Source: Janthinobacterium sp. 17J80-10 (GTDB lineage: Bacteria > Pseudomonadota > Gammaproteobacteria > Burkholderiales > Burkholderiaceae_D). From it: a stretch of DNA of 64,000 nucleotides. The notes below the pieces were generated by a model, which did not search any database, was not told where the DNA came from, and worked only from the letters and a program-made list of their open reading frames with translations. This document shows, piece after piece, positions 1 through 64,000 of this stretch. A program made the translations under genes and the position numbers. The DNA lies in the NCBI RefSeq assembly GCF_004114795.1, contig NZ_CP035311.1, positions 682,001 to 746,000 on the forward strand, given 5' to 3'. Position 1 is the first letter of the stretch, and each line of letters starts with the position of its first letter.

Positions 1-527
1 TCATACTGGCGGTCGATCGGTGAGCGGCCGGCAATGACCATCCAGTCGATGCCGTTTTCCACGCAATACAGGAAGTACGCCTTGAACAGCACGGTCTTGA
101 CGTTGCGGCCGATCTTCTGCTCGGTGACGCCAAGCCGGGTGGCTTCGGCCAGCGACTTGTTTTGCAGCCAGGCCGGCAATTCGACGGACTGTTCCAGGCT
201 CAACGGGTTGTACCAGTTGGTCTGGATGCGCATGGTGCCGAGCGGCGAGCCGTCGAGCTTGGACTCGGCCAGCAGGATGGCAACGCCGCTGTCGCGGTCG
301 TTCGGTTCGGCCATCTTGAGCGATTCGGCGAAACTGGGAACATGACGGGCATAGGCGGCGTAGCGGATTTGCAGTGCCTTGCTCAATTCTTCCTGCGTCT
401 GCACCAGCCGCACTGTGAAGGGCAGGCGCTCTTCCGCGGTGGGTGCCGGGCGCGAGAGCGGCGCCTGCAAGGTGCGGTACTCGATATGGTGCGGAGAAAG
501 GAGGGATGTATCCAGTTGGGTATCCAT
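1..527 (-). CDS. FeeM/GNAT-like N-acyltransferase, 3' end cut by window edge
   Basis: The reading frame opens at an ATG at 527 on the minus strand and runs off the left edge after about 175 codons without a stop. Residues near 40-75 (a Q-T-Q-E-E-L-xx-A-L-Q-I-R-Y-A-A-Y pattern) and the later stretch A-E-A-T-R-L-G-V followed by a K-A-Y-F-L-Y-C segment match the look of the N-acyl amino acid synthase FeeM / autoinducer-synthase-like branch of the GNAT fold. Members join an acyl chain from acyl carrier protein to an amino acid or amine. The family call is from pattern memory only and the C-terminal half is missing, so the substrate cannot be stated. It is separated from the next gene by about 136 bases with no clear terminator. 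Confidence 0.55.
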   Translation of the reverse strand, partial: MDTQLDTSLLSPHHIEYRTLQAPLSRPAPTAEERLPFTVRLVQTQEELSKALQIRYAAYARHVPSFAESLKMAEPNDRDSGVAILLAESKLDGSPLGTMRIQTNWYNPLSLEQSVELPAWLQNKSLAEATRLGVTEQKIGRNVKTVLFKAYFLYCVENGIDWMVIAGRSPIDRQY

Positions 528-663
528 GGCGCGGTTCCTGGGGAAGCAGTGGTTAATGCAATGCATCGTAGCCCGTGCTTACCTCTTTGATAATTTGGAA
601 AAGAGCAAGTAAACCCAGTCAGTTTCGGGGTTCGTGCCAGGCACTGGCGGCGGCGGGAGAAAT

Positions 664-1539
664 TCAGCCTTTGCGCATGGCTAGCGCAATGCCGGCCAGG
701 GTCATGCCGATTGCGGCGGCTTCGCGGCCACCGAGCGGCTCACCCAGCGCCAGCGCGGCTGCACCTACACCGATGACCGGCGTCAGCAGGGTGGCGACGG
801 ATGCGGTGGCTGGCGGCAATCGGCGTAGCGCCGCGAACCACGTCAGGTAACACACCGCCATGGGTACAATGGTCATGTAAATCATTACGCCGATGCCGGC
901 GGGGCTGATGGCACCAAAATCTGGCTTTTCGACCAGCAGGCCGTACATCAGCATCGGTGCGCAACCCAAGGCCAGTTGCCAGGCCAGGCTGGTCAGGGGG
1001 GGCAACGCCAGCGGCGCCACTGCGACCGTTCCCAGGGCGAACAGGATGGCGGCACCCAAGGCAAACAGGACGCCCGGCAGCTTGTCGACGCCGAGCGCCA
1101 GTTCATGGCCGCCGAACAGCAGGCCAACGCCGCCAATACACAGGGCCAGTCCGCCAAGGCTGGTTGCACTGGGGCGCTTGCCGAGTAGAGGCCAGGCCAA
1201 TAGAGTCGCCCAGACCGGCATGGTATAGACCAGCAGCGCTGCTTGGCCGGCGTGCAGCCAGCGCATCGACAATGTCGAGAACCCCATCCACGCGAATACA
1301 TTGATAAAGGCGCTGACAACGAGCCGGATGATTTGCGCGCGGGGCACGTGCAGGGATTGCCCAAGACAAGCCGCAATACAGGCGATCGCCATGGCTGCGA
1401 TCACGCCAGCGCAACCCCGGGCAAACAGCGGAGGCCATTCGGTCAGGAGAAATTTCATCGCTGGCCAGTTCACCCCCCAGCCAATGGAGGTGATGGCAAG
1501 GCAGATCAAGCCAATCGAACGGGGTTGCAGCTTGGGCAA
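664..1539 (-). CDS. EamA/DMT-family membrane exporter
   Basis: A 291-residue protein made almost wholly of hydrophobic helices, about ten by eye, arranged as two similar halves as in the drug/metabolite transporter (DMT) superfamily with two EamA domains. The N-terminal helix carries the typical W-G-x-N-W-P pattern and the second half the L-x-P-V-I-G-V-G-A-A pattern. Family members export amino acids, metabolites or drugs through the inner membrane. The substrate cannot be read from sequence. It is transcribed alone on the minus strand, away from the small gene at 1780. Confidence 0.85.
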   Translation of the reverse strand: MPKLQPRSIGLICLAITSIGWGVNWPAMKFLLTEWPPLFARGCAGVIAAMAIACIAACLGQSLHVPRAQIIRLVVSAFINVFAWMGFSTLSMRWLHAGQAALLVYTMPVWATLLAWPLLGKRPSATSLGGLALCIGGVGLLFGGHELALGVDKLPGVLFALGAAILFALGTVAVAPLALPPLTSLAWQLALGCAPMLMYGLLVEKPDFGAISPAGIGVMIYMTIVPMAVCYLTWFAALRRLPPATASVATLLTPVIGVGAAALALGEPLGGREAAAIGMTLAGIALAMRKG

Positions 1540-1779
1540 ATTCAGGCCATGCGAATTAGTGAACGGAAAGGTGTGTGCTGAAACATTGCAGCATAGCAGG
1601 CGCTGTTCGCATATGGTAACCGGTGGCGAGGATGTTTTCCAATTTTAATGCCTTTGTCTTGGGATGCTGCTGTGCGCAAGCCCTGGATGCTTGCGATTTT
1701 TTGAACACGCCAGGAACTTATTTGCATACTTTCCCTACGAAAGACATAGGCAAGGAATCTCTCTCCTGCGAGGTGCTTG

Positions 1780-1992
1780 ATGGTTCGATCTGAATATGAG
1801 GCGTACAAACTCGAAATCCTGGTCGAAGCCGCGTGCCGTTATACGCTGGTGATGGATCTGCTGTCCCTGATACATGACATGCGCAATGGCGAGCCGATCA
1901 ACTTTGCTGAATCGGAATTGATCAACACCGCCAGCGTTGCCGCACTTCTCGCCCGCGCAGAACGTCTCAGCCAGGGCATCGACAGAACCTAG
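1780..1992 (+). CDS. small hypothetical protein (70 aa)
   Basis: An unrecognised small frame starting at an ATG at 1780 (a TTG lies one codon upstream at 1777), preceded by a weak G-C-G-A-G-G-like ribosome site. The product is acidic and helical, with a central D-L-L-S-L-I-H-D-M-R segment and an Ala/Leu-rich tail. It has no signal peptide, membrane helix or cysteine pattern. It stands alone between the DMT exporter (divergent) and the PilZ pair. Coding status is likely but not certain, because support is only the frame, start and composition. Confidence 0.45.
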   Translation: MVRSEYEAYKLEILVEAACRYTLVMDLLSLIHDMRNGEPINFAESELINTASVAALLARAERLSQGIDRT

Positions 1993-2146
1993 CCCCGCCT
2001 CTTCACCCGTTGCACCATTTCACAAGCCGCGGCAAGCCTGCTAGACTTGAATACGTGAAATAAATGCGTGAAAAGCCAACCGGCTGCGATTCGGCTGACC
2101 GTTGCCTTGCGTGCGCGTGCCGCCAAAATGAACCAGGGAGGATGGA

Positions 2147-2893
2147 TTGACTTCAGGCGTGAATTTCGACGGCATCGATGAGCGGTTCTTTGTACATGGC
2201 CGTATGGAGATCCTTGCCCTTCTGAACGAGTTTATTTATCGACACGAACCATTTCACGTGCATTTCGGCGTCGCCGAGCGCATCGTCACGCACCTGCTGG
2301 AGGCGCGCGATCAAGCCCTGGTATTCGAAGTCGCCGAGGTTGCGGCGGCCAATCAGCGTCTGGCGTCAGCATCGTCCTGCACCTTTCTTGCCTGCCCGGA
2401 TGGCATTCGGGTGCAGTTTGCCGCAGGGCCGGCACAGCCAGTGTCCTGGGGCGGCAGCGCCGCGTTCAGTGTGCCGCTTCCCTCCCGCCTGGCGCGGCTG
2501 CAGCGGCAAGAGAGTTTTCGCGTGGTCTTGCCGCATGCTCAGGCGCCGCAGGTATCGTTGCATGCAAGCGATGGCACTCTGCTGGGTGCGTGGCCCTTGC
2601 ACGATCTTAGCGCAGGCGGAATCAGCGTGGCGCTCAACAGCCAGGTCGAACTGGGACTGGCGCCGCAGGTCGCGCGCGTGCACCTGGTTCTTGACGGCCA
2701 TGGCATCATCGACAGTGCGGTGAATTTGCGCCACGCAACCGCTCTGACGCAGGGGCGCGGCGGCATGGCATTTCGCATCGGGCTGGGTTTCTCGGGTATG
2801 CCGGATGCAATGCGGGTGGCGATCCAGCGTTACATCATCGATGTCGAGCATGCGCGCCGCAACGCTCACGTGTCCTTTGGCACGGAGGGCTGA
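2147..2893 (+). CDS. YcgR-like PilZ protein, first tandem copy, altered RxxxR motif
   Basis: A 248-residue two-domain protein: an N-terminal YcgR/FlgZ-type domain (about residues 10-105) and a C-terminal PilZ domain (about 110-240). YcgR proteins bind cyclic di-GMP and slow the flagellar motor. The D-x-S-x-x-G motif is present at 153-158, but the R-x-x-x-R motif reads R120-Q121-E-S-F-R125, so the first ligand arginine is Gln here. The start is a TTG at 2147, chosen because a strong G-G-A-G-G lies 5 bases upstream and the nearby ATG runs into a stop at once. The next gene starts 1 base after this stop and is a paralogue. Confidence 0.85.
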   Translation: MTSGVNFDGIDERFFVHGRMEILALLNEFIYRHEPFHVHFGVAERIVTHLLEARDQALVFEVAEVAAANQRLASASSCTFLACPDGIRVQFAAGPAQPVSWGGSAAFSVPLPSRLARLQRQESFRVVLPHAQAPQVSLHASDGTLLGAWPLHDLSAGGISVALNSQVELGLAPQVARVHLVLDGHGIIDSAVNLRHATALTQGRGGMAFRIGLGFSGMPDAMRVAIQRYIIDVEHARRNAHVSFGTEG

Positions 2894-2894
2894 C

Positions 2895-3641
2895 ATGCTG
2901 CCCTCACTGAGCGACGACCAGATCGAGGACCGCTATTTCCTGCGCGGCCGCATGGAAATCCTCAGCGTTCTCAATGACCTCATTCATTACCGCGAGCCCG
3001 TGACCGTGTATTTCAATGGTGGCCGTGATTTTTTTCAGACCATTCTGCTGGAGGCGCGCGCCGATGCGCTGGTGTTTGACCTGAGCGGCGACCCGGAAGC
3101 CAATCGGCGCCTGCCGGCCAGTTCCACCTGCCTGTTCGTGTCCCACCTTAATGGCATTCGCGTGCAGTTCATCGGGGCCCAGCCAGAGCGTTTATCGTGG
3201 GGTGGCAGCGAGGCGTTCCGGGTGCCACTGCCGGAGCGCCTGGTGCGCGTGCAGCGGCGCGAGAGTTACCGCATCCTGCTGCCGGTCGCCAAGCCCCTGA
3301 TGGCCAGGCTGTTTGCCGAGGATAACGGCGCGGTCGGCGAATGGCCGGCACACGACTTGAGCGTGGGCGGCGTGGGCCTTGCCGTAATTGGCCAGCCGCC
3401 AGTCGAGGCGGGTCAGGTAATTGCCCGCCTGGCCCTGAAGCTGCCCTTGCCCGTCACAATCGATTGCGCCGCGCAGGTGCGTCATGTCACGCAGATCGCC
3501 GAGCGTCAGGAGGGGGATCGCTATCGCATCGGCTTGTCGTTTGTTGATTTGGCGCCGGCCGCCAGCGTGGCGATACAGCGCTATATTACGCGGATCGAGC
3601 ATGAACGACGCGGCCTGGACACTGGCGGCGTGGGCGGCTGA
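2895..3641 (+). CDS. YcgR-like PilZ protein, second tandem copy, intact motifs
   Basis: A 248-residue paralogue of the upstream gene, alignable along its whole length. The N-terminal YcgR domain covers about 10-105 and the PilZ domain about 110-240. Both c-di-GMP motifs are intact: R122-E-S-Y-R126 and D154-L-S-V-G-G159. The ATG at 2895 follows a G-G-A-G-G at about 2884 and comes 1 base after the previous stop, so the two are one transcription unit. An open frame extends upstream to 2805, but that overlaps the first gene and is not needed. The expected role is binding c-di-GMP at the flagellar motor or another membrane machine; no flagellar gene is in this window. Confidence 0.88.
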   Translation: MLPSLSDDQIEDRYFLRGRMEILSVLNDLIHYREPVTVYFNGGRDFFQTILLEARADALVFDLSGDPEANRRLPASSTCLFVSHLNGIRVQFIGAQPERLSWGGSEAFRVPLPERLVRVQRRESYRILLPVAKPLMARLFAEDNGAVGEWPAHDLSVGGVGLAVIGQPPVEAGQVIARLALKLPLPVTIDCAAQVRHVTQIAERQEGDRYRIGLSFVDLAPAASVAIQRYITRIEHERRGLDTGGVGG

Positions 3642-3642
3642 A

Positions 3643-5010
3643 TCACGCCGCACGCAGTTCCCAGCAATCGGTTGGCGTGCTCGCCTGGCTGGTTTTGACC
3701 AACCACTCTTTCTCAAGCAACACCAGTTCCGTTTCCAGCGCCGCGCTCGTATGAGTGTGGACATTTGCCGCGACATCGCCCGGCATGCGTTGCCGGAACG
3801 CCCGTTGAAACCATGTCAGCACCGCCGGGCAGTGCACTCCCGAACTCAGGTCCACGACAAACAAATGAAATACATCCTTGCGGTAAGCCAGCGAGGCTTC
3901 GCTGAGTATCGCGGCGACTGCCGGCGCAGTTTGCTCGACTTCGTATTCCATCCCTATTTTCTGCTCGTAAGCATGCTCTTCCCTGAAATTTTCCAGCATT
4001 TTTTTCAACGTCACCAGCCATCCTTCCCAGCACAAGAGCGCCGGGTCTGTCGCGCCGGACAAGTTGCCGCCGGAGCGTGCTTCCTTCATCATTTTCATGT
4101 GGCCTTCCGATGATTCGACCCAGTCCTGTACCGCCGGCAGCCATTCGCCGAACTTGCCGCGACTTTTGAGCAGAGCATGCTCGACCACTTGCTCCAGTCG
4201 TTGGCGCTCCAGTGCCGAGGCGAGTGTGGCGCCGAGGTACAGTATGCGCCCGTCGAGCACCTGCCGAGCCGGTTCCAGCCGCATCTTGCCCAACTCCAGC
4301 CGGCAGTCCGGCGCCACGCCCATGACAAGGTGGTCCGGGGCGGCAACGCCGATGCGGCGGCAAGTCTCGTGTACTAGCATCCATAGAGACGGCGCATCGT
4401 GCGCCGTGACCGGCTTGCCGGTCCGGGTCTTGCTGAAGCCGCGCCACAGGCGCCAGGCCGCAAGCACATGCGGCGGCACGCGGATGACCGCAATAATGCC
4501 GATGATGACGGCCAGTTGCAGCCCGACAGTGTCATTGCCCCACCAGATATGCGGAACGAACCAGACCGTCATGGCAGCAATCAGGCCGCGTGTCATGACC
4601 ATCGCCAGCGTGAGCAGAAGGCCGATTGCGCCGAGCCATGAGGCATTGCGCAAGATCCTTTCCTGCCAGCGCGGTGGCCAACCGGGCAAGCTTGCCGTGA
4701 GTAGCATGAATTTCGGGATGAGCATCAAGAGGCCCAGCGCCAGCCAATGCGTGAATGTCGCCGGTGCGTAAAGCGCGCACATGCCGGCGCTACTGGCCTG
4801 GCAGACATCGGCGAGCGAATGCACTTGGCCCGGATTGGAGCGGAGCCAGTCCAACTCCAACTTGTGCAAGGCTTCGCCGGCCCAGTACCATGCCAACAGC
4901 GGAATTGGTACCATCAGCGCAAGATAACGAAAAGGGCTGAAGGGGACTGGCTTGTGAATGGCAGAGCGCGAATAATCCTTGCGCGGATCGACTTCCCGGG
5001 CATCTAACAT
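3643..5010 (-). CDS. M48-like membrane protein lacking the HExxH zinc motif
   Basis: A 455-residue inner-membrane protein with about four hydrophobic segments in the first 190 residues and a soluble remainder. Residues 220-285 follow the course of M48 metallopeptidases (I-G-V-A-A-P-D-H, then a G-R-I-L-Y-L segment), but where the family has G-H-E-L-A-H the protein reads V-V-E-H-A-L-L-K (about 275-282). The later E-Y-E-A-D site is E-Y-E-V-E at about 355-359. Zinc binding and proteolysis are therefore unlikely. The gene is convergent with the PilZ pair and lies 23 bases downstream of the large acyltransferase fusion on the same strand, so the two may be cotranscribed. The family assignment is by eye. 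Confidence 0.5.
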   Translation of the reverse strand: MLDAREVDPRKDYSRSAIHKPVPFSPFRYLALMVPIPLLAWYWAGEALHKLELDWLRSNPGQVHSLADVCQASSAGMCALYAPATFTHWLALGLLMLIPKFMLLTASLPGWPPRWQERILRNASWLGAIGLLLTLAMVMTRGLIAAMTVWFVPHIWWGNDTVGLQLAVIIGIIAVIRVPPHVLAAWRLWRGFSKTRTGKPVTAHDAPSLWMLVHETCRRIGVAAPDHLVMGVAPDCRLELGKMRLEPARQVLDGRILYLGATLASALERQRLEQVVEHALLKSRGKFGEWLPAVQDWVESSEGHMKMMKEARSGGNLSGATDPALLCWEGWLVTLKKMLENFREEHAYEQKIGMEYEVEQTAPAVAAILSEASLAYRKDVFHLFVVDLSSGVHCPAVLTWFQRAFRQRMPGDVAANVHTHTSAALETELVLLEKEWLVKTSQASTPTDCWELRAA

Positions 5011-5033
5011 GGCTTTATCCCTGGCATCTCATG

Positions 5034-8000
5034 TCACCGCGCTGTTTTTGCCGCATCGGCCTGCTGCTGTGGTTCACGCGCCAGGTGCCGCTTCATGAAT
5101 GCAAACGTCCGTTCCTGCGCTTCCTGGGTGGCGGCAGCGTCGAAGCTGAAGGTCATGCGGTCGCCACGGAAAGTCATGGTCGACCTGCCGCTGACTTCGG
5201 CAAGATCCCAGCCATGCACAGCCTGTGGAAAGACATACCATTCAACTGGCGCGCCGCCGGCTTGCAATTCCTGCAGATGAGGCACGCAGTCATAGGCCGG
5301 CGTGTAGCTGTCTTCGCCACCCATCAGCAATAGCAACGGCGTATCGATGTCGGGCCGCAGGAAGTCGAGTTCCCGCTTGGCATAGCGGGCTGACATATAG
5401 CATAAGGGATACCAGGCGACACTGGCGGCATAGCGTTGTTGGGCCGTATACGGATCAGAAGACTTTTTAGAGGCCAGCATCAGCGCGATCGTGCCGCCCT
5501 GGGAAAATCCTGCGACGGTAATGCGCTGCGGATCGACTTGCGGGACCTTGCTCAAATAGTCGAGCGCATCGTAGGCGTCCTTGAGGCGCCGTGCCATGGA
5601 AACCTTCAGGGGCGCAACGCAGTTGGTGAGATGGCCGCGCATGCTGTCCAGCACCATCACCGCATAGCCTTGCGCAAGGCCGGCCTCGACCCGCTTGCGC
5701 ATCCTGTCGCCGATTCTGCCGCCGCAATCCGGCAGCAGCACCAGCGCCGGGAAAGGCCCTTGCCCGGCCGGCTTGAACACCGCGTTGCCCGGTGTGCCGA
5801 ACATGCCCAGTTTGCCCGCCTCGTTTTCGAAGTGCAAATCGTCTCCGGTGGCCCGCACTTCCTGCGCCTGCTCCCGGAAGTATTCGTCGAACTCATGGGC
5901 TGCAGTCGCGCTTGCCGCTGGCTGCAGATGCCGCTGCTCCTGCCAGGATCCGCCATCGCCATAGAATACCCAGCGGCCATCTGCCTTGTGCAGGCGAGCG
6001 CGCGCCGGGATGGCACCGGCCTCTGTCTGGACTTCGCCGCGGATATGGGCAAAGTCGCCGTCTTGGCGCAGTTCCTTGACTTGCCACTCGTAGCGCCGCG
6101 TATGTGGAAACAATTTGCGCATGGCAGCAAGATCCTTTTGGTTGGTTACCCGAAAGGCGGGATGGTGCAGCGCGAGCGCGGCTTCCAAATCATTGCCGGC
6201 CCAGGCGGCGCCATTGGCATCCAGCAGTTGCCGGATCTCCGCCGGAACAGGGACATTGGCCCTGGGATACATGTGCAGCTTGTGCGTACCCTCGGTGTCG
6301 AAAGACATCGCCAGCGCGCGGCTGGCTGGGGCGAGCAGTTCCTTCCAGGGACTGGCCTGCGGGTTGACAGTCATCCAGCCATAGCCGCTGCTGGCACGCT
6401 TGGGAAACGCGGGCGGGGTGATGACTGCCTTGTTTTCAGCGCCATCCTTGCCCAGGACGAGCCAGTCGTCGCCATTTTTTGGCCAGTCATCGCGATAGGT
6501 CGAGGACTTTCTGGTGATCACGCCTTCAAATCCGATATCGGCAAGCGGCGCGCCATCACGCCGCAAGGCGATGTGCCACTGCCGGGCGATGCTGCGGCGA
6601 ATATCGATATCTGCAAGAAATTTGGGAAAGCCGATGGCCTTGCCTGATTCCACCGCCAGCCAGTCGGATTCCGGCATGGCGAGGATGTGCCAGATGTTTT
6701 CCCCATCCTTGCTCGCCAGTATGCTCAGCTGCGCCATCCTGTAAGGGCTTTGCGGCGCGCCCATGCCTTGCCAGTCGGCGACCGACACCCTCACGTAGGG
6801 ACGCTCAGGCAGGGTGTACCCTGCTGGCAGGTGGCGCCGGTACGTATCCAGGTCGCGCGGCGTGAAATCGGCCACGACATGCGCTGCCCGCTGGTACAGG
6901 CTGGCTTCCTCGTATTTCTGGTTGCCTCGCAATTTCCACTGGCCCGCTTCCCGCACCAGTGTTGACCCCGCCTGCAACGGCAGCAACTGCAAGTCCGGCG
7001 CCAGTACGCCTTTCTCGGAAAAGCCATAGGCGCTCACTTCCACATGGTCGGGATAGGTGCGGAACTCGACTGGCCTAACATCAACTTTGCCCAGGTGCTG
7101 CCGGTTTTTTTTCAGGTGGGCGAGAAACGCTGTGCGATCCATGCCCTGGTGAAGAAAGTCCTTTGACAGCAATTGCGCCACTGCGTTGGCATCCGGACTG
7201 GCGTAGGCATGGCCAAGCTCGCGCAGCAACCGGCCGATGTCGTCCGGCACGGCAATTGCCGCCGGGGCGCTGCGGCGGGTCGGCAATTGATTTGCATCGA
7301 ATTTTATTTGCGTCAAAGTTACGCCGCCAATGACGAGCAGCGTGCCGAGCACCGCCAGCGTGCGCCGGCTGAAAGGCAAGGCATGCCGACGGCCATTCAG
7401 CAAGGTCCCTATCGGCGTGTAGCGTACCAGGAGATGGTAGCTCAGCAGGCACACTGTCGTTGTGGCTGCCATGTTGATGGCCATCTTGGTCAGGGCGCCA
7501 TACGGCGCGTCGTACAGCAGCACGCCAAAGCCGACCGTGGCCGTCATGTGCACCAGATACACCCAGTACGAACTGTCTGCAATATAGGCCAGGAAGCGGT
7601 TTTGCGCCGGCAGGTAGCGCATGAACAGGCCGATCAGGGCGAAACTCCACAGCCAGCTGGCACAGTGATACAGGAAGGCCATTCCGGCCCAGGCGTAGGG
7701 TGCCGCATGCGCTTGCTTGAGCAGGACATCGTAGACGCCCATGGCGACAATGAAGAAAGCCAGTCCTGCCGCCAGGTAGCGCCAGCAATGCTGCATATAC
7801 GATGCCAGCAGCCTGTCCTGTTGCCGGTACAGGTAGTAGCCGAAGACGAAGAACAGGCCGTTGTGGATCAGCTCGGTGGCGCGCGGCAGCAGGGAGCCGT
7901 CCGGCGCGACGATGCCATTCCAGTAAAATGCGCCGGTTGCCGCCAGCGGCAGCGTCAAAACCAGAAACCCCCACCAGCGCGATGCCAGGAAGTACCACGT

Positions 8001-8516
8001 CGCGGCGATGCGGTCTCTTGCGCGGGCGGGGATATGCCGCGCTGCCAGGCAGCACAGGGCGGTGAGGGCGCAAAACCACAGCAGGTAATACAAGAACCAC
8101 AAATGCATGGTATTGAGCAGCGGGCCATCGGGAAGCTGCGGCGGCTGGCCCTCGGCGTCGAGCGGCATCAAGGCCAGATACTGCATGATGAGGGCGCCGG
8201 TGCCGATGTAGACCAATGGCCAGAACACCAGAAAGGGCAGGCCGATGCGGCGCAGGCGGTGCTTGAGCATGCCGCCGTAGTCGCGCCGCGCCACCAGCAG
8301 CGCGACAAAAAAGCCTGCCAGGATGAAAAACACCGGCATGCGGAAAGTGTGGATGACGGCCATCGCCAGGTTGGCCGCGGGCGTGGTTTCCGGATCGCGC
8401 CAGGGCAGCGGGGATATGCCGACCATGTGATTGACGGCGACATGCAGCACAACGCCGAGCCACATCATGATCGCCCGCAGGTTGTCGAGCGAATGGAAAC
8501 GTTGTGCCGTGGTCAT
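5034..8516 (-). CDS. five-domain fusion: acyltransferase-3, NTF2-like, acetoacetate-decarboxylase-like, NTF2-like, dienelactone hydrolase
   Basis: One uninterrupted 1160-codon frame. Residues 1-370 are an acyltransferase-3 (AT3/OpgC-type) membrane domain with the S-L-D-N-L-R-A start and about ten helices; an extra helix lies at 383-402. Residues 422-535 look NTF2/SnoaL-like. Residues 540-755 resemble the acetoacetate decarboxylase superfamily, with G-F-P-K632-F-L-A-D where the Schiff-base lysine sits in the Clostridium enzyme. Residues 757-868 are a second NTF2-like domain. Residues 872-1150 are a dienelactone-hydrolase-type alpha/beta hydrolase with G-F-S1005-Q-G, D1069 and H1101. By analogy with AT3-SGNH proteins the eleventh helix would put the C-terminal 750 residues in the periplasm. 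Substrate unknown; possibly transfer, then trimming, of an acyl group on an envelope glycan or lipid. Start ATG at 8516. Confidence 0.75.
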   Translation of the reverse strand: MTTAQRFHSLDNLRAIMMWLGVVLHVAVNHMVGISPLPWRDPETTPAANLAMAVIHTFRMPVFFILAGFFVALLVARRDYGGMLKHRLRRIGLPFLVFWPLVYIGTGALIMQYLALMPLDAEGQPPQLPDGPLLNTMHLWFLYYLLWFCALTALCCLAARHIPARARDRIAATWYFLASRWWGFLVLTLPLAATGAFYWNGIVAPDGSLLPRATELIHNGLFFVFGYYLYRQQDRLLASYMQHCWRYLAAGLAFFIVAMGVYDVLLKQAHAAPYAWAGMAFLYHCASWLWSFALIGLFMRYLPAQNRFLAYIADSSYWVYLVHMTATVGFGVLLYDAPYGALTKMAINMAATTTVCLLSYHLLVRYTPIGTLLNGRRHALPFSRRTLAVLGTLLVIGGVTLTQIKFDANQLPTRRSAPAAIAVPDDIGRLLRELGHAYASPDANAVAQLLSKDFLHQGMDRTAFLAHLKKNRQHLGKVDVRPVEFRTYPDHVEVSAYGFSEKGVLAPDLQLLPLQAGSTLVREAGQWKLRGNQKYEEASLYQRAAHVVADFTPRDLDTYRRHLPAGYTLPERPYVRVSVADWQGMGAPQSPYRMAQLSILASKDGENIWHILAMPESDWLAVESGKAIGFPKFLADIDIRRSIARQWHIALRRDGAPLADIGFEGVITRKSSTYRDDWPKNGDDWLVLGKDGAENKAVITPPAFPKRASSGYGWMTVNPQASPWKELLAPASRALAMSFDTEGTHKLHMYPRANVPVPAEIRQLLDANGAAWAGNDLEAALALHHPAFRVTNQKDLAAMRKLFPHTRRYEWQVKELRQDGDFAHIRGEVQTEAGAIPARARLHKADGRWVFYGDGGSWQEQRHLQPAASATAAHEFDEYFREQAQEVRATGDDLHFENEAGKLGMFGTPGNAVFKPAGQGPFPALVLLPDCGGRIGDRMRKRVEAGLAQGYAVMVLDSMRGHLTNCVAPLKVSMARRLKDAYDALDYLSKVPQVDPQRITVAGFSQGGTIALMLASKKSSDPYTAQQRYAASVAWYPLCYMSARYAKRELDFLRPDIDTPLLLLMGGEDSYTPAYDCVPHLQELQAGGAPVEWYVFPQAVHGWDLAEVSGRSTMTFRGDRMTFSFDAAATQEAQERTFAFMKRHLAREPQQQADAAKTAR

Positions 8517-8720
8517 GGATCAGCCTCACTTGTATTGTCTTGCATTTGTGCCAATGAGTTTAAACGTTCACGTTAAGTGACGGTCAAGGATTGCAAGACG
8601 GGAGCGATGGAGTGTTGTTGCGATGCTACTCTGGCAATCGGTGCGGTGAGCCTTTGTTTAGCCCGGAGAAGAAAGTCGGACGGCGTGCGGCTGGCTTTTC
8701 GAGGCAAAATCGATTGACGA

Positions 8721-8752
8721 AAAAAACGCCGGCTTAAAGCCGGCGTTTTTTA
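8721..8752 (-). terminator. intrinsic terminator of lipA
   Basis: An 11-base-arm GC-rich hairpin (about 8726-8747; core A-C-G-C-C-G-G-C and its complement) is followed on the minus strand by six T residues. It lies just after the lipA stop and probably ends the long minus-strand lipoate and envelope unit. T-rich sequence on both sides could let it act in either direction. Confidence 0.85.
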
Positions 8753-8791
8753 TTTTTCCATCATCACACTTTATTTTTCCATCGTCACCCC
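8750..8791 (-). repeat. 21-bp tandem duplication covering the lipA 3' end
   Basis: Two copies of a 21-base unit (8750-8770 and 8771-8791) match at 17 of the first 18 bases. Each copy carries the last codons Met-Glu-Lys and a TAA stop. The inner copy ends lipA; the outer copy lies just beyond the stop and before the terminator hairpin. Confidence 0.8.
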
Positions 8792-9775
8792 GGCGCCATG
8801 CGCCTGCTGGTCTGCGTGGTAGCTCGAACGCACCATCGCGCCTACAGCCGCATGCACGAAGCCCATCTTGTAGGCTTCATCTTCGAACATCTTGAAGGTA
8901 TCCGGATGCACATAGCGGCGCACCGGCAAATGGTCTCCTGACGGCATCAGGTACTGGCCGATGGTCAGCATGTCGACGCCGTGCGTGCGCAGGTCGCGCA
9001 TGACTTGCAGGATTTCGTCGTCGGTCTCGCCGAGACCCACCATGATGCCCGACTTTGTCGGGATTTCCGGATGCAGTTCCTTGAAACGCTTGAGCAGGTT
9101 CAGCGAGTATTCGTAATCCGAACCGGGGCGCGCTTCCTTGTACAGGCGCGGCACGGTTTCCAGGTTATGGTTCATCACATCCGGCGGTGCTGCCTTGAGG
9201 ATTTCCAGGGCGCGGTCCATGCGGCCGCGAAAATCCGGCGTCAGGATCTCGATGCGAGTGTTCGGCGACAGTTCGCGCACGCGGCGGATGCATTCGGCGA
9301 AGTGGCCGGCGCCGCCATCGCGCAAGTCGTCCCGATCCACCGACGTGATGACGACGTAATTGAGCTTCAGGGCCGCAATCGTCTTGGCCAGGTTTTCCGG
9401 CTCGTTGACGTCGAGCGGATCCGGGCGGCCATGGCCGACGTCGCAGAAAGGGCAGCGCCGGGTACACTTGTCTCCCATGATCATGAAGGTCGCCGTGCCC
9501 TTGCCGAAGCATTCGCCGATGTTGGGGCAGGAGGCTTCCTCGCACACTGTCACCAGCTTGTTGGCGCGCAGGATATCCTTGATTTCATAGAAGCGCGTGG
9601 TCGGCGACCCTGCCTTGACGCGGATCCAGTCGGGTTTCGGCAGGCGTTCTGCCGGCACGATCTTGATCGGGATGCGCGCGGTCTTGCCGGCGCCTTTTTG
9701 CTTCTCGTTCGGGTTGTAGGCGGGCGCGGCTTGCGCGTCGTTCTTGTCGTTTGCGTTGCTCGGATTGCTGTCCAT
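8771..9775 (-). CDS. lipA: lipoyl synthase
   Basis: A radical SAM enzyme that inserts two sulphur atoms into octanoyl groups on lipoyl domains of 2-oxoacid dehydrogenases and the glycine cleavage H protein. The auxiliary-cluster motif [12 protein letters not shown] and the radical SAM motif C-T-R-R-C-P-F-C are both present. The ATG at 9775 gives 334 residues; a GTG four codons upstream is possible, and neither has a strong ribosome site. The N-terminus is longer and more polar than in E. coli, as is common in this group. It lies 67 bases after lipB and is the last gene of the unit. Confidence 0.97.
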
Positions 9776-9842
9776 GATGTGAACCACGCTGCAGATGGTG
9801 ATTCCGGCAGGGTTGTTGCCGGAGGCGCCATCGCGGGCGTGC

Positions 9843-10472
9843 CTATCCTTTCAATCGTTCCAGTAGGTTGTGAGTGAGTGCTGACTGTACTTCGGCCAGG
9901 GGCGCGGCAACACCCAGGGTTTTCATGTCCACGGTTTTCAATCCCGCATAGCCGCAGGGATTAATCCAGGAAAAAGGCGCCAGGTCCATGTCGACGTTCA
10001 GCGCCAGTCCATGGTAAGTGCAGCCGCTGGCGCGTACCTTCAAGCCCAGCGCGGCAATCTTGGCGCCTTGCCAGGGGCCTTGGGCGACATAGATGCCGGG
10101 CGCGCCCGCCTTGCGTTCGCCATCGAGATTATACGCCGCCAGGGTATCGATGACGGCTTGTTCGATGGCGTGCACCAGTTCGCGCGCATACAGGCGGCCA
10201 CCGCGGCCGCGCTTCAGATCCAGCAGGAGGTAGGCAATCGCCTGGCCGGGGCCGTGATACGTCACCTCGCCGCCGCGGTCGGTCTGTACCAGTGCAATGC
10301 CGTGGGCATTCAGGACATGCGCCGGATCGGCACCCAGGCCCAGCGTATATACCGGCGGATGTTCGACAATCCATAATTCGTCGGGCGTTTCGGCATCGCG
10401 CCCATCGGTGAAGGCGCGCATGGCGGCAAAGCTTGGCGCATAGTCAACCAGGCCGAGATGGCGCACCAGCAC
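9843..10472 (-). CDS. lipB: octanoyl-ACP:protein N-octanoyltransferase
   Basis: A 209-residue enzyme that moves the octanoyl group from acyl carrier protein to lipoyl domains, the step before LipA. Visible signatures are R-G-G-x-V-T-Y-H-G-P-G-Q, the catalytic lysine in A-K-I-A-A-L-G and the catalytic cysteine in N-P-C-G-Y. The start is a GTG at 10472 that overlaps the last base of the ybeD-like stop, so the two are translationally coupled. Length and motifs are normal for the family. Confidence 0.96.
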
Positions 10473-10741
10473 TACAGCACCACCTTGACCATCGGGTGCG
10501 AGGACAGTGCGCGGTAGAGGTTGTCGAGCTGTTCACGGCTGGTGGCGCGCACGGTCACAGTCAGCGCAAGGTAATTGCCCTTCGAGGAAGGGCGCATTTC
10601 CATTTTGCCGGCGTGGAAACTCGGGTCGTGCAGGGTGACGACTTCCACCATGGTCTGGGCAAAGGCATCTTGCATTGCGCCCATGATCTTGATGGGGAAG
10701 TCGCTCGGGTACTCGATCAGGCTGTCGGTTGGCTGCGGCAT
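10472..10741 (-). CDS. ybeD: YbeD/DUF493-family protein
   Basis: An 89-residue protein of the YbeD (DUF493) family, with the typical [11 protein letters not shown] start and the F-H-A-G-K-M-E-x-R-P-S-S-K-G-N-Y core. The fold is ACT-like and a regulatory role in lipoate supply has been suggested for the family, though function is not settled. It sits between dacC and lipB, as in E. coli and most Burkholderiales. Its stop overlaps the lipB start by one base. Confidence 0.93.
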
Positions 10742-10788
10742 GGCATTTCTACAATCTATGGTCGTTCCGCAGCTATTTTACGCCGTTC

Positions 10789-11934
10789 TTACTGCAGCCA
10801 CAGGCGCATGGCATCCCATGCACGGCCGAATATGCCGGCCTGGCTGATTTGTTCCAGCGCGAGCACCGGCAACTCGGCGACCGGCTTGCCATCGACCACC
10901 ATTTTCAGGGTCGCGACCTGGGCATTCAGGTCGATTGGTGCCACCAGCGGGTCCTTGCGTTCCAGTACCGGCTTCATCTTGGCGGCGGCGCCCTTGGGTA
11001 CCGTCACATAGACGTCGTGGTTAAAGCCGATTTTCAGCTGGTTTTTCGACCCTTTCCAGACTTGCGGCGTATCCACCGCCTGGCCCTTGGCGTACAGCTT
11101 GACGGTGTCGAAGTTCTGGAAACCCCAGTTGAGGATCTTCTGGCTTTCCTGCGCGCGCATCTGGTCGGAAGTGGTGCCGATCATGATCGAGACCAGGCGG
11201 CGGTCGCCGCCCACGCCCGGGCGCTTGGCCGTGGAAATCAGGCTGTAGCCGGCGGCTTCGGTATGGCCGGTCTTCATGCCGTCGACGGACGGGTCGAGCC
11301 ACAGCAGGCGGTTGCGGTTGGGTTGGGTAATCTTGTTATAGGTATAACTCTTGGTCGAGTAAATCTTGTAGAGCTCGGGGAAGTCATTGATCAGGCGCGT
11401 GGCCAGGATCGACAGGTCGCGCGCGGTCGAATAATTGTCGGGGCTCGGCAGGCCGTGCGCGTTGGCAAAGCGAGTCGATTTCATGCCCATCTTCTGCGCT
11501 TCCTGGTTCATCAGGGCAACGAAGGTTTCTTCGGTTCCGGAGACTGCCTCCGCCAGGGCGACGGCGGCGTCGTTGCCGGACTGGACGATCAAGCCATACA
11601 GCAGGTCGTTGATCTTCACGGGCGTGGCCGGGTCGATGAACATTTTCGAGCTGCTCGGATCGACTTTCCAGGCGCGCACCGACACGTTTATGCTCTGGTT
11701 CAGGTCGAGCCGCTTGTCGCGGATCGCGGCGAATGCCAGGTAGGCCGTCATGATCTTGGTCAGCGATGCGGGCTCGATGCGCAAATCCGGTTCATGGGTG
11801 GCGACGACCTGGTTGCTGGTGGCGTCGAGCAGCAGCCAGGACTTGGCGGCCAGGGTCGGTGCCGGCAGGCTTTGGGCGAAGGAGGGGGCAGCAAATAGCA
11901 GGCTGGCGGCGCAGGCCGCAAATAGTTTTTTCAT
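10789..11934 (-). CDS. dacC: D-alanyl-D-alanine carboxypeptidase (PBP5/6 type)
   Basis: A periplasmic low-molecular-weight penicillin-binding protein that trims the terminal D-Ala from peptidoglycan pentapeptides. The three serine-peptidase motifs are intact: S57-L-T-K60, S119-G-N and K221-T-G. A typical signal peptide (M-K-K-L-F-A-A-C-A-A-S-L-L-F-A-A-P-S-F-A) fixes the start at 11934 rather than at an upstream ATG at 11982. The C-terminal PBP5 beta domain ends in an amphipathic helix (about the last 18 residues) that would anchor it to the inner membrane. It is first in the dacC-ybeD-lipB-lipA set. Confidence 0.95.
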   Translation of the reverse strand: MKKLFAACAASLLFAAPSFAQSLPAPTLAAKSWLLLDATSNQVVATHEPDLRIEPASLTKIMTAYLAFAAIRDKRLDLNQSINVSVRAWKVDPSSSKMFIDPATPVKINDLLYGLIVQSGNDAAVALAEAVSGTEETFVALMNQEAQKMGMKSTRFANAHGLPSPDNYSTARDLSILATRLINDFPELYKIYSTKSYTYNKITQPNRNRLLWLDPSVDGMKTGHTEAAGYSLISTAKRPGVGGDRRLVSIMIGTTSDQMRAQESQKILNWGFQNFDTVKLYAKGQAVDTPQVWKGSKNQLKIGFNHDVYVTVPKGAAAKMKPVLERKDPLVAPIDLNAQVATLKMVVDGKPVAELPVLALEQISQAGIFGRAWDAMRLWLQ

Positions 11935-12029
11935 GGGTAGGGCGTTCAAACGAAAGGGAAGTAACAGCGGGGAATGCTGCATTATAGCCCCCCGCGCTTA
12001 GGTGAAAATGAAGCCGGACGCGGTTTGGT

Positions 12030-12665
12030 CTAGCGGTGCCACATTTCGACCACGAAATTCTTGATATGTTGCAATTTTCTGTGGAAAAAATGGTCGCAGC
12101 CGGGAATCACGATCACCGGCAAGTCTTGCGGGCGGGCCCAGTCGAGGACGTCACTTAACGGAATGGTATCGTCCTGTTCGCCATGGATGACAATGGTATT
12201 GGCCGGGACTTCGGGCACTGGCCACTTGCCGGCGGCAGTGCCGGTCAGGACCAGCCGTTCGGCCGGGCGGCCCTGGGCGGCGAGGCGCTGCTGCAATTGC
12301 GCCTGCACCAGTGTGCCAAAGGAAAAACCTGCCAGCGCCACCGGCAAGCCCGGGTACTGCGCCAGCACATGATTCAATAACAATTCCATGTCGTCGGTTT
12401 CGCCGCGGCCTTCGTCATGCACGCCGGCGGAGGCGCCGACGCCACGGAAGTTCATGCGCACGGCGACATAGCCGATGCCGGTGAAGGTGCGCGCCAGCGT
12501 GGTGGTCACCTTGTTATCCATGGCGCCGCCGAACAGCGGATGCGGATGCGCGACCAGCGCGATGCCGCGCGGGGCAGGATAATGATCTGCATCTGGCAGC
12601 TCCAGCACGCATTGCAGCGGGCCGGCGCCACCGGCCAGGGTAAACGGCTGATGGCGCGCGCTCAT
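12030..12665 (-). CDS. small alpha/beta hydrolase
   Basis: A 211-residue cytoplasmic alpha/beta hydrolase. The H-P-H-P oxyanion-side motif, the nucleophile elbow G-F-S-F-G, the acid in H-G-E-Q-D-D and the histidine in G-C-D-H-F-F-H are all visible. This is the pattern of the short serine aminopeptidase S33/dienelactone-like group often annotated simply as alpha/beta hydrolase. Its ATG overlaps the ferredoxin stop by four bases (ATGA), so both are made from one message. The substrate is unknown. Confidence 0.88.
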   Translation of the reverse strand: MSARHQPFTLAGGAGPLQCVLELPDADHYPAPRGIALVAHPHPLFGGAMDNKVTTTLARTFTGIGYVAVRMNFRGVGASAGVHDEGRGETDDMELLLNHVLAQYPGLPVALAGFSFGTLVQAQLQQRLAAQGRPAERLVLTGTAAGKWPVPEVPANTIVIHGEQDDTIPLSDVLDWARPQDLPVIVIPGCDHFFHRKLQHIKNFVVEMWHR

Positions 12666-12979
12666 ATCTTCAGGCGCTCGACGACCTTGCCGCCGACGAG
12701 GTGTTCGTCAATGATTTCATCGATGTCGTGGGTGTCGACATAGGTGTACCAGGTGCCTTCCGGGTAGACCACTAGGACCGGACCTTCCTCGCAGCGGTCG
12801 AGGCACCCTGCCTTGTTGATGCGCACCTGCCCCTCGCCTGACAGGCCCAAGTCCTTGATGCGGCGCTTGGCATGCTCCTGCGCCTGCTGGGCGCCCTTGT
12901 CAAAGCAGCATGGACGGCCTTCCTCGCGATGGTTCAGGCAAAAGAATACGTGGTGCTGATAATACGGTTTGTCGCTCAT
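12662..12979 (-). CDS. (2Fe-2S) thioredoxin-like ferredoxin
   Basis: A 105-residue protein of the thioredoxin-like 2Fe-2S ferredoxin family. Cysteines fall in an F-F-C-L-N-H-R-E-E-G-R-P-C-C stretch and in G-C-L-D-R-C-E-E-G-P, the usual spacing for cluster ligands. The ATG at 12979 gives the standard N-terminus (M-S-D-K-P-Y-Y-Q-H-H-V-F-F-C); the open frame runs further upstream but adds only low-complexity sequence. It is coupled to the hydrolase gene through an ATGA overlap. The electron partner is not evident here. Confidence 0.9.
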   Translation of the reverse strand: MSDKPYYQHHVFFCLNHREEGRPCCFDKGAQQAQEHAKRRIKDLGLSGEGQVRINKAGCLDRCEEGPVLVVYPEGTWYTYVDTHDIDEIIDEHLVGGKVVERLKI

Positions 12980-13026
12980 GGCGCGAAAGCTCCTGGCTGG
13001 CGTGAGCCGTACATGATACACCGCCC

Positions 13027-14151
13027 TCACTTGCGTTTCATGCGGTGCGTGGGATGCAGCAGGAACCAGAGCGCAAAGGCTGGCCACATCAGGGAGAGGA
13101 ATTGTGCGGCGCCGTTAAAATTGAGGAATTTCCCCTGTACCCAGCTTTGCAGGGTGGCGGCGAAATACGGATTGCCCGGCAAGAGATTGACGAACAACAG
13201 GCTCACCGCCAGCATCAGCACGGCAATGCGCCGTTGCGCCACCGCCGGCGCAAAGGACAAGCCGAACAGCATGACGCCGCCGAACATCAGGCCGCCCAGT
13301 GCGCCCGGCGTCAGCCAGCTGAAAGCGTTGGCCGGGTTGAACAGCAGGGCATTGGCGAGTGTCTTGAAAGCCAGCGTCGCCGCCACCAGCAGCAGCGCCA
13401 GCGGCGCGCGCGGCGCCGCTGGCTTGAGCATCACCAGCAGCAGCAGCACTGCGCCAGTCATGCCGCAAGCCGTAATCGCCGTCTCTGCCAGCCAGTATTG
13501 CTCGACCGTGAGCTCGATGCCGGCGCGCAGCACGGCGGCCAGGTCGAAGGATTCGTCCAGCCATGCGCTGATCCATTCCGACAGGATGGGCGAGAGCTGG
13601 CCGTGGCCAAACAGGTAGGCCTGCGGATAGATTTGCGCCAGCGGCCAGAGCCCGGCAACGATCAGGCCCCGACCGGCGTCATCAAAGAACCAGTGCCGGC
13701 GCAGGCTTAAAAACCGGCTTTGCTCGAGAAAGGTCGGGGTCAGGAATACACCGGCGATGCCGCCGGCCAGACTCCCGGCAACGTTGGTATAGAGGTCGAG
13801 GTTGGACGACACCCGCGAGGGCAGGAAGGTCTGCGCCGCTTCCATCGAGCCCGACAGCAGCACGCCGGCGGTCAGCGCCAGCAAGATGGCCCAGGTGCTG
13901 CGTACATGCGGATAGGCGGCAAAGGCAACCAGGATGCCGAAGGGAATGTAGCCGACGACATTGGTCAGGGCATCGAACACTGTCCAGTAATGCGGCAGCG
14001 GGCCAAATAGAAATGCGTAGGGCAGGATGCCGTTGTCGCGCCAGCCGGCAAACGGAAACAGGCTGGCATAGACGATCAAGAGGAGATACATCAGCAGGCC
14101 GACCCGGGCGAAGGTCGAGGCTGCTGGCGGATGCTCCCGGGTGACAGACAT
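13027..14151 (-). CDS. VanZ-family membrane protein (374 aa)
   Basis: A polytopic membrane protein whose first 150 residues carry the VanZ pattern: Y-A-S-L-F-P-F-A-G-W near the N-terminus, then E-A-A-Q-T-F-L-P-S-R-V-S-S-N-L-D followed by an N-x-x-G segment. The second half holds about six further hydrophobic helices, so the protein is about twice the length of simple VanZ proteins. VanZ relatives affect glycopeptide or envelope-stress tolerance by unknown means. The ATG at 14151 is the first plausible start in a frame that extends far upstream through neighbouring genes. It lies 8 bases after the Mla-like lipoprotein gene, suggesting cotranscription. Confidence 0.82.
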   Translation of the reverse strand: MSVTREHPPAASTFARVGLLMYLLLIVYASLFPFAGWRDNGILPYAFLFGPLPHYWTVFDALTNVVGYIPFGILVAFAAYPHVRSTWAILLALTAGVLLSGSMEAAQTFLPSRVSSNLDLYTNVAGSLAGGIAGVFLTPTFLEQSRFLSLRRHWFFDDAGRGLIVAGLWPLAQIYPQAYLFGHGQLSPILSEWISAWLDESFDLAAVLRAGIELTVEQYWLAETAITACGMTGAVLLLLVMLKPAAPRAPLALLLVAATLAFKTLANALLFNPANAFSWLTPGALGGLMFGGVMLFGLSFAPAVAQRRIAVLMLAVSLLFVNLLPGNPYFAATLQSWVQGKFLNFNGAAQFLSLMWPAFALWFLLHPTHRMKRK

Positions 14152-14159
14152 GCCCGGCC

Positions 14160-14795
14160 TCAGCGCTTCAGGGGCTGGGTAGCCAGCCATGCCAGCATGT
14201 CGGCGATTGCGGCATCGCTGGCGCCGGCCAGCGCACGGGCGGCGCCGGCAGCGTCGTTGCTCGCCGCCGGCTGGCGCACGGCAAAATTCTTTTGCGCCAC
14301 CAGCGTGCGGCCGTGATAGAGCGTGGCGCGCAGCGCGATGCTGCCGTAACTCTTCTCTGGCGACTCGAACACGTGGGTAAAATCGTCCGCCTCGATTTTC
14401 AGTAGCGCGAGGTTGCTGGCGCCATCGACAGCGGACACTGCCACGCCACCCGCCTGGACGATGCGTGCCTTCAGGCGCTGGCCAAACAGGTCGGCCGGCT
14501 GCATGATCCAGCGCTGCTGCGCATAGGCGCGCGGTTGCTGGGCATCTGCATACAGCAGACGGTAAAACATCAGCGGGCTGTCGAGCCAGGCCGCAGGCGT
14601 GATTTCGGCCACGCTGACGGCAATCGGCCGCTGCGCCGCCGGTGCCGTGGCGGCGGCAGGGCCAAGGGTGGGCAGGGGGCCAAGGTCGTACAGGTTGGCC
14701 GGCGACTGGCGGCCGCTTTGCACGGTGCAGCCGGCAAGCAGCAAAGCGCCGCACAGGAATGGCAAAAAGAGGTGGCGTACGAAGGTTTTTTTCAT
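14160..14795 (-). CDS. ABC-type transport auxiliary lipoprotein (PqiC/YmbA-like)
   Basis: A 211-residue lipoprotein with a clear lipobox (L-L-L-A-G-C23). The mature part follows the ABC transport auxiliary component family, with Y-D-L-G-P near the N-terminus and Q-R-W-I-M-Q-P-A-D-L-F further on. PqiC-like lipoproteins sit at the outer membrane and work with MCE proteins in lipid traffic. The ATG at 14795 is preferred because it gives a compact lipoprotein signal; an ATG at 14813 would add six residues. The open frame overlaps the MlaD-like stop upstream. Confidence 0.85.
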   Translation of the reverse strand: MKKTFVRHLFLPFLCGALLLAGCTVQSGRQSPANLYDLGPLPTLGPAAATAPAAQRPIAVSVAEITPAAWLDSPLMFYRLLYADAQQPRAYAQQRWIMQPADLFGQRLKARIVQAGGVAVSAVDGASNLALLKIEADDFTHVFESPEKSYGSIALRATLYHGRTLVAQKNFAVRQPAASNDAAGAARALAGASDAAIADMLAWLATQPLKR

Positions 14796-14818
14796 GGCGG
14801 GCGCAATGGGCATGGTCT

Positions 14819-15757
14819 TCAATTGTTTTCCGGCGCGACAAAACCGGATTCGCCCGGTCCGGGCGCGCGGCCGCTGACGCCGAACAGAATGCTTTGGGGC
14901 TGTTCGCGGAAAGTATCGATGGTGCGATTGAGTGCGCGCAGGGTCGAGCGGGCATCGTGTGCCAGCGGCAACGCTTCGGTTTCGATCCGGTTGGCGACAG
15001 CGCCGACCTGGTCGATGGTCGTGGCCAGTCGGGTGACCGTGCCATCCGGCCCCTGCAGGCTCGTCGTCAGGGTATTCAGGTTATTGCTCAAGGCGCTGAC
15101 GTCGCGCGACAAGGCATTGATCGAGGCCAGCGTCTGGCTGGTCTGGTCAGCCAGCGCCGGCATTTTGGCCAGCGTCGGTTGCAGCTGGCGCGGGATGGTC
15201 TCAATCTGCTTTGCTGCCTCGCCGACGGACTGGAAAGCCGACAGGATCATTTTTTCGTTTTCCGGCGTCAGCATGCCATTGATGCGGCGGGTCAGCTCTT
15301 CGGCATGCGTGAGGATTTCCATGCCCTTGCTTTGCAGGGTGTCGAACAGGCTGGGGCGCATTTCGATGCGCGCCACCTGCTTGTCCGAACTGTGCAGACG
15401 CACGGGCTTGCTGCCGTCGTCATCGAGTTGCACATAGGCGATGCCGGTCACGCCCTGGTAGCCCAGCGTGCCGTAGGTCGATTGCGTCACAGGCGTGTCG
15501 GCCTGCACCCGCATGCGCACCAGGATCTGGCCGGGCACGTTGGGGTCGAAGTCGATGCTCTCGACCTTGCCCACATCCAGGCCGCGGTAGCGCACGGCAG
15601 CCTGCGGATTGAGTCCGGGAACCGACAGCTTGGTGGCGATCTCGTAGGGGATCGTTTCGGTTTCGTCGCGCCCCAGCCACATGGCGATTGCCACAGCGGC
15701 CGCCAGCAGCGCAAGCGTGAACAATCCAGCCAGTAAGGCATGTGCCTTGTTTTCCAT
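14819..15757 (-). CDS. MlaD/MCE-domain lipid transport protein
   Basis: A 312-residue inner-membrane-anchored protein with one N-terminal helix (about 8-27) and an MCE domain (about 38-120: V-P-G-L-N-P-Q-A-A-V-R-Y-R-G-L-D-V-G-K-V). A long helical region follows (about 150-285). MCE proteins form hexameric rings or tubes that carry phospholipids between membranes. The long helical tail is more like PqiB/LetB or Mce proteins than the short E. coli MlaD. The gene lies between the ATPase and the lipoprotein in a five-gene unit, the usual order for such systems. Confidence 0.9.
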   Translation of the reverse strand: MENKAHALLAGLFTLALLAAAVAIAMWLGRDETETIPYEIATKLSVPGLNPQAAVRYRGLDVGKVESIDFDPNVPGQILVRMRVQADTPVTQSTYGTLGYQGVTGIAYVQLDDDGSKPVRLHSSDKQVARIEMRPSLFDTLQSKGMEILTHAEELTRRINGMLTPENEKMILSAFQSVGEAAKQIETIPRQLQPTLAKMPALADQTSQTLASINALSRDVSALSNNLNTLTTSLQGPDGTVTRLATTIDQVGAVANRIETEALPLAHDARSTLRALNRTIDTFREQPQSILFGVSGRAPGPGESGFVAPENN

Positions 15758-15778
15758 AATCTCGCCTCGCTCTAACCG

Positions 15779-16597
15779 TTATGGGCGCGCTGTTTTGCCG
15801 CGCACCTGTTCGAGTGCACGCAGGCTGCGCTCACCCCAGAAATAATCCTCGATGAAGGGATGCTTTACTGCCATCACTTCCTCGCGCGTGCCGTCGGCAA
15901 TCACGTGCTTGTCTGCCAGCACCGCGATGCGCGTCGATAGCGCATACAGCGTATCGAGGTCGTGCGTGATCATCACCACCGTCAGCGGCATCGACTTGTG
16001 CAGCGCGCGGATCAGTTCGACGAAGCTGTCCGACATGGCAGGGTCGAGGCCGGCGGTCGGTTCGTCAAGAAAGAGCAATTCAGGCTCCAGCGCCAGTGCG
16101 CGCGCCAGCGATACCCGCTTGACCATGCCGCCGGACAGGTCGGCCGGCATCTTGGTTGCTTCCGCTGGCGTGATGCCGACCTGGTGCAGCTTGAACAGGG
16201 CAGCGTCGCGGATCAGCGATTCCGGCAGCGTGCGCAATTCGCGCATCGGCAGCGCCACGTTGTCGAAGGCCGACAGCGCCGAAAACAGCGCGCCGTGCTG
16301 GAACAGCATGCCCCAGCGCTGGCGCAACTGTTCCAGGCGCGCGGCGTCGCCGTTTTGCATATTCTCGCCAAAGACTTCGACCGTGCCGCGCGCAGGCCGG
16401 TTCAGGCCGATGATCTGCCGCACCAGCGTGGTCTTGCCAGTGCCGGAGCCGCCTACCAGCGAAAGAATTTCACCGGCCTGCACCTCCAGGTTCAGGTCCT
16501 GATGCACGACATGGCTGCCAAAGCGGGTCCACAGGTTGCGCACCCGGATCACTGGTTCGGCGCCCGGCGGCGTTGCGGTAGGCGGATGCCCCTGCAT
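15779..16597 (-). CDS. MlaF-like ABC transporter ATPase
   Basis: A 272-residue ABC ATPase that would power the adjacent permease and MCE protein. The Walker A motif G-G-S-G-T-G-K-T is at 49-56, the signature L-S-G-G-M at 154-158 and Walker B L-L-F-L-D-E-P at 174-180. The L-S-G-G-M form of the signature is typical of MlaF/Mkl ATPases. The start ATG at 16597 overlaps the last base of the permease gene, showing tight coupling. Length is normal. Confidence 0.94.
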   Translation of the reverse strand: MQGHPPTATPPGAEPVIRVRNLWTRFGSHVVHQDLNLEVQAGEILSLVGGSGTGKTTLVRQIIGLNRPARGTVEVFGENMQNGDAARLEQLRQRWGMLFQHGALFSALSAFDNVALPMRELRTLPESLIRDAALFKLHQVGITPAEATKMPADLSGGMVKRVSLARALALEPELLFLDEPTAGLDPAMSDSFVELIRALHKSMPLTVVMITHDLDTLYALSTRIAVLADKHVIADGTREEVMAVKHPFIEDYFWGERSLRALEQVRGKTARP

Positions 16598-17727
16598 CAG
16601 ATCAGGCCCACGTCACTGAAGACGATGGCGAACACGGCATCGGCCACGATGACGATGGTAATTGCCGTGACCACCGAGATGGTGGTGCCCTGGCCCAGGC
16701 TTTCGGTATTGGGTTTGATGCGCAAGCCGAAATGGCAAGCCACCAGCGCAATCAGGATGCCGAATACCCAGCCCTTGCCCAGGCCAATCCAGTAATTCGC
16801 CAGCGGCACGGCGTCCGGCAGGCGCTGCACGAAATAGGCCGGCGACAGGTTCAGCTCCAGCTCTGCGGCGACCATGCCGCCGGTCAGGGCCATCGCATCG
16901 GTCCAGATCACCAGCAGCGGCATGGCCACAGACAGCGCCATGACTTTGGGCAGAATCAGGCGGAAACCGTGCGGCAGGCCCATGACCAGCATGGCATCGA
17001 GCTCTTCGGTAACGCGCATGACGCCCAGCTGGGCGGTAATCGCCGAGCCGGAGCGGCCAGCCACGAGGATCGCCGCCAGCAAGGGGCCGAGTTCGCGCAC
17101 CACGCTCATGCCGAGGATATTGACGAGGTAAATGTCGCCGCCGAAAGTGCGTAATTGCTGCGCCGACAGGTATGACAGCACCACACCGATCAGGAAGCCG
17201 ACCAGCGCCGTGATGCCCAGCGCCTGGTAGCCGGCGTGGTAAACGTTGGCCGAAATCTCCTTCCACGGTGCGCGACGCGGGCGCCGCAAAAGGGTGCCGA
17301 TGTCCAGCACAAGTTGCCCCAGCAGCGCCAGAAATCCGAGAACATGGTCGAACAGTCCGCGCCATGCCTTCAGCAGCTCTGCCAGCGGCAGCAGGGATTT
17401 GTTGGCAGGTACTGGCAAGGCCAGCGTACCAGCCTCCTGCAGGCGGTCGAAATAGGCCTGGTGTCGCGGCGAGATGGCCAGGCCTGGAGGCACCTTGTTT
17501 CCCCAGGCATTCCATAGCCATTGCGCGCCGATATGGTCGAGCGCAGTCAGCCCCGACAAATCCCAGGCGCAAGCCTGCGGGGCAGCGTGTGCCTTCGATA
17601 AAGATGTTTGCAGGGCAGGTAATACGCCGGCTTGCGCCAATGCATGGACTTGCCATGCGCCACGGGCGCAAAGGCGAGAGGCATCGCTGGGATCCGGGGT
17701 CAATACCGGGTTTTCGAACGGGGGCAT
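16597..17727 (-). CDS. MlaE-family ABC permease with N-terminal STAS domain
   Basis: A 376-residue protein. Residues 1-110 have the look of a STAS/MlaB-like domain (a C-A-W-D-L-S-G-L-T-A-L-D-H-I-G-A segment), and residues 125-376 are the MlaE permease with about five helices and the E-L-G-P-L-L-A-A-I-L-V-A-G-R-S-G-S-A core. In E. coli MlaB is a separate gene, so here the regulatory STAS part is fused to the permease. It is first in a unit with ATPase, MCE protein, lipoprotein and VanZ protein, probably for phospholipid or other lipid traffic across the envelope. Confidence 0.92.
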   Translation of the reverse strand: MPPFENPVLTPDPSDASRLCARGAWQVHALAQAGVLPALQTSLSKAHAAPQACAWDLSGLTALDHIGAQWLWNAWGNKVPPGLAISPRHQAYFDRLQEAGTLALPVPANKSLLPLAELLKAWRGLFDHVLGFLALLGQLVLDIGTLLRRPRRAPWKEISANVYHAGYQALGITALVGFLIGVVLSYLSAQQLRTFGGDIYLVNILGMSVVRELGPLLAAILVAGRSGSAITAQLGVMRVTEELDAMLVMGLPHGFRLILPKVMALSVAMPLLVIWTDAMALTGGMVAAELELNLSPAYFVQRLPDAVPLANYWIGLGKGWVFGILIALVACHFGLRIKPNTESLGQGTTISVVTAITIVIVADAVFAIVFSDVGLI

Positions 17728-17946
17728 GCCTTGAGTGTAAGGGAGAATGGCAAAAACGTCATCTTGGGCAATATTTGTTACTAAATTTCGTTAAGGCAAG
17801 ACTTTGCGCAGTGCTGTTTCGCCAATACCAATTTGTTGCATTAAAGTAAAGATTTTTTACCAAGCATTCAGGTAGTTGTGGTAACGTAATATGGCAAGTT
17901 GTATACAAGACAGATTATTTCCTGATTGCAAGGAAATGGCGGAGAC

Positions 17947-18387
17947 ATGGACAAGAGCGTGCTGCTGGTCGAAGACAATCCGGATGAAATCCTGCTCGCC
18001 AGGCGTGCATTCGCGCGGGCAGGCCTGGGGGAGAATCTGCGGATTGCCGAAGGCGGTGAAGCGGCGTGCCGTCTGCTGCTGCAAGACGGTGGCGATGCGT
18101 TGCCGGCACTGGTGCTGCTTGACTGGCAAATGCCGGGGATGGATGGGCTGGCGGTATTGCGTGCATTGCGCCAGGCGCGCCCGCAATCTGCAGGTGCTGC
18201 CCTTCCGCCCGTCGTGATCCTGTCTTCATCGGACGATCCGGGCGATATTGCCGCAGCCTATGCCGCCGGTGCCAACAGTTATTTGCGCAAGCCAGTCGAT
18301 TTCGAAATTTTCGCGCAGCTGGTGAGCGATCTGCATCGCTACTGGCTCACGCATAACGTTTTGCCGGTGGCGCAGGTACGCACATGA
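17947..18387 (+). CDS. stand-alone response regulator (Rcp1-like)
   Basis: A 146-residue receiver domain with no output domain. The acidic pocket E9-D10, phospho-acceptor D59 (in L-V-L-L-D-W-Q-M-P-G) and K115 (in R-K-P) are all present. Proteins of this type pass phosphate on from large sensor kinases, as Rcp1 does with cyanobacterial phytochrome. The ATG at 17947 follows a G-G-A-G-A ribosome site. The stop overlaps the next gene by four bases. It opens a three-gene coupled signalling unit that is divergent from the Mla-like operon. Confidence 0.93.
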   Translation: MDKSVLLVEDNPDEILLARRAFARAGLGENLRIAEGGEAACRLLLQDGGDALPALVLLDWQMPGMDGLAVLRALRQARPQSAGAALPPVVILSSSDDPGDIAAAYAAGANSYLRKPVDFEIFAQLVSDLHRYWLTHNVLPVAQVRT

Positions 18388-20096
18388 AACGCACTCTGCT
18401 GCGCGTGCTGCTGGTCGAGGATGCGGACGACGATGCGCAATTGCTGTTGCGCCTGTTGCGCAAGGAAGGGTACGTTCCCGACTACCTGCGCGTAGACAAT
18501 CGCCGCGACATGAGCGAGGCGCTGGCAAATTCGAACTGGGATCTGATCATTTCCGATTATGCGATGCCGGGCTTTACCGCGCATGACGCGCTGGACGTCT
18601 ACAAGCATGCGGTGCTCGATATTCCGTTCATTATTGTTTCCGGCCATATCGACGACGTTTCCGCTGTGGCGGCGATGCGCGCCGGCGCCCACGACTATCT
18701 TTTGAAAGATAATCTTGCCCGGCTGGCGCCCGTCATTGCCCGCGAGCTTGATGAAGTGCGTGTGCGCATTGCCAAGCGCCGCGCCGAGCAGGAGCTGCGG
18801 TTTCATGCCTGCCATGATCCGCTGACGGGCCTGCTGAACCGCCGCGAGTTCGAGCGCGCCCTGGAGCATGCCTTGCGCGTGGCCGAGCGCGACTTGTCGC
18901 AGCACGTGCTGTGCTATCTCGATCTTGACCAGTTCAAGCTGGTCAATGACACCTGCGGCCATGTGGCCGGCGACGAACTGCTGCGCCAGTTGAGCGCCAG
19001 CTTAAGCCAGCGCATTCGTGCAGCCGATACGCTCGCGCGCCTGGGCGGCGACGAGTTCGGCTTGCTGCTGTCGAATTGCCCGCTCGACGACGCAATCAAG
19101 ATGGTTGCCACACTACAGGAGTTGATCCGCGACTTCCGTTTCCAGTGGCGCGACGCCGTGTTTCAGATCGGCTGCAGCATCGGCATCACCCCGATCGGCG
19201 CCGACACGGCCGACGCCGGCGAGGCCATGAGCGCGGCCGATGTCGCCTGTTACGTCGCCAAGGAACAGGGCCGCAACCGCTACCACGTCTACCAGACCGA
19301 CGATCGCGAGCTGGCGCAGCGGCGTCGGGAAATGCAATGGATTTCGTGCATCAGCGCGGCGCTGGAAAAAAATGGCCTGGCGCTGTATCAGCAGCCGATA
19401 TACCGCATCGGGCAGGACGCTGCGCCGGTACTGGCTGGCCACGAAATCCTCTTGCGCATGGTGGATGAAGACGGCACGCTGATCCCGCCCAATGTTTTCA
19501 TTCCGGCGGCCGAGCGCTTCAAGCTGATGGCGCTGGTCGACCGCTGGGTCGTGCACCGACTTTTTTCCGCCATCGCAGCCGGCCGGCTGCAGTGCGATCT
19601 TGGCGGCGATGACATGCCCTTGTTCATCAACATATCGGCCGCGACGGTCAATGACGCCGCTTTTTTCGATTACTTCCATCAGCAATTGGTGGAGTTCGCC
19701 ATCCCGCCCCGCAAAGTGTGCCTGGAAATCACCGAATCTGCCGTGATCGCCAATCTTGCGGGCACGACGCCGCTGTTCGCACGTTTGCGCGAAATTGGCT
19801 GCCGGTTTGCCCTCGATGACTTCGGCAGCGGCCTGTCATCGTTCGGCTACCTGCGCCACCTGCCGGTGGATTTCGTCAAGATCGATGGCGGTTTCGTACG
19901 CAACATCGCCAGCAATCCGGTCGACCTGGCGATGGTCGAAGCGATCAACAAGATCAGCCACGTCATGGGTTTGCAGACGGTCGCCGAGTTTGTCGAATGC
20001 GACGAGGTGCTGCAAATGCTGGTGGCGCTGGGCATCGAATATGCGCAAGGCTATCTGCTGGGGCGCCCGCAAGTCGTTGTGGATGCCGGTGCATGA
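18384..20096 (+). CDS. REC-GGDEF-EAL protein (c-di-GMP synthesis/breakdown)
   Basis: A 570-residue bifunctional-looking regulator. The receiver domain is at about 6-122 with phospho-acceptor D58. The GGDEF domain is at about 140-302 with G221-G-D-E-F225 intact and an R212-A-A-D215 inhibitory-site motif five residues before it. The EAL domain is at about 315-562, with E354-I-L in place of E-A-L, N416-I-S, E448-I-T-E-S, D478-D-F-G and K499 retained, so metal and substrate ligands appear complete. It overlaps its neighbours by four bases on each side (ATGA), so it should be made in step with the kinase and the small regulator. Confidence 0.93.
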   Translation: MKRTLLRVLLVEDADDDAQLLLRLLRKEGYVPDYLRVDNRRDMSEALANSNWDLIISDYAMPGFTAHDALDVYKHAVLDIPFIIVSGHIDDVSAVAAMRAGAHDYLLKDNLARLAPVIARELDEVRVRIAKRRAEQELRFHACHDPLTGLLNRREFERALEHALRVAERDLSQHVLCYLDLDQFKLVNDTCGHVAGDELLRQLSASLSQRIRAADTLARLGGDEFGLLLSNCPLDDAIKMVATLQELIRDFRFQWRDAVFQIGCSIGITPIGADTADAGEAMSAADVACYVAKEQGRNRYHVYQTDDRELAQRRREMQWISCISAALEKNGLALYQQPIYRIGQDAAPVLAGHEILLRMVDEDGTLIPPNVFIPAAERFKLMALVDRWVVHRLFSAIAAGRLQCDLGGDDMPLFINISAATVNDAAFFDYFHQQLVEFAIPPRKVCLEITESAVIANLAGTTPLFARLREIGCRFALDDFGSGLSSFGYLRHLPVDFVKIDGGFVRNIASNPVDLAMVEAINKISHVMGLQTVAEFVECDEVLQMLVALGIEYAQGYLLGRPQVVVDAGA

Positions 20097-23000
20097 GCGT
20101 GCTTACGCCTGCTCCGCTCTATGGCCGCCGCCAGGCGATCGCCCGGCTCACCCATGCCTGCCGCCAGGTCAATCCGTCGCGGCCGGTATGGTTATTGGCA
20201 GAAGGCCCTGCCGGCATCGGCAAGACCAGCCTGGTGGGTTTTGTCAGGGTGGCGTTGCAACTGGCACCGACCCAGTTCGGCGCGGGCAAGTTCGAGCAAT
20301 TCCACCGCCAGACGCCGTACGGCGCGCTGATCGTTGCCCTGCGCACGCTGCTGCAGGCGGTGATGGTCTTGCCGGAGCCGCAGCGTGTGGAATGGCGCGA
20401 CATCCTGCGCGGCAACGCAGATACGCAGCTGGCGCCGCTCGCCGAAGTCTTGCCGGAACTTTCTTTCTTGCTCGGGCCGTTGCCGGTGCCTGCGGCATTG
20501 CCGCCGAAAGAAGCGCAGGAGCGCCTGGAAACGGCGTTTTGCCGCTTCATCGCTTGCTTTGCAAGAAGTGGTCATCCGCTGCTGTTGTTTCTCGATGACT
20601 TGCAATGGGCGGATGTGGGCACCTTGCGCCTGTTGCGCCATTTTCATGGGGACAATCCACCGGGCCACCTGATCGTGCTGGGCACGTTCCGCGACAATGA
20701 AGTAACCGCCCTGCATCCCTTGACGCAGTTGCTGGAGAGTCTGGAAAAGCAGCCGCTGTCACCTACCCGCATCCGGCTGGCGCCGCTGTCGGCCGCCGAC
20801 ATCGAGGAATGGCTGGCCGATGCTTATGGCATCGACTCGCCGGCGGCGGCGACATGGCTGCAGCAGCAGTCCGAGGGAAATCCCTTGTTTGTCGGCCAGC
20901 TGCTGGGCACGCTGCGCGAACGCGGCGTGCTGCATCGTGGCGGTGGCAGTTGGCAGTGGGATGCCAACTGCCTTGCCGAGGCGCACTTGGTGGCAAATAT
21001 ACTTGGATTCATGGAGGCGCGGCTGCGCGAACTCTCGCCGGAGCAGCAAAGCCTGCTGTCCTGCGCTGCCAGCCTGGGAACGGAATTCGGCGAGGATGAA
21101 TTGATGTGCATCCTGGACTTGTCGCGCACGCAAGTGCAGACCGTTCTTGCGCGTACTGAAGAGGCGCAATTGACCGAGCATGTACGCGACGGCAATTGGC
21201 GCTTTGCCCACGACCGTATCCAGCAAGCCGCCTACCGGCTGCTGCCGGAGGCAGAGCGCCAGCAGCAGCATCTGCGCATCGGCCGCCTGCTGCTGGCGGC
21301 AACGCCGCCGCAGGCGCTTGATGCCGCCAGTTTCGACCTGGCGGCGCAATTCAATCATGCCGGCGCATTGCTGAGCACACCGGATGAACGCCTGGCAGTG
21401 GCCGATCTGAACTTGCGCGCCGGCCGCCGCGCCAAGGCAGCAGCGGCGTTCGAAGCCGCGCTGAGTTACTTCCGCGCCGGCCACGCCCTGTTGCCGCCGA
21501 CCGCCTGGAACAGCCACTATCCGCTGATGTTCGCACTGGCGCTGGAAAGCGCAGAATGCGCCTATGCCACCGGCGAGCTGGCGCAGGCCAGCCGCTTGTT
21601 CGAAGAAACCCTGGCGCATGCGCGCGACCGCCTTGACCGTGCCCGCGTCTACGGCATCATGATCGTGTTCGCCCTCAACGCCGGCTGCGCGCGCGAAGCC
21701 TGGGAGCACGGCAGCGTGTGCCTGGCCGAGTTCGGCATTGATCTGGGCGGCGATGACGAGGCGCTGGCTTGCGCCATCGAGCGCGAGGAGCCGCGCCTGC
21801 GCCAGTCGCTGGCGGCGGAAGACCCGCAGCGCTTGATTGACGCACCTTCGGCTTGCAATGCCGAGCAGGAAGCCGTGGGCGACCTGCTGTTGCGGCTGTA
21901 TGTTGCCGGCTACCAGCTGGGCAAGAATCCGTATGCCTACATCACGCTGCGCATGCTCGAATTCGGTCTTGGCACGAGGCATAAGCCAGCCCTGGCGTTC
22001 GGCATACTGAATTTTTCCGTCATCCTGATTGCGCGCCATGGCGCCTATGGCGAAGCCGAGCGGCACGCGCAAACGGCGTTGCAGCTGGCGCGGCAGATCG
22101 ACGATACAAGACTGCGCGCGAAAATCGACTATACCTACGGCTCGATGGTGGCGCACTGGACGCGGCCGGTTGCGGTCGGCCTGCAGGCGCTGGAGCGCAG
22201 TTGCGAGCTGGCGATGGCCAATGCCGACAAAGTCTATACGGGGCTGGCCCTGAGTTTCAGTTTTCGTGCCCGCATCATGGCAGGCGAGACGGTGCCGGCG
22301 TTGCTGCAGGCATGGGAGCAGACCGCTCCCGTCATCCATCAGATCAATGCCGTGCCGATTGTCGCCATGTATGCCCTGAACCGCCAATGGCTGCGCGCCT
22401 GGCAGGGCGGCACCAAAGCGCCGGCCAGCCTGGCCGGCGAAGATTTCGACGTGCAGGCGTTCGAGGCGCAGCTGCAATCCCTGCCGGCGAAGTCGCCCTC
22501 GCACTGGTTCAGCTTGCTGCAGGCGATTCTTGCGTACATGCATGGTGATCTGGCACAGGCGCACCGCTTGATCGGTCAAGCCGATGTCCACCTCGACGCC
22601 GTGGCGGGGCAACTTGCCATTCCGGAGCATCATTTCTGGCGCGCGCTGATCATGCATGCGCATGGCGATGGCGAAGCCTTGCAGTCGGGCCTGCGCCTGA
22701 TGGAGGAGTGGAGCGCCGCGTGCCGCGACAATTTTTCCAGCCGCGCGTTGTTGTTGCGCGCCGAGATGCTGCGTTCAGGTGCGCAGCTTGAGGCGGCGTT
22801 GGAGGCGTATCACGCCGCCATCGAATGCGCACGGCAACAGAACCACCTGCTCTTGCTGGCACTGGGACTGGAGCGGATCGGCGATTATTTTCTGGCGCTA
22901 AAGCTGAACCACCAGGCGCGTGCCTACCTGCAGGAGGCGGTCGGCGCCTACCAGGCATGGGGCGCCCAGACCAAAGTCCATCAGCTGCAGGCGCGCTATC

Positions 23001-24691
23001 CGGAGCATGCGGTGTTCCCAGGCCATGCCGACAGCGATGCGGTGGCAATCGCTTCGCAATCGATCCTGTCGGTACTGGGCGATATCCACCTCGATCGCCT
23101 CTTGCGCAGGCTGCTGCCGCTGCTGGCCCGTACCATCGGCGCCAGCCGGGTTGCTGCCTTTATCGTGCGCGAAGGTGAGTTGATGCTGGAAGGGCAGTAT
23201 GCCCACGGCATTGGCGGTGACGATTATCCTTTGCCGCTGCCGCTGCAGCAGGCGACAGACTATCCGGCGCAACTGATTGCCGACAGCTGCGAATTGCGCC
23301 AGCCGATCATGCTGGGCTCGCCCGGGCAACATCCGCAATACGGCGCCATCGAATGCTGGCGCCGCCATCCGGCGGCCGCCTTGCTGTGCCTGCCTATCCT
23401 GCGTCATGGCCGGCTGCTCGGCGCCCTCTATCTTGAACGCTCGCAGGGCGAGTCGTTTGCCACCACGCTGTCGTTGCTGGAATCGCTTCTGCGCCAGCTT
23501 GGCACGGCGCTCGAGAATGCCCTGCTGTATGCGGATCTTGAACAGCAGATCGTCGAACGCAGCCGCGCGGAAAAGATTGCGCGCGAAGGCGAGCGTCGCT
23601 GGCGTGCATTCCTCGATCATGCCAGCATGGCAGTGCTGAAGCTGGACCTGGTCGGCACGATCGAATATGCCAATCCGTTCCTGTGCGACCTATTCGAGTA
23701 TGCCGAGGATGAACTGATTGGCAAGGACTGGGCCCACGTACTGCTGCCACCCAACAAGCAACATGTCGGCGCGCAGGCGAATTTGCTGGCGCAATTGCAG
23801 GCACACGGCCACTTTGGCAGCTGGATCAAAATGTACACCAGGGCCGGACAGGAACGTCTGATCGCCTGGTCCAGTTCACTGCTGCGCGACCCTGATGGCC
23901 GGCCGCTGGGCAGCATCAGCATCGGCAGTGACATGACCGACCAGCGCCGGGCGGAACAGGCCCTGCGTGAGCTTAACGAAGAACTGGAACAGCGCGTGAC
24001 GCAGCGTACCAGCGACCTCGCGGCCGCCAACCAGGAACTCGATTCGTTTGCCTATTCGATTTCACACGATCTGCGCGCGCCGTTGCGCAGCATCGACGGT
24101 TTCAGCCAGGCTTTGGCCGAAGATTACGGGCATAGCCTTGACGACGCCGCGCATGATTACCTGCGCCGGGTGCGCGGCGCTGCGCACCGCATGGGCGGCA
24201 TGATCGATGCCATGCTGAGCATGTCGCGCCAGACGCGCGGCAGCCTGGTGACCGAAGATGTGGACCTGTCTGCCATGGCGCAGGAGGTGCTGGAAGAATT
24301 GTGCCAGCGCACACCCGGCCGGCGCGTGCGCATCAATGTCGCGCCTGCGCTGCGGGCGCATGCCGATGCCCGCCTGTTGCGCCTGCTGCTGGATAACCTG
24401 CTGGGCAATGCCTGGAAATACAGCGCCAGAGTGGACGTCACCGAAATCACCTTCGACGCCGCGCGACAGGAGGGCGCCACGGTGTACTGCGTGCGCGACA
24501 ACGGCCCGGGTTTTGACATGGCCCGCGCCGGCAAGCTGTTTCATGCTTTCCAGCGCCTGCAAACCGACGTCGAGGGCCACGGCATCGGCCTGGCGACCGC
24601 GCAGCGCATTATCCATCGTCATGGCGGGCGCATCTGGGCAGAAGCCGAGCCCGGCCGCGGCGCCGCCTTTTACTTTACGCTAACTACCTGA
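20093..24691 (+). CDS. giant sensor histidine kinase: AAA/STAND-type ATPase, TPR-like, GAF, PAS, HisKA, HATPase
   Basis: A 1532-residue protein. An AAA_16/STAND-type ATPase occupies about 10-330, with Walker A G-P-A-G-I-G-K44-T and Walker B L-L-L-F-L-D-D169. A long TPR-like helical region runs 400-970. A GAF domain is at about 990-1145 and a PAS domain at about 1165-1290. A short coiled coil leads to the H-box with S-H1325-D-L-R-A-P-L-R-S-I-D, and the HATPase domain (1425-1531) has L-L-D-N-L-L-G-N-A, D-N-G-P-G-F and H-G-I-G-L-A motifs. Relatives with this ATPase often begin with a Ser/Thr kinase domain; none is present. The ATG at 20093 overlaps the previous stop. No membrane segment, so it is likely cytoplasmic. 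The 3' end overlaps the convergent SDR gene by 8 bases. Confidence 0.92.
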   Translation: MSVLTPAPLYGRRQAIARLTHACRQVNPSRPVWLLAEGPAGIGKTSLVGFVRVALQLAPTQFGAGKFEQFHRQTPYGALIVALRTLLQAVMVLPEPQRVEWRDILRGNADTQLAPLAEVLPELSFLLGPLPVPAALPPKEAQERLETAFCRFIACFARSGHPLLLFLDDLQWADVGTLRLLRHFHGDNPPGHLIVLGTFRDNEVTALHPLTQLLESLEKQPLSPTRIRLAPLSAADIEEWLADAYGIDSPAAATWLQQQSEGNPLFVGQLLGTLRERGVLHRGGGSWQWDANCLAEAHLVANILGFMEARLRELSPEQQSLLSCAASLGTEFGEDELMCILDLSRTQVQTVLARTEEAQLTEHVRDGNWRFAHDRIQQAAYRLLPEAERQQQHLRIGRLLLAATPPQALDAASFDLAAQFNHAGALLSTPDERLAVADLNLRAGRRAKAAAAFEAALSYFRAGHALLPPTAWNSHYPLMFALALESAECAYATGELAQASRLFEETLAHARDRLDRARVYGIMIVFALNAGCAREAWEHGSVCLAEFGIDLGGDDEALACAIEREEPRLRQSLAAEDPQRLIDAPSACNAEQEAVGDLLLRLYVAGYQLGKNPYAYITLRMLEFGLGTRHKPALAFGILNFSVILIARHGAYGEAERHAQTALQLARQIDDTRLRAKIDYTYGSMVAHWTRPVAVGLQALERSCELAMANADKVYTGLALSFSFRARIMAGETVPALLQAWEQTAPVIHQINAVPIVAMYALNRQWLRAWQGGTKAPASLAGEDFDVQAFEAQLQSLPAKSPSHWFSLLQAILAYMHGDLAQAHRLIGQADVHLDAVAGQLAIPEHHFWRALIMHAHGDGEALQSGLRLMEEWSAACRDNFSSRALLLRAEMLRSGAQLEAALEAYHAAIECARQQNHLLLLALGLERIGDYFLALKLNHQARAYLQEAVGAYQAWGAQTKVHQLQARYPEHAVFPGHADSDAVAIASQSILSVLGDIHLDRLLRRLLPLLARTIGASRVAAFIVREGELMLEGQYAHGIGGDDYPLPLPLQQATDYPAQLIADSCELRQPIMLGSPGQHPQYGAIECWRRHPAAALLCLPILRHGRLLGALYLERSQGESFATTLSLLESLLRQLGTALENALLYADLEQQIVERSRAEKIAREGERRWRAFLDHASMAVLKLDLVGTIEYANPFLCDLFEYAEDELIGKDWAHVLLPPNKQHVGAQANLLAQLQAHGHFGSWIKMYTRAGQERLIAWSSSLLRDPDGRPLGSISIGSDMTDQRRAEQALRELNEELEQRVTQRTSDLAAANQELDSFAYSISHDLRAPLRSIDGFSQALAEDYGHSLDDAAHDYLRRVRGAAHRMGGMIDAMLSMSRQTRGSLVTEDVDLSAMAQEVLEELCQRTPGRRVRINVAPALRAHADARLLRLLLDNLLGNAWKYSARVDVTEITFDAARQEGATVYCVRDNGPGFDMARAGKLFHAFQRLQTDVEGHGIGLATAQRIIHRHGGRIWAEAEPGRGAAFYFTLTT

Positions 24692-25442
24692 ACTGGCGGT
24701 TGCTGCCGCCGTTGACATGGATGATCTGGCCGGTCAGCGCGGCGCAATCTGCATGGGAAAAATGCACGACTTGCCTGGCGACTTCCCACGGTTCGATCAG
24801 TTTGCCGGTCTGGGTTTCCCTGACGAAGCCGTGCGTTTGCTCCGGGCTCAGGTCGGCAATGAATTCCGTCCGGGTAAGCCCCGGCGATATCGCCAGCACC
24901 GTGATGTCCGGCGCCAGTTCCATGGCCAGCGAGCGCGTCAGCGCTTCGACCGCGCCCTTGCTGGCGGCATAGTGCGCATTGAGCCGGGTGCCGAAGGCCG
25001 CCAGCGAGGCAATGTTGATGATTGTGCCAAATCCCTGCCTGCGCATGGCCGGGACGATCTCCCTGCACATGTACATGACTGAAAAGACATTGACGCTGAA
25101 CTGCCGTTGCAGCGTCTCCGGCCGAATATCCTCGACGGCGACATGCTCGCCATCCTGCTTGGCGACGATGCCGGCGTTATTGACCAGCACATCGACGCGG
25201 CCACCCATCCAGTCGAGCGCTTTGCTGCAGGCCGCCTGGACGCTGGTCAGGTCGCTCACATCGGCTTGATAAAAGCGCGCCCGTTCATCGCCGAGTTCGA
25301 AGTTGATTCCCTCGGCCATTTCCTTGCCCGCTTCATCGATATCGAAGAAACAGGTGCGGTAACCTTCCTTGACGAACTTGTAGACGGTCGAGCGGCCGAT
25401 GCCATTGACGCCGCCGGTCACGATGACGTTTTTCAGATGCAT
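24684..25442 (-). CDS. short-chain dehydrogenase/reductase
   Basis: A 252-residue SDR-family oxidoreductase. The nucleotide motif T-G-G-V-N-G-I-G is at about 9-16, N-N-A-G in the middle, and the catalytic Y-A-A-S-K further on. The ATG at 25442 has a G-rich ribosome site just upstream and gives the standard N-terminus; the longer open frame would reach into the MFS gene. The protein is soluble. Substrate cannot be assigned. It lies 10 bases after the MFS transporter stop, so the pair may export and modify the same compound. Confidence 0.9.
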   Translation of the reverse strand: MHLKNVIVTGGVNGIGRSTVYKFVKEGYRTCFFDIDEAGKEMAEGINFELGDERARFYQADVSDLTSVQAACSKALDWMGGRVDVLVNNAGIVAKQDGEHVAVEDIRPETLQRQFSVNVFSVMYMCREIVPAMRRQGFGTIINIASLAAFGTRLNAHYAASKGAVEALTRSLAMELAPDITVLAISPGLTRTEFIADLSPEQTHGFVRETQTGKLIEPWEVARQVVHFSHADCAALTGQIIHVNGGSNRQFR

Positions 25443-25452
25443 GCGTTCCCCC

Positions 25453-26739
25453 TCATTTGGCCGGCTGTTCCTGTGGCCTGGCACCGCGCGCAATCAGCAG
25501 CATGGACAAGGCAATCAGCGCCGCCGAGACATAGGTGGAATATTCATAACCCATCAGCATTGCCGAGGCCTCCGCGCCGGGCTGTGCCATGCGGAACTGT
25601 TTCGTCATGGCCAGGAGGAGGCTGCCAATGCCGGCGCCCAGGGCGGACCCGGTGGCAATCAAAAATCCGATCATGCCCATGAAACTGCCGCGGTTGCGGG
25701 CATCGGTGAGCGAGACGGCTTCGGTCTGCAGCATCGTCAGGCGAAAGGATTCGCCCGACATGTAGACAATCCCCGAGCACAGCGCGGCGTACATGATGCT
25801 TGCGGCAGTGGTCGGCGCATGCAGGATGCCGATCGACGACACTGCGACGCAGGCGCTGGCGACGATGGCCAGCTTGCGGCGGTTGACCCGGTCGGCGCAA
25901 TGTCCCGCCAGCTGGGTCGCTGAAAAGGCGAAGACGCCGCCAAAGAAGTAGACGAAGATCAGGCCGTCGACCGAAATGGCCCGGTTGAGGATCAGCCAGG
26001 AAGGGAAATAGACGATATAGATGCCCGAGGCGACGTAGATCAGGAAAAAGATCGCGGCCATGCCGCGCAGGGGCGCGACGCGCAGCAGCTGGGCAAAGCC
26101 GGCAAATACCGGCGCCAGGCGTATGCGAATGTTCGGATTGGGCGCCGGCAGCTGCTCCAGGCGTACCAGTACCACGATGCCGGCTGCCAGTGCCAGCAGG
26201 CTCATGAAGTGGAATGCGGTGCGCCAGTCGAATCCATCCATGCGCGACAGCGTCAGGCCCGCCGGCACCGCAGCCACGACTGCCATGAACAGTGCGCTGG
26301 TGACCAGGCCCATTGCGCGGCCGCGCCGTTCCTGCGGAATATAGTCGCCGACCGCAGCCAGCGCGCTGCCCAGCAGCGGGCCGGCTGCAATTGCATTGAG
26401 GATGCGGAAGGTGTACAGCGATGCCAGATTCCAGGACAACGAGAACAGCAGCGTGGTGAGCGCGGTGGCCAACGTCGCCACGACAATCACGCGCTTGCGG
26501 CCGAACTTGTCCGACAGCGGGCCTGCAACCAGGGAAAAGACGCCCATCGTCAAGCCGTAGACGGTGACCAGATACCCGAGGTCCTCGATCGGCGTGGCGA
26601 TCGCCAGCGCGACTTTGGTCAACAGCGGGGCGACCAGCATGTTGTTCGCATAACTGATGAAAGCCACCAGGAACAGCATTGAGGCGACCGGCCAGATGGA
26701 CGATTGCACGGATAATTGCGCGCCGATGGCTTGTTTCAT
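25453..26739 (-). CDS. MFS transporter
   Basis: A 428-residue major facilitator with about twelve hydrophobic helices and the loop 2-3 signature G-P-L-S-D-K-F-G-R-K-R. It resembles drug or metabolite efflux members, but no substrate can be read. The ATG at 26739 is chosen because the alternative at 26781 would place the first codons inside a perfect palindrome that looks like an operator. No good ribosome site is seen for either. It is divergent from birA and shares the AT-rich region with it. Confidence 0.9.
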   Translation of the reverse strand: MKQAIGAQLSVQSSIWPVASMLFLVAFISYANNMLVAPLLTKVALAIATPIEDLGYLVTVYGLTMGVFSLVAGPLSDKFGRKRVIVVATLATALTTLLFSLSWNLASLYTFRILNAIAAGPLLGSALAAVGDYIPQERRGRAMGLVTSALFMAVVAAVPAGLTLSRMDGFDWRTAFHFMSLLALAAGIVVLVRLEQLPAPNPNIRIRLAPVFAGFAQLLRVAPLRGMAAIFFLIYVASGIYIVYFPSWLILNRAISVDGLIFVYFFGGVFAFSATQLAGHCADRVNRRKLAIVASACVAVSSIGILHAPTTAASIMYAALCSGIVYMSGESFRLTMLQTEAVSLTDARNRGSFMGMIGFLIATGSALGAGIGSLLLAMTKQFRMAQPGAEASAMLMGYEYSTYVSAALIALSMLLIARGARPQEQPAK

Positions 26740-26766
26740 GAGAGAGTGATTTGGATTATTTGCAAT

Positions 26767-26782
26767 AATGCAATATTGCATT
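26767..26782. promoter_or_regulatory. 16-bp perfect palindrome between MFS gene and birA
   Basis: The 16 bases A-A-T-G-C-A-A-T and their exact complement form a perfect palindrome. A second inverted repeat (A-T-T-A-T-T, 3-base spacer, A-A-T-A-A-T, 26755-26769) abuts it. The site lies 28-43 bases upstream of the chosen MFS start in an otherwise GC-rich region. This is the shape of a dimeric repressor site; no regulator gene is adjacent. Confidence 0.45.
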
Positions 26783-26901
26783 TATCGTAACAATATAGCA
26801 AGAAAACTATTGGTTACCCGCTTGCGCAGCCGGGCAGTCCTTCCCGTGCAGGTATCGTGGGGATGCGTTTTGTTGCGGCAAATGCCGCTACAATGCGCAG
26901 C

Positions 26902-27717
26902 ATGAATGTTTCCTTATCTGTTGACGCCATTGCCGCCGGTGCTGCCGCGGCTGATGTGGTGATCGACATCGTTGGCGAGACCGCCTCCACGAATGCCGAC
27001 TTGCTGGCCCGTATCGGCCAGCTGCGCCAGCCGACCCTGCTCGTGGCGGAATCGCAAACCGCCGGGCGCGGCCGCGCCGGGCGTGCCTGGCTGTCCGGCG
27101 CGGGCGATAGCCTGACCTTTTCGCTGGCCTGGCCCCTGCTGCGGCCCATGCGGGAACTGGCCGGCTTGCCGTTGGCGGTTGGCGTCGCGCTGGCCGAAAC
27201 GCTGGCACAGCTGGACGTGCCGGTGCGGCTGAAATGGCCTAACGACTTGTTGATTGGCGACGCCAAGCTGGCCGGCATCCTGATCGAGACTGCGCTGGAA
27301 AAAAACGGCGACCAGCAAGTCTGGGCCGTCATTGGCGTTGGCATGAACCTGGCGCTGCCGCCGGCGCTGGCGCAGCAGATCGGGCGTCCGGCAGCGGCGC
27401 TGTCGCCGGCGCTGGCGCAAGACCGCAACCATTTGCTTGGCCGCTTGCTGGGTGGCCTGGCAAACGCCCTGCGACAGTTCGATCGGGAAGGTTTCGCCGC
27501 ATTCAAGGCACGCTGGAATGGCTTGCATGCCTGGCGCGGGAAAACCGTGCAAATCATTGACCAGGGCCGCGTTGAACGCGAAGGCGTGGCAACTGGCGTG
27601 GATGACCAGGGTTGTCTGTTGATCATGACTGAAAACGGCATGGCGCCGGTGCTGGCGGGCGACGTCTCGTTGCGCATGAAGGACGAAGGGGATGTAACAC
27701 ATGCTGTTGCTGGTTGA
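26902..27717 (+). CDS. birA: biotin-[acetyl-CoA-carboxylase] ligase
   Basis: A 271-residue biotin protein ligase that activates biotin with ATP and attaches it to acetyl-CoA carboxylase carrier protein. Visible motifs are the A-G-R-G-R-A-G-R biotin/ATP loop and K-W-P-N-D-L-L. The N-terminal DNA-binding domain of E. coli BirA is absent, so this is a catalytic-only (group I) ligase. Starts at 26893 and 26902 are both possible. A T-A-C-A-A-T box at about 26891-26896, very close to the start, hints at a short or missing leader. It overlaps coaX by 17 bases. Confidence 0.94.
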   Translation: MNVSLSVDAIAAGAAAADVVIDIVGETASTNADLLARIGQLRQPTLLVAESQTAGRGRAGRAWLSGAGDSLTFSLAWPLLRPMRELAGLPLAVGVALAETLAQLDVPVRLKWPNDLLIGDAKLAGILIETALEKNGDQQVWAVIGVGMNLALPPALAQQIGRPAAALSPALAQDRNHLLGRLLGGLANALRQFDREGFAAFKARWNGLHAWRGKTVQIIDQGRVEREGVATGVDDQGCLLIMTENGMAPVLAGDVSLRMKDEGDVTHAVAG

Positions 27718-28492
27718 CGCGGGCAATACCCGCATCAAGTGGGCGTTGATGCATTCCGCCCGCCTGGGCGTGGCCGAACTCGGGCACTGGGCCGGTTATG
27801 GTTCGGTGGGGCGCGAGGACATTTGCTTGATGGCCGATGCGCTGCAGGGCGTGAATATTTCGCGGGTGCTGATATCCAATGTGGCGGGAGAGGCAATGCG
27901 CGCCAGCCTCGAGCGCATGGTTTTGCGCGCCATGGGCATGAAGCCGGTACCGCTGACGTGGTTCGCTTCGCAAGCCGAACTGGCTGGCGTGAAAAATGGC
28001 TATCGTGATCCGGCCCAGCTCGGATGCGACCGTTTCGCTGCGCTGATCGGCGCGCGCGCGCTGTTTCCCGGCACGCCCCTGGTGGTTGCCACCTGCGGCA
28101 CCGCGACGACAGTCGACGCCCTGGATGCTGATGGCCGCTTTCGCGGCGGAATGATCTTGCCGGGGCTGGGGCTGATGGCGTCGTCACTGGCACAAAATAC
28201 CGCGCAACTGCCGCAAGTGCCGCAATATAATGTGGGTGAACTTCCCTTTGCCGACAATACCCGTGATGCCATCGCCAGCGGCTGCATCGCTGCGCAGGCC
28301 GGGGCAATCGGGCGGGCGGTCGCCGCGCACGCGGCACTGCTGCAGCTGGATGCCCCCCGCATGCAGTGCCTCCTTTCGGGCGGGGCCGCTGGCGCAATCG
28401 CCCCACATCTTTCCGGCCTCGTGCGGCAGGTGGACAACCTGGTGCTGATCGGCTTGCAGGCAGTATTGAACGTGACGCAATCATCATGCTGA
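27701..28492 (+). CDS. coaX: type III pantothenate kinase
   Basis: A 263-residue kinase that makes 4'-phosphopantothenate in coenzyme A synthesis. It has the ASKHA-fold N-terminus L-L-V-D-A-G-N-T-R-I-K-W, the G-x-D-R-F motif (G-C-D-R-F-A-A-L-I-G-A) and the T-C-G-T-A-T-T-V-D motif. It is translated in an overlap with birA and overlaps the next gene, so the three genes form one unit. The birA-coaX pairing is common in Burkholderiales. Confidence 0.95.
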   Translation: MLLLVDAGNTRIKWALMHSARLGVAELGHWAGYGSVGREDICLMADALQGVNISRVLISNVAGEAMRASLERMVLRAMGMKPVPLTWFASQAELAGVKNGYRDPAQLGCDRFAALIGARALFPGTPLVVATCGTATTVDALDADGRFRGGMILPGLGLMASSLAQNTAQLPQVPQYNVGELPFADNTRDAIASGCIAAQAGAIGRAVAAHAALLQLDAPRMQCLLSGGAAGAIAPHLSGLVRQVDNLVLIGLQAVLNVTQSSC

Positions 28493-29328
28493 AATTTATC
28501 TTCTTGATTCTCCTGCTGGTCAATGGCGGCCTGTTTGCCTATCACCAGGGCCATCTCGACGGCTTGCTTCCGGTGAGCCGAGAACCGGCGCGCCTGGCGC
28601 AACAAATGAACGCCGACAAGATCCACCTCTTGCCTGCCCCAGGCAAGCCTGTCACACCGCAGCCGGTGGCGCCGGCGGACCATCCCGCTGCCAGCCCGGC
28701 GGCCGGCCCTGCCAGCCAGGCCACACCAGTGGATGCTGCTGCCATGCCGGCGGTGGCAATGGCGGCTGCGTTGCCGGCGCCGCTGGCGGCAAATGCCGCT
28801 GCCGCCAAGGCGGAAGACGCGGCAAAGAAGGCCGACAGTGACCAGCCAGCCGAAGCCGACAAAAAGCCGGTGTTCGTCGCTTGCCTCGAGCTGGGAAATT
28901 TCAATGAAGTCGATGCCGGGCGTGTCGAGTCGAGGCTGGGGACGCTGGTGCCCGGCGCGCGCCTGTCGCGCCGCGTGATTCGCGAAGTCAGCAGTCATAT
29001 GGTGATGATGCCGCCGCAGGGCAGCAAGGAAAACGCCGACCGCAAGGTCGATCAGTTGCGCAGCCTTGGTGTTACCGATTTTTACGTCATCCAGGACCAG
29101 TCCGAGATGCGCTGGGGTATTTCCCTGGGCATTTTCAGCAGCGAGGAAGCCGCCAGCAAACGCCTGGAACAGTTGAAGCAGCAGGGTGTGCGCACCGCGC
29201 GCATCGTTGCCCGCAATGCCGTCAGCAAGGTCGCTTTCCAGTTGCGTGAGCTTGACGCTGCCGGCCGCACCAGGCTCGATGGCCTCAAGACGGATTTTCC
29301 GCAGCAACAGCAGCGCAAATGCGCCTGA
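28486..29328 (+). CDS. SPOR-domain membrane protein
   Basis: A 280-residue protein with one N-terminal membrane helix (about 1-20), a long Ala/Pro-rich linker (about 45-130) and a C-terminal SPOR-type domain (about 135-270). SPOR domains bind denuded peptidoglycan glycan strands at the division septum. The ATG at 28486 overlaps the coaX stop by 7 bases. The same three-gene order (birA, coaX, SPOR) recurs in the order Burkholderiales. The protein ends in a basic Q-Q-Q-Q-R-K-C-A tail. Confidence 0.82.
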   Translation: MLKFIFLILLLVNGGLFAYHQGHLDGLLPVSREPARLAQQMNADKIHLLPAPGKPVTPQPVAPADHPAASPAAGPASQATPVDAAAMPAVAMAAALPAPLAANAAAAKAEDAAKKADSDQPAEADKKPVFVACLELGNFNEVDAGRVESRLGTLVPGARLSRRVIREVSSHMVMMPPQGSKENADRKVDQLRSLGVTDFYVIQDQSEMRWGISLGIFSSEEAASKRLEQLKQQGVRTARIVARNAVSKVAFQLRELDAAGRTRLDGLKTDFPQQQQRKCA

Positions 29329-29335
29329 ACCTCAT

Positions 29336-29539
29336 TCAGCGGGCTGCGGCAGGCAATAGTGTCAGCAGGCAGGCACGACAAAGGCAGCCCCTTGTCTGTC
29401 CATCGCGATCGCCTGCCTTGTAATCTTCCAGGGCGGCAGCGGGAAGTGCCGGCACTTGCATGCACCAGCATGGCGCGTTGGCCGGGCCATCCGTCACCCC
29501 GCAGGAAAACTCGGCCCCGCAGCGCGCGCACCGGCTCAT
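29336..29539 (-). CDS. cysteine-rich CWC-like small protein
   Basis: A 67-residue protein with eight cysteines: C-A-R-C near the start, a single C at 13, C24-W-C26 and C52-L-C-R-A-C57. The C-W-C and C-x-x-C spacing fits the cysteine-rich CWC family, probably a small metal-binding protein. Its ATG overlaps the anti-sigma stop by four bases (ATGA), so it is made with the sigma/anti-sigma pair. The role is unknown; redox or zinc sensing is an inference from the cysteines and context. Confidence 0.7.
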   Translation of the reverse strand: MSRCARCGAEFSCGVTDGPANAPCWCMQVPALPAAALEDYKAGDRDGQTRGCLCRACLLTLLPAAAR

Positions 29540-29757
29540 GACCAGGTATCGTCGAGGCTCTTCGCCTTGGGTTGATGGGTGCTGTCGAGCCGGCGCATGG
29601 ATTGCCGGATCAGTTGCATCTGGCCATTGAAGTTGTGGCAGCCATCGCACAGCATGACATGCGCACGCAGGCGCGTGCGTTCCATCAGCGATAAATCCCG
29701 GTCCAGCGCCTCGGACGTCAGGCGGTGCGCTTCCTTGCAGGTGAGTTTGAATCCCAT
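29536..29757 (-). CDS. zinc-finger (zf-HC2) anti-sigma factor
   Basis: A 73-residue soluble protein with the H-x3-C-x2-C pattern (H-V-M-L-C-D-G-C-H) of zinc-binding anti-sigma domains and an upstream C-K-E-A segment. These small proteins bind and hold ECF sigma factors, often releasing them on oxidation. There is no membrane helix. The start at 29757 is 2 bases after the sigma factor stop. The longer open frame upstream overlaps the sigma gene and is rejected. Confidence 0.82.
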   Translation of the reverse strand: MGFKLTCKEAHRLTSEALDRDLSLMERTRLRAHVMLCDGCHNFNGQMQLIRQSMRRLDSTHQPKAKSLDDTWS

Positions 29758-29759
29758 GA

Positions 29760-30338
29760 TTATTTCTTTCCAGGCGCTACACGATTGCCGAACCAGTGCA
29801 AATCCAGGCATTCGCGCAGGCGCAGGCGTGCCCGATACAGAATGACCCAGGCATTGGCTGCGGATATGTCCAGTTCCTTGCAGATTTCCGTGGTGTCCAG
29901 CCCGAGCCATTCACGCATCATGAAAATGCGCGCGGTTTTCGGTGGCAGGTTTTCCAGACACAATTCCAACACCCGAAAGAAATCCTGCTGTTCCAGCGAG
30001 GCATCGGGATTGCCCCAGTGGCGCGGCCTTTGCAGGGGGTGGCCATCGGCGGCGAACAGGGCTTGCGCAACATCCTCTTCCTGCTCATCCTCGTCTGCCG
30101 CGAATTGCCGGGTACGCCCGGACTGGCGCAGGACATCGACGATCTTGTGTTTCATGATGCCGATCAGGTAAGTACGCAGGGACGACTGGCCGGTGTAGCC
30201 ATCCGGCTTTTCCAGCACGGCCACGAGGGTTTCCTGCACCACGTCGTCGGCAGCGCTGTCGTTGCGCAACTGCAGGCGGGCGAAGCGCACCAGGACGGGG
30301 CGCAGGGATTCGAGTTGTTCGGTAATGGGTGTGAGCAT
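29760..30338 (-). CDS. ECF-type sigma factor
   Basis: A 192-residue sigma-70-family factor. Region 2 is at about 20-75 (D-D-V-V-Q-E-T-L-V-A-V-L-E and S-S-L-R-T-Y-L-I-G-I-M-K-H-K-I-V-D-V-L-R), and region 4 at about 130-180 (L-P-P-K-T-A-R-I-F-M-M-R-E-W and an A-N-A-W-V-I-L-Y-R-A-R helix). A charged acidic linker lies between. It heads a tight three-gene unit with its anti-sigma factor and a Cys-rich protein and is divergent from argB. The target promoter cannot be inferred. Confidence 0.9.
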   Translation of the reverse strand: MLTPITEQLESLRPVLVRFARLQLRNDSAADDVVQETLVAVLEKPDGYTGQSSLRTYLIGIMKHKIVDVLRQSGRTRQFAADEDEQEEDVAQALFAADGHPLQRPRHWGNPDASLEQQDFFRVLELCLENLPPKTARIFMMREWLGLDTTEICKELDISAANAWVILYRARLRLRECLDLHWFGNRVAPGKK

Positions 30339-30458
30339 ATTGGTGCGATTGCCAGTTGGCCAAGAGACTAGCGGATTGGCTGGCGAAATACAAGAAATCG
30401 CCGGCAAAATCCGGCGCATTCGCTGTAAAATCGCGGGAATATTATTCCAGGACATGCC

Positions 30459-31361
30459 ATGACCAATCACCACCCCGATCTCGCCAATGTATCGCCGCAA
30501 ATCAAGGCCGAGATCCTTGCCCAGGCGCTGCCGTACATTCGCAAGTTCCACGGCAAGACCATTGTCGTCAAGTACGGCGGCAATGCCATGACCGAAGAGC
30601 ACCTCAAGCACGGCTTCGCCCGTGATGTCATTTTGCTCAAACTGGTCGGCCTGAACCCGGTGGTGGTGCACGGCGGCGGCCCGCAGATCGACAGCGCCCT
30701 GAAGAAAATCGGCAAGCAGGGCAGTTTCGTGCAGGGCATGCGCATCACCGATGAAGAAACCATGGAAGTGGTCGAATGGGTGCTGGGCGGCGAAGTGCAG
30801 CAGGATATCGTCATGCTGATCAACCATTACGGCGGCCAGGCCGTCGGCCTGACCGGCAAGGATGGCGGCCTGATCCGCGCGCGCAAGATGCAGATGCCCG
30901 ACCGCGAAAAGCCGGGCGAATTCCTCGATATCGGCTTTGTGGGCGAAATCGAAGCGATCAACCCGGCGGTGGTAAAGGCCCTGCAGGACGACGCCTTCAT
31001 TCCCATCATTTCGCCGATCGGCTTTGGCGAAGATGGCCAGGCTTACAACATCAACGCCGACGTGGTGGCTGGCAAGATCGCCGAGATCCTGAAGGCTGAA
31101 AAGCTGATCATGATGACCAACATCGCCGGCGTGCAAGACAAGACTGGCAAGCTGGTAACCGACCTGTCGGCGCGCGAGATCGACGAGATGTTTGCCGACG
31201 GCACCATCTCCGGCGGCATGCTGCCGAAGATTTCCTCGGCGCTGGATGCTGCCAAGTCGGGTGTCAATACCGTGCACATCATCGACGGCCGCATCGAACA
31301 CTCGCTCTTGCTGGAAGTGCTGACCGAACAGGCCTTCGGCACAATGATCCGCTCGCATTGA
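30459..31361 (+). CDS. argB: N-acetylglutamate kinase
   Basis: A 300-residue amino-acid-kinase-fold enzyme that phosphorylates N-acetyl-L-glutamate in arginine synthesis. Signatures are V-V-K-Y-G-G-N-A-M near the N-terminus, [10 protein letters not shown] and the C-terminal G-G-M-L-P-K. Length is normal. The ATG at 30459 gives M-T-N-H-H-P-D-L; a T-G-T-A-A-A-A-T box about 30 bases upstream may be the -10 site. The stop overlaps the next gene by four bases. Confidence 0.96.
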
Positions 31362-32077
31362 TTACCTGGCTGTTCGACCTCGACAATACCCTGCATAACG
31401 CCTCGCACGCGATCTTCCCGGCGATCCACGCCAACATGAACGCGTACCTGGCGCAGGTGCTGGGCGATGGCGAAACGCCAGCCGATGCGGCGCATGTCGA
31501 TGCCGTGCGTACGGCGTACTGGAAGCGCTATGGCGCCACACTCCTGGGCATGATCCGTCACCATGACGTGCGCGCCGACGATTTTCTGCGCGAAGCACAC
31601 CGCTTTGACGACCTGGCCGGCATGATCCGCGCCGAACGCGGCCTGGCGCGCCTGCTCAAGCGCCTGCCGGGGCGCAAGATCCTGCTGACCAACGCGCCGC
31701 GCCGCTACTCGCATGATGTGTTGCGCCATCTTGGCCTGCACCGCCATTTTGCCCACCACGTGCCCATCGAATCCATGTGGGTACATCGCCAGTTGCGTCC
31801 CAAGCCGTCCAGGCTCATGCTGAAAAAGCTGCTGGCGCAGTACCGCATCCGTCCGTCGCGCGCCGTCCTGGTGGAAGACACGGTCGACAACCTGAAGTCC
31901 GCCAGGGCGCTCGGCGTGCGCACCGTCTGGGTGACCGGTTACATGTCGGCCAATGTCGCGCCAACGTCACGCGTCCTCGCTGCCCAGGGCGGCGGCGCGA
32001 CAAAGCTACCCGCTTATGTCGATGTCAAAGTAAAATCGGTGCGACGACTTCCCGCCAGCCTGTCCCGGCTGCGCTAA
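31358..32077 (+). CDS. HAD-family pyrimidine 5'-nucleotidase
   Basis: A 239-residue haloacid-dehalogenase-fold hydrolase. Motif I is F-D-L-D-N-T-L, motif II I-L-L-T-N-A-P, motif III the lysine in R-P-K-P-S, and motif [11 protein letters not shown]. The pattern matches the pyrimidine 5'-nucleotidase (SDT1/YjjG-like) branch. The start is a TTG at 31358 overlapping the argB stop (TTGA), a coupled non-ATG start; no better in-frame start exists upstream. The order argB-HAD-slmA is common in related bacteria. Confidence 0.88.
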
Positions 32078-32101
32078 CCGCTGACAAGAACCGACGACAC
32101 C

Positions 32102-32677
32102 ATGGCCACCACCAAACCGGGCGAACGCAAGCTGCAGATCCTGCAAACCCTGGCATCCATGCTGGAGCAGCCCAGGGGCGAAAAGATCACCACCGCCGCC
32201 CTGGCCGCGCGACTGGAAGTGTCCGAGGCGGCGCTGTACCGGCACTTCGCCAGCAAGGCGCAAATGTTCGAGGGACTCATCGAATTTATCGAGTCTACCG
32301 TGTTCGGCCTCATCAACCAGATCACCGAACGCGAGGAAAATGGCCTGCAGCAGGCGCACGCGATTGCCGCCATGCTGCTCAATTTCGCCGAGCGCAATCC
32401 TGGCATGACGCGGGTCATGATCGGCGACGCCCTGGTCAATGAGGACGAGCGCCTGCAGGCGCGCATGAACCAGTTCACCGATCGCGTCGAGCTGGCACTG
32501 AAGCAGGCGCTGCGCGTGGCCGCCACTCAGGGCCAGGCCGACGAGGCGCAAGCTGCCGCCCGTGCCGGCATGATCGCCAGCTTCGTGATTGGCCGCTGGC
32601 ATCGTTTTGCCAAGACCGGTTTTCGCCACGGCATGGCCGAAGCTGCGCCGGCGCAGCTGGCCATGCTGCTGGCGTGA
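32102..32677 (+). CDS. slmA: nucleoid occlusion factor SlmA-like TetR regulator
   Basis: A 191-residue TetR-fold protein. The N-terminal helix-turn-helix carries I-T-T-A-A-L-A-A-R-L-E-V-S-E-A-A-L-Y-R-H-F, and the following helix has the S-K-A-Q-M-F-E-G-L-I-E-F-I-E pattern of SlmA. SlmA binds sites around the chromosome and blocks FtsZ ring assembly over the nucleoid. The C-terminal F-V-I-G-R-W-H-R-F-A-K-T-G-F segment also matches. Identity as SlmA rather than a general TetR is from these patterns and gene order. Confidence 0.85.
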   Translation: MATTKPGERKLQILQTLASMLEQPRGEKITTAALAARLEVSEAALYRHFASKAQMFEGLIEFIESTVFGLINQITEREENGLQQAHAIAAMLLNFAERNPGMTRVMIGDALVNEDERLQARMNQFTDRVELALKQALRVAATQGQADEAQAAARAGMIASFVIGRWHRFAKTGFRHGMAEAAPAQLAMLLA

Positions 32678-32727
32678 CATCGCCACCCTTGCCGTACCGC
32701 GCTTTCCTCATTGCCCTGATCTAGCGT

Positions 32728-34554
32728 ATGTCCTGCTTCGCCCTGCTCGACAATGCCGGCGCCACCGACGCGCGCTCGCGCCTGTACACCGGCCATGTCG
32801 CCACGCTCGCCTGCGCCGATGCGGCGCAGTTGCCGGATTTTCTGGAACGCATGCAGCAGGCGCTGGCACAGGGGCGCCACGCCGTGGCGATGTTCGACTA
32901 TGCCCTCGGCGAACAGTTGCAGGAAATCGCTGCGCCCGTTTCGGGCGCACCAGCGGGGGCGGTAGCGCAAGTTTTGCTCTTTGAGCATTGCTGCATGCTG
33001 ACAGCCGGCGAGGTTGATGCGTGGCTGGCGCAACAGGAGCCCGTCGCGAGCGCAGCCGGGCGCACTGCCGGCATTGCCAACCTGCGCGCCAGCGTCGACG
33101 GGCGCCAATTCCATGATGCCATCGACCGCATTCACCGCTACCTGGAGTCGGGCGACACTTACCAGGTCAACTATACCTACCGGCTGCGCTTCGATGCCTG
33201 GGGCGAGCCTCTCGTACTGTACCGGCGCCTGCGCGCCAGCCAGCCGGTGCCGTATGGCGCCCTGGTGGCGCTGCCGGATGGCGGCACGATCCTGTCGTTT
33301 TCGCCGGAGCTGTTTGTGCGCAACGACGCTGGCGAACTCACTGCGCGTCCGATGAAAGGCACGGCTGCTGCCAGCGGCGACGCCGCCGAAGATGCGTTGC
33401 GCGCGCAGGCGCTGGCGAGCGACCCGAAAAATCGTGCGGAAAACCTGATGATCGTCGACTTGCTGCGCAACGATCTGGGCCGCATCGCGCAGCCGGGGTC
33501 GGTGCGCGTGCCGCAGCTGTTCGAGGTGAGCCGCTATGGCCAGGTGCTGCAAATGACGTCGACAGTGTGCGCCCGTCCGCGTGCCGAAGTCGACCTTGCG
33601 CAATTGCTGGTGGCGCTGTTCCCGTGCGGTTCGATTACCGGTGCGCCCAAGCGCCGCACCATGCAAATCATCCGCGAACTCGAGGCCGACCCGCGTGGCT
33701 TGTATACCGGTGCGCTCGGCTGGTTCGAAGCGACTGCCTTAGACCAGCACATCGGCAATTTCTGCCTTTCCGTACCGATCCGCACCCTGGTGCTGCAAGC
33801 GCCGCAGGGCGGCGTACGTGCCGGTGAAATGGGAGTCGGCGCGGGCATCGTGTACGACAGCGATGCCGCCACCGAGTATGCGGAATGCCGCCTCAAGGCG
33901 CGGTTCCTGACTGGCCTGACGCAGGACTTCGAATTGCTGGAAACAATGCAGGCAAGTAGCGCCGGATGTCCCTGGCTGGAGCGCCACCTGCAGCGCCTGG
34001 GCGCATCGGCCAGGTATTTTGGCTTTGCCTGCGATGCGGTGGCGCTGCGCGAGCATATCGGGCGGACCTGCGCGGGCCTGGCGCCAGGCATGCACCGCCT
34101 GCGCCTGGCCTTGCGCCAGGATGGCAGTGTGACGATACAGACGGCGCCGCTGGCGCCGCTGGATCAACCGGTCAAGCTCCTGCTGGCGCAGCAGCCCATG
34201 CGCTCGGATGACCTGTTCTTGCGGCACAAGACCACCGTGCGCGCAGCCTATGACGTGGCCTGGAAAGCGGCCGAGGCCCAAGGCGCGTTCGACATGCTGT
34301 TCCAGAATGAGGCCGGCGAAATGACCGAGGGTGCGCGCAGCAATCTCTTCATCAAGTTGCGCGGGCAGTGGCTAACGCCGCCGCTGGCTGCGGGCGTATT
34401 GCCGGGCGTGATGCGCGCAGTCTTGCTGGACGATCCGGCGTGGCAAGCCGTCGAAGCGCCCATTACCCTTGCGGACGTGCGCGCGGCTGACGAAATCGTG
34501 GTGTGCAATGCCCTGCGCGGCGCCTTGCGCGCCATCCTCTCGCCACAAAATTAG
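32728..34554 (+). CDS. pabB: fused aminodeoxychorismate synthase I / aminodeoxychorismate lyase
   Basis: A 608-residue fusion making p-aminobenzoate for folate. Residues 1-400 are the chorismate-binding PabB part, with the lysine motif P-M-K-G-T and P-C-G-S-I-T-G-A-P-K. Residues about 405-608 are a PabC-type class IV aminotransferase with the PLP-lysine segment R-H-K-T-T-V-R, T-E-G-A-R-S-N-L-F and A-G-V-L-P-G-V-M-R. Such PabB-PabC fusions are known in betaproteobacteria. The glutaminase partner PabA is not in the window. The gene is alone between slmA and the depolymerase. Confidence 0.94.
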   Translation: MSCFALLDNAGATDARSRLYTGHVATLACADAAQLPDFLERMQQALAQGRHAVAMFDYALGEQLQEIAAPVSGAPAGAVAQVLLFEHCCMLTAGEVDAWLAQQEPVASAAGRTAGIANLRASVDGRQFHDAIDRIHRYLESGDTYQVNYTYRLRFDAWGEPLVLYRRLRASQPVPYGALVALPDGGTILSFSPELFVRNDAGELTARPMKGTAAASGDAAEDALRAQALASDPKNRAENLMIVDLLRNDLGRIAQPGSVRVPQLFEVSRYGQVLQMTSTVCARPRAEVDLAQLLVALFPCGSITGAPKRRTMQIIRELEADPRGLYTGALGWFEATALDQHIGNFCLSVPIRTLVLQAPQGGVRAGEMGVGAGIVYDSDAATEYAECRLKARFLTGLTQDFELLETMQASSAGCPWLERHLQRLGASARYFGFACDAVALREHIGRTCAGLAPGMHRLRLALRQDGSVTIQTAPLAPLDQPVKLLLAQQPMRSDDLFLRHKTTVRAAYDVAWKAAEAQGAFDMLFQNEAGEMTEGARSNLFIKLRGQWLTPPLAAGVLPGVMRAVLLDDPAWQAVEAPITLADVRAADEIVVCNALRGALRAILSPQN

Positions 34555-34702
34555 TTTCCCTAAAGACAGTCCCAAGTCGGCTGACTGGCATTTCGGCCAG
34601 TGGTTAATTTGACATTGTCGTTTTACCATCTGCGCAGGGTGGATAAAAAATCAAAATTCTGTCTCCCCGAAGAGCGATTCATAATAATCAGGAGACAGCA
34701 GC

Positions 34703-36403
34703 ATGCAAAAAAGAATGTTCCCCCGCTTCGTCTTGACGCTGCTGCTGGGCGCCGGCATTGTGGCGCCAGCGTTGGCGCTTACGCCCGGCAGCGGTACCTG
34801 GGTCAAGGAAACCGCTACATATGGCACCCCGGACCTGAAAGATGCGTATGTATATGTGCCCAAGAATACGGCACCGCAAGTACTGGGCGGCAAGCGCGCA
34901 TTGATGCTGAGCCTGCATGGCTGCGGCATGACTGCCTCCACCAGTGTGATCGACAAGCGTTTTAACTGGGAAACGACCGCAGAAAAATACGGCATGGTGG
35001 TGATCGCCCCGACCGTGCCGGCGGGCACCAGTTCCACCCGCGTTGCTGGCGGCTGTTTCGACTGGTTCGGCACTAATCATAACCGCAGCACGCGCGATGT
35101 CGTCCCGCTGATCAAGCTGATCGATGCCGTCAAGGCGCGCACCAATCTCGACATCGACTCCAACCAGATTTATGTCAGTGGCTTGTCCGCCGGTGCGGGT
35201 GAAACGCACGTGCTGGGCTGCTCCTTCCCCGAGTACTTTGCCGGCGTCGCGCCGAATGCCTCGCCCACCCTGGGGGCGGAAGCCGGCGACATTTCGGTAG
35301 CGCCAAAACGCAGCGCCCAGCAAGTGGCAGATACCTGCCGCGCCATCAACGGCAACCAGTTCAATGCCTGGCTTGATACGCAGATTTTTTCCACGGTGTA
35401 TGGCGACAAGGATTACCTGGTGCTGCCGGCGCATAATGTGCGCAACCGCGACGGCATGCAAATCGTCTATGGCGCATCGACCGCCGCCGGCACCCAAACC
35501 GTGGCAGGCGGCGGCACTGCCGATCTGTGGAAAGACAGCAAGGGCCGGCTGCGCATCTCCAGCATGGTCGTGGCTGGCATGAGCCACGCCTGGCCGGCCG
35601 GTCCGAGCGGTGCGCAGACGACTGCCTGGGTTGACTTTACGCGGGTCGACTATCCCGCCTATGTCACGCAGTTTTTCTTTGAAAACAACCTGCGCGTCAA
35701 CAAGTGGAAGATTGCCTGTTCCGTTGCCGTGCCAAGCGCCACCAGCGCGACAGTCTCGGCGTCTGCCACGGCAGCGAGCGGCGCAACGGTGGCCAGCTAT
35801 CGCGTGGCCTTGCAGGGCAAGACGGCGGTCAACGATACGGCGGCAGGCAGCGGTGCCAGCCTGAAAAAGACATATAGCCTGGGTAACGGGATTTATGGCG
35901 GCAGCGTGACCGCGGTGGATTCCAAGGGCGTCGAATCGGAAGCCTGCCAGCTGCCGTCGTTCCAGGTCGGCGAACCCGACCCGTTCTATGCGCCGACGAA
36001 TATCCAGGCCACCGGCATTTCTTCAAGCGCCATCAAGCTGACCTGGACTGCCGCAGCGGGTGCCACCGCCTATGACGTCAAGCGCGGCACCGTGACGCTG
36101 CGCGTGACTGGCACCGAAGCGACCGACACCGGCCTGGAAGCCGACAAGGCCTATACCTACACGATCACCTCGATCGGCGCTGCCGGCCCCAGCGCGCCTT
36201 CCGCACCAGTAACCGGCAAGACCCTTGCCGTCACTTACACGGAAAAGGTAACGGCAACCGTCACCGGGCATTACGCCGCCGGCCGCATCAACGTCAACCA
36301 GTACCTGCAGCTCGGCGCGAAATATGGCTACAACGCCTCGATGACGCTGTACAAGTGCGCGGGTGCCTGGACCAATTCTTCCAGCTGCGGTCCGCTGCAA
36401 TAG
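34703..36403 (+). CDS. secreted PHA/PHB depolymerase with FN3 domain
   Basis: A 566-residue exported esterase. A signal peptide (about 1-25, ending A-L-A) is followed by the type 1 catalytic domain (about 30-335): oxyanion motif L-H-G-C-G, lipase box G-L-S162-A-G, D235/D237 in G-D-K-D-Y and H295 in M-S-H-A-W-P-A-G. A linker domain leads to a fibronectin III domain (about 430-505) and a C-terminal module with G-H-Y-A-A-G-R and two cysteines (about 510-566). Such enzymes hydrolyse extracellular short-chain polyhydroxyalkanoate. It has its own terminator. A second, smaller relative is at 52735. Natural substrate is inferred from family. Confidence 0.88.
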   Translation: MQKRMFPRFVLTLLLGAGIVAPALALTPGSGTWVKETATYGTPDLKDAYVYVPKNTAPQVLGGKRALMLSLHGCGMTASTSVIDKRFNWETTAEKYGMVVIAPTVPAGTSSTRVAGGCFDWFGTNHNRSTRDVVPLIKLIDAVKARTNLDIDSNQIYVSGLSAGAGETHVLGCSFPEYFAGVAPNASPTLGAEAGDISVAPKRSAQQVADTCRAINGNQFNAWLDTQIFSTVYGDKDYLVLPAHNVRNRDGMQIVYGASTAAGTQTVAGGGTADLWKDSKGRLRISSMVVAGMSHAWPAGPSGAQTTAWVDFTRVDYPAYVTQFFFENNLRVNKWKIACSVAVPSATSATVSASATAASGATVASYRVALQGKTAVNDTAAGSGASLKKTYSLGNGIYGGSVTAVDSKGVESEACQLPSFQVGEPDPFYAPTNIQATGISSSAIKLTWTAAAGATAYDVKRGTVTLRVTGTEATDTGLEADKAYTYTITSIGAAGPSAPSAPVTGKTLAVTYTEKVTATVTGHYAAGRINVNQYLQLGAKYGYNASMTLYKCAGAWTNSSSCGPLQ

Positions 36404-36461
36404 TTTCTCCCTGGGTGCTGTCCCGGGCCATCCGGGGCTGCCCGTGCCTGATGTCAGGTTG

Positions 36462-36492
36462 GCCAGTCGGCGCAAGTCGACTGGCTTTTTTT
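36462..36492 (+). terminator. intrinsic terminator after PHA depolymerase
   Basis: An eight-base-pair stem (G-C-C-A-G-T-C-G, 8-base loop, C-G-A-C-T-G-G-C) runs straight into seven T residues on the plus strand. It closes the depolymerase transcript before the convergent TetR gene. Confidence 0.85.
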
Positions 36493-36514
36493 ATGTCTTG
36501 AATTTGAGCCGTGA

Positions 36515-37141
36515 CTATTTCGAAAAAAGGCCGTTTTTCAACAGCTTGGCGTAGATGTTGATCATGCTTTCAATATTCGATTTGCGGGGATCGATATATT
36601 CATACTGGTAAAGCATTGTCATGTAGCTGCGCAGGCCCATCAGCATGAACACCAGAACGTCGATTTCTTCCAGTTCCCATCCAGCGATTTCACCCCGGCT
36701 GTGGCTGCGGATGAGCGAACGGCGGTAGCCGTCCTGGAAGCGCCGGATATGCTTGTGAAACGCTTCAGGCGCAAACACTTCGGCTTCGTTCAGGACGCGC
36801 AGAAAGCCGGGCGTCTTGCGGCAAAAATCGAAATAAGCTTCGATACGTTGCTTTTCGCGCTCGATGCCGGCCACGGAATCGTCAATGCGGCCGCGTATGT
36901 GTGCCAGCAAGCGCTCGCCCAGCGCAGGCAAAAGCTGGTTGAACAAATCCTGGCGGGATTCAAAGTAATTGTAAAAAGTGCCGCTTGCCAAGTTGGCCCG
37001 TGCCATGATTTTTGCGATCCCCGCGCCCGCATAGCCTTCTTCCCCCACGACTTGTACGGCCGCTTCAAAGAGTGCCAGGCGCGTGTCTTCTCCTTTGGCT
37101 TCGCGCGTGCGTTTCAGCTTGACTGGGGCTTGTGGTTTCAT
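36515..37141 (-). CDS. TetR-family regulator
   Basis: A 208-residue TetR-fold repressor with the N-terminal helix-turn-helix G-A-G-I-A-K-I-M-A-R-A-N-L-A-S-G-T-F-Y-N and a helical ligand domain. It lies downstream of the crotonase gene at 37233 on the same strand and probably controls the divergent acyl-CoA cluster through the inverted repeat at 38048-38076. Regulators of this kind commonly sense an acyl-CoA. Ligand not known. Confidence 0.87.
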   Translation of the reverse strand: MKPQAPVKLKRTREAKGEDTRLALFEAAVQVVGEEGYAGAGIAKIMARANLASGTFYNYFESRQDLFNQLLPALGERLLAHIRGRIDDSVAGIEREKQRIEAYFDFCRKTPGFLRVLNEAEVFAPEAFHKHIRRFQDGYRRSLIRSHSRGEIAGWELEEIDVLVFMLMGLRSYMTMLYQYEYIDPRKSNIESMINIYAKLLKNGLFSK

Positions 37142-37232
37142 CTGACTTGTTGAATTGGCGAATAATGGTGAATGCGTCTGACATGCCGCGCATCAGGCGG
37201 GTATTTGCGCGTGAGGCATGATAGGGCAAATA

Positions 37233-38018
37233 TCAGCGGCCGGTCCACTTTGGCGTGCGCTTCTCGAGAAAAGCGCTCGGACCCTCTTGATAATCTTCTG
37301 TCTTTGCAAGTTTCGCCAGTGCTTCATGTCCTTCCCGGTGCAAGCGCTCTTCAGGCCATGCCTGCGCATGACGCGCAATGCGCAGGCTTTCGCGCACGGC
37401 AAGCGGAGAGTTTTCGCAAATGCCGGAAGCCAGGCGGTATGCCGATTCGATTAGCTTGTCGGCTGGGACGACATCGTTGACGAGTCCCAGGGACAACGCC
37501 CTTGCCGCGCTGATGGGATTGCCTGTTGCAATCATTTCCAAGGCGATGGCGCGCGGAATGACGCGGGGCAAGCGGTACAGGCCGCCTTCCGTCGCCATCA
37601 AGCCGCGCTTTACCTCCGGCAAACCAAAAATGCTTGTGTCAGCCGCGATAATCATGTCGCAGGCCAACGCGATTTCCATCCCCCCGGCCAAGGCAGGTCC
37701 ATTGACGGCGGCGATCCAGGTTTTGCTGCGCTGAAAATTCGCAAAGCCGGCAAAGCCGCCGCGCGGCGTCGACAGTTGTGCGACTCTGCCGTCGGCAACC
37801 TCCCGCAAATCTGCGCCTGCGGAAAAAGCCTTGTCGCCCGATCCTGTGAGGATCACCGCCCAGATATCCGGATTGCTTTCTGTGTCTTCCACGATCTGGC
37901 CCAACGCGGCTGTCAGCGCTCCGTTGATGGCATTGCGCGCTGCCGGGCGGTTGAGCGTCACCAGCAGGATGTGTTCATTCAGGTGCTTTTGCAATACGGG
38001 CGAATTGATCTGATCCAT
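37233..38018 (-). CDS. enoyl-CoA hydratase/isomerase with both catalytic glutamates
   Basis: A 261-residue crotonase-fold enzyme. The two hydratase glutamates are in place: E115 in A-G-G-M-E-I-A-L-A-C-D and E135 in F-G-L-P-E-V-K. The oxyanion segment F-S-A-G-A-D-L is present. The ATG at 38018 has an A-A-A-G-A ribosome site upstream; an upstream frame adds 12 residues. It is divergent from the ligase gene and shares the central control region. Likely hydrates an enoyl-CoA made by the ligase/SDR branch. Confidence 0.88.
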   Translation of the reverse strand: MDQINSPVLQKHLNEHILLVTLNRPAARNAINGALTAALGQIVEDTESNPDIWAVILTGSGDKAFSAGADLREVADGRVAQLSTPRGGFAGFANFQRSKTWIAAVNGPALAGGMEIALACDMIIAADTSIFGLPEVKRGLMATEGGLYRLPRVIPRAIALEMIATGNPISAARALSLGLVNDVVPADKLIESAYRLASGICENSPLAVRESLRIARHAQAWPEERLHREGHEALAKLAKTEDYQEGPSAFLEKRTPKWTGR

Positions 38019-38047
38019 GGCTATCTTTCGTTTTGGAAATGAACCAC

Positions 38048-38076
38048 TATTCATAAATATTCATGCGCAATGAATA
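38048..38076. promoter_or_regulatory. candidate TetR operator with three T-A-T-T-C-A-T half-sites
   Basis: Between the divergent crotonase and ligase genes lies a perfect 7-base inverted repeat (T-A-T-T-C-A-T, 5-base spacer, A-T-G-A-A-T-A; 38058-38076). A third copy of T-A-T-T-C-A-T starts at 38048, ten bases (about one helical turn) before. A further A-T-G-A-A-T occurs at 38125. The AT-rich setting suits overlapping promoters. The site is probably bound by the TetR protein encoded at 36515. Confidence 0.6.
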
Positions 38077-38230
38077 ATAACTTCTTAAGCTGTATTGGCA
38101 AAATAAAGAATTTAAAATAAAAATATGAATTTCCGTTCACTTTTATATCTTATGTGCTAAAGTGGATTTCATGTTGAGGTGAATCGGAGTTTGGTCGAGT
38201 GTCGCGACGCGATGTGGTCAGAATAGGTTG

Positions 38231-39907
38231 ATGGAAATGAATGTCCAGGAAAAGCAAAGCATAGGTGACGTGCCCGCTGCTGGTTTCACGGTATATGAAG
38301 CATTCCGGGCGACCTGCGCCAGATGGCCGAATCGGGCCTTCCTGGCCATGAGTCCCCTGGCCGAACGGGAATATTTCCCGGAAGGCTATGAAATAACGTA
38401 CACCGAAGCCTTGGCGGAAGTCGGCCAGCGCATTGTTGCCCTGCAGTCGGCAGGCTACGGCTTGGGGCATCGCATCGGCGTACTGGCGGAAAACCGGCCG
38501 CAGCATTTCATTTTGCAGCTGGCATTCAATGCGCTGGGCATTTCCATCGTGCCCTTGAATCCAGACCTGCGCGCGCCGGAACTGGCCTTCATCCTTGCGC
38601 ATTCCGACCTCGACCTGGTGATTTCAATCGATGCGCGCCTGCCAGGCCTGGCAGAACTGGCGCATGCCTGTTCCAGGCAGCCACCGGTCGTCGCGCTGGC
38701 GTCGTTGGCCTATCCGCCGGCGCGCACGCCCAGGCGCGAAGGTGCGCTCGGCAGTGCAACCGAAGCGGGCTTGCTGTACACCTCCGGGACCACCGGCAAG
38801 CCAAAGGGATGCATCCTGAGTAATGAATACTATGAATTCCTGGGGAATTATTATGCCCGCGCCGGTGGCGTGGCCGAATTGAGGGAGGGGCTTGAGCGGG
38901 TGTTCAACCCCCTGCCGGTGTTTCATCAGAATGCAGGGATTTTTACCCTGATGGGCGTGATCATGTCCGGCGCCTGCTTTGTCATGACCGACCGCTTTCA
39001 CTTGAACAGCTGGTGGCGTGAAGTGGCTGAAAGCCGGGCAACCGTCGTCCATTACCTCGGCGTCATGACGGCATTGCTCTTGAAACTGCCAGCGTCCCCC
39101 GACGAGCGTCGCCATGCCATACGCTTTGGCATCGGCGCCGGCATTGAGCCGGAATTGCATGCGCTTGCCGAGGCGCGTTTTGGCTTTCCGCTGGTGGAAT
39201 TATGGGGCTCGACGGAGACTGGCGGCGGCTTCCTGGCCAATGCCGAACCCAGGCAAATTCACGACAAGGCAGTGGGGCGGCCCGGCAATCGCGCTGGCCA
39301 TGACTTCGAGGTGCGCCTGGTCGACCAGAACGGCGCCGATGTCGTCGCAGGCGCGCCGGGCGAACTGCTGGTGCGGCGCCGCGGCAGCGATCCGCGCAGG
39401 GGCATGTTTTCCGGCTACCTGAAGGATGAAGCCGCCACAGCTGCCGCCTGGCGCGGCGGCTGGTATCACACAGGCGACGTGCTGCGCCAGGACGACAGCG
39501 GCATGCTGTATTTCGTCGACAGGATCAAGAACATCATTCGCCGCTCCGGCGAGAACATCGCCGCCGCGGAAATCGAAGCGGTATTGCTCACCCACCAAGA
39601 CGTCGTAGAGGCCGCGGTGTTCGCAGTGCCGGATGCGCTGCGCGATGAAGAGGTCATGGCATGCATTGTCCCGTCGCAGGCGCGGGCCGGCGATGCGGCT
39701 TTTGGTGAAGAACTGTTCGAATGGTGTTTCAGCCGGCTGGCGTATTACAAGGCGCCGGGCTGGCTCCTGTTCGTCGATACGCTGCCAAAAACCAGCACGC
39801 AGAAAGTTCAGAAGGCGAATATTTTCGGCGGCAAGGAAGACCCGCGCCAACGCGCCGGTGTACTCGACTTCTGCTCACGTAAAAAGAAACAGCGCGCAAG
39901 CGCTTGA
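38231..39907 (+). CDS. AMP-forming acyl-CoA ligase
   Basis: A 558-residue member of the ANL superfamily that activates a carboxylic acid with ATP and CoA. The P-loop is L-L-Y-T-S-G-T-T-G-K-P-K-G; later motifs are L-W-G-S-T-E-T-G-G-G, the hinge region Y-F-V-D-R-I-K-N-I-I-R-R-S-G-E-N and the catalytic lysine in K-T-S-T-Q-K. The overall pattern is near CaiC-type (crotonobetaine/carnitine) ligases, but the acid cannot be named. Starts at 38231 or 38237 are possible. It leads the plus-strand arm of the catabolic cluster. Confidence 0.88.
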   Translation: MEMNVQEKQSIGDVPAAGFTVYEAFRATCARWPNRAFLAMSPLAEREYFPEGYEITYTEALAEVGQRIVALQSAGYGLGHRIGVLAENRPQHFILQLAFNALGISIVPLNPDLRAPELAFILAHSDLDLVISIDARLPGLAELAHACSRQPPVVALASLAYPPARTPRREGALGSATEAGLLYTSGTTGKPKGCILSNEYYEFLGNYYARAGGVAELREGLERVFNPLPVFHQNAGIFTLMGVIMSGACFVMTDRFHLNSWWREVAESRATVVHYLGVMTALLLKLPASPDERRHAIRFGIGAGIEPELHALAEARFGFPLVELWGSTETGGGFLANAEPRQIHDKAVGRPGNRAGHDFEVRLVDQNGADVVAGAPGELLVRRRGSDPRRGMFSGYLKDEAATAAAWRGGWYHTGDVLRQDDSGMLYFVDRIKNIIRRSGENIAAAEIEAVLLTHQDVVEAAVFAVPDALRDEEVMACIVPSQARAGDAAFGEELFEWCFSRLAYYKAPGWLLFVDTLPKTSTQKVQKANIFGGKEDPRQRAGVLDFCSRKKKQRASA

Positions 39908-39924
39908 AGGAGGATATCCACATC

Positions 39925-40644
39925 ATGACTGGCTTTGATCTCTCGGGAAAAACCATCCTGCTCACCGGTGCCATGGGCGGCATTGGCCGCGCAACCGCAC
40001 AGGCGTTGATACACCAGGGCGCGCGCGTGATCCTGTGCGACGCCACCGCGCCGGATACGCAGTTCATCGCGTCGCTGGGCGAGCGGGCAAGCGGTGAGCG
40101 CTGCGACGTCACTGACCGGGCGGCCATCAAGGCGCTGGCGGCCCGGCACCCGCATGTCGATGGATTGGTCCTGAATGCCGGCATCCTGCCTTTCGATGAC
40201 TGGATGGCGGACGATTGGGATGGCGCTTTCGACAAAGTGATGTCGGTGAATGTCAAGGGTCTCCTGAACTTTGCGCGGGTCTTCATGCCGCCAATGATCG
40301 AGCGCAAGAGCGGCAGCATCGTGGTGGTCGGGTCTGCCTCTGGCCGCATGGGCGGCATGCAGGCCGGGCCGCACTATGTTGCTTCGAAAGGCGCCGCGCA
40401 CGCCCTGGTGCGCTGGCTTGCCCTGCGTGGCGCACCGCACGGTGTCGTGGTCAATGGCGTGGCGCCAGGCAGTGTCGACACGGCCATGTTGGCCGGCAAG
40501 CCATTCACTGCCGACAAGGTGCCTGCCGGCCGCATGGCACTGGCGGAAGAAGTCGCCTGGCCGATCGCTTTCTTGTGCTCGCCAGGCGCGGGATTCATGT
40601 GTGGCGCAATTCTTGATGTGAATGGTGGCCTGGTGTTTTCTTAA
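39925..40644 (+). CDS. short-chain dehydrogenase/reductase
   Basis: A 239-residue SDR with T-G-A-M-G-G-I-G-R-A for the nucleotide, N-A-G-I-L in the middle and catalytic Y-V-A-S-K. A strong A-A-G-G-A-G-G site at about 39907-39913 fixes the ATG at 39925 and excludes a TTG before it. It follows the ligase by 17 bases, so it likely oxidises a hydroxyacyl-CoA or its precursor in the same pathway. No membrane part. Confidence 0.9.
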   Translation: MTGFDLSGKTILLTGAMGGIGRATAQALIHQGARVILCDATAPDTQFIASLGERASGERCDVTDRAAIKALAARHPHVDGLVLNAGILPFDDWMADDWDGAFDKVMSVNVKGLLNFARVFMPPMIERKSGSIVVVGSASGRMGGMQAGPHYVASKGAAHALVRWLALRGAPHGVVVNGVAPGSVDTAMLAGKPFTADKVPAGRMALAEEVAWPIAFLCSPGAGFMCGAILDVNGGLVFS

Positions 40645-40695
40645 TGCAGTAAAAATTGCCGCATAACGACGGTGTAATCACTAATGGAGACGATG

Positions 40696-41898
40696 ATGAG
40701 AAACAAAAAAATCTTGCTTGCCCTGCTGACAGCCGGGCTGATGTCTGGCGTAGCGCAGGCGCAAACTACGATAAAAATTGGCGTTCTGAATGACCAGAGC
40801 GGCATTGGTTCGTCGCTGGGCGGGGCCGGGTCCATCCTGGCGGCCAAAATGGCGATTGAAGATTTTACGGCCAAGCACAAGAACGTCAAGGTGGAATTAG
40901 TGACGGCCGATCACCAGAACAAGGCCGACATCGGCTCCAGCCTGGCGCGCGAATGGTATGACCAGAAGGGCGTCGACGCCATCTTCGATGTGCAGACTTC
41001 TTCGGTTGCCCTGGCTGTCAGCGACATCACCAAGGCCAAGAACAAGGTCATGGTCAATTCCGGTGCCGGCAGCGCCGACCTGACCGGATCCAAATGTACC
41101 CCCAATAACGTCCACTGGACCTACGATACCTGGGCCCTGGCCAATGCGACCGGGAGCGCCCTGGTCAAGAGAGGCGGCAATTCCTGGTATTTCATCACCG
41201 CCGATTACGCGTTTGGCCATGCCCTGGAAAAGGATACCACCGCAGTGGTGACCAAGGCCGGCGGCAAGGTCCTGGGCAGCGTGCGCCATCCATTCGCTGC
41301 GCCCGATTTCAGTTCCTTCCTGCTGCAGGCGCAGGCTTCCAAAGCGAAGGTCATCGGACTGGCGACCTCCGCGGGCGACCTGGTCAACCTGATCAAGCAA
41401 GCATCGGAATTCAAGGTCCGCGAAAGCGGGCAGACACTGGCCGGCCTGCTGATTTTCATTTCCGATGTCGATGGGCTGGGTTTGAAAGCGGCGCAGGGCC
41501 TGCTGCTGTCGGAGTCGTTTTACTGGGACTTGAACGAGGGCACGCGCACCTGGTCGCAGCGGTTTGCGGAACGCCACAAGAACAAGATGCCGACCATGGT
41601 GCATGCCGGCGTCTATGCGGGCGTGACCCACTATCTCAAGGCCGCCACCGCGCTGGGCAGTTCTTCCGATGGCGCCAAGGTGGTGGCCAAGATGAAGGAA
41701 ATGCCGACAGACGATCCTTTGTTCGGCAAGGGCGAAATCCGCATCGATGGCCGCAAGATTCACCCGATGTACTTGTTTGAAGTCAAGCGCCCGGAGGAGT
41801 CGAAAGGACCGTTCGATTATTACAAGATGATTGCCACGATTCCCGCCGATGAAGCTTTCCGTCCGCTGGCCGAGGGTGGTTGTTCCCTGGTGAAGTAA
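40696..41898 (+). CDS. periplasmic substrate-binding protein, LivK-like (orphan)
   Basis: A 400-residue type I periplasmic binding protein with a clean signal peptide (M-R-N-K-K-I-L-L-A-L-L-T-A-G to A-Q-A). The mature start I-K-I-G-V-L-N-D-Q-S-G is typical of branched-chain amino acid or aromatic acid receptors of ABC importers. The ATG at 40696 sits 6 bases after G-G-A-G; an ATG one codon earlier is possible. No permease or ATPase is next to it, so it must share a membrane complex encoded elsewhere. It probably captures the acid used by the cluster. Confidence 0.88.
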   Translation: MRNKKILLALLTAGLMSGVAQAQTTIKIGVLNDQSGIGSSLGGAGSILAAKMAIEDFTAKHKNVKVELVTADHQNKADIGSSLAREWYDQKGVDAIFDVQTSSVALAVSDITKAKNKVMVNSGAGSADLTGSKCTPNNVHWTYDTWALANATGSALVKRGGNSWYFITADYAFGHALEKDTTAVVTKAGGKVLGSVRHPFAAPDFSSFLLQAQASKAKVIGLATSAGDLVNLIKQASEFKVRESGQTLAGLLIFISDVDGLGLKAAQGLLLSESFYWDLNEGTRTWSQRFAERHKNKMPTMVHAGVYAGVTHYLKAATALGSSSDGAKVVAKMKEMPTDDPLFGKGEIRIDGRKIHPMYLFEVKRPEESKGPFDYYKMIATIPADEAFRPLAEGGCSLVK

Positions 41899-41913
41899 GC
41901 CGAGCGCGGCAAA

Positions 41914-41937
41914 CGCCCGGGGCATGTGCTCCGGGCG
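41914..41937 (+). promoter_or_regulatory. intercistronic hairpin after the binding-protein gene
   Basis: A strong stem of seven G/C pairs (C-G-C-C-C-G-G and its complement) lies between the receptor gene and the next crotonase gene, without a T-run after it. Such hairpins often protect the message of a highly made binding protein from decay. Confidence 0.4.
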
Positions 41938-41957
41938 AAAAAACGACTTGAATTTAT

Positions 41958-42761
41958 ATGACGACGAACACTTATCAGGATTACCGGACGCTTTCATTCG
42001 AGAGGAGCGGCCGTATCCTCAAAATCATTATCGACAGCCCGGAATCCAGGAATGCCGTCGACGATGCCTTGCATACCGACCTGGCACGGGTTTTCCATGA
42101 AGTCAACGACGATGCCGCCACCGATGTGGTCATCCTGACCGGCGTTGGCCGCTGGTTTTGCGCCGGTGGCGACATGACCTGGTTCCAGGACCTGATCGAT
42201 GCGCCGCAGCGCTGGCACCACATGATCGTCGACGCCAAGCGCATCATCGACAGCCTGCTGGCGCTGGAAAAGCCGATTATTGCGCGGGTCAATGGCGCGG
42301 CGGCTGGCCTTGGTGCGTCGATCGCCTTGCTATGCGATATGGTCGTTGCGGTCGATACTGCGGTGATCGGCGATCCCCATGTGAAGATGGGCCTGGTAGC
42401 GGGAGACGGTGGCGCCATCATCTGGCCGCAACTGGTCGGCTTTGCGCGCGCCAAGGAAATGCTGTTGACCGGACGTATGCTGAGCGCAAAAGAAGCGGCA
42501 GCAATCGGCCTGATCAATTACGCGGTGCCGGCCGAGGAACTGGATGCAAAAACGGATGCGTTGGCAAACGAACTGGCAATGGGGGCGACCCTGGCCATCC
42601 GTTGGACCAAGACGGTGATGAATCTCGAACTGCGCCGCATCTCCGATTTGCTGACGGAGGCGGCACTCGCCTACGAGACGAAGACCAACTTCAGTGAAGA
42701 CCACCAGGAAGCGGTGCGCGCGTTCGTTGAAAAGCGACAGCCGAAATTCACCGGGCGCTAG
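41958..42761 (+). CDS. crotonase-fold protein lacking the hydratase glutamates
   Basis: A 267-residue crotonase-superfamily protein. The oxyanion segments are present (F-C-A-G-G-D-M and the A-A-A-G-L-G-A loop), but the two hydratase glutamates are replaced: S121 in G-L-G-A-S-I-A-L-L-C-D and H141 in G-D-P-H-V-K. An aspartate at 150 (A-G-D-G-G) may be the acid/base. It is therefore unlikely to be a simple hydratase and could be an isomerase, C-C hydrolase or thioesterase of the family. It is last in the plus-strand cluster arm. Confidence 0.85.
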   Translation: MTTNTYQDYRTLSFERSGRILKIIIDSPESRNAVDDALHTDLARVFHEVNDDAATDVVILTGVGRWFCAGGDMTWFQDLIDAPQRWHHMIVDAKRIIDSLLALEKPIIARVNGAAAGLGASIALLCDMVVAVDTAVIGDPHVKMGLVAGDGGAIIWPQLVGFARAKEMLLTGRMLSAKEAAAIGLINYAVPAEELDAKTDALANELAMGATLAIRWTKTVMNLELRRISDLLTEAALAYETKTNFSEDHQEAVRAFVEKRQPKFTGR

Positions 42762-42777
42762 ACCTCATGCCGGGAGT

Positions 42778-42798
42778 TGCCGGGAGTCGCTCCCGGCA
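42778..42798. terminator. G/C-rich hairpin between convergent genes
   Basis: An eight-base stem (T-G-C-C-G-G-G-A, 5-base loop, T-C-C-C-G-G-C-A) lies between the convergent crotonase gene and the small gene at 42807. A partial direct copy precedes it. There is no T-run, so a Rho-independent role is doubtful; it may block read-through or RNA decay. Confidence 0.35.
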
Positions 42799-42806
42799 GC
42801 AAATCG

Positions 42807-43007
42807 TCAGTCGCTCAAGGCCTGTTTCGCTGCTTCTTCCGGTGACAGCCCTTCATAATACAAGTCGGTAAACCACTCCACTTCTTCTTCAATGTGTTCC
42901 TGGGCTTGTGCGACAGTGGCGCCGCCGGCTACCAGAAAGCCTTCCACTTCGATGCACCACTTGATCAGCGCTTCGGCTTCCGGATCCAGTTGTTCTTTCT
43001 TGGCCAT
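42807..43007 (-). CDS. small acidic hypothetical protein (66 aa)
   Basis: A short acidic, helical protein with W-C-I-E-V-E-G-F-L and an E-E-E-V-E-W-F-T-D-L-Y-Y-E-G-L-S-P-E-E-A-A segment. An A-A-G-G-A-A site lies just upstream of the ATG at 43007, which supports it as a real gene. It follows moeB on the same strand by 55 bases. No known domain recognised. Confidence 0.6.
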   Translation of the reverse strand: MAKKEQLDPEAEALIKWCIEVEGFLVAGGATVAQAQEHIEEEVEWFTDLYYEGLSPEEAAKQALSD

Positions 43008-43062
43008 GATGTTCCTTTGTGATGCGACCGGCTCGGCAGCCGCTTGATTGGGGGAATCCTGA

Positions 43063-43821
43063 TTACGATGCCTGGCGTGCGTGGCACACCGGGCAGTCCG
43101 GGTTGCGCTGCAGGCCGATGCACGTCCATTCCATGCTGCGCGCATCCACCATCAGCAATCGGCCCGCCAGCGGTTTGCCGATGCCCGCCACCAGTTTCAA
43201 GGCTTCTGCCGCCTGCATGGCGCCGATGATGCCGACCAGCGGCGCAAACACACCCATGGTGGAACATTGCACTTCTTCATATTCCTGGTGCGGCGGGAAC
43301 AGGCAGGCGTAGCAGGGCGTGTCCGCGCCGCGCGGATCGAATACGCTGACCTGGCCATCGAAACGGATCGCCGCGCCCGACACCAGCGGCACCCGGTGCG
43401 CGACGCAGGCGGCGTTGATGGCGTGGCGGGTCTGGAAGTTGTCGCTGCAATCGAGTACCACGCTGGCGCTGCGCACCAGTGCATCCAGGCGTTCGCCGGC
43501 CACGCGCTCGGCCAGCGCGGCAATGCGGACGTCCGGATTGATCTGTTGCAGGGCATGCCTGCCTGACAGAACCTTGGGTTGGCCGACGCGCTCGGTAGTG
43601 TGCAGGATTTGCCGCTGCAGGTTGGTCAGGTCGACTTCATCGTTGTCGACCAGCGTGATGGCGCCGATGCCGGCGGAGGCCAGGTAGAGCGCGGCAGGGG
43701 AGCCGAGGCCGCCGGCGCCGATCACCAGCGCATGCGCTGCGAGGATTTTTTCCTGGCCCTCGATGCCGATGTCGTCGAGCAGGATGTGGCGCGAATAGCG
43801 CAATAGCTGTTGGTCGTTCAT
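43063..43821 (-). CDS. moeB: MoeB/ThiF-family adenylyltransferase
   Basis: A 252-residue E1-like enzyme that adenylates the C-terminal glycine of a ubiquitin-like sulphur carrier (MoaD or ThiS). Motifs are G-A-G-G-L-G-S-P-A-A-L-Y-L for ATP, the R-Q-I-L-H region, D-C-S-D-N-F-x-T-R and two zinc-binding C-x-x-C pairs (C-Y-A-C and C-P-V-C). MoeB and ThiF cannot be separated here; gene order near ctpA favours the MoeB-type annotation used in relatives. Confidence 0.88.
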   Translation of the reverse strand: MNDQQLLRYSRHILLDDIGIEGQEKILAAHALVIGAGGLGSPAALYLASAGIGAITLVDNDEVDLTNLQRQILHTTERVGQPKVLSGRHALQQINPDVRIAALAERVAGERLDALVRSASVVLDCSDNFQTRHAINAACVAHRVPLVSGAAIRFDGQVSVFDPRGADTPCYACLFPPHQEYEEVQCSTMGVFAPLVGIIGAMQAAEALKLVAGIGKPLAGRLLMVDARSMEWTCIGLQRNPDCPVCHARQAS

Positions 43822-43929
43822 TACTCTGATGCTTGTCGGGACATCTTGCTAGTGTCGCACAAAATCCGGAATTGTCGCTCAAGTGGCGCGAGCCCATGAT
43901 GTTTTGATGGAGCAACGAGTCAAGTCATT

Positions 43930-44397
43930 CTAGCCCGTTGGATTGGACCACTCATCCCAGTAAGCTTTCGAGAGTTCTTCCAGATCTTCCAGGCGCCAGA
44001 ATCTGCCCGACTCATCAGAAACCGTGGCGGACTCCGCGTGAAATTCCAGCTCACCGCCGCAGTAAGGAAAGTTGGGAGAGGCCTGGTTGCAGACGACTTC
44101 GATTTTCTGGTTGCGCACTTCGCCCTGCAAAATAGCCAGGTGCGGCTGGAATATTTCATCGATTGCAGAAATGAATTTCGCCGGGTTGTCCGCGTTATTT
44201 GGCCAGGTATGGAATTGAATATCGCGGGCATCAAAAAGGCAGAGCAAAAATTTTGTATAGGCTGGATTGATTCTTTGGGCCAGGTATTTGATTTCAACGA
44301 TCAGCAACAAGCCATCTTTACTGGCGAGGTGCGAAGCAATGACGCCATCGTGGAACATGGAGAAAATCTCGGCAATATTTTTTTGGCCTGAAATCAT
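43930..44397 (-). CDS. hypothetical protein downstream of aqpZ
   Basis: A 155-residue soluble protein with no recognised family. It has an aromatic-rich C-terminal half (F-W-R-L-E-D-L-E-E-L and Y-W-D-E-W) and three cysteines. A G-G-A-G-G-A ribosome site lies in the last codons of the aquaporin gene just upstream, and the gap is 6 bases, so it was probably cotranscribed with aqpZ. It is part of the stretch between ctpA and moeB that looks like an insertion into a conserved gene order. Confidence 0.55.
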   Translation of the reverse strand: MISGQKNIAEIFSMFHDGVIASHLASKDGLLLIVEIKYLAQRINPAYTKFLLCLFDARDIQFHTWPNNADNPAKFISAIDEIFQPHLAILQGEVRNQKIEVVCNQASPNFPYCGGELEFHAESATVSDESGRFWRLEDLEELSKAYWDEWSNPTG

Positions 44398-44403
44398 GGG
44401 GGG

Positions 44404-45088
44404 TCACTCCTCCGATGCAATCGCCCGATAGCTTACCGCTCCCAGCAGGGCCCCCACAATTGGCGCAAGCCAGAAGAGCCAGAGCTGAGAAACGGCCCAA
44501 CTCCCGACAAAGAGCGCCACGCCCGTGCTGCGCGCAGGGTTAACGGAAGTGTTTGTGACAGGAATACTGATGAGATGAATGAGGGTGAGGGCAAGGCCAA
44601 TGGCGATGGGCGCAAATCCGGCAGGCGCGCTTGTCCGTAGCGCCGAGAATGACCAGCAAGAAGAACATGGTCATAACGACTTCTGTAACGAGTGCGGCGA
44701 GCAGCGAGTACCCGCCAGGTGAATGCTCACCATACCCGTTGGAGGCAAAACCCTTGGCGACATCAAACCCGGGCGTGCCGCTGGCAATGACGTACAGCAC
44801 CGCGCCCGCTGCGATTGCCCCCAGCACTTGCGAAGCGATGTATGGAAGGAGTCTGTTGGCAGGAAAGCGACCGCCAGCCCACAAACCGATTGACACCGCA
44901 GGATTGAGATGACACCCCGAGATATGGCCAATAGCGAAAGCCATTGTCAGGACGGTTAACCCAAAAGCAAGCGAGACGCCGAGCAGGCCGATACCCACTA
45001 CCGGGAATGCCGCGGCAAGCACAGCACTTCCGCACCCGCCAAGAACCAGCCAGAACGTTCCCAGAAATTCTGCGCCGCATTGCTTCAT
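44404..45088 (-). pseudogene. aqpZ: aquaporin Z with a single frameshift
   Basis: The N-terminal frame (from ATG at 45088) encodes a normal aquaporin to [10 protein letters not shown], including the first N-P-A motif (H-L-N-P-A-V-S). It then shifts near 44622-44632. The remainder, with [10 protein letters not shown], the second N-P-A (S-V-N-P-A-R-S) and a proper stop at 44404, continues perfectly in another frame. One indel (net +1 or -2) explains it. It would be a water channel of about 228 residues if intact. A sequencing error is possible, since both halves look well kept. Confidence 0.85.
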
Positions 45089-45284
45089 GATTTATCCCTG
45101 TGATGACGAATTTGGATCCCGAGGCACGCAACACCGCGCTTACTGGCGGGTGCAGTTACGTGCGCAGAGCTACCGCTTTAGACTGCGTGACAAAGGACAT
45201 CTCCAGCAGAATAAGAGTAAATTAATAATTTTGCAATATTCGCTCCTTGTCCGGGAACACATCAATCTCCCGACAATTTGCCCA

Positions 45285-45316
45285 ATAAAAAAGGCCGCAT
45301 CGCTGCGGCCTTTTTC
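45285..45316 (-). terminator. intrinsic terminator of ctpA unit
   Basis: A nine-base stem (A-A-G-G-C-C-G-C-A and its complement, 4-base loop; 45291-45312) is followed on the minus strand by a run of T residues. It lies 15 bases after the ctpA stop and ends the gpmA-envC-ctpA transcript. Confidence 0.85.
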
Positions 45317-45330
45317 CGGATCAACGGCGC

Positions 45331-46794
45331 TTATTTCTTCTCGCCGTTCTTTTCATCCTTCGGATCATTGATCGTATTTTCTTTCTTGCTTTCAACCTTT
45401 GCCTTGGATAATTGCACTGGCAAGCCTTTCAAGTGGTTGAGCGCCTGTGCCAGTTGGAAATCTTCCTTGCTGCCAAATTCCAGCATCTTGCGCTTCTTGG
45501 CCAAGGCCGCCAGGCGTTGTTCTTCTTCCAGTTCATCGATCACGTTCTTGGCGCCGGCAGCGGTTTCCTTGTCCTTGTCGTTGCGCAGGTGCTTTTGCAA
45601 ATCCGACTCGTGCAGGCGCAAGCCATTGAGAATATCGCCGTCGGCATATTCATCCACCATCAGGTCAGGGACGATGCCCTTGGCCTGGATCGAGCGGCCG
45701 GTGGGCGTGTAATAACGCGCCGTGGTCAGCTTGACTGCGGTGTCGGCGGTCAGCTGGCGGATGGTTTGCACCGAGCCCTTGCCGAAAGTTTGCGTACCCA
45801 TGATCGTGGCGCGCTTGTAATCCTGCAGGGCGCCGGCGACGATTTCCGAAGCCGAGGCGGAACCGGCGTTGACCAGCACGACCATCGGCACTTTTTTCAC
45901 GGCTTCCGGCAGCTTGGACAGCGGGTCGCTCAGGGTGCGCGAGGCATAGAATTCGCGCCGCGCATAAAAGGTCGCCTTGGAATCCGGCAGCTGGCCATTG
46001 GTCGAGACCACCGCCACATCCTTGGGAAGGAAGGCGGCCGACACGCCGATGGCGCCCGGCAGCAGGCCGCCCGGGTCATTGCGCAGGTCGAGCACCAGGC
46101 CTTTCAGCTTCGGGTCTTCGGCGTAGATGGCGTTGATCTTGCGCGCCAGGTCATCCACCGTCGGTTCCTGGAACTGCGCCACGCGCAGCCAGGCATAGCC
46201 GGGTTCGACCACCTTGGACTTGACGCTTTGCACGCGAATTTCCTGGCGCGTGATGGTGACGATGATCGGCTTGTCTTCGTCCTTGCGGGCGATGGTCAGG
46301 GTGATCTTGGTATTGGGCTCGCCGCGCATGCGCTTGACCGCCTCGTCCAGGGTCATGCCCTTGACCGGGGTGGTATCCAGCCTCGTGATCAGGTCGCCGG
46401 CCTTCAGCCCGGCCTTGTAGGCGGGCGAATCCTCGATCGGCGAAATGACCTTGACGTAGCCGTCTTCCATGCCCACTTCGATGCCGAGGCCGACAAACTT
46501 GCCCTGGGTGCCTTCGCGCAGTTCCTTGAAGGCTTTCTGGTCCAGGTAGGCCGAGTGCGGGTCGAGCGAGGCCACCATGCCCGAAATTGCCTCGGTCAAG
46601 AGCTTCTTGTCCTCGACCGGCTCGACGTAGTCGGATTTGATCAGGCCAAAGACGTCGGCAAGCTGGCGCAACTCTTCCAGCGGCAGCGGCGAGGCGGCAT
46701 TTTTCTGCGCCATGGCCTCGAATTGGATTGAGCCAGCGACACCCGCGACGAGGCCAAGGCCGATCAGGCCGAAATTCTTCAGTTTACTGCCCAT
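45331..46794 (-). CDS. ctpA: C-terminal processing protease (S41)
   Basis: A 487-residue periplasmic serine protease. An N-terminal signal/anchor (about 1-27) is followed by a PDZ domain (about 95-170) and the S41 catalytic domain (about 190-390), with N-A-G-S-A-S-A-S-E-I holding the serine and G-T-Q-T-F-G-K-G-S-V the lysine. A Lys/Glu-rich C-terminal tail follows. CtpA trims proteins and, with adaptors, peptidoglycan hydrolases. It is 3 bases after envC, with which it works on the cell wall. Confidence 0.95.
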   Translation of the reverse strand: MGSKLKNFGLIGLGLVAGVAGSIQFEAMAQKNAASPLPLEELRQLADVFGLIKSDYVEPVEDKKLLTEAISGMVASLDPHSAYLDQKAFKELREGTQGKFVGLGIEVGMEDGYVKVISPIEDSPAYKAGLKAGDLITRLDTTPVKGMTLDEAVKRMRGEPNTKITLTIARKDEDKPIIVTITRQEIRVQSVKSKVVEPGYAWLRVAQFQEPTVDDLARKINAIYAEDPKLKGLVLDLRNDPGGLLPGAIGVSAAFLPKDVAVVSTNGQLPDSKATFYARREFYASRTLSDPLSKLPEAVKKVPMVVLVNAGSASASEIVAGALQDYKRATIMGTQTFGKGSVQTIRQLTADTAVKLTTARYYTPTGRSIQAKGIVPDLMVDEYADGDILNGLRLHESDLQKHLRNDKDKETAAGAKNVIDELEEEQRLAALAKKRKMLEFGSKEDFQLAQALNHLKGLPVQLSKAKVESKKENTINDPKDEKNGEKK

Positions 46795-46797
46795 ATT

Positions 46798-48249
46798 TCA
46801 CCTAATAGAAATCCACTCGAGGGGGTCAAAAGCGCGTCCCTGATGCCGCATTTCGAAGTATAAACCCGAACGTTCATTGCCGCCGCTGTTGCCGGCGCTG
46901 GCGATGGTTTCGCCCATGCCGACGGCGTCGCCGCTACGCTTCAATATTGCCTGATTGTAGCCATAAATGGTGAGGTATTGGTTCCCGTGATCGACAATGA
47001 TCAAATTGCCAAATCCGCGCAGCCAATCCGAAAAGACGACCCGGCCTGCCGCCACTGCCTTGACTTCGGCCCCTTCAGGGGTGCCGATAAACAAGCCTTT
47101 CCAGGCGGGACCGTCATTGCGCTTGCTGCCATATTTGGCCAGCAATTCGCCGCGTACCGGCAGGCGTAACTGGCCGCGCAGGGCTGCAAATGCCGAGCCA
47201 GTGCCGCCCCCTTTGACAGAGGCTTGCGGCGTGAGTTCATTGCGGCCATAGGATTTTGTCGGCGGCTCGTCATCGTCGATGGCGTCCGGATTTGGCGTTT
47301 TATCGTGCGGCTTGCCCGGGCCCGTCGTGTTTTTCGCCTGCTGGGCGGCACGGCGCGCTTCGCGCTGGGCCAGGCGGCGGCGCTCGGCTTCTTCCTCGCG
47401 CTTCTTGCGGGCCTCGGCTTCGGCCTTTTGCTGTTCTTCGATTAACTGTGACAGGCGGGTGACCAGGCTGCCCAGGCGCTGTTCGTTGCGCTGGATACTG
47501 TCGACTTGCTTGCGCTGGGCTGTCAGCTTGCTGGACAGTTGCGCCAGCAGCGTCGCCCGCTTGGCCTTTTCCTTTTCCAGCACCTGTTTTTGTTCGCGCG
47601 CTTCCTGGGCGATTTCATCCAGTTCATCCTGGGCGTTTTGCGCCTGGGCCTGGTTGGCTTCGATTTCCTGCAGGTTGACTTGCAGTGTTTCCAGCAGTTT
47701 GGCCTGGGCTTGCGAAACGTAGCCGAGATAGCGCAGTTCGCGGTTGATGCGGTTGGGGTTGTCGCCGGAAAGCAGCAGCTTCCAGTGTTCTTCGCTGCCG
47801 GAAATATATTGTTGGCGTGCCAACTGGGCAAGCTTGCTTTGCTGCACATGCACGACGTTGTTCAGGCGATCGCGCTCCTTCGTCAATTCATCCAGTTTTT
47901 TGCGGGTTTGCTGCTGTTCCGAGGCGAGTTCATGCAGTGCGCGGTTGGCTTCCGAGATGGCTTTTTCGGATTGCGCCAGGCCGTCGGCGGCATTTTCCCG
48001 CGCCCCCTCGGTTTTCTGGATATCGCGTTTGAGTGCATCCAGTTCCTTTTTCAGGCCGGCGCGCTCGTTTTCGGCGACCTGTTTCTGCTTGGTGCGCTCG
48101 GTGATCCGCACCCCTTGCGCCGGCGCCGCGCCGGCATGCAATGCCAGGCCGAGCGCCAGGCCCATTGCGGCGGCCCGGCGCCAGCGCGCAGGCCTACCCG
48201 CCGCCCTCGGGTGGCGGCTAGCGCAGGATTGCAGGAGATGGCGCAACAA
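46798..48249 (-). CDS. envC: murein hydrolase activator EnvC-like (coiled coil plus LytM/M23)
   Basis: A 483-residue periplasmic protein: signal sequence (about 18-46), long coiled coil (about 50-300), Arg/Glu-rich stretch and a C-terminal M23/LytM domain (about 370-480). Several catalytic zinc ligands of active M23 enzymes seem missing (G-L-F-I-G-T-P-E-G in place of an H-x-G-x-D type segment), as in EnvC/NlpD activators of amidases. The start is uncertain: a TTG at 48249 gives a basic n-region, while an ATG at 48165 gives a short signal. It lies between gpmA and ctpA, a conserved order. Confidence 0.9.
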   Translation of the reverse strand: MLRHLLQSCASRHPRAAGRPARWRRAAAMGLALGLALHAGAAPAQGVRITERTKQKQVAENERAGLKKELDALKRDIQKTEGARENAADGLAQSEKAISEANRALHELASEQQQTRKKLDELTKERDRLNNVVHVQQSKLAQLARQQYISGSEEHWKLLLSGDNPNRINRELRYLGYVSQAQAKLLETLQVNLQEIEANQAQAQNAQDELDEIAQEAREQKQVLEKEKAKRATLLAQLSSKLTAQRKQVDSIQRNEQRLGSLVTRLSQLIEEQQKAEAEARKKREEEAERRRLAQREARRAAQQAKNTTGPGKPHDKTPNPDAIDDDEPPTKSYGRNELTPQASVKGGGTGSAFAALRGQLRLPVRGELLAKYGSKRNDGPAWKGLFIGTPEGAEVKAVAAGRVVFSDWLRGFGNLIIVDHGNQYLTIYGYNQAILKRSGDAVGMGETIASAGNSGGNERSGLYFEMRHQGRAFDPLEWISIR

Positions 48250-48254
48250 TTTGC

Positions 48255-49001
48255 TTACTTGGCCTTGCCCTGGCTGGCGACTGCCTTTTGCGCGGCTTCG
48301 ATGGCAGCGGCGTCGCCGAGGTAGTAATGGCGGATCGGCTGCAAGTCGGCATCCAGTTCGTACACCAGCGGCTGGCCGTTGGGGATGTTGAGCTTGACGA
48401 TGTCCTCATCGCTCATCTTGTCGAGATACTTGATCAGGGCGCGCAGGCTGTTGCCGTGGGCGGAAATCACGATGCTCTTGCCGGCACGGATGGCCGGGGC
48501 GATTTCGTCATTCCAGTAGGGGATCACGCGGGCCACGGTGTCTTTCAGGCATTCGGTCAGCGGGATTTCCTCGCGCTTCAGGTCGGCATAGCGCGGATCG
48601 TTGTAGGACGTGCGTGGGTCGTGCGGCTCGAGCGGATTGGGCGGCACGTCGTAGCTGCGGCGCCACACCAGCACTTGCTCGTCGCCAAACTTGGCGGCGG
48701 TTTCTGCCTTGTTCAAGCCTTGCAGGGCACCGTAGTGGCGTTCGTTCAGGCGCCAGCTGTGCTTGACCGGGATCCACATGCGGTCCATTTCATCCAGCGC
48801 CAGCCACAAGGTGCGGATGGCGCGCTTGAGGACCGAGGTATAGGCCAGGTCGAAGCTGAAGCCGGCATCGCGCAGGAGCTTGCCTGCTTCGCGTGCTTCG
48901 GCAGCGCCTTTTTCAGTCAGGTCGACGTCGGTCCAGCCGGTGAAACGGTTGTCGAGGTTCCAGGTGGATTCACCGTGGCGCATGAAAACGATTTTGTACA
49001 T
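48255..49001 (-). CDS. gpmA: 2,3-bisphosphoglycerate-dependent phosphoglycerate mutase
   Basis: A 248-residue glycolytic enzyme interconverting 3- and 2-phosphoglycerate. The phospho-histidine motif M-R-H-G-E-S-T-W-N is at the N-terminus and the second catalytic histidine in [19 protein letters not shown] is also typical of the dPGM family. Length is normal. It is first in the gpmA-envC-ctpA unit. Confidence 0.97.
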
Positions 49002-49089
49002 GGTTATGGTCGGAATGAAAATGAAAACGGGGGAAAGGGTCGAGCTGGCCAGGGAAAACGGATTTCCAGTGGCTTTCCTGCTTCTATTT

Positions 49090-49095
49090 TATAAT
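49090..49095 (+). promoter_or_regulatory. possible -10 box for the rhodanese-gpsA unit
   Basis: A perfect T-A-T-A-A-T lies 39 bases upstream of the rhodanese start, in the gap divergent from gpmA. No good -35 box at the usual spacing is evident, so this is only a candidate sigma-70 promoter. Confidence 0.35.
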
Positions 49096-49133
49096 GGCGG
49101 GATTACTTAAAACCATTCAGGCGCTCGATTACC

Positions 49134-49535
49134 GTGAAATTCGTCATTGATAATATCTGGCTGTTTGCCGTTTTGCTCGCTTCCGGCGGCATGCTGCTGT
49201 TCCCGCACCTGCAAACCCGCGGCCGCAAGGTGACCTTGCTGGAAGCCACGCAAATGATCAACCAGGGCAAAACCGTGGTGCTCGACGTGCGCAGCAGCGA
49301 GGATTTCGCTGCCGGCCACATCCGCAACGCCATCAACATTCCCCTGAAAGACTTGCCGCAGCGCCTGGGCGAACTGGAAAAGTCGCGCTCGAAGAATATC
49401 ATCATGGTGTGCCAGGCCGGCGTGAACTCGGCGCGCGCCAGCGCCCAGCTCGACAAGGCCGGGTTCAAGGAAACATACAGTCTGACTGGCGGTCTGACAG
49501 CCTGGCAAGGGCAGGGACTGCCTGTAGTTAAGTAA
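49134..49535 (+). CDS. membrane-anchored rhodanese-like sulphurtransferase
   Basis: A 133-residue protein with one N-terminal helix (about 7-24) and a rhodanese domain (about 33-130). The active cysteine C93 is in V-C-Q-A-G-V-N-S. It would move sulphane sulphur or act in redox handling at the inner membrane. The start is a GTG at 49134. The gene is 13 bases from grxC and opens the rhodanese-grxC-secB run common in Burkholderiales. Confidence 0.88.
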   Translation: MKFVIDNIWLFAVLLASGGMLLFPHLQTRGRKVTLLEATQMINQGKTVVLDVRSSEDFAAGHIRNAINIPLKDLPQRLGELEKSRSKNIIMVCQAGVNSARASAQLDKAGFKETYSLTGGLTAWQGQGLPVVK

Positions 49536-49548
49536 CAGTGGAGGTTGC

Positions 49549-49812
49549 ATGAGTTCGCGCGTTGTAATGTATAGCACCGCAGTTTGCCCGTATTGCGTCA
49601 TGGCCGAGCGCCTTTTGAAGGCCAAGGGCATCGACAACATTGAAAAGATCCGCGTCGACCTGGACCCGCAGCAGCGCGTTGAAATGATGGAAAAGACCGG
49701 CCGCCGCACGGTGCCGCAGATTTACATCGGCGCCACCCATGTCGGCGGCTTCGACGACCTCGCCGCGCTCGACCGGCAAGGCAAGCTCGACGGCCTGTTG
49801 CAGGGCGCCTGA
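49549..49812 (+). CDS. grxC: glutaredoxin 3
   Basis: An 87-residue dithiol glutaredoxin with active site C13-P-Y-C16 and the T-V-P-Q-I-Y-I and G-G-F-D-D segments for glutathione binding. It reduces protein disulphides using glutathione. A G-G-A-G-G site lies just before the ATG. It sits between the rhodanese and secB genes. Confidence 0.95.
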   Translation: MSSRVVMYSTAVCPYCVMAERLLKAKGIDNIEKIRVDLDPQQRVEMMEKTGRRTVPQIYIGATHVGGFDDLAALDRQGKLDGLLQGA

Positions 49813-49915
49813 GCCGCTGGCGATCCGTCCCTGTTTCATCGGCTTTTGATTCAGATTTACCCTTGAGCGGGGGATGCGTGGGCATCTCCCTTTTTCAAAC
49901 TTACGAAAGTGTTCC

Positions 49916-50419
49916 ATGTCCGAAGAACAAAACCTGCAACCTGTTTTCCAGATCCAGCGCGTCTACCTGAAGGATCTCTCGCTCGAACAGCCCAATTCGC
50001 CGGCAATCTTCCTGGAGCAGGATGCGCCTGCCATCGAGGTGGCAGTGGATGTCGGCGCCGAGCCGCTGGCCGAAGGCATTTTCGAATCGACCGTGACCAT
50101 CACCGTGACCGCCAAGGTGGGCGAAAAGGTGGCATTCCTGGTCGAAGGCAAGCAGGCTGGCATTTTCGAGGCGCGCAATATCCCGGCAGAGCAGCTCGAT
50201 CCGCTGCTGGGCATCGGTTGCCCCAACATCGTCTATCCTTACCTGCGCGCCAATATCGCCGACATGATCACCCGCGCGGGCTTCCCGCCGGTGCATCTGG
50301 CTGAAATCAATTTCGAGGCGTTTTATCAGCAACGCCTGCAATCCCTGGCGCAACAGCAGGAAGAGCAGCAAAATGCTGCCGGCCTGGTGATGCCTGACGG
50401 CTCCGCCGCCAAGCACTGA
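49916..50419 (+). CDS. secB: protein-export chaperone SecB
   Basis: A 167-residue cytoplasmic chaperone that holds unfolded precursors and hands them to SecA. It carries the family patterns F[16 protein letters not shown] and [11 protein letters not shown]. The C-terminal tail is Gln-rich. Start at 49916 is preferred over an upstream frame. It may serve the secreted enzymes seen elsewhere in the window. Confidence 0.96.
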
Positions 50420-50495
50420 TCCGGACGCGGTTGGGGCAGGCGCCGTGCCGCATCCGGCATGGCGGCCTGCCCAAGTTTTTTACGGGAGTGGGGAC

Positions 50496-50942
50496 ATGAG
50501 ACTCATGCGCTGCATGACATGCGCGGTAGTGTTGCTGGCGAGTGCTGCCGGTGCGCATGCGCTCGAATTCAAGTCGGTGGGCGCAGCGCCTGCCATCCTG
50601 TACGACGCGCCTTCGCAAAAAGGCCGCAAGGTGTTCGTGGCACCGCGCGGCATGCCGGTCGAGGTCGTGCTTACCTATGGCGAGTGGACCAAGGTGCGTG
50701 ATGTCCAGGGCGATTTGTCCTGGGTTGAAACGGCTCATCTGCAGGCCCGCCGCATGCTCGTGGTCCGAGGAGCGAATACGCGGGTGCGGGCAATCGCGGA
50801 CGACTCGGGCGTGCCGGTATTTACCGCCGATAAGGGCGTGCTGCTGGAGCTGGCCGATCCGGTCGCCGGTGGCTGGATCAAGGTGCGTCATCGCGATGGG
50901 CAGAGCGGATTCGTCAAGGCTTCCGAGGTCTGGGGCGAATGA
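50496..50942 (+). CDS. exported SH3-like (SH3_3/SH3_4) protein
   Basis: A 148-residue protein with a signal peptide (M-R-L-M-R-C-M-T-C-A to A-H-A) and two successive bacterial SH3-like repeats (about 30-80 and 90-145). Such domains bind cell-wall peptides. The ATG at 50496 follows a G-G-G-A-G-T-G-G-G-G run. The stop overlaps gpsA by four bases. Genes of this kind lie between secB and gpsA in many Burkholderiales. Confidence 0.82.
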   Translation: MRLMRCMTCAVVLLASAAGAHALEFKSVGAAPAILYDAPSQKGRKVFVAPRGMPVEVVLTYGEWTKVRDVQGDLSWVETAHLQARRMLVVRGANTRVRAIADDSGVPVFTADKGVLLELADPVAGGWIKVRHRDGQSGFVKASEVWGE

Positions 50943-51955
50943 GTACGCCCATGCAGATCACGATCCTTGGCGCCGGCGCCTGGGGCACGGCGCTGGCAAT
51001 TGCGCTGGCGGCGCGGCATGATGTGGTGCTCTGGGGCCGCAACGCCGACGCGATGTCGGCTGCGGCGCGCGCCCGTGAAAACAGCGCCTACCTGCCGGGC
51101 CATCCCTTGCCGGACAAGCTCGAGGTGACTGCCGATTTCGCGGCAGCGCTGGCACATGCACAGGGTACACGCGGCCTGCTCATCGCGGCGACCTCGATGG
51201 CCGGCTTGCGGCCGCTGGCGCAGCAATTGCAGGGCAAGGCTATCCCTAACCTGGTGTGGTTGTGCAAGGGCCTGGAAGAGGGCAGCGGCAAGTTGCCGCA
51301 CCAGGTCGTGCAAGAAGTTCTCGGCGCGGCCCTGCCTGCCGGCGTGCTGTCTGGCCCGTCGTTTGCGCAGGAAGTCGCCAATGGCTTGCCATGCGCGCTG
51401 GTGATCGCTTCCGCAGATGCGGGGCTGCGCGAGCAGGTGGTGGCGGCCGTGCACGGCCCCGCCATTCGCGTGTATTCGAGCGACGATGTGGTGGGCGTGG
51501 AAGTCGGCGGCGCGGTCAAGAATATCCTGGCCATCGCCACTGGCATTACCGATGGCCTGAACCTCGGCCTGAATGCGCGCGCCGCGCTGATCACGCGCGG
51601 CTTGGCGGAAATCACCCGGCTCGGCATCGCGCTGGGTGCGCGCGCCGAAACCTTCATGGGCCTGGCCGGCATGGGCGACCTGATCCTGACTTGCACGGGC
51701 GACCTCTCGCGCAACCGCAGGGTAGGCCTGGGCTTGGCGCAAGGCAAGCCCCTGGCCGTCATCGTTGAAGAGCTGGGTCATGTTGCCGAAGGCGTGCGCT
51801 GTGCCGCTGCCGTGCGCACCCTGGCGCGCCAGCTCGGCGTGGAAATGCCGATTGCCGATGCGGTGGCAGGCATTCTTTTCGACGGGCAGTCGCCTCAAGC
51901 GACAGTGACGCAACTACTGTCGCGGCATCCGCGCGAAGAGTCCTGCCCGGACTGA
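50939..51955 (+). CDS. gpsA: glycerol-3-phosphate dehydrogenase [NAD(P)+]
   Basis: A 338-residue enzyme making sn-glycerol 3-phosphate for phospholipids. The N-terminal nucleotide motif is G-A-G-A-W-G-T-A-L; later motifs are L-S-G-P-S-F-A-Q-E-V, the catalytic lysine in G-A-V-K-N-I-L-A-I-A and G-L-A-G-M-G-D-L. It starts within the previous stop (ATGA), so it is coupled. It ends the rhodanese-gpsA unit. Confidence 0.96.
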   Translation: MSTPMQITILGAGAWGTALAIALAARHDVVLWGRNADAMSAAARARENSAYLPGHPLPDKLEVTADFAAALAHAQGTRGLLIAATSMAGLRPLAQQLQGKAIPNLVWLCKGLEEGSGKLPHQVVQEVLGAALPAGVLSGPSFAQEVANGLPCALVIASADAGLREQVVAAVHGPAIRVYSSDDVVGVEVGGAVKNILAIATGITDGLNLGLNARAALITRGLAEITRLGIALGARAETFMGLAGMGDLILTCTGDLSRNRRVGLGLAQGKPLAVIVEELGHVAEGVRCAAAVRTLARQLGVEMPIADAVAGILFDGQSPQATVTQLLSRHPREESCPD

Positions 51956-51969
51956 ACGGCCGAAGCGGC

Positions 51970-52305
51970 TCAAGTGCCGCGCGTCAGCAGGATCGTCACC
52001 AGCAGGGACGCGTCTTCCTGTGCATGGAGGGCATGCGGCACGCCGCCCTCCAGATACACCATGTCGCCGCCACGCAAAACCTGGCGGTTGCCGTGCGCAC
52101 TCAGTTCGATCCGGCCTTCGAGGCACTGGATGGTGATTTCGCCCGGCACCTGGTGTTCTGCCACCGTTTTACCCGCAGGCAGCACCATCCGCATCAATTC
52201 CAGTCCCTGCGATTTCAGAATGGCCCGCGATGGCGCCGATGACAGCTGTGTGCCCAAAGGGCGGATATCGATCAATTGGCCAGAAGTGGCGTGCGGTAGA
52301 GACAT
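51970..52305 (-). CDS. small cupin-fold protein
   Basis: A 111-residue single-domain cupin. The core G-x5-H-x-V-P-G-E-I and the later G-D-M-V-Y-L-E-G-G-V-P-H-A-L show most of the usual metal-binding positions. It is soluble. Start ATG at 52305 gives a compact domain. It is convergent with gpsA. Substrate or ligand unknown; may be a sensor or dioxygenase-like protein. Confidence 0.75.
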   Translation of the reverse strand: MSLPHATSGQLIDIRPLGTQLSSAPSRAILKSQGLELMRMVLPAGKTVAEHQVPGEITIQCLEGRIELSAHGNRQVLRGGDMVYLEGGVPHALHAQEDASLLVTILLTRGT

Positions 52306-52734
52306 GGCTGCAAAATTCCCAGGGGCAAAAAGTGCATTGGATGCGCGTTGCAAGCCGCACTTGCATCATCCTAACGCAACAGCGCAAATCTGCCGGTGAT
52401 GCACGACAAATTTGTCTTTTGGTTGCCTAGTCGTAATGCGCAAAAGTCGCTTATCTACGCTCAATTTCCCCGCATAAGCAGGAAAAACAACAAAAATGAC
52501 GATTAACAATTGTTTGCAAACAAAATCGATAAAGAAATTGCGTTGCGGAAAATCTTGGGTAAGATGAATTACCCGATGGAAACAAAATTAATCCAATAAA
52601 GTGTTTCCAAGGAAAATCGCAGTCTTGTAACAAATAGAAAAAACACCTCCCAGCGGGTGAATAAGGAAGAGCTGGAAGGCAGTGCAAACAGGTTCATTCC
52701 AATAACACAAGAGACACGAGACGGAGACATCACC
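52306..52734. other. AT-rich intergenic region upstream of second depolymerase
   Basis: About 430 bases without a convincing gene. It holds control sequences for the cupin (minus) and the depolymerase (plus). It is distinctly AT-rich between about 52390 and 52640 and contains the 14-base palindrome at 52510. An open frame from 52657 joins the depolymerase frame but lacks a signal peptide; the start at 52735 is better. Confidence 0.6.
52510..52523. promoter_or_regulatory. 14-bp perfect palindrome upstream of depolymerase
   Basis: T-T-G-T-T-T-G and its exact complement form a 14-base palindrome about 210 bases upstream of the depolymerase start. It could be a regulator site for this gene; the regulator is not known. 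Confidence 0.4.
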
Positions 52735-54045
52735 ATGAAAGACGCATTCGCAACTGCTTTCAAACATACCATCCTGGCCACCGCATTGCTCGCACCGTTT
52801 GCCCTGCAGGCGGCCACGCCAGGGACGGGGGCCTGGTCGGGCAACCAGACTTGGGCTGCTGACGCCATGCACGGCGGCAACCTGACCGGTTACTATTACT
52901 GGCCGGCGACTCAGCCAGTCCATGCCAATGGCAAGCGCGCGCTGGTGCTGGTCTTGCACGGCTGCGGCCAGACCGCGCTCAACGATGTGATCAATAACGG
53001 CGACGGCGGCTTCAACTGGCAAGGCGTAGCTGACCAGTACGGCGCCGTGGTGCTGGCGCCGAATGCTACCGGCAATGCCGGCAACGTCCACTGCTGGGAC
53101 TACTACGGTGACAGCCACACCCGAACCACTGGCCATAATGGCGTCTTGCTCGACCTGATCAATCGCTTCAAGAACGATCCGCAATACGAGATCGATCCCG
53201 GCCAGGTGTATGTGGCAGGATTGTCCTCTGGCGGTGGCCAGACCCAGTTGCTGGGCTGCCTGGCCCCTGATGTGTTCGCGGGTATTGGCAACAACGCCGG
53301 CCCGGCGCTGGGCACCACCTCCGGCCAGATCGGCTCGATCCCCTCTGGTTACACTTCGACGACCGCGAAAAACAAGTGCCTGACCCTCGCGGGCAGCAAT
53401 TCCAGCTATTTCTCCACCCAGATCGCCAGCGCCATGTGGGGCACTTCGGATTACCTCGTCGGCCAGGCTTATGGTCCGCTGAACATGGAATCGATGCGCC
53501 TGGTCTACGGCGGCTCGTTCACCAGCGCCAGCGTCACGGTGGCCGGCGGCGGCAGCGGCACGCAGCATACCGATGCCAGCGGCAAGCTGCGCACCAGCCA
53601 GATCGCAGTCTCCGGCATGAGCCATGCATGGCCGGCCGGGGCAGGCGGCCAGAATGCCAATTATGTGGATAACACCCGGACCAGCTATCCGAGCTACCTC
53701 ATGAATTTCTGGTTCAGCAATAACCTGCGTGCAGGCAGCGGCGGCGGCACCACCACGACGACCGCAGCGGGTACCACGACGACTACTGCAGCTGCAACGA
53801 CCACCACGTCCACGGCGGCGACCACGACTACGACAGCGGCCACCACCACAACCACGGTCGCCGGCGGCGCCTGCTTCAACTCCAGCAATTACGCTCATGT
53901 CGCGGCTGGTCGTGCCTACAATAGCAGCGGTTATGCTTTGGCAAACGGTTCGAACCAGAACATGGGCTTGAACAATACCTTCTACACCAGCAAGCTGCGC
54001 CAGACCAGCACCAACTACTACGTCATCGACAGCACTTGCCCGTAA
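52735..54045 (+). CDS. secreted PHA/PHB depolymerase with Thr-rich linker
   Basis: A 436-residue exported esterase. Signal peptide about 1-27; catalytic domain about 28-332 with L-H-G-C-G, G-L-S164-S-G, D239 and H297 (M-S-H-A-W-P-A-G). A Thr/Ala-rich linker (339-374) leads to a small C-terminal module (about 379-436) with two cysteines and H-V-A-A-G-R-A-Y, likely for substrate binding or sorting. It is a paralogue of the enzyme at 34703 but with different ends: no FN3 domain. Start at 52735 follows A-C-G-G-A-G-A. It has a strong terminator shared with epsA. Confidence 0.88.
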   Translation: MKDAFATAFKHTILATALLAPFALQAATPGTGAWSGNQTWAADAMHGGNLTGYYYWPATQPVHANGKRALVLVLHGCGQTALNDVINNGDGGFNWQGVADQYGAVVLAPNATGNAGNVHCWDYYGDSHTRTTGHNGVLLDLINRFKNDPQYEIDPGQVYVAGLSSGGGQTQLLGCLAPDVFAGIGNNAGPALGTTSGQIGSIPSGYTSTTAKNKCLTLAGSNSSYFSTQIASAMWGTSDYLVGQAYGPLNMESMRLVYGGSFTSASVTVAGGGSGTQHTDASGKLRTSQIAVSGMSHAWPAGAGGQNANYVDNTRTSYPSYLMNFWFSNNLRAGSGGGTTTTTAAGTTTTTAAATTTTSTAATTTTTAATTTTTVAGGACFNSSNYAHVAAGRAYNSSGYALANGSNQNMGLNNTFYTSKLRQTSTNYYVIDSTCP

Positions 54046-54087
54046 GCGCTATTGGCCGGAAAGTCGCGCACCGTCAGGTGCGCGCGT

Positions 54088-54124
54088 AAAAAAAAGCGGA
54101 TCGAAAATGATCCGCTTTTTTTTT
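54088..54124. terminator. bidirectional intrinsic terminator
   Basis: A long stem (A-run, G-C-G-G-A-T-C, 6-base loop, G-A-T-C-C-G-C, T-run) has A residues before and T residues after it, so it works on both strands. It ends the depolymerase transcript and the convergent LuxR-type gene. A second small hairpin (54066-54084) precedes it. Confidence 0.9.
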
Positions 54125-54189
54125 GTGATGCGCCAATGCAGGAAGAACGGGGGCGCCGCCCATGCCGGCTTTCGAGGGGAGGAGCGGGC

Positions 54190-54966
54190 TTAAAACAGCA
54201 AGCCGAGCAGCATGGCCTTGGCGACCGCCTGGGTACGGTTCCTGACCTGTAGCTTGGCAAAAATTTGCTCGATGTGATATTTCACATTCTTTTCGGTCAT
54301 CTCGAGGATTTGCGCGATTTCCCAGTTGGTCTTGCCTTCGTTAATCCAGCGCAGGATCTGCTTTTGCCGGTCGCTCAGGGCTTCGTTGGACGCGGTCATG
54401 CGGCTGAATTCCTGCACCGTGGTCAGGGCGCGGACAAGCGCCAGGTGCAGATGGGGAATGATCAGTTTCAGGATAAAGATTTCGCGTTCGCCGATCTCGC
54501 CGGGGATGCGTGAAAAGATGAAATACGATGCCAGCGTGCGCTGCACGTCGAGGACGCCATGGGCGATCGTATTGCGTAACTGATATTTATTGAACACCCT
54601 GACCCATTCGTCGGGAAACTGCGCATCGTCGCGGCCGCTCTGGAACAGCACCGGCTCCTGCGCGGTACGCCAGCGCTGCATCAGGGGACTGTCGACGCGG
54701 CCTTCGGCCGTGGCCAGTTCATTGAAATAGGCGGGCGGATAATTGTGATGCAAGACCTTGTGCGCATAGCTACCCTTGGGGCTGACGCCGCCCACACCGC
54801 AGACCATCACATCCTGCTGCAGGACTTTTTGCACGTCGTTGTTCAGTAACTCCAGCAGCCCTTGTGAATCCTGGATTGTCGTCGCTCGCACGATAATATT
54901 CATCAGCAGGCCGGGATCGATTCCCAGCGCCGCCGCCTGATTGAGTGCGTCCGTCCCCTGTTCCAA
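54190..54966 (-). CDS. LuxR-family regulator, EpsA-like
   Basis: A 258-residue protein with a C-terminal LuxR helix-turn-helix (about 195-250: L-S-D-R-Q-K-Q-I-L-R-W-I-N-E-G-K-T-N-W-E and the K-Y-H-I-E-Q-I-F-A-K-L segment). The N-terminal 190 residues lack a receiver or acyl-homoserine lactone motif and resemble EpsA regulators linked to exopolysaccharide/exosortase loci. It precedes the glycosylation genes on the same strand but 300 bases apart and may control them or other surface genes. Confidence 0.75.
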   Translation of the reverse strand: MEQGTDALNQAAALGIDPGLLMNIIVRATTIQDSQGLLELLNNDVQKVLQQDVMVCGVGGVSPKGSYAHKVLHHNYPPAYFNELATAEGRVDSPLMQRWRTAQEPVLFQSGRDDAQFPDEWVRVFNKYQLRNTIAHGVLDVQRTLASYFIFSRIPGEIGEREIFILKLIIPHLHLALVRALTTVQEFSRMTASNEALSDRQKQILRWINEGKTNWEIAQILEMTEKNVKYHIEQIFAKLQVRNRTQAVAKAMLLGLLF

Positions 54967-55266
54967 TTGGCCTGTCTCCGTATCCTGCTTATTATTTTAT
55001 GGCATGCGCCTTCGGGCAACTGCCAGCACGTCCTGGTGCGACATTGTCCCGGGCATTGATAAGCCGCTTCCTTTTTTCTGTGCTTGTTGGCGCGAAAAAC
55101 GGAAATCGAGACAGCGGGCCAAACGGCCAGTTTTTGTATTTTGACGTTAACTATGATGAATTCGCCAGAGTCGTGCAAGTCCTTATTGATTTCAAGCAAA
55201 TATTTGTTGGTTGCTGTTACATCGCAACCGAGAATAAGGCTCCATGAAAAAGGCGGAGCAGGGGCC
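54967..55266. other. intergenic region upstream of epsA-like gene
   Basis: About 300 bases with no supportable gene. It must hold the promoter of the EpsA-like gene and lies after the stop of the GT2 gene. It is somewhat AT-rich at 55120-55210. Open frames crossing it look like neighbour shadows. No clear terminator or operator seen. Confidence 0.5.
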
Positions 55267-56262
55267 TCAGGAGCGGCTTGTGCCTGCAGCATCCGGCCCG
55301 GTAATGCCGGCATTGCCCGGCGCCGGCAAGATTTCACCCACCAGGAATTCCGGCCGAGCCTTGATTTCATCGAAAATCTGCGCCAGATAGGCCCCCAGCA
55401 CGCCGATGCCAAGCAGGTTGGCGGAGCCGAAGAACAGCACCACGACGGTCATCGAGGTCCAGCCGGATACGGCGACATGGGTCGTCCAGGAATAGACCGC
55501 CTGCATCAGCAGCAGGGCGGCGGCCACCATGCCGAACAGGCCCAGGCGGAAAATCATCGACAGCGGCTTGGCGCTGTAGGAGGTAATCGCCGTGATCGCC
55601 AGGCGCATCAGTTGCCCGGTGCTCCATTGGCTGCTGCCGGCAATCCGCGGCGCGACGTCAAAAGGCAACGGCACGGTGGTGAACCCGGTCCAGACGGTCA
55701 TGCCGCGGAAAAAGCGGACTTTTTCCGGGAAGGCCAGCAGGGCGTCGACGACGCGCCGGTCCAGCAGGCGAAAGTCGGAGGCGCCTTCCAGGTCGAGCCC
55801 GGTCAGGGTGTGCATCAAGCCGTTGAACAAGCGCGCATTCAGGCGTGCAAACCAGGTATCGGTGTCGCGGTTGGCCTTTTGCGCCGCGACGATTTGCGCC
55901 TCGCCCCTGCGCCACAATGCCAGCATTTGCGGCAGCAGTGCCGGAGGATGCTGGCCATCGGCATCCATGACCACCACGGCGCGTCCGCGCACGTGGCGCA
56001 AGCCGGCGAGGATGGCCGCTTCCTTGCCGAAGTTGCGGGAAAACCGCAAGCCATGCAGTTGCGGGTAGCGCGCCAGTTCTGCACGCAGGCGCTCCCAGGA
56101 GGCGTCGCGGCTGCCATCGTCCACCACCCAGACTTCATAACTGTCGCTGCAATGGGCCAGCTCCCCGAACAGTTGTGACAGAAAGGCAGCGATGCCTTCG
56201 GCTTCATTAAAAGCCGGAACGATGATGCTCAGTTCCGGCGCGGCTTGGTCAATCGGATTCAT
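55267..56262 (-). CDS. GT2 glycosyltransferase, GtrB/DPM1-like
   Basis: A 331-residue protein: a GT-A catalytic domain (about 8-230) with I-V-P-A-F-N-E, V-V-D-D-G-S, D-A-D-G-Q and a Q-W-S-type segment, then two membrane helices (about 237-258 and 270-300). GtrB-like enzymes put a sugar on undecaprenyl phosphate at the inner membrane. The start overlaps the stop of the 864-residue membrane gene by four bases. It is last in the Gtr-like unit. Confidence 0.9.
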   Translation of the reverse strand: MNPIDQAAPELSIIVPAFNEAEGIAAFLSQLFGELAHCSDSYEVWVVDDGSRDASWERLRAELARYPQLHGLRFSRNFGKEAAILAGLRHVRGRAVVVMDADGQHPPALLPQMLALWRRGEAQIVAAQKANRDTDTWFARLNARLFNGLMHTLTGLDLEGASDFRLLDRRVVDALLAFPEKVRFFRGMTVWTGFTTVPLPFDVAPRIAGSSQWSTGQLMRLAITAITSYSAKPLSMIFRLGLFGMVAAALLLMQAVYSWTTHVAVSGWTSMTVVVLFFGSANLLGIGVLGAYLAQIFDEIKARPEFLVGEILPAPGNAGITGPDAAGTSRS

Positions 56263-58853
56263 TTCAGTTCGTCCAGCTTTTTAGTCCAGCGGTTGTTCGG
56301 GTATTCCTCGCGCAGGCGCTGCGCATAAGGCGCAGTGGCTGCGCGCTTGCCGTCTTCCCACTCCAGCAGGATATAGGTATACAAGGCCTCGGGCAGCCAG
56401 AAGCCATGATAGCGGTCGATCAGTTCGCGGTAACGGCCCTTGGCTTCTTCGCGCTTGCCGGCGAGTTCGCTGGACTTTGCCGACCAGAACAGGGCTTCTT
56501 CCTTCTTGGCGGGCGGCTTGCGCATGGCATAGGCGCGCTGGAATTTTTCACTGGCTTCCGGGTATTTGCTGGCGTTCATCGCTTCCCAGCCCGCCAGGTA
56601 AACCTGTTCCGGCGAATTGAAGGCGAAATAGGTCCCGGCGACGCTCAGTGCCACCCAGGCGCCGGCGATCATCATCCAGGTGCGCGCCTGGATGGCGGTG
56701 TCGCCAGTGGCGGCTTGCACAGGTCTGCGCCGGCCGCGCCACAACAGGACCATGCTCAGCAAGAGTGCGGTTATGGTGGCAATCATGCCGAGCTTGCCGA
56801 CCAGGGTATGGCCATATACCAGGCGGATTTCCTTTTCTTGCGGCACCACCAGCAAAAAGCCCGGGCCGGCGATGTGCAGGCTGCCTTTGGATGCCAGCTG
56901 CCAGCGCGGATGGTAGGCCATCTTGATCAGGTGCGGGCTGCCGATGGCCGAGGTTTCGAATACCAGTTCGTTGCGTTCCAGCGACACTTCCTTGACGACA
57001 GGCGCTGCGCCCTGGTGGGCTTGAATGGTCAGGTCCTTGCCGTAGACGGGCAGGTAGGCATCGAAGCGGCTGCGCGTGCGGAACCAGGCGAAAGCGTCCT
57101 GCATCCAGTCTGCCATTGGCCGCAGTTGCAGCGGCTGGGTGACCACTTGCGCCATGCGGCTGTCGAACGCCTTCAGGCGGTACAGTGCAAACGGATTGGC
57201 TTCGGCTGTCTTGACGAACAGTCCGCTGTTTTCAATGGCTGTCCTGGCCTCGTTGCTGCGCAGGAGGATGGTGTCGGCGTGCAGAAAATTCAAATGTTTT
57301 GCGGCGAAATCCGGATCCAGGCTGCCGCTGGGGAAGCGCACCAGCGGTGACGAGGGGCGGGCCGAAATTTCCGACTGCACCTGGTAAATTGCGGGTCCGA
57401 GTACGGCCGATTCCATGTACAGGCCTTCAAGTACCGGGCGGTGATTCAGGAACATCGGCAAGGCTTCCAGCGAGCGGGTCGAGCCGATGTCATTGTTGAC
57501 CGGGTCGTGTTCAAAGGCCAGGCGCGGACTCCACAAGTTGCCGCTCATCGCCGGAATCAGCCGCGACAGATTGTGCCATTGCGGCTTGGCATCCAGGCCT
57601 GAATGGTTCCACAAGCCCCAGTCGGGCGCTTTCTGGAGATGCGGGCCGACCCAGGCAAGCATGCCCAGGCAGGCGGCGCCGGCCAGCAGCGCGCGCGCAG
57701 CCGCCAGGCGCAAGGTGGGTGCGCCGCCGGCACCGATGGCGGCGAGCGACTGACCCAGCAGCCAGCCGCAGGCAACAGCTCCCAGCAGCCACACCAGCGG
57801 AAAAAAACGAATATCGGCCACGCCCAGGCGGTCGCCGGCAATGAAGGCGACGGCGGCCAGGCCGGCGGCACCGATGAAATAACACAGTGCGCGGCGCTGG
57901 CCGCTTTCCCAGCCGCGTCGCACAGCCGGGAATGCCAGCAAGACAGCGCCGAGCATGCCGCCGCCCAGCACCGGCCACAACGTGGCTGGCAAGAGGTCTT
58001 GCCAGCTCGAGAGCGGGAACGAGGCATCGTTGGGGATGGTCAGGCCATGCATTTCCAGCATCGGCCACAGCCAGCCGCCTAGCAGGGCGAACGCCAGCGC
58101 ATGACCGGCCATGAGCATGAACAATGTGCGCTTGAAGCGCGCCATGCGCGCCGCGCCTTCGCCGCCGCAGTCGAGCAACAGCAGAAAGCTGGAAAAGCCG
58201 AGGATCAGCAATGGAAAGCCATGCGAAAAGCCGCTGGCTGCTTCCAGTAGCGCCGCCAGCAGCCAGCCGCGCTGCAGCGTCACGGCGCGTGCCCACGCCA
58301 TCATCGACAGCAGCGCAAACAGGATGCCGTAGCTGTAGGCGAATTCGCCGGCGAGGGTCGACAGCAGGTTGCCGCCCCAGATCGAATTTTGTTCATGTAC
58401 CAGGAATGCCAGTGCGCCGACTGCGCCGAACAGCGCCGCCGGCCAGGCAAAGCCGAGCCAGCGCCGGCTGGCGGCAAACACGGCGCCCGGCATCAGCATG
58501 GCAGCCAAAAACGAACCCCACTTGAAGGCGACCGCCAGGCCGGTCAGCTTGGACAGCAGGGCAATGACGATGAAGGGCAGGGGGAAGTAATAGGACAGGA
58601 AGGGCAGGCCGCCGAATACTTCCGGCATCCAGGGCAGGATCTGTCCCGAAAGCAGCAGGCCGTCAGCGTACAGCTTGGCGTATAGCAGATGCGAAGCCGC
58701 GTCGCCGCCTGTTGGCCAGTTGGCGGAGTTGAGGAAGGCGACGCCGAGCAGCGAAGCGATCAGCCCGGCGCTGGCCAGCGTGAATAAAATATCGGCGATC
58801 CAGCCGTTGGCCGCCACCGTGGGCGGGAAAAAAGCGGGACGATTTTTAATCAT
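56259..58853 (-). CDS. PTPS-related GT-C-like membrane protein with TPR-like tail
   Basis: An 864-residue protein with about 11 membrane helices in the first 430 residues, a large periplasmic-looking domain (about 440-715), two more helices and a C-terminal helical tail of TPR type (about 770-864). The N-terminal loop D-A-A-S-H and the W-M-P-E-V-F-G-G-L-P-F-L-S-Y-Y-F-P-L-P pattern match the 6-pyruvoyl-tetrahydropterin-synthase-related (GT-C-like) family. It may transfer the lipid-linked sugar made by the GT2 enzyme onto an outer glycan or protein. Start ATG 58853 is chosen over an extended frame. Confidence 0.72.
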   Translation of the reverse strand: MIKNRPAFFPPTVAANGWIADILFTLASAGLIASLLGVAFLNSANWPTGGDAASHLLYAKLYADGLLLSGQILPWMPEVFGGLPFLSYYFPLPFIVIALLSKLTGLAVAFKWGSFLAAMLMPGAVFAASRRWLGFAWPAALFGAVGALAFLVHEQNSIWGGNLLSTLAGEFAYSYGILFALLSMMAWARAVTLQRGWLLAALLEAASGFSHGFPLLILGFSSFLLLLDCGGEGAARMARFKRTLFMLMAGHALAFALLGGWLWPMLEMHGLTIPNDASFPLSSWQDLLPATLWPVLGGGMLGAVLLAFPAVRRGWESGQRRALCYFIGAAGLAAVAFIAGDRLGVADIRFFPLVWLLGAVACGWLLGQSLAAIGAGGAPTLRLAAARALLAGAACLGMLAWVGPHLQKAPDWGLWNHSGLDAKPQWHNLSRLIPAMSGNLWSPRLAFEHDPVNNDIGSTRSLEALPMFLNHRPVLEGLYMESAVLGPAIYQVQSEISARPSSPLVRFPSGSLDPDFAAKHLNFLHADTILLRSNEARTAIENSGLFVKTAEANPFALYRLKAFDSRMAQVVTQPLQLRPMADWMQDAFAWFRTRSRFDAYLPVYGKDLTIQAHQGAAPVVKEVSLERNELVFETSAIGSPHLIKMAYHPRWQLASKGSLHIAGPGFLLVVPQEKEIRLVYGHTLVGKLGMIATITALLLSMVLLWRGRRRPVQAATGDTAIQARTWMMIAGAWVALSVAGTYFAFNSPEQVYLAGWEAMNASKYPEASEKFQRAYAMRKPPAKKEEALFWSAKSSELAGKREEAKGRYRELIDRYHGFWLPEALYTYILLEWEDGKRAATAPYAQRLREEYPNNRWTKKLDELK

Positions 58854-58860
58854 TGTTTTA

Positions 58861-59697
58861 TCAGGCTTGGGGACGGACGGGGTGCTTGCGCCGGGTTGCG
58901 GCAAGATGCCAGGCCAGCAGGGCTGCGCCAGCCAACAACGCCGCAATGGCGGCGATGCCGAATTGCTTGCTGCGGTCCAGCCAGGTTGCGCGCTGCTGGC
59001 GTCCAGGCACACGGCCTGAAGGCACGACTTGCGAGTAGAGGCCCTGGGCAGTTTCGTGAATCAGGAAGGCGACCGGCATGCCGCGGCCGAGGTCGAAGCT
59101 TTGCGCTGCGCCACCGGCTGGCCATTCGATGCGCACTGCATCGGGTTGTGACTGGGGCGCCACGGCCTCGGATAGCGAGGCGATACCTTCTTCCCGGGCC
59201 GCCACCAGCCAGCTGGCCTTGATTGCCGGGTTTTTCGGCGGCGTGACGTGCAGCCGGCCGTCGGTATAGCCAGCTTCCACGGTCAGGTCATCGCTGACCG
59301 GTTGCGCCCGGTCGAAGAAGGATATCTGTCCAAATTCGGCGCCGGCCTGGTCGAAGAAGCGCACCATCACCGGGCGCAGGGCTTCCAGGGAAGTCGCGCT
59401 GGCCGGGGCCGGTCGCGCCGGCCATGCGAGCTGATATTGCGCCTGCGGCTTGAATTCCATTGGCGCTGCGCCGCCGGGCGCTGGCTGCAAAACTTCCCAT
59501 CGGCCGTCGTCCAGCAGACGCAATACGCTGGGCTGGAATGCCGGGCTGTCGCCCTGGTTGCTCAGCGTGAGTGTGTTGCCGGTAATGCTGAGGTTAAAAG
59601 AGATATTGCCCGCCTGGGCCGACAGCGCCAGCAGCAGGATCGGCAGCAGGGAAAGCAGGCGCAGCAGGGCGCGCGACAATTGGAAATGAGGCCTCAT
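58861..59697 (-). CDS. exported hypothetical protein with C-terminal anchor
   Basis: A 278-residue protein with a signal peptide (about 1-29, ending S-A-Q-A), a beta-rich central region with N-x-S/T repeats at its start, and one C-terminal membrane helix (about 247-268) followed by a basic tail. This looks like an envelope protein held in the inner membrane facing the periplasm. No known domain. It lies 7 bases before the PTPS-related gene, so it likely belongs to the glycosylation unit. Confidence 0.7.
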   Translation of the reverse strand: MRPHFQLSRALLRLLSLLPILLLALSAQAGNISFNLSITGNTLTLSNQGDSPAFQPSVLRLLDDGRWEVLQPAPGGAAPMEFKPQAQYQLAWPARPAPASATSLEALRPVMVRFFDQAGAEFGQISFFDRAQPVSDDLTVEAGYTDGRLHVTPPKNPAIKASWLVAAREEGIASLSEAVAPQSQPDAVRIEWPAGGAAQSFDLGRGMPVAFLIHETAQGLYSQVVPSGRVPGRQQRATWLDRSKQFGIAAIAALLAGAALLAWHLAATRRKHPVRPQA

Positions 59698-59775
59698 GCT
59701 TTTGGTGTAGTGTAGTTGGCATTTTGGACATGGACGGGTGTGCCATGATAGCAGCATGCCCGCCGCCCGCTGCTG

Positions 59776-60168
59776 CTATTTTCCATCGCGGACATGGAAA
59801 GTCCAGAACCGGTTGGCGACAAAACTCCACACCATGACCAGGGCGGTGGTGACGATCTGGGCTGCCAGGTAATGCAGGCCCAGCCAGTCGACGCCGATCC
59901 ACATGAACAAGGTATTGAGCAGCAATCCGATTGCCGCAACGATGGCGAACTTGGTAACGCTTTCGGCATGCCGCTTGTTACTGCGAAACGTGAAGCGGTA
60001 ATTCAGGCTGTAATTGATCCAGGCGCCCAGCAGCGCACCCGCTGCAGAGGCCGGCACGGCTGCCATGCCCGCGGCTTGCACCAGGAGAATCAGCAGGCCA
60101 TAGTGACCAATCGCGGAAACGCAGCCGACGCCAAAAAAACGCACAAATTGTCGGAATAGATCAGCCAT
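59776..60168 (-). CDS. GtrA-like membrane protein
   Basis: A 130-residue protein of four helices with the GtrA pattern: F-V-R-F-F-G-V-G near the start, N-Y-x-L-N-Y-R-F-T-F-R-S in the middle and N-R-F-W-T-F-H at the end. GtrA proteins flip or help move lipid-linked sugars. The ATG at 60168 has an A-G-G-C-G-G site; one at 60195 is also possible. It is first in the minus-strand unit that ends with GtrB-like GT2. Confidence 0.87.
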   Translation of the reverse strand: MADLFRQFVRFFGVGCVSAIGHYGLLILLVQAAGMAAVPASAAGALLGAWINYSLNYRFTFRSNKRHAESVTKFAIVAAIGLLLNTLFMWIGVDWLGLHYLAAQIVTTALVMVWSFVANRFWTFHVRDGK

Positions 60169-60452
60169 GCCGCCTGATTTTCCAGAAACATTCATGGGAA
60201 GAAAAGCCAAAGTTGGATTGAAATGTCGGGATTGGCCCGGCCGAACCTTCAATAGTATCCCGTGGGGCACTTTTTGGGAATTTGGACGTCTTAATATTGC
60301 AAAGATTCGTGGTGTATCAAGTACATCATATTCATGTTTTACATCAATTTTTCTGCAAATCACGTTTTAACCACCATTCGGCCAGTGTAAGAATGGCCAC
60401 TTCGGCCTTATACTCGCCCACTCTACCGTTCCTTTTTTGTAATTAAAGTCTC

Positions 60453-60917
60453 ATGGAGAATGCTTTGACCGTTTTTAAGAAGCAGACTGGTTTACTGCGC
60501 CGCGCGCGTGGTTTTACCCTGATTGAAATCATGGTTGTGGTTGTGATCATGGGCATCCTCGCCGCACTGGTCGTTCCCAAGCTGATGGGACGCACCGATG
60601 ACGCCCGCATCATCGCGGCACGCCAGGATATTTCCACCATCATGCAAGGCTTGAAACTCTACAAACTCGACAACCTGCGCTATCCGACGACCGAGCAGGG
60701 CTTGCAAGCATTGATCGCCAAGCCCACTTCCGGCCCCGAACCGCGCGGCTGGAAAACCGGCGGTTACCTGGAGCGCTTGCCGAACGATCCGTGGGGCCAT
60801 CCCTACCAGTACCTGTCGCCGGGCATGAAGGGGGAAGTCGATATCTTTTCCTTCGGCGCCGATGGCCAGCCCGGCGGCGCCGGTCCTGACGCCGATATCG
60901 GTTCGTGGGAATTGTAG
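60453..60917 (+). CDS. gspG: type II secretion major pseudopilin
   Basis: A 154-residue pseudopilin. The prepilin site R-G-F-T-L-I-E follows a basic leader (about 1-20), then the hydrophobic helix and the calcium-loop region G-A-D-G-Q-P-G-G. GspG forms the pseudopilus that pushes folded proteins out of the periplasm. It starts the gspG-L run; gspC/D/E/F are not in the window. Confidence 0.95.
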   Translation: MENALTVFKKQTGLLRRARGFTLIEIMVVVVIMGILAALVVPKLMGRTDDARIIAARQDISTIMQGLKLYKLDNLRYPTTEQGLQALIAKPTSGPEPRGWKTGGYLERLPNDPWGHPYQYLSPGMKGEVDIFSFGADGQPGGAGPDADIGSWEL

Positions 60918-60925
60918 GCCGCTTG

Positions 60926-61396
60926 ATGAAGCAACCGCTGCAGCGCGGATTCACGCTGCTGGAATTGCTGGTGGTGCTGGTCATCGCCGGCATCATGCTG
61001 GGCTTCGTGACCCTGAATGCCATGCCGAGCCAGCGGCAGGCCTTGCAGAACGAGGCGCAGCGCATCGCCCTGCTGCTGCAGCTGGCGCGTGACGAAGCAA
61101 TCGTGCGCAACCGGCCGATTGCCTTCGAGGTGGACCAGTACCGCTACCGGTTCTGGGTCCGCAATGAAAACAATGTCTGGCAACCGATCGAGAAAGACGA
61201 CATGCTGCGCGAGCGCGAATTCAAGCGGGCCCCCGTCAACCTGGCAATCGATCCTCCCATGATGGACCAGAACAACATGCTGCGCATCGTTTTCGGTCGC
61301 GAGCCGGTCGACAAACCCTTCGTGCTCAGCCTTTCGCTCGGCGATGCGAGCGTGGCCATCCGCGCCGACGGCATCGGCAATTTCACGGTGGATTGA
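60926..61396 (+). CDS. gspH: type II secretion minor pseudopilin
   Basis: A 156-residue minor pseudopilin with prepilin site R-G-F-T-L-L-E-L-L and a mature domain of the GspH type. Start ATG 60926 is 8 bases after the gspG stop. It would add to the pseudopilus tip. Length is normal. Confidence 0.9.
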   Translation: MKQPLQRGFTLLELLVVLVIAGIMLGFVTLNAMPSQRQALQNEAQRIALLLQLARDEAIVRNRPIAFEVDQYRYRFWVRNENNVWQPIEKDDMLREREFKRAPVNLAIDPPMMDQNNMLRIVFGREPVDKPFVLSLSLGDASVAIRADGIGNFTVD

Positions 61397-61397
61397 C

Positions 61398-61781
61398 ATG
61401 CGCGGCATTGGCGGACGTTTCGTGGGCGGTTTTACCTTGCTCGAAGTGCTGGTGGCGCTGGTGATCGTCGGCACCGCGCTTGGCGCCAGCCTGCGCGCCG
61501 TCGGCAGCCTGACGCAAAACAGCAGCGCCTTGCGCGCCTCGATGATGGCGACCTGGTCGGCGGAAAACCGCCTCTCGCAAATCCGCCTTGCGCGCGAATG
61601 GCCGCCGTTGGGCAAGCGTTCTTTCGAATGTCCCCAGGCCGACTTGCAACTGGTTTGCGAGGAAGAAGTCCTGCCAACGCCGAACGTCAGTTTCCGGCGC
61701 GTCGAGGTTGGCGTGTTCGATGCACAAAACCTGCAGCGGCGCATCATCAAGCTGTCGCAGATCGTTCCCAACAACGGTTAG
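61398..61781 (+). CDS. gspI: type II secretion minor pseudopilin
   Basis: A 127-residue minor pseudopilin with G-G-F-T-L-L-E-V-L-V-A-L and a mature part ending V-P-N-N-G. Its ATG is 1 base after the gspH stop. GspI nucleates the tip complex with GspJ and GspK. Confidence 0.9.
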   Translation: MRGIGGRFVGGFTLLEVLVALVIVGTALGASLRAVGSLTQNSSALRASMMATWSAENRLSQIRLAREWPPLGKRSFECPQADLQLVCEEEVLPTPNVSFRRVEVGVFDAQNLQRRIIKLSQIVPNNG

Positions 61782-61789
61782 GAAGGGAT

Positions 61790-62461
61790 ATGCGCGCGCC
61801 CGGTCGTTTCTCCCGCTTCCCTGCCGCCGGCGCACGTACGCGCCGTGGCTTCACGCTGGTTGAGTTGCTGGTCGCCATCACGGTGCTGGCCATCGTCGCC
61901 GTGCTCGGCTGGCGCGGCCTGGACAGTATCGTGCGTTCCCGGATTGCCCTCACCACAGACCTGGAACAGACGCGCGGGTTGCAGCTGGCGTTTGCGCAAA
62001 TGCAGCGCGATTCGTCCCAGATCGTCGACCTGGAAACGATACCGGAGCGCCTGCCGATCATGGTGGAGCCCGGGCGCATCGTCCTGGTGCGTCAGGTATT
62101 CATTGAAAACCAGCCATCGCGCATCCAGCTGGTGGCTTACCAGCTCGAGAATGGCGTATTGTCGCGGCGCGAGTCGCAGGCCACGCGCGACCTCAAGGCG
62201 CTGGACCGCCTGTGGTTGTCGGTCACCAGCGCGACGGGCGGGGCCGCGCACGTGGCGTTGCAATCCGGGGTGGCGGGCATGACCATCCGCACCTGGCTCA
62301 ATGATGGCGCCGGCTGGCGTGTCCCCGGCGTGGATGTGGTGTCCAGCGGCGCCGGCAATTCCGCGACGACACTGGCGGTACCGACCGGCATCGAAGTGAC
62401 CCTGCAGCTGAACGGCCGCCCCGGCGTCCTGACAAAGACCTTTCTGCTGGGGCCGGTATGA
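61790..62461 (+). CDS. gspJ: type II secretion minor pseudopilin
   Basis: A 223-residue minor pseudopilin with an Arg-rich leader and R-G-F-T-L-V-E-L-L-V-A-I. A G-G-A-A-G-G-G site lies 2 bases before the ATG at 61790. The mature part matches GspJ length and composition. Its stop overlaps gspK by four bases. Confidence 0.9.
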   Translation: MRAPGRFSRFPAAGARTRRGFTLVELLVAITVLAIVAVLGWRGLDSIVRSRIALTTDLEQTRGLQLAFAQMQRDSSQIVDLETIPERLPIMVEPGRIVLVRQVFIENQPSRIQLVAYQLENGVLSRRESQATRDLKALDRLWLSVTSATGGAAHVALQSGVAGMTIRTWLNDGAGWRVPGVDVVSSGAGNSATTLAVPTGIEVTLQLNGRPGVLTKTFLLGPV

Positions 62462-63429
62462 CGCGGCCATTTCCGCGATTGGGCCGGCAGCGCGGCGTGG
62501 CGGTGGTCACAGCGCTGCTGTTGACCACGCTGGCGATCACCATCGTCGCCAGCCTGTTCTGGCAGCAGCAGGTACAGGTGCGTTCGATTGAAAACCAGCG
62601 CCTGCAATTGCAAAAGCAGTGGATCTTGCGCGGCGCCCTGGACTGGTCGGCGCTGATCCTGCGCGCGGATGCGGCCACTTCCGGTGCCGACCACCTTGGC
62701 GAACCATGGGCCGTGCCGCTGGCGGAGACCCGCCTGGACCAGTATGTGGAAAACGGCCAGGCCGACAGCGATGCGGGCGACGCCAAGCTGTCGGGCGGGA
62801 TGATCGATGCGCAGTCGCGCTTCAACCTCAACAACCTGGCGACCGGCGGCCAGATCAATATCGCCGAGCTCGCGGTGTTTCGCAATCTGCTGTCGGAGTT
62901 GCACATGAATCCGGCCCTGGCCCAGTCTGTCGCCGAAGCGGTGGCGGCCGGGCAGCCCAAGGCCGCTGCCCCGGGCGCGCCGGCGCAGCCCGCCAGTACC
63001 GACAATACGCGCCCACGTCCGACGAGAATCGAGTATGTCGATGATTTGCTGGTTATTCCCAGCGTTACGCCCGAGTTGCTGGCCAAGCTCAGGGACTTCG
63101 TGGTGATATTGCCGGGTACGACATTAATCAATGCCAATACCGCGCCAGTTGAAGTATTGGCGGCAAAACTGCAGACTATTGATACACTGTCATCCGCTGA
63201 TGCGACAACGCTGGTGGCCAGCAGAGACAAGGCGTTCCTGAGGGATAAGTGCGAAATCGGAACCCGGCTGGGTAAAACCAACATGACATGCGACGCCCTG
63301 GATATCCAGACCAGTTATTTTCTGGTGAATGGCAAGGTCAGCATGAACCGTGCGGGGCTGGAAGTGCAGGCATTGATGAAGCGCGAAGGCGCGGCAATGC
63401 CGAGAGTGATCTGGATCCGGGAAAACTAA
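62458..63429 (+). CDS. gspK: type II secretion minor pseudopilin (large)
   Basis: A 323-residue GspK. The prepilin site is R-G-V-A-V-V-T-A-L-L-L-T (Val in place of the usual Glu at +5), followed by a large mature domain. The D-A-Q-S-R-F-N-L-N-N-L segment is typical of GspK. It caps the pseudopilus tip. It overlaps gspJ and precedes gspL. Confidence 0.92.
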   Translation: MTRPFPRLGRQRGVAVVTALLLTTLAITIVASLFWQQQVQVRSIENQRLQLQKQWILRGALDWSALILRADAATSGADHLGEPWAVPLAETRLDQYVENGQADSDAGDAKLSGGMIDAQSRFNLNNLATGGQINIAELAVFRNLLSELHMNPALAQSVAEAVAAGQPKAAAPGAPAQPASTDNTRPRPTRIEYVDDLLVIPSVTPELLAKLRDFVVILPGTTLINANTAPVEVLAAKLQTIDTLSSADATTLVASRDKAFLRDKCEIGTRLGKTNMTCDALDIQTSYFLVNGKVSMNRAGLEVQALMKREGAAMPRVIWIREN

Positions 63430-63447
63430 AAAAACAGCGAGAATGCC

Positions 63448-64000
63448 TTGAGTACACTGTATATCCGATTTCCTTCGAAGGCCGCCATCGAGAACGCCTC
63501 CCCCGAGGCGGCGCCCGAATGCCATTTTGCGCTGGCCACTGACAGTGGTGCCGTCGAGCGTGAAGGCACTGCCGTGCTCGAGCAACTGGGCGAGGCGATC
63601 AGCGCGGCGCAGAAAGTCGTGGTGCTGCTGGCCGCCAGCGACGTCAACCTGTTGCAGGTGCAGGTGCCGCCATTATCCGCGTCCAGGCTCAAGGCAGCCT
63701 TGCCGAACCTGGTCGAGGAACAATTGATGACCGACCCGGCAGAATGCATCCTGGCTGCCGGGCCCGCCATGTCCGAAGGCTTGCGTACGATTGCCGTGGT
63801 CAATCGTACGTGGCTGGAAAATGCCGTGCAACGCGTCCTGGCGCTGGGTGCGCGCAGTGTTGCCGTGCTGCCGTTGCAGCTGTGCCTGCCTTACCAGCCC
63901 GACACCGTAGCGGCGACCTTTGCCGAGTCCGGCGCGAGCCTGGATGTCGATCTTGCCCTTCGTACAGGGGAGCAGGAAGGCATCGGCCTTGCGCTACTGC
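63448..64000 (+). CDS. gspL: type II secretion assembly protein, cut by window edge
   Basis: A frame from a TTG at 63448 to the window end (184 codons, no stop). The ATG just before it runs at once into a stop, so TTG is the likely start, with G-C-G-A-G-A upstream. The cytoplasmic actin-like domain of GspL is seen (L-L-Q-V-Q-V-P-P-L and L-P-N-L-V-E-E-Q-L segments). GspL joins the GspE ATPase to the inner-membrane platform. The membrane and periplasmic parts are beyond the window. Confidence 0.88.
   Translation, partial: MSTLYIRFPSKAAIENASPEAAPECHFALATDSGAVEREGTAVLEQLGEAISAAQKVVVLLAASDVNLLQVQVPPLSASRLKAALPNLVEEQLMTDPAECILAAGPAMSEGLRTIAVVNRTWLENAVQRVLALGARSVAVLPLQLCLPYQPDTVAATFAESGASLDVDLALRTGEQEGIGLALL

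Follow-up and report, generated by a model that had tools for sequence, protein, structure and literature searches.

The window, a stretch of 64,000 nucleotides of Janthinobacterium sp. 17J80-10 DNA, carries on its minus strand a single gene whose product joins, in this order, an OpgC-like acyltransferase-3 (AT3) membrane domain, an NTF2-like domain, an acetoacetate decarboxylase (ADC)-like domain, a second NTF2-like domain and a dienelactone hydrolase (DLH)-type domain (Table 1). The combination appears to be new and, in the searches made, confined to a small group of related bacteria. As to its function, our leading explanation, which we put forward tentatively and as somewhat short of probable, is a membrane-anchored envelope acyl-transfer enzyme, in which the AT3 domain would export an acyl group and the DLH-type domain would pass it to an envelope acceptor.

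Table 1. Features of the fusion gene and its upstream flank, in window coordinates.
Feature	Position	Strand	Basis
Five-domain fusion gene, 1160 aa	5034..8516	-	ATG start at 8516
OpgC/MdoC-like AT3 domain, residues 1-382, read as ten transmembrane helices	7371..8516	-	PF01757, model, motifs
Eleventh helix, residues 383-404	7305..7370	-	model helix 384-403, hydropathy, loop charge
First NTF2-like domain, residues 418-540	6897..7265	-	DUF4440, fold match
ADC-like domain, residues 541-755, K632 in GFPKF	6252..6896	-	PF06314, hhalign
Second NTF2-like domain, residues 753-868	5913..6260	-	hhalign, fold match, SnoaL_2
DLH-type alpha/beta hydrolase, residues 872-1150, S1005-D1069-H1101, Cys 931/966/1039/1077	5067..5903	-	PF01738
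Terminator-like hairpin between lipA and the fusion gene	8721..8751	.	consensus match only

The fusion frame and its distribution

The frame runs from 8516 down to 5034, and the plus strand of the same interval is interrupted by stops. The first-pass annotation had described a continuous frame of 1160 codons, giving no strand, and had read five domains in it; both claims were borne out, the former on the minus strand and the latter by Pfam-A and orthologue matches, including the ADC and NTF2 matches within residues 415-870 on which that annotation had made its reading depend. The full-length fusion was found in all six genus genomes examined, one of them Paucimonas lemoignei (strain DSM 7445), at 52-83% identity, and the frame is uninterrupted in each of the six, a one-contig genome among them. 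An assembly join or frame artefact, which had been considered at the outset, is therefore ruled out and keeps practically no probability; nothing was found in its support, and selection also speaks against it, as pN/pS was below 1 for every segment in four pairs (0.23-0.31 over the five domains in the closest pair). The residues first singled out, namely the G-F-P-K632 segment followed by F633 and the full hydrolase triad S1005, D1069 and H1101, are in place: K632 and the triad, together with R14, H25, R87 and R90 of the AT3 domain, are identical in 6/6 orthologues, and the triad, K632 and four cysteines are invariant across six sequences with identities as low as about 50%.

Outside the genus, no full-length copy turned up in genome searches that sampled the larger groups and scored few candidates per genome (four in some searches), complemented by a contig scan with six exact peptide patterns, which distant copies would escape. 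Literature searches returned no match for the combination of AT3, NTF2, ADC and DLH, and it is unnamed in passages of related papers. The initial remark that the architecture was unfamiliar holds within the scope of these searches.

Membrane domain and predicted placement of the tail

Residues 8-360 match PF01757 of Pfam-A with an E-value of 2e-34 and 119.5 bits against a gathering score of 31. The AT3 motifs R14-X10-H25 in helix 1 and R87xxR90 in helix 3 are present, corresponding to the R-X10-H and RXXR motifs described for OafB in passages of PMC9833829. The domain was modelled with a pLDDT mostly about 90, and residues 4-375 of the model matched the fold of HGSNAT (Z 14.1, rmsd 5.5, 291 aligned), a value to be read with the tool's warning that mostly helical models often give a best Z near 14; unrelated transporters in the same fold list reached Z 3.9 or less. 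An HGSNAT-like fold for AT3 is what would be expected from passages of the TmAT paper (PMC12423673).

The best named family of this part is the NCBIfam family MdoC (NF003014), with 140.3 bits, below the cut-off of 338, and the identity to E. coli OpgC is 26% over 364 alignment columns. OpgC/MdoC, a periplasmic-glucan succinyltransferase, is thus the closest named relative of the AT3 domain, but it is without extra domains. MdoG is required to make periplasmic glucan. Its gene was found in 2/6 genus genomes (2/5 of the high-quality ones) and not found in 4/6, whereas the fusion occurs in 6/6. On the family score and on this distribution of MdoG a simple OpgC was rejected, and a decorated OpgC that succinylates periplasmic glucan, for which the family assignment and the identity would speak, is very unlikely.

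It is also doubtful, although less so, that the chemistry is entirely that of the AT3 domain, in the manner of OpgC, and that the four other domains bind or recognise the acceptor or have an unrelated target. OpgC-like AT3 proteins usually stand alone, other members of this type (L060, L075) carry a lectin domain at the position of the tail, and there is an AT3-only relative in the same family, L008, which is 58% identical. In the AT3 tree L008 is placed, weakly (92/88), among the fused domains, and these stayed together in only 6% of 200 bootstrap trees, so that the tail may be dispensable. The tree held 20 AT3-only rows and alignment A7 held 33, taken from 75 partial loci plus L008 and L011. 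The sequence that follows the AT3-only gene of genome G021 was searched for remnants of the tail, with a best tblastn E-value of 0.25. Against a purely accessory tail, the invariant triad, K632 and four cysteines suggest more than passive binding.

The extra helix that the first-pass annotation had placed at residues 383-402 was modelled at 384-403. The prediction that residues 405-1160 lie outside the cytoplasm is supported by this helix, by the loop charges, by the cysteine pattern and by relatives that look exported. With manually placed helix ends, the loops count 14 lysines and arginines on the inside and 3 on the outside, and the charge argument is weakened by 3 such residues among the 15 that follow helix 11. 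The tail of the window protein has four cysteines, all in the DLH-type domain (931, 966, 1039 and 1077), and C931 and C966 are co-present or co-absent in 9/9 aligned sequences, as expected of disulfide partners. The NTF2-like relatives inspected, judged by their N-terminus or their partner domain, look exported and comprise a lipobox-bearing alpha/beta hydrolase, L,D-transpeptidases, beta-lactamase-type serine hydrolases and lipoproteins.

The NTF2-like and ADC-like domains

The first NTF2-like domain matches DUF4440 of Pfam-A at residues 429-529 (E 3e-8, above the gathering score), and its model, with a pLDDT of roughly 75-80, matched the NTF2/KSI fold 3hx8 with Z 11.5 and rmsd 2.3 over 103 aligned residues. 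For the second, SnoaL_2 was matched at residues 770-850 with an E-value of 0.005, below the cut-off in the window protein; when the middle regions of the six orthologues were scanned at E up to 10, ADC, DUF4440 and SnoaL_2 were each found in 6/6, with best E-values of 2e-13, 8e-10 and 1.4e-7, respectively. The two domains are related to each other (hhalign probability 92.8), and the second had fold matches with Z about 9, such as PBP5fm (Z 9.4, rmsd 3.5, 100 aligned). When solved structures were searched by profile, the whole middle region yielded one weak match, and Foldseek with the full model gave none under 0.001. A second model, built on only three full-length rows, was worse than the first over the tail, NTF2-like domains included.

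The second NTF2-like domain matches L160 with 73.5 bits and the corresponding place in L135 with 52.3 bits. Both are serine hydrolases with a C-terminal NTF2-like domain, so that a related domain adjoins a serine hydrolase as it does in the fusion, but their hydrolases are of the beta-lactamase type or another alpha/beta type and they are without the AT3 or ADC-like part. A further NTF2 match was L153.

The ADC-like domain matches PF06314 at residues 555-661 (E 4e-11, 43.3 bits against a gathering score of 29.8), over profile positions 31-137 of 238 only. Aligned to 13 ADC-family proteins, which were chosen from the loci found with FAD-fused and broken ones omitted, it gave an hhalign probability of 94.7 over residues about 554-643 only. 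K632 aligns to the invariant K116 of one of these relatives (L105), and we take its counterpart to be the Schiff-base lysine K115 of the C. acetobutylicum enzyme. In ADC this lysine is followed by a second one, K116, and has an acidic partner, E76. The fusion shares with the family the similarity over the first half and the lysine in GFPK, but differs from it in several respects: position 633 of the second lysine is F or M in the orthologues (this lysine is also missing in 3/13 aligned family members), a glutamate invariant in 13/13 of them is M or L here, the GRE motif is absent, and the domain is joined to a membrane protein and probably lies outside the cytoplasm. With the second lysine and the invariant acidic residue lost, decarboxylation is unlikely, judging from the alignments. 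The suspicion voiced in the first-pass annotation that the chemistry may differ, raised on the second lysine, thus gains the glutamate and the GRE motif.

The region was poorly modelled, with a pLDDT of about 35 in both models, too poor for the lack of an ADC structure among the fold-search rows shown to be informative. Searched as a profile against solved structures, the ADC part had no significant match, and 3cmb, an acetoacetate decarboxylase, came behind two IsdA chains at E 1.2. What is documented here is an ADC-like domain on a membrane tether, in which the lysine survives and most of the decarboxylase site is gone. K632 may still bind a carbonyl compound, but the domain is probably no decarboxylase. 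A bolder proposal, which we regard as improbable, is that transmembrane acyl transfer has here been solved a third time and independently: AT3 would pass its acyl group to a DLH-type domain in place of an SGNH domain, K632 would bind a keto-acyl group (e.g., acetoacetyl) by a Schiff base between the sister NTF2-like domains, and the envelope would receive an acyl group new to AT3 systems.

The hydrolase domain and the proposed acyl relay

Residues 913-1144 match PF01738 with an E-value of 5e-17 and 62.6 bits against a gathering score of 21, and the catalytic triad residues are kept in 8/8 aligned relatives (the weaker L002 and L103 were omitted). The classical DLH nucleophile is a cysteine; position 1005 is a serine in 6/6 orthologues. 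The hydrolase fold is assigned from sequence, the domain having a pLDDT of about 30-65 in the full-length model, for which the top structural rows were IF3-like folds (Z 8.1) and no hydrolases.

In the acyl-transfer mechanism that we favour, the OpgC-like AT3 domain would take an acyl group from cytoplasmic acyl-CoA, the presumed donor, and make it available on the outer side of the inner membrane. The eleventh helix would put the NTF2-ADC-NTF2-DLH part in the periplasm, where Ser1005 may accept the acyl group and transfer it to an acceptor in the envelope, a glycan or another molecule. The two NTF2-like domains, with the ADC-like domain between them, would chiefly bind acceptor or acyl group, as pockets or spacers. 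The DLH-type domain would be the counterpart of the SGNH domain of OatA/OafB; passages of PMC9558356 and PMC9487903 present the hydrolase-like domain as the final transferase in AT3-SGNH proteins. With these (OatA, OafA, OafB) the fusion shares the AT3 domain, the eleventh helix and a Ser/His/Asp hydrolase-like domain expected to be periplasmic, but it has a DLH-type instead of an SGNH domain (no SGNH/GDSL family was among 16 Pfam matches at E up to 1), an inserted NTF2-ADC-NTF2 block and an OpgC-like AT3. Against the relay stand this difference between DLH and SGNH, for which no precedent of a DLH-type acyl relay was found, and the fact that OpgC works without an extra domain, so that AT3 may need no relay.

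Rather unlikely, in our view, is that the AT3 domain acylates the acceptor alone and the DLH-type domain, as an esterase, takes acyl groups off again and sets the level of modification. The triad is in place, single-domain DLH relatives have signal-peptide-like starts (one, from a sister genome, is 39% identical), and a passage of a 2010 paper (Biol Direct 2010, PMC2824669) proposes opposing activities for fusions of an acyltransferase with an esterase, Cas1p among them; however, a passage of PMC9487903 describes OatA, OafA and OafB as transferases and not as esterases. The eukaryotic Cas1p likewise has a membrane acyltransferase and an esterase-like domain in one chain, as stated in the same passage of PMC2824669, but these are of other families (the esterase is a PC-esterase) and the esterase is at the N-terminus. 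The initial proposal of a self-contained envelope-modifying enzyme that adds and edits acyl groups is upheld as to domain make-up; as to editing, the precedent of the AT3-SGNH proteins makes a final transferase at least as likely as an editing esterase. Returning to the relay, the serine hydrolase that is joined here to an OpgC-like AT3 is an unrelated one, and its Ser1005 offers a natural test of whether another hydrolase family can replace SGNH.

The surrounding genes, which vary from one of the six genus genomes to another, suggest no glycan pathway, and this too speaks against the leading explanation. A 455-aa neighbour (3643-5010) was rejected as a fixed operon partner: it adjoins the fusion in three of the genomes, lies elsewhere in two and was not found in one. 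The terminator-like hairpin upstream, one of 7 such sites in the region against 5.7 expected, suggests that the fusion gene may form its own transcription unit.

Reading frame and domain make-up of the fusion gene

The first-pass annotation had described one frame of 1160 codons joining an acyltransferase-3 (AT3) domain, two NTF2-like domains, an acetoacetate decarboxylase (ADC)-like domain and a dienelactone hydrolase (DLH)-type domain. The single long frame stood; it lies, however, on the minus strand, the plus strand there being interrupted by stops. A ribosome-binding-like GTGAGG is placed immediately 5′ of the ATG. The hairpin that cuts the gene off from lipA points, though weakly, to the gene being transcribed separately, because the scan found 7 terminator-like sites against 5.7 expected. 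The 455-aa protein encoded downstream matched no Pfam family; it was found in 5/6 genomes of the genus and adjoins the fusion gene in three of the six.

Coordinates of the fusion gene, its domains, its neighbours and the NTF2-like relatives
Feature	Position	Strand	Remarks
Fusion gene	8516 (ATG) to 5034 (stop)	minus	1160 aa
Palindromic terminator-like hairpin	8721-8751		between fusion gene and lipA
AT3	residues 8-360		Pfam-A E 2e-34
DUF4440 (first NTF2-like)	residues 429-529		Pfam-A E 3e-8
ADC	residues 555-661		Pfam-A E 4e-11; profile positions 31-137 of 238
SnoaL_2 (second NTF2-like)	residues 770-850		Pfam-A E 0.005, below cut-off
DLH	residues 913-1144		Pfam-A E 5e-17
455-aa protein	3643-5010	minus	23 bases downstream of fusion gene; by eye, a membrane-like protein
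PilZN-PilZ (YcgR-like) genes	2147-2893, 2805-3641	plus	adjoining, overlapping as called; convergent to fusion gene
L160	1495-3057 of locus L160		beta-lactamase-type serine hydrolase fused to NTF2-like domain, one protein
L098	9161-10782 of locus L098		beta-lactamase-type serine hydrolase and NTF2-like protein, two neighbouring genes
L135			alpha/beta hydrolase with lipobox and NTF2-like relative
L136, L162			L,D-transpeptidases with Cds6_C NTF2 domain
L161, L163			lipoproteins with NTF2-like relatives

Among named families MdoC/OpgC fits the AT3 part best (140 bits, cut-off 338), and E. coli OpgC is 26% identical to this part. An AlphaFold2 model from 36 sequences covered residues 8-403 well, with ten-residue blocks mostly about 90 and loops lower, and is read as ten membrane helices and one at 384-403; against HGSNAT it gave Z 14.1 (rmsd 5.5, 291 aligned), compared with 3.9 or less for unrelated transporters. 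Both NTF2-like domains reached a pLDDT of roughly 75-80 in a model built from six orthologues, and matched NTF2/KSI folds with Z 11.5 (first) and about 9 (second). Profile comparison matches the two to each other (probability 92.8, 101 columns), so the ADC-like domain seems to be flanked by a pair of sister domains. The ADC-like domain itself matched 13 aligned ADC-family proteins, GFPK falling on GFPK (probability 94.7, 88 columns), its second half giving no match in that comparison. Modelling did not resolve its fold (pLDDT about 35), and the DLH domain was modelled poorly in the full-length run, where the top structural rows were IF3-like folds (Z 8.1) and not hydrolases, so that both assignments rest on sequence only.

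Conservation and distribution

The full-length protein is found in 6/6 genomes of the genus compared, among them P. lemoignei DSM 7445 and MAG UBA8502 (each recognised by the identity of its translated sequence), and the five others are 52-83% identical to that of the window. ADC, DUF4440 and SnoaL_2 were each matched in all six orthologues (middle-region scan, E up to 10). R14, H25, R87, R90, K632, S1005, D1069 and H1101 are invariant, as are cysteines 931, 966, 1039 and 1077, and at position 633 five sequences have F and one has M. For the closest pair the five domains give a pN/pS of 0.23-0.31 and the helix-11/linker stretch one of 0.54; for the other three pairs the values are 0.23-0.51 and 0.31-0.72, respectively.

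Outside the genus the full-length fusion was found in none of 94 further genomes; in a separate scan 2 of 77 loci are full length, both from the genus, and the remaining 75 show nothing matching past residue 472. The middle region was matched only in the window's own genome order-wide (399 genomes), in 3 genomes phylum-wide (398 genomes; two by an NTF2-like part alone) and in 10 family-wide (392 genomes; the whole region in the 6 from the genus, an NTF2-like part alone in the other 4), these searches being samples of larger groups which very distant copies would escape. None of the 70 matching plasmid records covered 80% of the query. Within the searches made, the five-domain combination is new, each part being of a known kind.

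An AT3-only protein from another genus of the family (L008) is 58% identical, and no relic of the tail (residues 405-1160) was detected behind it. A tree of 27 AT3 domains placed L008 among the fused ones (92/88), and the fused domains were kept together in only 6% of 200 bootstrap trees; one gain with a loss, two gains or a misplaced L008 row would therefore each be compatible with the tree.

Putative chemistry of the ADC-like domain

Residues invariant in the 13 ADC-family proteins include Y75, E77, G108, G113 and K116 (numbering of family member L105); in the C. acetobutylicum enzyme E77, K116 and the following position are numbered E76, K115 and K116. The window domain retains the Y, both G and the K, with M or L replacing E77, GKA or GKQ replacing GRE, and the lysine followed by F or M. 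The second lysine is also missing in 3/13 family proteins, so that this loss by itself is not unique. Given the three replacements together, ordinary acetoacetate decarboxylation is unlikely, and Schiff-base binding is possible.

ADC-like domains (GYPKY) also occur in proteins of about 1050 aa from other genera of the family (L133, L134, L137, L138), the partner presumably being an FAD/NAD-binding oxidoreductase. Locus L141 (4780-8866) carries two ADC-like proteins that are divergent, with the motifs GIPKD and GLPKF, about 4 kb or less apart.

Location of the tail and possible roles of the DLH domain

With eleven helices, their ends set by hand, loops assigned inside hold 14 K+R and those assigned outside 3; the 15 residues following helix 11 carry 3 more. 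In the window protein, cysteines of the tail are confined to the DLH domain. When this domain was aligned with 8 relatives, 9/9 had C1039 and C1077, and C931 and C966 were both present in six and both absent in three, the pattern expected of two disulfides. The NTF2-like relatives examined sit in exported-looking proteins, signal peptides and lipoboxes being judged by eye without a predictor; L153 is one further match. The hydrolase/NTF2-like pairing occurs as two genes in one genome (L098) and as one protein in another (L160); in genome G002 the gene pair and the fusion gene are no more than 3 kb apart, with one further frame between.

The overall plan (AT3, helix 11, a serine hydrolase predicted to lie outside) parallels that of AT3-SGNH proteins, and the SGNH domain acts as a transferase in OatA, OafA and OafB, according to the portion of PMC9487903 available. 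By this analogy we tentatively prefer the DLH domain as a terminal transferase; an editing esterase would be a less probable role for it, and a function of the AT3 part only is ranked lower still, as rather improbable. MdoG was found in 2/6 genomes of the genus, which makes periplasmic glucan unlikely as the general acceptor.

The available portions of PMC9558356, PMC9833829, PMC2824669 and PMC12423673 name SGNH, alanine racemase and, in animals, NRF as AT3 partners, and Cas1p-type esterase fusions in the wider superfamily; DLH, ADC and NTF2 are not among the partners named there. Other AT3 fusions were seen in our comparison: in Bacteriovoracales/Halobacteriovoraceae, an OpgC-like AT3 that precedes a C-type lectin domain (L060:5986-7680 and L075:4804-7722, the latter additionally with an N-terminal 7TMR-DISM receptor part), and an ABC-transporter ATPase fused to an AT3 domain in an Acidobacteria MAG (L049:5995-8130).
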